From NCBI GenBank assembly GCA_022821735.1, contig JAJECZ010000012.1, positions 1 to 32,078 on the forward strand: 32,078 bases of DNA. The letters are read 5' to 3'. The stretch is from Alphaproteobacteria bacterium. GTDB taxonomy: Bacteria; Pseudomonadota; Alphaproteobacteria; Bin95. Positions 1 through 32,078 of this stretch are shown piece after piece. Both the position numbers and the translations under genes were made by a program. The notes under the pieces are model-generated. The model had not been told where the DNA came from. It searched no databases and saw only the letters and a program-made list of their open reading frames with translations. Each line of letters begins with the position of its first letter. The first letter of the stretch is position 1.

Positions 1-984
1 GTGATGGTGGCGACGGTCGCCTTCGGCATGGGCATCGACAAGCCGGACGTGCGCTTCGTCGCCCATCTCGACCTGCCGAAGAGCCTCGAAGCCTACTACC
101 AGGAGACGGGCCGGGCCGGGCGCGACGGCCTGCCGGCGGAAGCATGGATGCTCTACGGGCCGGGCGACTTAGCCCAATTGGGACGTTTCATCGACGAGTC
201 CGAAGCCTCCGACGAGCAGAAGCGCGTCGAGCGGGGCAAGCTGGAGGCGCTGGTCGGCTACGCCGAGGCGGCGACATGCCGGCGGCGCATCCTGCTCGGA
301 TATTTCGGCGACGGTTGCGAGCCCTGCGGCAATTGCGATGTCTGCCTCGACCCGCCGGAGATGTTCGACGGCACGGAGGCGGCGCAGATGGCGCTCTCCG
401 CGATCTACCGCACGGGCCAGCGCTTCGGCGGCGGGCACATTGTCGACGTGCTGCGCGGGCGGGAGACCGAGCGCGTCCTCAGGCTCCGGCACGACCGGCT
501 GCCGACCTTCGGCGTCGGCAGGGACCGGCGCGTCGGCGAATGGCGCTCGATCCTGCGCCAGCTGACGGCTGCGGAACTGGTCGCGGCCGAAACCCTGGAA
601 GGCTTCACCGTGCTCCGCCTCGGCCCGGACGCCCGCGCCGTGCTGCGCGGCGAGCGGCAGGTGCAGTTGCGGCTGGAGAAGCGGGAGGCCCGCCAGCCCC
701 GGCAGCCGAGGGAGCGCGGGGTGCGGGGGGCCGCGCCGGCGGCCTCCTCCGACCGGGAAGGCTTCGAGGCGCTCCGCGCGCTCCGCCGCAGGCTGGCCGA
801 GGAGCAGAACGTCCCGCCCTACGTCGTGTTCCCCGACAGCGCCCTCCACGCCATGCTCGACCGCCGCCCCGCGAGCCTGACCGAGATGGCCGAAGTCCCC
901 GGCGTCGGCGCGACGAAGCTGCGGCGCTACGGCGAGGCGTTCCTGGAGGCGCTCAGGGCGCTGCCGCCTCCGCCGACCGACTGA
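1..984 (+). CDS. recQ: ATP-dependent DNA helicase RecQ, C-terminal part (5' truncated by window edge)
   Basis: [40 protein letters not shown] helicase motifs, RecQ zinc-binding cysteines ([12 protein letters not shown]...CGNCDVC), C-terminal HRDC-like domain. Confidence 0.96.
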
Positions 985-1483
985 CCTCGACCACCCGCCG
1001 GTCGCCCTCGCCGAAGAATAACTCCGCCAGATTGTCTCCCGGGCCGCCGCGGTCGATGACGAGGAAATCGGTCTCGCGGCCGAGCGCGATGACGGGATGG
1101 TGCCAGACGCCGCGCGCATAGTTGACGCCCTGGCCGGCCTCGGCGAGGAAGGCGCGGAGGTCCGCCGGCGCCACCGTCTCTCCGGGCGGCGCGACGACGA
1201 CCAGGAAGGGCGCGGCCTCGAGCGGCACGAAGGCCTGCGAGCCGAGCGGGTGCTTCTCCACCATCGCGATTGTCAGCGGCATGGGCAGCGGGCGGGCGCG
1301 GAAGATGTTGACCAGCACATGCCCGCGTTGCGCCTCCACATCGACGCGGGCGAGGTCGTGGAAGCGGGTCGTCGAGCCGTCATTGATCTCGAAGTGCCGC
1401 GCACCGTCGGTCTCGATCACGTCGCCGAAGGGGGCGAAGGCGGCGCGGGTCAGGGGCTCGACCGGGAGGACTGTCTCTGTCAT
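953..1483 (-). CDS. allA: Ureidoglycolate lyase
   Basis: [24 protein letters not shown]...[30 protein letters not shown] is characteristic of the AllA family; internal ATG at 1483 preferred over the longer ORF. Confidence 0.9.
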
Positions 1484-1505
1484 GCGGCTTTCCGCTTTCC
1501 CTGCC

Positions 1506-2111
1506 TCAGAGCGCGACGGCGGCGTCGAACTCGCGGCCGCGCTCTTCCAGCCACTCCCAGAAGGAGCGGGCGTAGCTGCGCGGGACATGGAGTTCGAAGG
1601 CGTCCTCGGCCCTGCGGTGGACGAGCGCCTGGGCGTTGCCGATGCGGGTGCGCGCCGCCCGGCCCGGAGGAAAGGCCGCCGGGTCGAGGTCGATGCCGGT
1701 GCCGGTCGCCAGCAGGTCCGCCGCGTGTTCGCCCGCGACGGTAATCACGGTCGAGGCGGAGGAGACGTTGACGAGCGCGCCCCGCCCGCCGGCGAGTTCC
1801 GAGGCGAGGCGGGCGGCGAGCCTGCCGTCGTCCGAAAGCGGCGCGACGAGACGCCATTCGTCGGGGCCGAGGCGGATGAGCAGCGCATCCTCCCTGCATT
1901 CCCGCGCCTCGCCCGGCTCCAGCGCCGGACCCGCGCCCAGCGCCGTTTCTACGGCCTGCGCGAAGGCCGGGTCGTCCACCGGGCCGCGCAGGACGAAGCT
2001 CTCCCGCGCCGGCCCCTCGCCCAGCAGGACGCCGCCCGCCCCGCCGGCGCGCGACCCGAGGTCCAGCCCCGCGAGCGCGCTGCGCCGCGCGTCGGTCGCG
2101 TCGTCAGCCAC
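1506..2111 (-). CDS. soxG: Sarcosine oxidase gamma subunit
   Basis: Last gene of soxBDAG order; [13 protein letters not shown]...[56 protein letters not shown] start at 2111 overlaps the soxA stop. Confidence 0.88.
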
Positions 2112-5052
2112 GGAGGCGCACCCCTTCCGCGTCGTAGAACACCGGCGACACGACCTCCGCCGCCGTGGAGAAGCCGGTGACCGGCGAGGCGACATGGACC
2201 GTCTGGCCGGTCCGGGCCCGCCCGTTCTCGACCAGCGCCAGCGCGAGCGCGCGGCCGAGCGTCGGGCTGTAGCAGAAGGAGGTGACGTGGCCGAGCGGCG
2301 GGGCGGGGCGCATGTCGCCGCTCTCCGCCACCTGGCAGCCGGGCGGGATCCGGGCCTGCGCGTCGATGACGGAGAGCCCGACAAGCTGCTGGCGGCCCTT
2401 CCGGCGGAGCGCCGGCAGGGCCAGCGAGCGCACGCCGATGCTGCGCGCATCCGCCCGGACCATGCGCCCGAGCCCCAGATCGTCCGGGGTCGTGCGGCCG
2501 TCCGCCTCGGCGTGGGTGACATGCCCCTTCTCGAGGCGCATCACGCCCATCGCGTCGGTGCCGTAGGGGACAAGGCCGTGTTCGCGCCCGGCCGTCAGCA
2601 GCCGCGTCCAGAGCGCCAGGCCGTAATCGGCGGGCACGGCGATCTCGTAGGAAAGCTCGCCGGAATAGCTCATGCGGAAGACGAGTGCGGGCAGGTCGGC
2701 GACCGCGGCGGCGTGCACCGCCATCATCGGGAAGGCTTCGTCGGACAGGTCGAGTCCGGGCGCGGCCTCGCCCAGCAGCGCCCGCGAGCCGGGGCCGGCA
2801 AGGGCGGCGGCGAACCAGTGCTCCGAGACGTCGGTCGCATAGACCTCCAGCTCCGGCCAGACGGTCTGGAGCAGGTATTCCATGTGCTGCATCACGGCGT
2901 GGTGCTGCGCGGTTGTGGTCGTCAGGTAGAAATGGCTTTCCCCAAGCCGCATGACGACGCCGTCGTCGAACACCCGCCCGTCCTCGCGCAGCATCAGCCC
3001 GTAGCGCCCGCGCCCGGTCTTCAGGCTCGACATCCGGTTGGCATAGACGAGGTCGAGGAAGGCCGCGGCGTCGCGGCCCTGGATATCGACCTTGCCGAGC
3101 GTGCCGACATCCACGATGCCGACCCCGGCGCGGGTCTCGCGCACTTCCGCCTCGATGGCCTCGTCCTCGCCCGTGCCCTCGCGCGGATAGTAGCGCGGCC
3201 GGCGCCAGTGGCCGGCTGCGGTGAAGACGGCGCCCCGGGCTTCGTGCCAGTCGTCGGCCGCCGTGCGGCGCAGCGCGTCCTGGCCCTCGCCGATGAGGCC
3301 GGCGGCCATCGCGGCCATCGGCACCGGCGTGTAGGGCGGGCGGAAGGTCGTCGTCCCGGTTCGGGCCACGGGGCGTCCGAGCGCCTCGGACAAGAGGACG
3401 AGGCCCGCCATGCCGGAGGTCTTGCCCTGGTCGGTGCCCATGCCGAGCGCGGTATAGCGCTTGACGTGCTCGACCGAGCGGTAGCCCTCGCGCGCGGCGA
3501 GCTCCACATCCGCCGCGGTCACGTCATATTGCAGGTCGACGAAGCGCTTGCCGCCGCCCAGCTGCCAGAAGACGGGCGCGTCCCCGGCGCTGCGGTCGGG
3601 CGAACGCGGCGGCTCTCCGGCGGCCCGTTCGTGCCCCGAGGATGCGGCCGCGGCGACCCCGGCGGCCCAGCCTTCCGCGAGGCAGCCGTCGAGGTCGAAG
3701 CGCCCGGCGGCCGCGCCTGCGCTCCGGTTCGCGCCGCCCGGCCGGTCGGGCAGGATCAGTCCCCGTTCCTCGTCGTAGCTGAGGCTGCCGCGCGCCTGGG
3801 CGTGCAGATGCACCGCCGGGCTCCAGCCACCGGCGACGGCCACCAGGTCGCAGGCGATGCGTTCGCCCCTGTCGCCCGCCCGGCCGTCCGTCCGGCGAAG
3901 CAGCGCGCCGCGCACCCGGCGGCTCCCGAATGCCCGCTCGACGGCCCGGCCCGCGCGGCAGGGCAGGTCCGGCGCTTCGCTGTCGGGCCGGGTATCGGCG
4001 ACGGCGGCAATCGAGACGCCCGCGCTCCGCAGCAGCCGGGCCACGCTGTAGATGCTGTCATTGTTGCCCGCGATCACGGCGCGCCGCCCGGCCAGCACGC
4101 CGTAGGCATGGGCATAGCCGCCGGCCGCGGATGCCGACATGACGCCCGGCCGGTCGTTTCCGGCGAAGAGCAGCGGGCGCTCATGCGCGCCGGCGGCGAT
4201 CACCACTTCCCGCGCGCGCACGAACCAGAGGCGCGTTTCCGGCGTGCCGGGCGGCGCGTCCCCGGCCGCCCGCTCGGCCACCAGGAGCAGGTTGTGGTCG
4301 TAATAGCCGGTGACGGTCGCGCGGCGGAGCAGGCGCACACGGCTCATCCCTTCGAGCTCGGCGGTCGCGGCGTCGATCCAGGCGAGGCCGTCGCCGTCCC
4401 CGATCTCGCCCGGCGCGCGCAGCAGGTCGCCGCCGAAGCGGACGTTCTCGTCCGCGAGCACGACCCGCGCCCCGGCGCGCGCGGCCGCCAGCGCCGCCGC
4501 CACGCCCGCCGGCCCGCCGCCCGCCACCAGCACGTCGGCATTGACGCGCCGCTTGGCGTGGAAGGCACCGTCCGGCGCGGGCGGGGCCGGCCCGAAGCCC
4601 GCCAGGCGGCGAAGCAGCGGTTCGTAGAGCGCGAGCCACCAGCGCGCCGGCCACATGAAGGTCTTGTAGTAGAACCCCGCGGGCAGGATGCCGCCGGCAA
4701 GGCCGAGCGCGCCGCCGAGGTCCCAGGCGACGGAGGGCCAGGCGTTCTGCCCGGAGGCTTCGAGGCCTTCCGAGAGCGGAATCTCCGTCGCCTTCAGGTT
4801 CGGCCGGGCCTCCTCCCCGATGCCCGCGGTGACCATGACGTTGGGTTCTTCCGCGCCGAAGCCCCAGACGCCGCGCGGGCGGTGGTATTTGAAGCTCCGC
4901 GCCGCGATGCGCACGCCCGCCGCCAGCAGCCCGGAGGCCAGGCTGTCGCCGCGATATCCTTCATGGCGGTGGCCGTCGAAGTCGAATCGCAGCGGCCCCG
5001 TGCGGTCGATCAGGTGGCCGCCCTCTGCCGTGCGGAAGGGCTGGCGCCTCAT
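2104..5052 (-). CDS. soxA: Sarcosine oxidase alpha subunit
   Basis: 982 aa; N-terminal 2Fe-2S-like/FAD domain (FKYHRPRGVWGFGAEEPN, VLVAGGGPAGVAAALAAARAGARVVLADE) and C-terminal aminomethyltransferase-like domain. Confidence 0.95.
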   Translation of the reverse strand: MRRQPFRTAEGGHLIDRTGPLRFDFDGHRHEGYRGDSLASGLLAAGVRIAARSFKYHRPRGVWGFGAEEPNVMVTAGIGEEARPNLKATEIPLSEGLEASGQNAWPSVAWDLGGALGLAGGILPAGFYYKTFMWPARWWLALYEPLLRRLAGFGPAPPAPDGAFHAKRRVNADVLVAGGGPAGVAAALAAARAGARVVLADENVRFGGDLLRAPGEIGDGDGLAWIDAATAELEGMSRVRLLRRATVTGYYDHNLLLVAERAAGDAPPGTPETRLWFVRAREVVIAAGAHERPLLFAGNDRPGVMSASAAGGYAHAYGVLAGRRAVIAGNNDSIYSVARLLRSAGVSIAAVADTRPDSEAPDLPCRAGRAVERAFGSRRVRGALLRRTDGRAGDRGERIACDLVAVAGGWSPAVHLHAQARGSLSYDEERGLILPDRPGGANRSAGAAAGRFDLDGCLAEGWAAGVAAAASSGHERAAGEPPRSPDRSAGDAPVFWQLGGGKRFVDLQYDVTAADVELAAREGYRSVEHVKRYTALGMGTDQGKTSGMAGLVLLSEALGRPVARTGTTTFRPPYTPVPMAAMAAGLIGEGQDALRRTAADDWHEARGAVFTAAGHWRRPRYYPREGTGEDEAIEAEVRETRAGVGIVDVGTLGKVDIQGRDAAAFLDLVYANRMSSLKTGRGRYGLMLREDGRVFDDGVVMRLGESHFYLTTTTAQHHAVMQHMEYLLQTVWPELEVYATDVSEHWFAAALAGPGSRALLGEAAPGLDLSDEAFPMMAVHAAAVADLPALVFRMSYSGELSYEIAVPADYGLALWTRLLTAGREHGLVPYGTDAMGVMRLEKGHVTHAEADGRTTPDDLGLGRMVRADARSIGVRSLALPALRRKGRQQLVGLSVIDAQARIPPGCQVAESGDMRPAPPLGHVTSFCYSPTLGRALALALVENGRARTGQTVHVASPVTGFSTAAEVVSPVFYDAEGVRLRG

Positions 5053-5309
5053 GGCCGGCTCAACCGCGCCGAGCGGAGCTCGTGGGTCCAGGTATCGCGC
5101 TCGACCGTCAGCCAGCGCCGGCAGCCGTCGCGGTGGAACCAGAGTTCGCGATGCGGGCCCTTCGGGTTGTCGTGGAAGCAGAGATAGTCGGTCCAGGCCT
5201 CGTCGGTCGCGGCCCCGGGGTCCGCCGGACGCTCGTTTCCGGCCTCGCCGCCATAGGCGAACTCCGTTTCGTCGCGGTCGCCGCAGAAGGGGCAGGGAAT
5301 CAGGAGCAT
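5049..5309 (-). CDS. soxD: Sarcosine oxidase delta subunit
   Basis: MLLIPCPFCGDRDETEFAYGGEA...DEAWTDYLCFHDNPKGPHRELWFHRDGCRRWLTVERDT. Confidence 0.95.
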   Translation of the reverse strand: MLLIPCPFCGDRDETEFAYGGEAGNERPADPGAATDEAWTDYLCFHDNPKGPHRELWFHRDGCRRWLTVERDTWTHELRSARLSRP

Positions 5310-5322
5310 GGTCCGGGTCCCC

Positions 5323-6588
5323 TCAATGTCCCCACGCCACCGGTCCGGCGCCGTTTTCGTCCAGCACGGCCCCGGTGCGGAAGCGTTCGAGCGAGAAGGG
5401 CGCGTTCAGCGCGTGCGGCGCGTCGTTGGCTAGCGTCCAGGCCAGGCACCAGCCCGAGGCGGGCGTCGCCTTGAAGCCGCCGTAGCACCAGCCGCCGGTC
5501 ATGGCGAGGCCCTCGACCGGCAGTTTGGCGATGATCGGGCTGCCGTCCATGCTCATGTCCATGACGCCCGCCCAGTGGCGGAGCTGGCGCAGGCGCGAGA
5601 TGCGGGGGAAATACTCGCAGGCCGCCGACAGGATGTCCTCCAGCCGGGCGGGGCTGCCGCGCTGCGACCAGGAATTGTAGCCGTCGAGAGTGCCGCCGAT
5701 CAGCACTTCGCCCTTGTCCGTCTGGCTGACATAGACGTGCGCCGCCGCCACCGAGACGACCTTGTCCATGAAGGGTTTGACCGGCTCCGACACCGTTGCC
5801 GTGAGCAGGTGCGTCTCGATGGGAAGGCGGATGCCCGCCATTTCCGCGAGGCGGGAGGAATGACCGGCGACCGCGAGGCCGACGCGGCCGGCCCCGATGG
5901 GGCCGCGGCTGGTCTGCAGCCCGGTAACCCGGCCGGCCTCGACATCGATGCCCGTCACCTCGCAGTCCTGGATGATGTCCACCCCCAGCGCATCGGCGGC
6001 GCGCGCGTAGCCCCAGGCGACCGCATCGTGGCGGGCGACGCCGCCACGCGGCTGGATGACCCCGCCGACGATGGGATGGCGGATTCCGGGCGAGAGGTCG
6101 AGCGCGGGCACGAGCCGCGCAAGGTCGGCCCGGGTCAGCAGTTCCGCGTCGATGCCGGCGTAGCGCATGCCGTTGTGGCGCCGGATCCAGTAGTCGCGCT
6201 GGGCGTCGGTATGGAAGACATTGATGACGCCGCGCGGCGAGAACATCACATTGTAGTTGAGGTCGCGGCTCAGCCCCTCCCAGAGCTTCAGCGAGTGTTC
6301 GTAGAAGCGCTGGTTCTCCGGCAGCAGGTAGTTGGAGCGCACGATGGTGGTGTTGCGCCCGGTATTGCCGCCGCCGATCCAGCCCCGCTCCAGCACCGCG
6401 ACATTCGTTATGCCGTGGTTGCGGGCGAGGTAGTAGGCCGCGGCGAGGCCGTGGCCGCCGCCGCCGACGATGACGACGTCGTAGGAGGATTTCGGCTCCG
6501 GAGCGCGCCACGCCGGCTGCCAGTCCCGATGCCCGGAGAGCGCACCCCGGAGAAGGGAAAAGATCGAATAGCGCTGCATTGCGGCCAT
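5323..6588 (-). CDS. soxB: Sarcosine oxidase beta subunit
   Basis: [82 protein letters not shown]. Confidence 0.96.
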
Positions 6589-6720
6589 TCTACCCCGGAT
6601 TTCCCGCTGCGGTCATGGTCCCGTCGCCGCCCCGGCGCCGGGTCGGTTGACCCTCGCGGAACCGGCCGCCAGATTCGCGCCTCCTCGAATGTTGCCGAAA
6701 TGGAGGCGCAAGCGCACCCG

Positions 6721-7497
6721 ATGAGCTACGAACATATCCTGGTCGAAACCCGGGGGGCGGTCGGCATCGTCACCCTGAACCGCCCGGAAGCGCTGAATGC
6801 GCTCTGCGCGAAGCTGATTGAGGAGTTGGCCGGGGCGCTCGACGGCTTCGAGGCCGACGACGCCATCGGCTGCGTCGTGGTGACGGGCTCCGAGCGCGCC
6901 TTCGCCGCCGGGGCCGACATCAAGGAGATGCAGCCCAAGACCTATATGGACGCCTATCTGGAGGACTTCATCACCGTTGGCTGGGAGCGGGTGACGGGCT
7001 GCCGCAAGCCGGTGATCGCCGCGGTGGCGGGCTACGCGCTCGGCGGCGGCTGCGAGATGGCGATGATGTGCGATTTCATCATCGCCGCCGACACGGCGCG
7101 GTTCGGCCAGCCGGAGATCAACCTCGGCGCGCTGCCGGGTGGCGGCGGCACGCAGCGCCTCGCGCGCTTCATCGGCAAGTCGAAGACCATGGACATGTGC
7201 CTGACGGGCCGGATGATGGATGCGGCCGAGGCCGAGCGCGCCGGCCTGGTGAGCCGGGTGGTGCCGGCCGACGAGCTGATCGACAAGGCGGTCGAGGTTG
7301 CGGCGTCGATCGCGGCCAAGTCGCGTCCTGCCGCGATGATTACCAAGGAATGCGTCAACCGCGCCTACGAGATGCCGCTCTCCGAGGGGGTGAAGTTCGA
7401 GCGGCGCATGTTCCACTCGACCTTCGCGACCGAGGACCAGAAGGAAGGCATGGCCGCCTTCATCGAAAAGCGCGAGCCCGTCTTCAAGGGGCGGTAG
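6721..7497 (+). CDS. Enoyl-CoA hydratase/isomerase family protein
   Basis: [33 protein letters not shown]...AGADIKEM...[44 protein letters not shown] crotonase motifs; the longer upstream ORF extension is antisense to soxB. Confidence 0.94.
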
Positions 7498-7565
7498 GGC
7501 AGGCCTGAAGGCGGTCCCCGTTTCGCCTTCCGAACGACTGACTGCCATCCCGGTGGCTGGATATG

Positions 7566-7591
7566 CGAGGCGGGCTTCGCCGCCTCGTTTT
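7566..7591 (+). terminator. Rho-independent terminator after the enoyl-CoA hydratase gene
   Basis: CGAGGCGG-GCTTCG-CCGCCTCG, 8-bp perfect stem, followed by TTTT. Confidence 0.8.
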
Positions 7592-7596
7592 GCCTG

Positions 7597-7627
7597 TTGA
7601 CGAGGGTTTATAGAACATGTAAGGAAC
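7597..7627 (+). promoter_or_regulatory. Putative LexA/SOS-regulated promoter: TTGACG -35-like hexamer (7597-7602) with GAAC-N7-GAAC operator (7613-7627)
   Basis: Sequence ttgacgagggtttataGAACatgtaagGAACatt, 22 bp before the ATG at 7646(agtatgcATGg reading frame at 7646). Confidence 0.65.
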
Positions 7628-7645
7628 ATTAATCGGGGAGTATGC

Positions 7646-8383
7646 ATGGCGCAACAAACAGAAATCGAATGGACCGACGCGACCTGGAATCCGGTAACGG
7701 GCTGCACCCGTATTGGACCCGGATGCGACAACTGCTACGCGCTGCGATTCGCCGAGCGATGGCGCGGCATTCCCGAACACCCGTATGAGCAGGGTTTCGA
7801 TTTGCGGCTGTGGCCGGAACGACTCGACGTCCCGCTGAAGTGGCGCAGACCTCGAATGATCTTTGTCAACTCGATGAGTGACCTCTTTCACAAGAACGTG
7901 CCGGCCGATTTCATCGACTCTGTGTTCGACACTATGGAACGCGCAAGCCACCACACCTACCAAGTGCTCACCAAGCGATCCTCGCTCATGCGCACCTATA
8001 TCCGTCGTCGCTACGGGGAACGGATGGCTCCGGATCACATCTGGTTAGGGACGTCGATCGAGGACCGCAGCCGCCTGAACCGGTTGAACCACTTGCGCCA
8101 AACGCCAGTGACGGTCCGTTTCGTCTCCTTTGAGCCGTTGCTGGACGACATCGGACCGGTTGACCTGACCGGTATTGCCTGGGCCATTGTCGGCGGCGAA
8201 AGCGGCCCCGGCGCACGCCCCATGCATCCCGACTGGGCCCGCACCCTGCGGGATGCTTGTCGCAATCAAGGCGTCGCCTTCTTCTTCAAGCAATGGGGAG
8301 GCCGACATCCGAAGAGCGGGGGACGGCTCCTAGACGGCCGGACTTGGGACGGTTATCCGGCCTCGGAGCGCTTGGCTGCGTAA
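7646..8383 (+). CDS. Phage Gp37/Gp68-family (DUF5131) protein, three-Cys motif
   Basis: MAQQTEIEWTDATWNPVTGCTRIGPGCDNCYALRFAERWRGIP...MIFVNSMSDLFHKNVP...VGGESGPGARPMHPDWARTLRDACRNQGVAFFFKQWGG, the family signature with C-x6-C-x2-C. Confidence 0.93.
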   Translation: MAQQTEIEWTDATWNPVTGCTRIGPGCDNCYALRFAERWRGIPEHPYEQGFDLRLWPERLDVPLKWRRPRMIFVNSMSDLFHKNVPADFIDSVFDTMERASHHTYQVLTKRSSLMRTYIRRRYGERMAPDHIWLGTSIEDRSRLNRLNHLRQTPVTVRFVSFEPLLDDIGPVDLTGIAWAIVGGESGPGARPMHPDWARTLRDACRNQGVAFFFKQWGGRHPKSGGRLLDGRTWDGYPASERLAA

Positions 8384-8390
8384 CATTTCT

Positions 8391-9233
8391 TCACAGATGA
8401 TCCAGAATGTGATTTGCGGCCCGAGACGCGAGACCTATACCCCTTTCATTTCCGACACAGAAAAGAAACTCGAACAAAGGGGAATTGCGGGAATTTGTCA
8501 GCCTTCTGGATTTGCGCAAGAATCGACTCCCAAATAACAATTCCAGTTTTTTCTTGTACGCCTCGATCAATCCTTGAACGCCTTGCTCTCTTTGATGTCC
8601 GCTGGATCCAAACAAGTTACCTTGTGGGTTAATCCGATAAAGTTCTCTCCAGCTGTCGTCTCCATAGATACGGTCCAGTCGATCTGCCCAACGGGAATTG
8701 ATTTCTTCCGGTTTTTGTTCCGTGGGAAGCAGTCTTGCAATTGCTTGTGTGGGGAACAGTATCCACATGTCCAGGGCATTGAAATTCTCTATTGTCTCGA
8801 TTGTCAACCACGAAACTTCAGTTGCGAATGGATCAAGAAAGAGGACGCCGCGCCATTGTTTCCAGTCCTGCTTGAAGTTTTTCAGAAAATCATTTGCATC
8901 GGCGTTTTCAATTTGAATGTCCCGATTAGGGAATTCTCTGCGAATATTCCGCAGCGCCGCATATCTGTTCATATTTCGTTCAATGAAGATCAATTTATCG
9001 AAAGGCTTGTCCGATATGTTGATAGCCCTGCGCGTTGATCCGGATATGAATTGTTGTGCCTCCTCTTCGTCTGTCTGAATAGCCCCGGAGCCCGCAAACG
9101 CATCGATATAGAGCAGCTTGAAGGGCTGGTTCTTCAGGGCCGTGGTATAAAAGTCCAGATACAATTCGAGTATCTCGAGTTTTTCTTCGGTCCAAGGTCC
9201 GCCAAATGCATTTGTCATTTCTCTATTCGCCAT
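8391..9233 (-). CDS. Three-Cys-motif partner protein TcmP-like (putative SAM-dependent methyltransferase fold)
   Basis: PWTEEKLEILELYLDFYTTALK...LLYIDAFAGSGA (MTase motif I-like), VLFLDPFATEVSW (motif IV-like), FEFLFCVGNERGIGLASRAANHIL; pairs with DUF5131 as known for this family; ATG at 9233. Confidence 0.85.
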   Translation of the reverse strand: MANREMTNAFGGPWTEEKLEILELYLDFYTTALKNQPFKLLYIDAFAGSGAIQTDEEEAQQFISGSTRRAINISDKPFDKLIFIERNMNRYAALRNIRREFPNRDIQIENADANDFLKNFKQDWKQWRGVLFLDPFATEVSWLTIETIENFNALDMWILFPTQAIARLLPTEQKPEEINSRWADRLDRIYGDDSWRELYRINPQGNLFGSSGHQREQGVQGLIEAYKKKLELLFGSRFLRKSRRLTNSRNSPLFEFLFCVGNERGIGLASRAANHILDHL

Positions 9234-9313
9234 CAAGCTTCGATTGAATTAGTGTTTCCGATAAGGCTGCCGTCAATCGCGGCCGGCAAGAGAGCGGAAT
9301 GGACGACGCCGGT

Positions 9314-10981
9314 TCAGGAACCGGGCAGGGCGCGGGAGAGGATGGTTTCCGTGTCCGTGCCGGGCGGCAGGGCGCCGTAGGAGCCGGTCCAGCGGTCGCC
9401 CAGCCGGCTGGCGCAGAAGGCGTCGGCGACCGCTTGCGGCGCGTGGCGGGCGAGCAGGGAGGCCTGCAGGGCCAACGCCATCCGCTCGGTGAGCGCGCGG
9501 GCGCCGGACTCGAACTCTTCCGGCCTTGAGAGGTCGTCCCGGAGCGCGTCGGCCGCCCGGTCGAGCGCCGGATGCGCGCCGCGCGCGGCGTCGAGTTCGG
9601 CGAGCACGGCCGGCACCGCCTCCTCCTCGCGGGCCATGGCGCGCAGCACGTCGAGGCAGAGCACGTTGCCCGAGCCTTCCCAGATGCTGTTGAGCGGCGC
9701 TTCCCTATAGAGTCGGGCCATCGGCCCATCCTCGATGTAGCCGGGGCCGCCATGGCACTCCAGCGCCTCGAACGCATGGCCCGGCGCCCGCTTGCAGACC
9801 CAGTATTTCGCAACCGCCGTGCCGATGCGCGCCAACGCCCGCGCCTCCGGGCCGTCCCCGGCTTCGTCCACGGCGCGGGCGGTCCTGAGGCCGAGCGCCA
9901 GCGCCGCCTCTGCCTCCAGCGCAAGGTCGGCCAGCACGTTGCGCATCAGCGGCTGGTCGGCGAGCCGGCGCTGGAAGGCGCTGCGGTGGCGGGTGTGGTG
10001 AAGCGCCTGCGCGACGCCCTCGCGCATGATCGCCGCGGAGCTGACCGCGCAGTAGAGCCGGTTGCCCTGCACCATGTCGATGATGGTGCGGATGCCGCGC
10101 CCGTCCTCGCCGACCATGACGGCCCAGGCGTCCTCCAGCTCGATCTCGACGGAGGCGTTGGAGCGGTTGCCGAGCTTGTCCTTGAGATGCTGGACCGAGA
10201 TGGCGTTGCGCTCGCCGTCCGGGGTCCAGCGCGGCAGCAGGAAGCAGGAAATGCCGGCATCGGTCCGGGCGAGCGTCAGGAAGGCGTCGGACATCGGCGC
10301 GGAGCAGAAATATTTGTGCCCGGTGAGCCGCCAGGCGCCGTCCGCACCACCGTCCGCCGGCCGCGCTACGGTCGAGTTGGAGCGGACGTCGGACCCGCCC
10401 TGCTTCTCGGTCATGAACATGCCGATGGTGGCGCCGGGCTTGTGCTCCACCGGCACGTCGCGCCCGTCATAGCGGTTCGACAGCAGGCGCGGGATCCAGG
10501 CTTCGGCGATTTCCGGCGAGGCGTTGAGCGCGGGGACCGCCGCATAGGTCATCGCCATCGGGCACATCGCGCCGCCTTCCACCTGGCTGAACAGGTAGGT
10601 CAGCGCCATGTGGCCGACATGCGCGCCCGGCCCGGCATGGTTCCAGGCGAAGCTCGCAACCTCGTTCCCGACCGCGAACGCCACCAGGTCGTGATAGGCG
10701 GGGTGGTATTCGACCCGGTCGATCCGCATGCCGTAGCGGTCGAAGGACCTCAGCTCCGGGCCGTGGCGGTTGGCCTGTTCGGCCTTCTCCGCCACTTCGG
10801 TGCGGCCGACCAGGCGCCCGAAGCCGGCGATGCGCTCCTCCGCCCAGGCCGCTCCCTCGCGCCGCACGCCTTCGCGAAGTGCCGTGTCCTCTGCCCAGAG
10901 GTCCCGGTCGCCCATGTGCGGCGGCATGTTGAAGACCTCATGCGTCGCCAGCGCCGCGCGCGGCCTGAGCGGAGCCGTCAA
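9314..10981 (-). CDS. aidB: AidB-like acyl-CoA dehydrogenase (TTG start proposed)
   Basis: [10 protein letters not shown]...[17 protein letters not shown] aligns by eye with the AidB N-terminus; [77 protein letters not shown] at 10981 overlaps the cobT stop (TTGA). Confidence 0.85.
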
Positions 10982-12843
10982 CGCGCCGGCCTGCCGGCGC
11001 CGCGCACCTGGCGGCGGCGGCTTTCCTCGTCGAAGAGGCCGGCGAGCTGCTCCATCATCGCGCCGCCGAGCTGGTCGGCGTCGAAGATCGTCACCGCATG
11101 GCGGTAGTAGCGGGTCACATCGTGGCCGATGCCGATGGCGATCAGCTCCACCGGCGAGCGCGTCTCGATCCACTCGATGACCTCGCGCAGATGGCGTTCG
11201 AGGTAGTTGCCCGGATTGACCGAAAGCGTCGAGTCGTCCACCGGCGCGCCGTCGGAGATGACCATCAGGATGCGCCTGTCCTCCGGCCGGCCGAGCAGCC
11301 GGTGATGCGCCCAGAGCAGGGCCTCGCCGTCGATGTTCTCCTTCAGGATGCCCTCGCGGAGCATCAGCCCGAGATTCTTGCGGGCGCGGCGCAGCGGCGA
11401 GTCGGCTTCCTTGTAAATGATGTGCCGAAGGTCGTTCAGCCGGCCCGGATTGGCGGGCTTGCCGGCCGCCAGCCATTTCTCGCGCGACTGCCCGCCCTTC
11501 CAGGCGCGGGTGGTGAAGCCCAGAACCTCCGTCTTGACGCCGCACCGTTCCAGCGTGCGGGCGAGGATGTCGGCGCTCATGGCCGCGACCGAGATCGGCC
11601 GTCCGCGCATCGAGCCGGAATTGTCGATCAGCAGCGATACCACGGTGTCGCGGAAGTCGGTCTGCTTCTCCATCTTGTAGGACAGCGAATGGATCGGGTC
11701 GGCCACCACGCGCGCCAGGCGGGCCGCGTCGAGCAGGCCCTCCTCCAGGTCGAACTGCCAGGCCCGCACCTGCTGGGCCATCAGGCGGCGCTGCAGGCGG
11801 TTGGCGAGCCGGCTGACGACGCCCTGGAGGCTGGCGAGCTGCTGGTCGAGATGATGGCGCAGCCGGGCAAGCTCGTCCGCGTCGCACAACTCGTCCGCAT
11901 GGATGATTTCGTCGAATTCGCCGGTCCACGGCAGGTAGGCCGGCCCGGCATTGTCGTTGCGGCCGTGCATCGGGTGTTCCTGCGGCGAGGACCGCCCGGG
12001 TTCCTCGTCGCCCATGCCCGGCATGATTTCCGCATCGGCATCGTCGGCACCGGCCTCGCCGGTGTCCTCCCCTTCGACGTCCGACATGTCCGAAGCGTCG
12101 GACATCAGCGTGCCGTCGCTCTCGCCCTCCGCCCCGTCGCCCTCGCCGTCCTCGGATGCATCGTCGGCGTCGTCTTCCGAGCCTTCTTCTTCGCCCGAAG
12201 CGGCATCGTCCAGCAGCTCCAGGTCTTCCATCAGGCGCCCGGCCAGCGTCGCGAACGCCTCCTGGTCGTGGATCTGGCCCGCCAGTTTGGCGAAGGCGTC
12301 CGCCGCGCGCTGGTCGAACCAGTCGCGCCAGAGGTCGAGGACCCCGGCCGCCACGGGCGACGCGGTCCGCCCGGAGAGGGTTTCGCGGGCATAGAGCCCG
12401 ACGGCTTCCGCCAGCGGCACATCGTCGGCGGAGGCGGCGCGGGTGAAGCCCTGCCGGCGGCAACGCTCATCGACCGCCTCCGAGAGATTGCGCGCTGCGC
12501 CCGCCATGTAGCGCGAGCCCCAGGCCTCCACCCGCGCCTGCTCCAGCGCGTCGAACACCGCACGCGCCTGGGGGCCGCCGCGCGCGAGCCGCGCATGCAT
12601 CGCCGCGTCGTGATGGCGTTCGCGGAGCGCCAGCGAATCGGCCTCCCCGCGCACGAAGGCCGCCTCGGCGGGGGGAAGGTCGCGGCCCGGCATCGGCAGC
12701 TTGGCGTGGCCGCGCTCCAGGGACGCCCTGTCCGGCCCGAAGGAGACTTCCAGCTCGTCGATGTCGCCCATGGCGCGCATCGCGGCGCCTGTCACCCGCT
12801 TGAAAGCGTCGAGCGGCGTCTCCTTGTCGCCGGCGAGGCTCAT
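10978..12843 (-). CDS. cobT: Cobaltochelatase CobT subunit (VWA domain, acidic linker)
   Basis: [25 protein letters not shown]..., long D/E-rich segment, [50 protein letters not shown]. Confidence 0.93.
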
Positions 12844-13847
12844 GAGGCGCGGCCGATCCCTGACGCTACCACCGACTCGGGCAGCTCGCTGTCGAAGCAG
12901 CGCTGGAAATACTCCGCCACGACGGGCCGCTCCGCCTCGTCGCACTTGTTGAGGAACGTGACGCGGAAGGCGAAGCCGAGATCGTTGAAGATGCGCGTGT
13001 TCTCGGCCCAGGTGATGACGGTGCGCGGCGACATGACGGTGGAGATGTCCCCGTTCATGAAGCCCCGGCGGGTGAGCTCCGCAAGCTGGATCATCTGCTT
13101 GCCCCGCTCGAGCCCCTTCTTGTCGGAGAGTTCCGGCACCTTGGCGAGGATGATCTTCAGCTCTTCGTCCTCGGGCAGGTAGTTCAGCGTGGCGACCACG
13201 TTCCAGCGGTCCATCTGGCCCTGGTTGATCTGCTGGGTGCCGTGATAGAGGCCGGTCGTGTCGCCGAGGCCGACCGTGTTGGAGGTCGCGAACAGCCGGA
13301 AGGACGGATGCGGGCGGATGACCCGGTTCTGGTCGAGCAGCGTCATCTTGCCCTCGACCTCCAGGACCCGCTGGATGACGAACATCACATCCGGGCGGCC
13401 TGCGTCATATTCGTCGAAGACGATGGCGGTCGCGTGCTGGAGCGCCCAGGGGAGCATGCCCTCGCGGAATTCGGTGACCTGCTTGCCGTCGCGCACCACG
13501 ATGGCGTCGCGGCCGACCAGGTCGATGCGGCTCACATGGCTGTCGAGGTTGATGCGGATGCACGGCCAGTTCAGCCGGGCCGCGACCTGCTCGATATGCG
13601 TCGATTTGCCGGTGCCGTGGTAGCCCTGGATCATCACCCGGCGGTTGTGGGCGAAGCCGGCCAGGATCACGAGCGTGGTCTGTTCGTCGAAATGGTAGGC
13701 GGTGTCGATCTCGGGCACATAGGCGTTCGGCTCCGAGAAAGCGGGCGCGACCATGTCCGTGTCGATCCCGAAGACCTCGCGCACGGAAATTGTCTTGTCG
13801 GGCTCACGGGTATGCGCGTCGCTCTGGATGCCGGGCATCGTGCTCAT
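12840..13847 (-). CDS. cobS: Cobaltochelatase CobS subunit (MoxR/AAA+ ATPase)
   Basis: [69 protein letters not shown]; 4-bp overlap with cobT. Confidence 0.95.
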
Positions 13848-13875
13848 GCGATTTTCCAGTCGGCTTCGTGACAGG

Positions 13876-14409
13876 TTACCGGGCCGGCGCCGCCGAGAGC
13901 GCTTCGTGCAGGACCCGGTAGGCACGGGTTATCGATTTCATTCGTTCCTCCGACGCCTGGCAGCCGCCGTTGGCGTCGGGGTGGTGGTGCTTGACCAGTT
14001 CCTTATAGCGCGATTTCAGCGCGGGGAGAGTCATGTCGTCGGAAAGCGCCATGGCCGCTGCCGCTTCCGCCTCCGGGCTTCCGGGCGGCCAGCGCCGCGA
14101 CGGCGGTGTCCGGGCGGCGGCTCCGCCGAAGATGTCGAGGGGATCGTCGAAGTGTGGCGAGGCGCTGAAGCGGCCGTGCCGCCCGCCGGCCTCCAGGCTG
14201 CTGCGCACCGCCGCGTCGATATCCGCCGGGTCCATGTCGGGGCAGAAGCTCCATTCGCGGTTGTAGGCGCGGACATGGTCCAGGCAGAACCAGACATAGT
14301 CGTGCAGCCGGTCCGGAGCCCGGGGCGCCGGGTGAGAGGCCGCCGCCCTGCAGCCCGGCCATTCGCAGCGGGCGCCGGGAGCGGGGCGCTGTCGGGTGTG
14401 ATAGACCAT
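13876..14409 (-). CDS. J-domain (DnaJ-like) protein
   Basis: C-terminal [46 protein letters not shown] contains the HPD motif. Confidence 0.88.
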
Positions 14410-14459
14410 GACCGTCGGAGTATGGAAACACCGCACCGGGGGAACAAGGGGGCCGGATC

Positions 14460-14720
14460 ATGCCTGTCCGCGACGATATCGCCCGCAAGCTCCGCGAGGC
14501 CTTCCTGCCGAGCCGGCTCGAGGTCATCGACGAATCGCACCTGCATGCGGGCCATGTCGGCTCCCGGCCGGGAGGGGAAACGCATTTCCGCGTCGAGATC
14601 GCGGCCGGCGCCTTCCGCGGCATGAGCCGCGTGGCCCGGCAGAAGGCCGTCTATGGCGTGCTGGCCGAGGAGATGGCGGGGCCGGTGCATGCGCTGTCGA
14701 TCCGGGCGACGGACGGCTAG
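14460..14720 (+). CDS. bolA: BolA family protein
   Basis: IARKLREAFLPSRLEVIDESHLHAGHVGSRPGGETHFRVEIAAGAFRGMSRVARQKAVYGVLAEEM. Confidence 0.93.
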   Translation: MPVRDDIARKLREAFLPSRLEVIDESHLHAGHVGSRPGGETHFRVEIAAGAFRGMSRVARQKAVYGVLAEEMAGPVHALSIRATDG

Positions 14721-15289
14721 GCCGGTTCCGCTTCGCGGTATTCCTCGGGCCAGAGCGTCCTGACCACGGGGCTCGACCGGGCAAACGCCATGCAGGAATC
14801 GAGTCCCGGCCCTCCCTTCATGCTTTCCGCCTCGCTCATCCCGGCCAGCTGGCGCTGGTGCTCGCGCCAGGGGCCGAGCGTCTGGTAGGCGCTCGTGCCG
14901 AGCGGATAGAGCAGTTCCAGAATGTGCGTGCAGCCTGCCGCCCTGCCGTAGCGCTCCTTGACCCGGCGCATCCAGCCGGGGCCGATACGCAGCCCGACGA
15001 GCCGGGAGAAATTGGCGGCGGCGTTCCCGCAAACGGCGTAGGGGCTCTCCAGCGTCTCCGCCTCCGCGGCGATGATCGTCAGGCGGTCGTCGAGGGTGAG
15101 CCGCACCCGCATCCGGTGGACCGGGACGCCCGGTTCGACGCGACCGCGCCAGTGGTTCTCGAAGGCGTAGGTCTTGGTATCGACGAGTTCGGCCTCCAGG
15201 TCCCAGAGTCCGTCCTCGCGCAGGTAGCCCTCGCAGCGGACCTGGCGGCTGTGGAGCTGGCGGCGGGTTGCGGGCGGGGAGAGGGGCAA
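14717..15289 (-). CDS. DUF2889 domain-containing protein (start uncertain; TTG)
   Basis: RCEGYLREDGLWDLEAELVDTKTYAFENHWRGRVEPGVPVHRMRVRLTLDD...GCTHILELLYPLGTSAYQTL. Confidence 0.78.
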   Translation of the reverse strand: MPLSPPATRRQLHSRQVRCEGYLREDGLWDLEAELVDTKTYAFENHWRGRVEPGVPVHRMRVRLTLDDRLTIIAAEAETLESPYAVCGNAAANFSRLVGLRIGPGWMRRVKERYGRAAGCTHILELLYPLGTSAYQTLGPWREHQRQLAGMSEAESMKGGPGLDSCMAFARSSPVVRTLWPEEYREAEPA

Positions 15290-15345
15290 GGGCAGGCGTT
15301 CCCTTCGCTGGAGGACCGGTCGGCGGACGGGAGGCGGGGTCCGGC

Positions 15346-18039
<2,694 letters not shown>

Positions 18040-18163
18040 GAAGCGTTCCCCGAAAGATCGCGGGGCCGGCCCGCAGGCGGCCCGCCCTTCGCCCGAGATT
18101 TAGAAACGAGGCCCGCCGCTGTCAACGGAACGGCGTCTCCGGCGACGGGCCGCGGGGAACCGG

Positions 18164-18373
18164 TCAGACGAATTGGATGTTGTCAGCGGCGAATTTGCCC
18201 TTGCGCGGGTCCCGGCGCAGCTCATAGCTGATCCGCTGGCCTTCGGCCGGGGCATTGAGGCCGGCGCGTTGCACTGCCGAAATATGGACGAAGACGTCGG
18301 CCCCGCCCTCATCGGGCTCGATGAACCCATATCCCTTGGTCGTGTTGAACCACTTCACAGTACCGGTAGCCAT
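18164..18373 (-). CDS. Cold-shock protein (CspA family)
   Basis: [42 protein letters not shown]1/RNP2 motifs. Confidence 0.96.
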
Positions 18374-18486
18374 ACGAATCGACACTCCCCAGTCACGGCA
18401 CGTCGTCTCTTTTCGGGTATTTGTTCAACGTCACGCGACGTGGTCGCGACGCAATCCGCCTTGTCATGACGGCGGACTATACCACG

Positions 18487-18795
18487 TTATGTGTCCATTA
18501 GCGCGCGGATGTCCCGCAACTCTTCCAGAATGCTCCGCAGTTCGGATTCGGGCACGTCCTGCCCCGACAGCGCCTTGCGCGCGCCCTCGATCGTGAAGCG
18601 GCGTTCATGCAGCAATTCGCGAATGGCGACGATGGTCTCGACGTCCTCGGGGCGGTAGTAGCGCCGCCCGCCCGCCCGCTTCAGCGGCTGCAATTGCGGG
18701 AACTTGCTCTCCCAGAACCGCAACACATGGGGTTCGAGGCCGACCTCCCGCGCGACTTCCGATATCGTGCGATAGGCGGTCGGATGCTTTTCCAT
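18487..18795 (-). CDS. MerR family transcriptional regulator
   Basis: [48 protein letters not shown]. Confidence 0.93.
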
Positions 18796-18807
18796 GGAAG
18801 CGAGCGC

Positions 18808-19119
18808 CTACTCCGCCGCCGCCGCCCGGCTCGCATTGACGCGCTGCTTGAGCACTTGCGAGGCGCGAAAGGCGACCACACGGCGCGGCGGAATGGCCAC
18901 CTCCTCGCCGGTGCGCGGGTTGCGTCCGGTCCTCTCGCCCTTCATCCGCAGGGCGAAGGTGCCGAAGGAGGAAATCTTGACCGTCCCGTCCGTCTCCAGC
19001 GCGGTAGCGAGTTCATCCAGAACGGCTTCCACGAGCATCGCTGAATCGCTCCGCGAGAGGCCGATATTGCGATAGACCGCCTCGCAAAGGTCGGCGCGCG
19101 TCAGGGTATTGCCAGTCAT
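18808..19119 (-). CDS. ihfA: Integration host factor subunit alpha
   Basis: [82 protein letters not shown]. Confidence 0.95.
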
Positions 19120-19180
19120 GGAGCGGACGCTAACCCGGACACGCGGTTCCGGTCAACGCGAGCGGAAGCGGGGTTCGAAC

Positions 19181-20146
19181 TCACCACCGGGCGAGCGCCG
19201 CGCCCCAGGTAAAGCCGCCGCCCATGGCTTCGAGCAGCAGCATGTCGCCTTTCGCGATGCGCCCGTCCTCGACGCCGGCCGCCAGCGCCAGAGGCACCGA
19301 GGCCGCCGAGGTGTTGGCGTGGCGGTCCACCGTGACGATGACCCGGTCGTCGCCGATGCCAAGCTTGCGGCCGGTGGCGCGCAGAATGCGCAGATTGGCC
19401 TGGTGCGGCACGACCCAGTCGATGGCCTCCGGCCCGAGGCCGTTGGCCGTCAGCGCCTCCTCCACCACCTGCGCGAGATTCGTGACGGCGTGCTTGAAGA
19501 CCTCTCGTCCCTTCATCCGCAAATGCCCGACAGTGCCCGTCGATGACGGGCCGCCATCGACATAGAGCAGCCCGCTGTGGCGTCCGTCCGAGTGCAGGTG
19601 GGTGGACAGCAGATGGCGCGGATCGTCCTCGCAGGCCTCCAGCACCACGGCCCCCGCCCCGTCCCCGAAAAGCACGCTGGTCTCGCGCTCGTTCCAGTCG
19701 AGAATCCGCGAAAAGGTCTCCGCGCCGATCACCAGCGCGGTCCGGGCCTGGCCGGCCCGGATGAAATTGTCGGCCACGGCCAGGGCGTAAATGAAGCCCG
19801 AGCAGACCGCCTGGACATCGAACGCGATGCCTTCGGTCATGCCGAGCCCGGCCTGGACCGCGGTCGCGGTGGCGGGAAAGGTGCGGTCGGGCGTCGCGGT
19901 GGCGAGCACGATCAGGTCCAGTTCGCGGGCGTCCTTCCCGGCGGCCGCAAGCGCGCGCCTCGACGCCGCGAGCGCGAGGTCCGAAGTCTTCTCGCCGGGC
20001 GCGGCGATCCGCCGCTCCCGGATCCCCGTGCGCTCGCGGATCCACACATCCGAGGTGTCCATGCAGGCCGCGAGTTCGCCATTGGTGACGACGCGTTCCG
20101 GCAGGTAAGCGCCGACGCCCCGGAACTGCGCCCGCCGGCCGGTCAA
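19181..20146 (-). CDS. fabH: 3-oxoacyl-ACP synthase III (TTG start overlapping the plsX stop)
   Basis: [19 protein letters not shown]...[20 protein letters not shown]...[11 protein letters not shown]...[19 protein letters not shown]. Confidence 0.96.
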
Positions 20147-21180
20147 GAGGCCGTTGCCGCGACCGGCGGCGCCATGCGTTCGAAGGCGGAGCGGACGTCG
20201 TCGAGGAAACCGTGGCGCGCCATATCGACGGCAAAACCGATCGCGTTGGCGAAGGCGAAGGCATCCGAGCCGCCATGGGCCTTGACCACGACGCCGTTCA
20301 GTCCGACGAAAACGGCGCCGTTGTAGCGCCGCGGGTCGAAGCGGTCGCGCACCTTGTTCAAGGCCCGGCGCGCCAGCCAGAATCCCGCCATGCCGCCGAA
20401 AGAACTCTTCACTGCCCGCCGAAGGGCCGCGCCGTAGAGGCGCGCCGAACCCTCAAGCGCCTTCAGGGCGACATTGCCTGTGAACCCGTCCGTGACCACC
20501 ACGTCCACGGCGCCGCCGGTAATGTCGTCTCCCTCGATGAAACCGCTGAAATCGAACGAGGGGTCCGCGACCGCGCGGAGCCGGGCGGCGGCGTCCCGCA
20601 GCGCCGTCCCGCCTTTCAGCTCTTCCTGTCCGACATTCAGCAGCCCGACCGTCGGACGCCGGCCCAGAACCGCCGATGCGAATGCGGCGCCCATGACCGC
20701 GAACTGGAAGAGGTTTTCGCCGTCGCATTCAATATTCGCCCCGAGGTCGAGCATGGCGATCTCGGCCCGCAGGGTAGGCATGATCGAGCAGATAGCCGGG
20801 CGGCCGACGCCTGGAGGCGTACGCAGCAGGAACTTCGAGACAGCCATCAGCGCGCCGGTATTGCCTGCGGAGACAACTCCGTCGGCCCGGCCGTCCCGCA
20901 CTTTCTGCACGGCGTTCCACATCGACGAGCCTTCGCCGCCGCGCAGCGCCGAGGAGGGCTTGGCGTCGTCGGCGATGACCTTCTCGGCGGGATGCAATTC
21001 GACCCGGTCGCCGAATCCCTTCAACCCGGCCAGCCCGCGCTCCATCCGCTCGGGGTCGCCGTGGATCAGGAAACGCGCTTCCGGGTAGCGTTCACCGGCA
21101 AGGGCGGCGCCCCGAAGCACGATATCGGGCGCCCGGTCTCCGCCCATGCCGTCGAGCGCAATGACGATGGGATCGGGCAC
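20143..21180 (-). CDS. plsX: Phosphate acyltransferase PlsX (GTG start)
   Basis: [21 protein letters not shown]...[42 protein letters not shown]. Confidence 0.97.
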
Positions 21181-21187
21181 AGGAGCC

Positions 21188-21376
21188 TTAGGCGGCTTCG
21201 TCTCTGGCTACGACGACCTCGCGGCCGCGGTAATAGCCGCATGCCGCGCAAACATGGTGCGGGCGCATCCGTTCGCCGCAATTCGGGCATTCGACATGAG
21301 TTTCGGCGCCCAGACGGTGATGGGAACGGCGCTTGTCGCGCCGCGACCGGCTCACCTTCTTCTTCGGAACGGCCAT
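21188..21376 (-). CDS. rpmF: 50S ribosomal protein L32 (zinc-ribbon, C+ form)
   Basis: [55 protein letters not shown]; internal ATG of the track ORF. Confidence 0.97.
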
Positions 21377-21458
21377 CGGGCATCCTCTTTCGGATATCTG
21401 GCAGCGGCGTTGTCTATACCAAAGCCGCCGGGGCGGCAACCGCTCCTTCCGGGGCCGG

Positions 21459-23081
21459 TCACTCGGTCGCTGCGCGGGGCTCAACGCCCCCGATAGCCCC
21501 GGCGAGTTCGTCCGCAACCCCCTGCATTTCAACGGCGACCGCGTCCGCGCCGACCCGGCGCAGCTCTTCGGCCCACCGGTCGTCATGGGCCCGGGCGACA
21601 ATGCGCAGACGGGGAAAGATGTAACGCAGCTGGCCGACGATGGTCACCGCGCGCTTCGGATCGTTGAACGCCACGACCACGGCGCTGGCGTCCCCGACGC
21701 CGGCCGCCTCCAGCACTTCGGGGCGCCCCGCATCGCCGTGGAACACCTCGAAGCCCAGCCGGCGGCCGGCGGCGATATTGTCCGCATGGATGTCGATGCC
21801 GACCGGCAATTTGCCCGCCTCGCGCAACTGCGCGGCGCATTCCCGGCCGGCCCGCCCGAAGCCGGCCACGACCACATGGCCCGAATGCGGCCCCGCAGCC
21901 TCGACGCGCTCGCCCGACTCCTGCGCGATATCCGGCAACGCGCGGCGGCCTGCAAATGCCAGCAGCGGCGTCGCCGCCATGGAGAGCGTGACCGCCATGC
22001 CGAGCAGCTGCGCATCCGGCCCGTCCAGCAGCGAGCGGCCCACGGCGGCGCCCAGCAGCACGAAGCCGAACTCCCCGCTGCCGGCGAGCAGCAGCCCGAC
22101 ATAGACGGCCCGCCCCCGGGGCATCCCCAGCGCCGCTCCGATGGCTGCCGCAACGGCTGTCTTGATGACCAGCAGCCCGATCACGATCGCCGCCAGCGCT
22201 CCGGCGCGCGCGACCACCCCGCCCGCGTCGATGGACATGCCGACAGTCATGAAGAAGAGACCGAGCAGCAGGCCCCGGAAGGGCTGGATGACGGCCGCGA
22301 CCTGGTGGCGGTGGCGGGTGTCCGCCAGCAGCATGCCGGCGAGGAAGGCGCCGAAGGCCATCGACAGGCCGGCGAGTTCGGTGGCGAGGCCGGTCGCCAG
22401 CACGATCAGCAGGGTCAGCGCGGTGAAGGTCTCGATCTGGCCGCCTTCGGAGACCGGCCCGTAGATGGGACGCACCACCCAGCGGCCGACCGCCAGGATG
22501 CCCACCACGGCCACGAGCGCCTTCAGCACCGACCAGAAGAGCGCTTCCGCCACCGCCTCCGGCGCGCCGCCGAGCACCAGCGTCACGACGAGGAGCGGGC
22601 CGACGGCGATGTCCTGGACGAGCAGCACCGCGAAGGCGGACCGGCCGGCCTGGCTTGTCAGCTCGCCCCGTTCGGTGAGCAATTGCAGCACCATGGCGGT
22701 CGAGGAGAGCGCAAGGGCCGCGGCCACGACGAACGCGGCCTGGGGCGGCAGCCCGAAGACCATGCCGATACCCGTGAACACCGCCGCGGTGAGCAGGATC
22801 TGCAACAGGCCGAGGACGAATTTGGCGCCGCCGAGGGCGCGCAGGCGGTCGAGCGGCAATTCGAGCCCGACCGTGAACAGGAAGAAGACGACGCCGAACT
22901 CAGCCAGCGCGCGGGCGCTGTCGATCCGTTCGACCAGGCCCAGCGCATGCGGGCCGATGACGGCGCCGGCGCCGATATATCCAAGCACCGCCGCAAGCCC
23001 GAGGCGGCGGAACAACGGCACGGCCACGACGGCCGCCAGCAGGAAGATCAGGACGTCAGCGAGGTAGCTCGGATGATCCAT
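21459..23081 (-). CDS. CPA2-family (KefB/C-like) monovalent cation:proton antiporter with RCK/TrkA-N domain
   Basis: N-terminal multi-TM antiporter ([22 protein letters not shown]...[14 protein letters not shown]) and C-terminal [22 protein letters not shown]. Confidence 0.9.
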
Positions 23082-23152
23082 TCCGGCCCTTCCGGCGCCG
23101 GCCGGATAAATCGGCCGCGGACAGGTTCAGCCGCGCGTCGGCGGAGCGGCCG

Positions 23153-23332
23153 TCAGCCGGAACGCTCCAGGGCCGCGATTTCATCCTTCAGCGCCAGTTT
23201 GCGTTTCTTGAGCGTCTGCACTTTCAGGTCGTCGGCGGCGGGATCGTTTTCAAGAGCGTGGATTTCGTCGTCGAGGGCAGCATGCCGGGCCGCTAGCGCT
23301 GCCCGGCGGTCCTGCAAGTCCGTCATGCGCAT
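23153..23332 (-). CDS. YdcH/DUF465 family small coiled-coil protein (not in the ORF track)
   Basis: Manual translation: MRMTDLQDRRAALAARHAALDDEIHALENDPAADDLKVQTLKKRKLALKDEIAALERSG*; typical DUF465 heptad and KKRKLALKDEI tail; start 23332 or 23326. Confidence 0.85.
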   Translation of the reverse strand: MRMTDLQDRRAALAARHAALDDEIHALENDPAADDLKVQTLKKRKLALKDEIAALERSG

Positions 23333-23453
23333 CTTCCTCTTTGCTGCGATACTGCGGGCGCGCGCCGCCCGCCGGTCCAGCCGCGAGACTGGCCCATGGC
23401 GAGCGGTTTGTCACCCCGCCGGCCGCCTCCTCCGGCGAAGCGAGGACGAGACG

Positions 23454-24272
23454 ATGAGATCGATTCTGGTGCCGACCAACGACCTGGATTCCCTGGAGAG
23501 CGTGCTTACCGCCGCCGAATGCCTCCGCAGCCGTATCGACGGCTGGCTGGAAGCCGCACACTTCCACACCGACCCCTCCGCCATCATGGCGACGGACGAC
23601 AGCGGCGCCGCGCTCCCGGCGCTCGTCGAGCGGTTCGAGCGCGAGGACGACCGCCGCGCCGTCGAAGCGCGCCGCCGCTTCGAGGCTTTCACCGCCGCCG
23701 CCGGGATCGGCGACCGGGCGGTCTGGTCCGAGAGCGAAACCGGCCTCGACAATCTCGGCAACCATGCCCGCGTATATGATGTGGTGGTGGTAGGCCGGCC
23801 GGTGAAGGGGTCCAGCGGCCCGTCCCTCGGAACGCTCGAGACGGCGCTCTTCGACAGCGGCCAGGCGATTCTGGCGGTGCCGCCCGTGGTTCCCTCCGAG
23901 ATGGGCCGCAACATACTGATCGCGTGGAACGGCTCCTCCGAAACCGCCCGCACCATCCGCGCCGCGCTCGACCTGCTGCGCCTTGCCGAACGGGTCACGG
24001 TGCTGACCGTCACCGGCATGACGGTGCCGGGGCCGACGGGCGAGGCGGTGGCGCGCCAGCTCGGGCGGGAAGGCGTCGAGGCCGGCTCGCTGGTCGTGGA
24101 GGCAGGGCTCGGGGAGAGCGGGCACAAGACCCTGGAGATCGCCGCCGACAGCGGCGCCGACCTGCTGCTCAAGGGCGGCTATACCCGCGGCCGGTTGCGC
24201 CAGGCGCTGTTCGGCGGGCCGACCAACTATATCCTGTTCAATGCCGAGCTCCCGGTGTTCATGGCGCATTGA
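23454..24272 (+). CDS. Universal stress protein (UspA-like, duplicated domain)
   Basis: MRSILVPTNDLDSLESVLTAAECLRSR... and ILIAWNGSSETARTIRAALDLLRLAERVTVLTV. Confidence 0.88.
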   Translation: MRSILVPTNDLDSLESVLTAAECLRSRIDGWLEAAHFHTDPSAIMATDDSGAALPALVERFEREDDRRAVEARRRFEAFTAAAGIGDRAVWSESETGLDNLGNHARVYDVVVVGRPVKGSSGPSLGTLETALFDSGQAILAVPPVVPSEMGRNILIAWNGSSETARTIRAALDLLRLAERVTVLTVTGMTVPGPTGEAVARQLGREGVEAGSLVVEAGLGESGHKTLEIAADSGADLLLKGGYTRGRLRQALFGGPTNYILFNAELPVFMAH

Positions 24273-24298
24273 CAAGCCGGCCCGGCGTCTGCGACCAT
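24269..24298 (+). promoter_or_regulatory. Candidate sigma70-type promoter for the riboswitch-gcv transcript
   Basis: TTGACA (24269-24274, overlapping the usp stop codon), spacer 18, weak -10 GACCAT (24293-24298), ~20 nt before the first aptamer. Confidence 0.4.
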
Positions 24299-24316
24299 CC
24301 CCCTGCCGTTGATCTG

Positions 24317-24484
24317 CGCGGGAGAGTCCGGCGATCAGGGCCGGCGCCGAAGGAGCAACCGCCCCGGAAACTCTCAGGCACCCGGACCGCGCGGGGAGGC
24401 AACTCTGGAAAGCGGGCGCATACGCCCCACCGAAGATGTAACGGCTGCGCCGGAATCTTTCAGGTCGGACGGACAGAGGGGGCA
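24317..24484 (+). ncRNA. Tandem glycine riboswitch (two aptamers)
   Basis: Aptamer 1: GGGAGAGTCC...GCGCCGAAGGAGCAA...AAACTCTCAGGCA...GGACCG...GGCAACTCTGGAAAG; aptamer 2: GGGCGCATACGCCCACCGAAGATGTAACGG...GAATCTTTCAGGTCGGACGGACAGAGGGGG; directly precedes gcvT. Confidence 0.93.
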
Positions 24485-24530
24485 GACGGGCAGGCCGCAA
24501 GGGCAGGCCCGGAAGCCGGAGGGTCCGTCG

Positions 24531-25607
24531 ATGACCGAGTTGCTCAAGACCCCGCTTCACGCGATGCACCTCGCCGCCGGCGCGCGCATGGAGCCCTTCG
24601 TGGGCTACGACATGCCGCTGCGCTATCCGCAGGGCAGCGTCGCCGAGCACAACCAGGCCCGCAATCGCGCGGCGCTGTTCGATGTCAGCCATATGGGCCA
24701 GCTGCGGCTGATGGGCGAGGACGCGGACGCGGCCCTTGAGACGCTGGTGCCGGGCGACATACAGGGCCTCGGCGACGGCGCCATGCGCTACACCCTCTTC
24801 ACCCTCGAGAACGGCGGCATCCTGGACGACCTGATCGTCTCGCGCGTGCCGGGCGGCCTCGGGCTGGTGGTCAACGCCGCGCGCCGGAACCAGGACGCGG
24901 AGCATCTTCGCAACCATCTCGGCGGCAGGGTGGATGTCGTGCCGGAGCCGGACCGCGCCCTGCTGGCCCTGCAGGGGCCGGCGGCGGCGGTGCTGCCGGA
25001 TTTCGCGGACCTGCCGTTCATGGCCTGGCGCGAGGGCGAGGCCTGCGGCGTGCCGGCCCGCGTCTCCCGGTCGGGCTATACGGGCGAGGACGGTTTCGAG
25101 CTGTCGGTCGCCGGCGCCGACGCCGAAGCGCTCGCCGGGCGGCTGCTCGCCCATGAAGCCGTCGCCTGGGCGGGGCTCGATGCGCGCAACTCGCTCAGGC
25201 TGGAAGCGGGCCTCTGCCTCTACGGGCGGGACCTCGACGAGGATACGACGCCGCTGGAAGCCGGCCTCGGCTGGACCGTGCCGAAGCGCCGGCGCGAGGA
25301 GCGCGGCTTCCCCGGTGCGGCGCGCATTCTCGACACGCCTCCCACGCGCCGGCGCGTCGGCATGAGGCCCGAGGGCCGGGTCATCGCGCGCGAGGGCTCC
25401 GACCTGCTCGACGGCTCCGGCGAGCCGGTCGGCTGGGTGGCCAGCGGCGGTTTCTCGCCGGTGCTCGGCGGCCCGGTCGCCATGGGCTACCTGCCGCTCG
25501 CTCTCGCCGCGCCCGGCACGGAGGTCGCCTTCGACATCCGCGGGAAGCCGCGGCCCGGGCGGGTCGTCCGCCTTCCCTTCGTTCCCCACAACTATTTCCG
25601 AGGCTGA
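24531..25607 (+). CDS. gcvT: Glycine cleavage system T protein (aminomethyltransferase)
   Basis: LLKTPLHAMHLAAGARMEPFVGYDMPLRYPQGSVAEHNQARNRAALFDVSHMGQ; SD-like GGAGGG upstream. Confidence 0.97.
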   Translation: MTELLKTPLHAMHLAAGARMEPFVGYDMPLRYPQGSVAEHNQARNRAALFDVSHMGQLRLMGEDADAALETLVPGDIQGLGDGAMRYTLFTLENGGILDDLIVSRVPGGLGLVVNAARRNQDAEHLRNHLGGRVDVVPEPDRALLALQGPAAAVLPDFADLPFMAWREGEACGVPARVSRSGYTGEDGFELSVAGADAEALAGRLLAHEAVAWAGLDARNSLRLEAGLCLYGRDLDEDTTPLEAGLGWTVPKRRREERGFPGAARILDTPPTRRRVGMRPEGRVIAREGSDLLDGSGEPVGWVASGGFSPVLGGPVAMGYLPLALAAPGTEVAFDIRGKPRPGRVVRLPFVPHNYFRG

Positions 25608-25615
25608 GAGTTCCG

Positions 25616-25996
25616 ATGGCAGTCAGGACCTACTACACGCGCGAACATGAATGGGTGCGGATCGAGGACGGTGTCGCGGTCTGCGGCATCACCGACTACG
25701 CCCAGACGCAATTGGGCGACGTCGTCTATGTCGAACTGCCGGAGGTGGGCGTGCAGGTCGCCCGCGACGGCGAGGCCGCGGTGGTCGAGAGCACCAAGGC
25801 GGCCAGCGACGTCTATGCGCCGCTGACCGGCACCATCGTCGCGGTCAACGACCGGCTCGAAGAATCGCCCGACCTCGTCAACGAGTCCGCCGAGGACGCA
25901 GGCTGGTTCTTCCGCATGGAGGTCGACGACGAGGGCGAGCTCGACGAGCTGATGGACGAAGAAGGCTACCAGGCGTTCGTCGAGGAACTGGACTGA
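25616..25996 (+). CDS. gcvH: Glycine cleavage system H protein
   Basis: [40 protein letters not shown]...[17 protein letters not shown] with lipoyl-lysine motif. Confidence 0.98.
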
Positions 25997-27315
25997 TGCG
26001 CTACCTGCCGATCACCGGCGCCGACCGCAGCGAGATGCTCCGGGCGATCGGCGCGCCGTCGGTCGACGCGCTGTTCTCGGACGTGCCGGAGGATGCGCTG
26101 CTGGCGGAGCCCGTCGATCTGCCCCGCCATGCCGGCGAATTCGAGGTCGAGCGGCGGCTCTCCCGCCTCGCCGCGCGGAACCGGGCGGCGGGCGCGGGCC
26201 CCTTCTTCTGCGGGGCCGGCAGCTACCGCCACCACATCCCCGCGGCCGTGGACTACCTGATCCAGCGCGGCGAGTTCCTCACCTCCTACACCCCCTACCA
26301 GCCGGAAATCGCCCAGGGCACGCTGCAATACCTGTTCGAGTTCCAGACCCAGGTCTGCCTGCTGACCGGCATGGAGGTCGCCAACGCCTCCATGTATGAC
26401 GGCGCGACCGCCGCGGCCGAGGCCGTGATGATGGCGAACCGCGTGACCCGGCGTTCGAAGGCGGTCGTCTCCGGCAACCTCCACCCGCATTACCGCGACA
26501 CGGCGGCGACGCTCGCGCGCTTCCAGGGCTTCACCCTGGAGGCCGGTCCGCCCGTGCCGGCCGGCGGCGAAGACCTGGCGTCGCGGATCGACGGGGAGAC
26601 CTCCTGCGTCGTCGTCCAGTATCCGGACCTGTTCGGCAATGTCCGGGACTTCTCGGAGCTCGCCGAAGCCGCCCATGCGAAGGGCGCGCTGCTGGTGGTC
26701 GTCGTCACCGAGATCGTGGCGCTCGGCGCGCTCAGGCCGCCGGGGGACATGGGGGCCGACATCGTTGCGGCCGAAGGCCAGTCGCTCGGCAATGCGATGG
26801 GCTTCGGCGGCCCGCATCTCGGCCTCTTTGCGGCGCGCACGCGCCATATGCGCCAGATGCCCGGCCGGCTTTGCGGCGAGACCGTGGATGCGGACGGGCG
26901 GCGCGGCTATGTGCTGACGCTGGCGACGCGCGAGCAGCATATCCGCCGCGAGCGCGCGACCAGCAACATATGCACCAATTCGGGCCTGTGCTCGCTGGCC
27001 TTCACCATCCATCTCTCACTGCTCGGCGAAACGGGCCTCAAACGCCTCGCCGCGCTCAACCATGCCGGCGCCGTCTCGCTGGCCGACCGGCTGGGCCGGC
27101 GGGTCGTGACCCCGGCCTTCTTCAACGAGTTCGCCGTGCGGCTCGAGGGCGATGCGGCCGAAGCGGTCGAGCGCCTTGCGGGCGACGGCATCCTTGCGGG
27201 CGTGCCCGTCTCCCGCCTCCATCCGGGCGCGGGCCTCGACGACCTGCTTCTGGTCGCGGTGACGGAGACGGCGGACGCGGACGACATAGAGGCCCTGGCG
27301 GAGGCGCTCCAATGA
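25996..27315 (+). CDS. gcvPA: Glycine dehydrogenase (P protein) subunit 1
   Basis: [36 protein letters not shown]...[49 protein letters not shown] junction with gcvH. Confidence 0.96.
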
Positions 27316-28811
27316 CCGGCAACTCCCACGACACGGTCTCCGGCGACCTCGGGCTCAGCATCGAGGAGCCGCTGATCTTCGAGCAGGACAGCCCCGGCGC
27401 CCTCGGCGTGGACTGGCCGGAGGCGGAAGCGCATGCCGACCGGCTGGGCGGGCTCGCGCGCTCCGGCCCCATCGGCCTGCCGAGCCTGGCGGAGCCGACC
27501 GTGGTGCGCCACTACACCCGCCTCTCGCAGAAGAATTACGGCATCGACACGGGCCTCTTCCCGCTCGGCTCCTGCACCATGAAGCACAATCCGCGCCTGA
27601 ACGAGCGCATGGCGCGGCTGCCGGGCTTCGCGGACATCCACCCCCTCCAGCCGGAAAGCACCGTCCAGGGGGCGCTCGCGCTCTGCCGGGAGGTGCAGCG
27701 CTGGCTGACCGTGCTGACCGGCATGCCCGGCGTCGCGCTCACGCCCGGCGCCGGCGCGCATGGCGAGCTCTGCGGCATGATGGCGATCCGCGCCGCGCTC
27801 GATGCGGGCGGGGCGGCGAACGCGGACCGGCGGCGCGTGCTGGTGCCGGATTCCGCGCACGGCACCAACCCCGCCACCGCCGCCGCGCTTGGCTTCGAGG
27901 TGGTCTCGATCCCGGAGGACGCGCGCGGCCGCGTCGATCCGGAGCGCTTCGAGGCGCTGGCGGGCGAGGGCGGCGTGGCCGCCGTCATGCTGACCAACCC
28001 CAACACCTGCGGCGTGTTCGAGAACGACATCCGCCGCATCGCCGACGCGGTGCATGCCGCCGGCGGCTATTTCTACTGCGACGGGGCGAACTTCAACGCC
28101 ATCGTCGGGCGCGTCAGGCCGGGCGATCTCGGCGTCGACGCCATGCACATCAACCTGCACAAGACCTTCTCGACCCCGCATGGCGGCGGCGGACCGGGCT
28201 CCGGGCCGGTGGTGTTCTCCGAGGCGCTGGCGCCCTACGCGCCGGTGCCGCGCATCGTCGGGGAAGACGGCGCGCTCAGGCTGGAGGAGGCGAACGAGAG
28301 GGCCTTCGGGCGGATGAAGGCCTTCCACGGCCAGATGGGGATGTTCGTGCGCGCGCTCGCCTACATGATGAGCCACGGCGCGGACGGGCTCCGCCAGGTT
28401 TCGGGCGACGCGGTGCTGAACGCGAACTACCTGCTGCGCCGGTTGGAGGACGTGTATTCCGCTCCCTTCGCCCATTCCGGCCCGGCCATGCACGAGGCGC
28501 TGTTCGACGACCGCGCGCTCCGGGACACGGGCGTCTCCACGCTCGACATCGCCAAGGCGATGATCGACGAGGGGCTGCACCCGATGACGGTCTATTTTCC
28601 GCTTGTGGTGCACGGCGCGATGCTGGTCGAGCCGACCGAGACCGAGACCCGCGCCAGTCTCGACCGCTTCATCGCCATCATGCGCGGCCTCGCCGAACGC
28701 GCGAAGGACGGCGCGCCGCTGACCGAAGCCCCCTTCCACGCCCCGAGACGCCGGCTGGACGAAACCCAGGCGGCGCGCAAGCCGGTGTTGCGGTGGCAGG
28801 CGGAGGGATAG
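27312..28811 (+). CDS. gcvPB: Glycine dehydrogenase (P protein) subunit 2
   Basis: [41 protein letters not shown]...[23 protein letters not shown] with PLP lysine. Confidence 0.97.
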
Positions 28812-28882
28812 CAGGGAATAGCCCGTTCGGACGAAAAGCCGTATCCTTGCGCCAAGCTGAACGACCGTGCGGGACTATCGCG

Positions 28883-29063
28883 ATGACAGACGATTCGCCG
28901 GAAGAAGAAACCGGGCGCAACGCACTTCCGGGACAAGCCGGAAACCGGCCGCCGGACAAAGCCGCTTCCGCTCCCCGAACTGGCCGAATTCCGCGTCTCC
29001 ATGCCCCGGTTGAAGCGCTCTTCAGCCGAGGTGTTGCGCGAGCTTCGGGACGAGGGATCGTAG
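28883..29063 (+). pseudogene. Possible frameshifted Phd/YefM-type antitoxin remnant
   Basis: Third-frame reading ...KPLPLPELAEFRVSMPRLKRSSAEVLRELRDEGS* (stop TAG 29061-29063) resembles antitoxin C-termini, but that frame has no upstream start. The frame starting at 28883 (MTDDSPEEETGRN...PPDK) would join it by a one-base shift near GACAAAG. Confidence 0.35.
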
Positions 29064-29080
29064 CTAGGTAAGTTCGATCG

Positions 29081-31252
29081 TTACGCTTGGGATTCGCGCT
29101 GTATAGAGGAAAAGAGCTGCCTGGCCTCCATGCGCTGCTCTTCCAAGAGAGACTCATTATACCGCAATTCGCCCAATCGCATTTCCACAGCATCCACCGA
29201 TCCAAAAAACACTTCCAATGTTTGCCTTGCAAGATAGTAGTCTTCTCTGGTTCCATTTCCATAGGAAATCGATTGTTTGCTCATCATGCGGCTGAGAAGG
29301 TCAATAAAGTCTGTATTACTTGACGATTGCCCCTGCGCCCACGCCTTCGCCCCTCCGCCAGCCCAATGCCATTCGTACATCAGGCTCAGGAAAAACGGGG
29401 TTTCCTTGAGGTCCACCGCATCGGTTCGTTCCAGCCTTTCCAGAAACGCTATCCTGACGCACTCGAATTCCTCCTCGGTCAGAAGCCGTTGTTCGACCGG
29501 TTCCGCCCGATGACCGGCGAATCCGTGTTCGACAATTGCGTCCCTGACTATAGCAGTCAACCAAGCCAGAGACGCCGCGTTTGCAAAGAGTTCCTTCAGC
29601 ATCGGCAGCCTATCACTGGCATCCAGACGCTCGATCAACCAGAATATTTCCCGCGCGTCGCCATACAACCTTGGAGGGCTTCCCGGCCGCTCGGGCAGCC
29701 GTCGGGCGAAATCGTCCATGCCGTCGCCCAGCACCGCAAACAGGTCCGGTATCCGGTGTGGAGCAATGTCTTCCTTGCACTCCAGGACGCGGGAGAGGAG
29801 CGCTTGGGCCATGTTGCCGCCTTGCGGGCGGGTCTCCGCGCAGCGGTCCCGAAATTGGCGAACAGCCTCTTCCCGGTCCCGCGAGCACGCTTCGAGAAAA
29901 TCTGATACCTCCTCGTCAGTCAAAAAGCCGGCGGGCAGAGACAGGGCGAAATACAAGCGGAAGTAGTTGCGGCTGTATAGCCGGTGCTCGAAAGCGAACT
30001 CCCGCCACGCGCCAGCATCGTAGTGCTGTGGCGGGCGGCTATTCGGGATAGAGACTTGTGGCAAATGTACTCGCAGGTCGTCGAGAAGTTGAAGCCGCGC
30101 GTGACCCTGCTTTCCGATAATTTCGTCAAGTGTGGACTCTTCTGCGCCGTCGCCGTCTTCTGCCGCATCCTTCGAAGCGAGATGACGGTCGTTGGGGTCC
30201 GAGCCGAATTTCTTCATGAGGTAACGTTGGACCCAGTTATGGAGCTGCGGGCGGTGGAGTCGAATCACCTGGATGAACAGTCCGTCAGCTGGGTCCAATC
30301 GGTCTGCCAGAGGCGCAACATGTAACTTCAAGGCGTTGGCGGCCCTAACGACGTCTCGCGGTGTCGAGATATGTTCCGAGCACCAGCAGCTTAGCGCACG
30401 TTCGAGGCGATCATCAGCTTCGGGAGTCAAGTTTGCGTGGTCGAAGATCGCCCTAGTTTCCTCCGCAAGCCGTGACCGTAAATCAAAACCCATAGGCTCT
30501 GGAATTGCGAATGATGCTTGAACGATTTTCTCGATATACGCTTTGCCGTCTTGGGCACCGAGTGCCTTTTGCAGATATTTGGCTAAGTTATTGGGGTCGT
30601 AGGCGAGAAGGTATCCGACATTCGGAAAATCGGCGACGGCGCGCACTAGGCGCAGGACTTCAACGGCTTCATCGGGCTCCAGTCGGTCTATGTCGTCGAT
30701 GAAGACGACGACGGGACGCGGGAGCGATTGGAAGTGTCGGCGGAGGCCTTGGTTGAGGGTGGCGAGGGAGGGCGCGGCTGCGTTTGAAGCCGCGGAAGCT
30801 GAGTGTTTGAGGGCTTGGGAGACCGCCCCCGCGACGGGCAGGCCGGCAGCGGCGGCTATGTCGCCTGCCGCTGCGAGAGCGGATGCAGAGTTGGCGTAGC
30901 GGCGAAGCAGAGTGCGGGCCGAACGCCTGCCGGCAGCCGGAAAGGAGTTGTAAAGAACCTTGTCGAATTCGAGGAACAATTCCCGGAGGAGCTCGGACCG
31001 GTTCCCGACAATCCAGGGAGAGAAGCGGACGATATTTGGCGCATTATCCGATTTGCCCAGCATGTCGAGCGCGAGGTTTGCTAAAGAAGATTTCCCGGAC
31101 CCCCATTCGCCCTCTATGCCGACGACCAGGCCGCCTGAAAGGTCGTTGCGAAGGAAGGCTCCCGCCAGATGGCGGGCGAGTTCGCCGAAGCCCAGCCAGT
31201 CCTGTCCGGGTTCCGTAATCGGGGCGTCGTTGTTCAGCTTGGCGTCGTCCAT
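29081..31252 (-). CDS. KAP family P-loop NTPase
   Basis: APITEPGQDWLGFGELARHLAGAFLRNDLSGGLVVGIEGEWGSGKSSLANLAL (Walker A), RPVVVFIDDIDRLEPDEAVEVLRLVRAVADFPNVGYLLAYDPNNLAKYL (Walker B, KAP signature); ATG at 31252. Confidence 0.9.
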   Translation of the reverse strand: MDDAKLNNDAPITEPGQDWLGFGELARHLAGAFLRNDLSGGLVVGIEGEWGSGKSSLANLALDMLGKSDNAPNIVRFSPWIVGNRSELLRELFLEFDKVLYNSFPAAGRRSARTLLRRYANSASALAAAGDIAAAAGLPVAGAVSQALKHSASAASNAAAPSLATLNQGLRRHFQSLPRPVVVFIDDIDRLEPDEAVEVLRLVRAVADFPNVGYLLAYDPNNLAKYLQKALGAQDGKAYIEKIVQASFAIPEPMGFDLRSRLAEETRAIFDHANLTPEADDRLERALSCWCSEHISTPRDVVRAANALKLHVAPLADRLDPADGLFIQVIRLHRPQLHNWVQRYLMKKFGSDPNDRHLASKDAAEDGDGAEESTLDEIIGKQGHARLQLLDDLRVHLPQVSIPNSRPPQHYDAGAWREFAFEHRLYSRNYFRLYFALSLPAGFLTDEEVSDFLEACSRDREEAVRQFRDRCAETRPQGGNMAQALLSRVLECKEDIAPHRIPDLFAVLGDGMDDFARRLPERPGSPPRLYGDAREIFWLIERLDASDRLPMLKELFANAASLAWLTAIVRDAIVEHGFAGHRAEPVEQRLLTEEEFECVRIAFLERLERTDAVDLKETPFFLSLMYEWHWAGGGAKAWAQGQSSSNTDFIDLLSRMMSKQSISYGNGTREDYYLARQTLEVFFGSVDAVEMRLGELRYNESLLEEQRMEARQLFSSIQRESQA

Positions 31253-31371
31253 GATGGCACTCGGTCGGGATCGGCGGGCGAGAATGACGGTGGTGGCGGG
31301 GCCGGGCAAGCGGGCGGCCGTAAATGGAGGGGTGGGGACGAAGAAATTCGAAAAATGTTCTGTATTTGATC

Positions 31372-31400
31372 TTGACATCCGGCTGTCCGTGGCAGATATA
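31372..31400 (+). promoter_or_regulatory. Strong candidate sigma70-type promoter directed away from the KAP gene
   Basis: TTGACA - 17 nt - GATATA. Confidence 0.55.
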
Positions 31401-31714
31401 GGGCGGGAGGGAGTGGTATCCGGAGGCCGCTTTGCCTGGCATCGGTGCGAAAAGACCCCGGCGGCACGGGCAGGGGAGGTACGCCCTGCGTCTGCCTTGC
31501 GCGCGCGGGCGCAATCAGGCGCGCGAGCCGCGCCGGCGCCGACGCGCGCGGACGGGCGCGCGATACGCGCGAAACAGGGTCCCGCCGCACGGTCCGGCCG
31601 GCGGCGGCGCGAACGGAAGGAGGCGAGCGGGATGCGGTGGAGCAGAGACATGCAGGAATCGGGACGACAGGGCCCCCGCAAAGGGGGCGGAGAGCGGGGC
31701 GGCGCAGGAGGCCG

Positions 31715-31741
31715 CATGACAAAACATGACATTTCATGACA
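31715..31741. repeat. Three direct CATGACA heptamers at exact 10-bp period
   Basis: CATGACA aaa CATGACA ttt CATGACA (31715-31721, 31725-31731, 31735-31741). Confidence 0.9.
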
Positions 31742-31824
31742 CCTCGCGCGGGTCTCCGCGGCGGGCGGTCCGGGCCGGTCTCCACCGGCTGCGGCGGCAT
31801 CGGGGCCCCGGGGCCCGAACGGCG

Positions 31825-31853
31825 TTGACTCGCCAAAGCCCGTTCGCTAGCTT
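31825..31853 (+). promoter_or_regulatory. Candidate dksA promoter
   Basis: TTGACT - 17 nt - TAGCTT, 33 bp before the dksA ATG. Confidence 0.5.
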
Positions 31854-31886
31854 CCGGCCCGTCGGCGGAAATGAGCGGGGTGTTCC

Positions 31887-32078
31887 ATGGGGGTTTCGCT
31901 GCCTCCCGACTATAAGCCTTCCAGAAGCGAAGATTTTATGAACCCGATGCAGCAGGAATATTTCCGGCTGAAGCTGCTGGACTGGAAGGAACGCCTGATC
32001 CGCGACTCATCCGAGGCCGTCGTCCAGCTGCAGAGCGACAGCCTCCGGGTCGCCGACGACGGCGAGCGCGCCTCGATG
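31887..32078 (+). CDS. dksA: RNA polymerase-binding transcription factor DksA (3' truncated by window edge)
   Basis: MGVSLPPDYKPSRSEDFMNPMQQEYFRLKLLDWKERLIRDSSEAVVQLQSDSLRVADDGERAS; absent from the ORF track because it runs off the window. Confidence 0.88.
   Translation, partial: MGVSLPPDYKPSRSEDFMNPMQQEYFRLKLLDWKERLIRDSSEAVVQLQSDSLRVADDGERASM

What the first reader, a model, noticed from the sequence alone, without database searches (positions are those of the whole stretch)
7597..7646. Perfect GAAC-N7-GAAC (alphaproteobacterial SOS box) in front of a DUF5131/Gp37-Gp68 gene
The region between the terminator at 7566-7591 and the DUF5131 start carries TTGACG then GAACatgtaagGAAC (7613-7627). 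This is the direct-repeat LexA operator known for Alphaproteobacteria (GTTCN7GTTC or its complement), just downstream of a -35-like element where a repressor would block transcription. A rough composition estimate gives about 0.5-1 such match per 32 kb by chance but well under 0.01 in a gap this short. It suggests the uncharacterised DUF5131 protein is DNA-damage inducible.
Basis: partly seen in the sequence, partly recalled or inferred. Interest (0 to 1): 0.82.

Follow-up and report, generated by a model that had tools for sequence, protein, structure and literature searches.

The report
DNA-damage switch on mobile enzyme gene
A short DNA signal that alphaproteobacteria use to switch genes on when their DNA is damaged sits in front of an uncharacterised gene that travels between genomes with a methyltransferase-like partner, and related bacteria keep the same signal in the same place, so this probable phage-defence or DNA-repair pair is very likely part of the DNA-damage response.

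Summary
In detail: GAACATGTAAGGAAC lies at 7613-7627, 18 nt before the ATG (7646) of a DUF5131 gene. About 0.8 such matches are expected per window by chance, but only about 0.0013 in this 54-nt gap. The host genome uses this operator: lexA carries GAAC[CT]AAT[AG]TAGAAC in all eight genomes of the genus, recA has a one-mismatch version, and the SOS peptidase SRAP has a perfect one.

Comparative genomics supports the interpretation. Among 55 other alphaproteobacterial DUF5131 genes (at least 60% identical), 26 have an exact repeat within 150 nt of the start. None has the reversed pattern and shuffles give 0.24. Density 15-80 nt before the start is 285 times that of the rest of the same loci. 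In two alphaproteobacterial operons where tcmP comes first, the box precedes tcmP instead.

In the window the box, DUF5131 and a convergent tcmP form a roughly 1.8-kb low-GC insertion absent from four congeners. The DUF5131 model most resembles spore photoproduct lyase (below significance); TcmP has the RlmJ methyltransferase fold. PADLOC lists the pair as candidate defence system PDC-M41. I found no paper linking DUF5131 or TcmP to SOS. It is a new SOS-regulon member; induction is unproven experimentally and the enzymes' substrate is unknown.

The parts
7554..9311 (.). Inserted low-GC islet (approximate ends) carrying terminator, operator, DUF5131 gene and tcmP
   Evidence: Four congeners (G002, G003, G004, G006) have the flanking genes end to end with about 25 bp between stops; the window and G005 have about 1.8 kb there. 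GC is 0.44-0.63 inside against about 0.70 outside.
7569..7591 (+). Terminator-like hairpin with T-rich tail upstream of the operator
   Evidence: pattern match only.
7597..7602 (+). Plausible -35 element TTGACG; no strong -10 identified (TAAGGA at 7620-7625 at spacing 17)
   Evidence: Sequence; not reported by the sigma-70 scan. The same genome's lexA promoter has TTGACA 8 nt before its box.
7613..7627 (+). LexA operator (SOS box), GAAC-N7-GAAC direct repeat
   Evidence: own lexA, recA and SRAP boxes; conservation upstream of DUF5131 in alphaproteobacteria.
7635..7640 (+). Ribosome-binding-site-like GGGGAG
   Evidence: Sequence.
7646..8383 (+). DUF5131 (PF07505, 'phage Gp37/Gp68 family') gene, 245 aa, invariant C-X6-C-X2-C
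   Evidence: PF07505 E=2e-98; PADLOC PDC-M41B E=7e-100; weak NCBIfam rSAM_mob_pairA, below cut-off; invariant C20, C27, C30 in 43 relatives; structure model.
8391..9233 (-). tcmP, three-Cys-motif partner protein, convergent with DUF5131 (7 nt between stops), with its own box-less promoter region
   Evidence: TIGR04474 E=1.8e-48; PDC-M41A E=2.6e-75; RlmJ-like fold; no box within 250 nt upstream.
8967..8981 (-). Second GAAC-N7-GAAC match inside the tcmP coding sequence, judged coincidental
   Evidence: the sister genome's copy is in 96%-identical coding sequence.
6736..7497 (+). Left flank: enoyl-CoA hydratase (not part of the module)
   Evidence: PF00378 E=3e-85.
9314..10960 (-). Right flank: AidB-like acyl-CoA dehydrogenase (not part of the module)
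   Evidence: PF18158 AidB_N E=1.5e-58.

Best explanation
The repeat at 7613-7627 is a LexA operator. In undamaged cells LexA sits on it between the -35 region and the ribosome-binding site and blocks transcription of DUF5131. DNA damage, or phage or mobile-element entry, activates RecA; LexA cleaves itself; DUF5131 is made. DUF5131 is most likely an iron-sulphur, radical-SAM-like enzyme acting on nucleic acid together with TcmP, a protein with the fold of the N6-adenine methyltransferase RlmJ. The two genes form a small horizontally transferred module, probably for defence and less probably for lesion repair. Shown by computation: the box, use of this motif by the host lexA, conservation in front of the module, the islet, the TcmP fold. 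Inferred: LexA binding, induction, enzyme chemistry, biological role. In this genome only DUF5131, not the convergent tcmP, is under the box. The confidence given is for the regulatory claim; I put the defence role at about 0.5.
For: Own-genome motif use: 95 GAAC-N7-GAAC against 40 for the reversed control (some are repeat copies); lexA box in 8 of 8 genomes of the genus; SRAP box; recA one-mismatch box. Conservation: 26 of 55 exact and 39 of 55 with at most one mismatch, reversed control 0, shuffles 0.24; 24 sites in 3,498 bp upstream against 8 in 332,552 bp elsewhere in the same loci. Box moved to tcmP in two alphaproteobacterial tcmP-first operons, L176 and L218. Canonical gammaproteobacterial LexA palindrome TACTGTTATTATATACAGTA at -67 in one gammaproteobacterial relative, L100, and TTCGAACAAGGGTTCGA, the actinobacterial type, at -32 on a Rhodococcus plasmid, L247. 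Module: TcmP adjacent; islet with empty sites; patchy, 54 of 387 genomes; on plasmids and phages.
Against: No expression or binding data. Within the genus the exact box is only in the window and its sister; other copies have one mismatch and G007 has no convincing box. 29 of 55 orthologues lack an exact box, notably Rhodobacterales. Alphaproteobacterial copies under 60% identity have it in only 4 of 46. Outside alphaproteobacteria the group-specific boxes are single cases: 1 of 5 named gammaproteobacterial copies and 1 of 11 actinobacterial plasmids. The -10 of the window promoter is weak. The spore photoproduct lyase match has E=0.02, above the 0.001 line.
Confidence: 0.86

Rival explanations
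1. The enzyme pair repairs or tolerates DNA lesions directly: DUF5131 is a spore-photoproduct-lyase-like radical SAM repair enzyme and SOS control is an ordinary repair-gene control.
For: Best PDB structural neighbours by Foldseek are spore photoproduct lyase entries (4fhg prob 0.99, TMq 0.54; also 4fhc, 4fhf, 4fhe, 4rh0, 4k9r). Spore photoproduct lyase (splB) was predicted to be LexA-regulated in alpha- and betaproteobacteria (PMC3323433) and SplB-like genes are tied to SOS modules (PMC3765255).
Against: Foldseek E=0.02, no match under 0.001, and other TIM barrels score close behind. DUF5131 has C-X6-C-X2-C instead of the canonical radical SAM C-X3-C-X2-C. The patchy, plasmid- and phage-borne, islet-like distribution and the MTase-fold partner fit a mobile cargo better.
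Confidence: 0.3
2. The module is an anti-phage defence system (PADLOC candidate PDC-M41) whose trigger is the SOS signal raised by phage infection.
For: PDC-M41A and M41B profiles match TcmP and DUF5131 at E=2.6e-75 and 7e-100. Patchy distribution, islet insertion, plasmid and phage carriage. Neighbours in other records include Abi, McrC and DEAD/DEAH helicase genes.
Against: PDC entries are candidates, not tested systems. No paper found in the held library tests DUF5131 or TcmP against phage. Temperate phages themselves carry the pair.
Confidence: 0.5
3. The repeat is a chance match and the promoter is unregulated by LexA.
For: About 0.8 matches per window are expected, and a second, coding match lies 1.3 kb away. 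Spacer sequence differs from the lexA boxes.
Against: Expected 0.0013 in this gap; 24 boxes against 0.08 expected in the same interval of relatives (relatives are not fully independent, so the Poisson P of 2e-50 overstates it).
Confidence: 0.05
4. The box binds another repressor of the LexA/CI (S24) type encoded by a mobile element, not the chromosomal LexA.
For: On a Comamonas plasmid an S24 peptidase gene overlaps the DUF5131 gene, and a Gordonia temperate phage has the pair beside its immunity repressor.
Against: No S24 gene lies in this islet; the motif equals that of the host's own lexA promoter.
Confidence: 0.06

Closest known systems
Alphaproteobacterial SOS regulon (LexA, GTTC-N7-GTTC direct repeat; PMC3323433 and references therein)
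   Same: Same 8 core bases and spacing, in promoter position, in a genome whose lexA carries the same motif.
   Different: DUF5131/TcmP is not among the regulon members named in the papers read here; it is accessory and mobile rather than core.
SOS-regulated splB / spore photoproduct lyase (PMC3323433)
   Same: A radical-SAM-type gene under LexA in alphaproteobacteria; best structural neighbour of the DUF5131 model.
   Different: Different family (PF07505), shorter (245 aa against about 340), different cysteine spacing, paired with TcmP.
PADLOC candidate system PDC-M41 (A = TcmP, B = DUF5131)
   Same: Both components present and adjacent.
   Different: The PADLOC entry says nothing of regulation; here the first gene has an SOS box and the two genes are convergent.
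RlmJ, 23S rRNA A2030 N6-methyltransferase
   Same: TcmP model matches RlmJ chains at E about 1e-6 to 1e-7.
   Different: About 12-15% identity; the motif-IV region reads DPF(G) in the TcmP consensus, not the DPPY of N6-adenine methyltransferases (motif from my own knowledge).

Membership tests
Alphaproteobacterial LexA operator | Two GTTC (or GAAC) half-sites 7 nt apart | tested here: met
Alphaproteobacterial LexA operator | The genome's own LexA uses this motif (autoregulated lexA) | tested here: met
   lexA promoter box in 8 of 8 genomes of the genus.
Alphaproteobacterial LexA operator | Promoter-proximal position conserved upstream of orthologues | tested here: met
   26 of 55 exact, reversed control 0; 285-fold positional enrichment.
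Alphaproteobacterial LexA operator | LexA binding and RecA/LexA-dependent induction | not testable with these tools
   Needs EMSA/ChIP and mitomycin C expression data.
DUF5131 (PF07505) | Full-length profile match above the curated cut-off | tested here: met
   329 bits against 28.9.
TcmP (TIGR04474) | Profile match above the curated cut-off next to a three-Cys protein | tested here: met
   165.8 bits against 53.
PDC-M41 candidate defence system | Both A and B components adjacent | tested here: met
PDC-M41 candidate defence system | Protection against phage | not testable with these tools
   No assay; the family itself is a candidate.
Radical SAM superfamily | Canonical C-X3-C-X2-C cluster motif | tested here: not met
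   Invariant C20, C27, C30 give C-X6-C-X2-C.
Radical SAM superfamily | Partial TIM-barrel fold with a radical SAM enzyme as closest fold | tested here: inconclusive
   Top match spore photoproduct lyase, prob 0.99 but E=0.022.
N6-adenine methyltransferase (RlmJ-like) | Rossmann-type MTase fold closest to RlmJ | tested here: met
   E 1.7e-7 to 1e-6 to LPL1258 and RlmJ chains.
N6-adenine methyltransferase (RlmJ-like) | Catalytic motif IV (D/N)PP(Y/F/W) | tested here: not met
   Consensus LDPFG; D133 and P134 invariant, second proline absent.

The most novel reading that the evidence does not exclude
DUF5131-TcmP is an SOS-triggered, horizontally moving two-enzyme system acting on nucleic acid (defence or repair) whose operator is re-made for each host's LexA: GTTC-N7-GTTC in alphaproteobacteria, TACTG-N10-CAGTA in a gammaproteobacterium, TCGAAC-N4-GTTCGA in a Rhodococcus. 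In convergent forms such as this window, damage also shifts the DUF5131:TcmP ratio, because only DUF5131 is induced and its read-through would run antisense to tcmP.
Probability: 0.25. Interest if true: 0.8.

Novelty: new member of a known kind. Interest (0 to 1): 0.56.

Why it matters
DUF5131 and TcmP are widespread, uncharacterised and carried on plasmids, phages and chromosomal islets; only four papers in a 5.4-million-paper library hold any of five DUF5131/TcmP name or accession terms searched. A conserved LexA operator says when the pair is needed: during DNA damage or invasion. That turns an open function into a testable one (induce with mitomycin C, delete, challenge with UV or phage) and adds a probable mobile accessory gene to the alphaproteobacterial SOS response.

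Tried and rejected
The GAAC-N7-GAAC at 8967-8981 as an operator for tcmP: rejected, it is internal to the coding sequence. A box in front of the convergent tcmP of the window: none, even with one mismatch. A family-wide SOS link for DUF5131: rejected; copies under 60% identity are at 4 of 46 in alphaproteobacteria and 0 of 36 elsewhere. Gammaproteobacterial boxes in gamma/other Pseudomonadota copies drawn by the genome search: none exact. Actinobacterial boxes: one of 11 plasmid copies close to the gene. Sequence search for a solved relative: none for DUF5131 and only E=0.11 for TcmP. Two papers naming TcmP only list it in tables. The Streptomyces venezuelae LexA paper lists a radical SAM protein with a LexA site and induction by mitomycin C, but I did not establish its family.

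Full report
Observation. The sequence is as described: TTGACG 7597-7602, GAACATGTAAGGAAC 7613-7627, GGGGAG 7635-7640, ATG 7646. Two exact GAAC-N7-GAAC matches occur in the window against a shuffle mean of 0.82, so a match somewhere is unremarkable. A match in the 54 nt between the terminator-like hairpin and the start codon has an expected count of about 0.0013 at the genome's own density. The gene is DUF5131, PF07505, E=2e-98.

Does this genome use the motif? Yes. The only strong LexA gene (PF01726 plus Peptidase_S24) has GAACCAATGTAGAAC 8 nt after a TTGACA element. All eight genomes of the genus have GAAC[CT]AAT[AG]TAGAAC there, in the same GAAC orientation as the window site. The SRAP gene, a standard SOS gene, has GAACAATAGAAGAAC about 40 nt upstream. 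recA has GTTCTTGAAATATTC, one mismatch. The pattern occurs 95 times in the genome against 40 for its reversal; some of the excess is repeat copies, e.g. GAACGCCAGCGGAAC seven times.

Is it conserved in front of DUF5131? I collected 161 DUF5131 genes with readable upstream regions from 80 named genome contigs, an even draw of 387 genomes of the class, 399 of the phylum and the order, placed starts with a profile and deduplicated upstream regions. The window's class is Alphaproteobacteria: a 'same class' genome (L208) carries the same DUF5131 and upstream region as Rhabdaerophilum calidifontis (L078). Among 55 alphaproteobacterial genes at least 60% identical to the window's (window and sister excluded), 26 have an exact box within 150 nt and 24 within 80 nt, mostly at -25 to -31; 39 have one with at most one mismatch. 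The reversed pattern scores 0 and shuffles average 0.24. In these loci 24 boxes fall in 3,498 bp of upstream positions against 8 in 332,552 bp elsewhere, 285-fold. The relatives are not independent, so the P value (2e-50) is only indicative; on a quick tree the exact box changes state at least 16 times. Carriers include Bradyrhizobium sp. DOA9, Xanthobacter, Sphingomonas, Sphingobium, Caulobacteraceae, Methylocystis and Acetobacteraceae.

Within the genus the sister genome G005 has the identical box. Four more distant copies (about 65% identical proteins) have GAACAAAGAAGGAAT, GAACAAAAGAGAAAC or GAACAAACAAGAAAC at -42 to -49, and G007 has no convincing box. The recA box of this genome also has one mismatch, so these may still bind, but that is inference.

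The box follows the module. In two alphaproteobacterial operons with tcmP first (L176, L218) an exact box stands before tcmP. Outside alphaproteobacteria there are isolated cases with the local LexA motif: TACTGTTATTATATACAGTA at -67 in a gammaproteobacterial MAG (L100) and TTCGAACAAGGGTTCGA at -32 on a Rhodococcus plasmid (L247). These are 1 of 5 named gammaproteobacterial and 1 of 11 actinobacterial copies, so I treat them as suggestive only.

The module. Next to DUF5131, convergent with 7 nt between stops, is tcmP (TIGR04474 E=1.8e-48). PADLOC calls the two PDC-M41B and PDC-M41A. In most alphaproteobacterial relatives where tcmP was found it follows DUF5131 on the same strand, while the actinobacterial plasmid copies are mostly convergent, as here. 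In G002, G003, G004 and G006 the flanking enoyl-CoA hydratase and AidB-like genes end about 25 bp apart; the window and G005 have about 1.8 kb of lower-GC DNA between them holding just this pair. DUF5131 is in 54 of 387 genomes of the class, 429 plasmid records and 161 phage records. This is the pattern of mobile cargo.

Likely chemistry. DUF5131 has invariant C20, C27, C30 (C-X6-C-X2-C) and a conserved FFFKQWGG segment. Its model (pLDDT 86.9) has spore photoproduct lyase as the top PDB match (prob 0.99, TMq 0.54, E=0.022), with five more such entries in the top 50, but nothing reaches E=0.001. TcmP's model (pLDDT 83.4) matches RlmJ, an N6-adenine RNA methyltransferase, at E about 1e-7, although its motif IV reads DPF rather than DPPY. 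A radical-SAM-like enzyme plus a nucleic-acid methyltransferase relative is the most economical reading; the substrate is unknown.

Mechanism. Most likely LexA represses DUF5131 from a box between the -35 region and the ribosome-binding site, and RecA-stimulated LexA cleavage releases it. In this genome only DUF5131 is under the box. Shown: box, motif use by lexA, conservation, islet, TcmP fold. Inferred: binding, induction, chemistry, role.

Known or new. A radical SAM gene under SOS control has precedent: splB in alpha- and betaproteobacteria (PMC3323433). Searches of the held literature found no paper linking DUF5131 or TcmP with SOS; subscription papers and supplements are not covered, so a listing in some regulon table cannot be excluded. 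I call it a new member of a known kind.

Noticed in passing
L031 1440-1600, L033 1450-1560, L035 1450-1600, L039 1420-1560, L040 1450-1600 (own genome contigs C232, C252, C321, C401, C451): Five similar promoters with a TTGAC(A/T/G)-type -35 and GTTCTATATA(A/T)GTTCC (GTTCCTATTTTGTTCC in L039) over the -10, followed by a mini-ORF such as ATGACCTGA; three precede transposase-like helix-turn-helix genes. Possibly a family of SOS-controlled genes or elements.
   Followed up: partly
L051 and L224-L230, between the lexA box and the lexA start: A second conserved element GGTTCGTNNNNGGAACAT (GTTC-N7-GAAC) lies between the LexA box and the start of lexA in all eight genomes of the genus; its right half resembles TAAGGAACATT of the DUF5131 promoter.
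   Followed up: no
window 29081-31561: KAP P-loop NTPase matching the PADLOC PifA profile at E=6e-158, a phage-exclusion candidate in the same window.
   Followed up: no
window 9314-10960: The islet is inserted next to an AidB-like gene (adaptive response to alkylation); AidB_N E=1.5e-58.
   Followed up: no
L243 866-2286: On a Comamonas plasmid an S24 (LexA/CI-like) peptidase gene overlaps the start of DUF5131, as if the module carried its own damage-sensing repressor.
   Followed up: partly
L258 1492-3729: Gordonia temperate phage Fairfaxidum carries DUF5131 and a convergent tcmP-position methyltransferase between integrase and immunity repressor.
   Followed up: no
L071, L074, L077, L082, upstream of DUF5131: Several Rhodobacteraceae-type copies share GTTC[GC][CT]GCTTTGTGC-like sites (one mismatch) about 54-62 nt before the start, perhaps a local LexA variant.
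   Followed up: no
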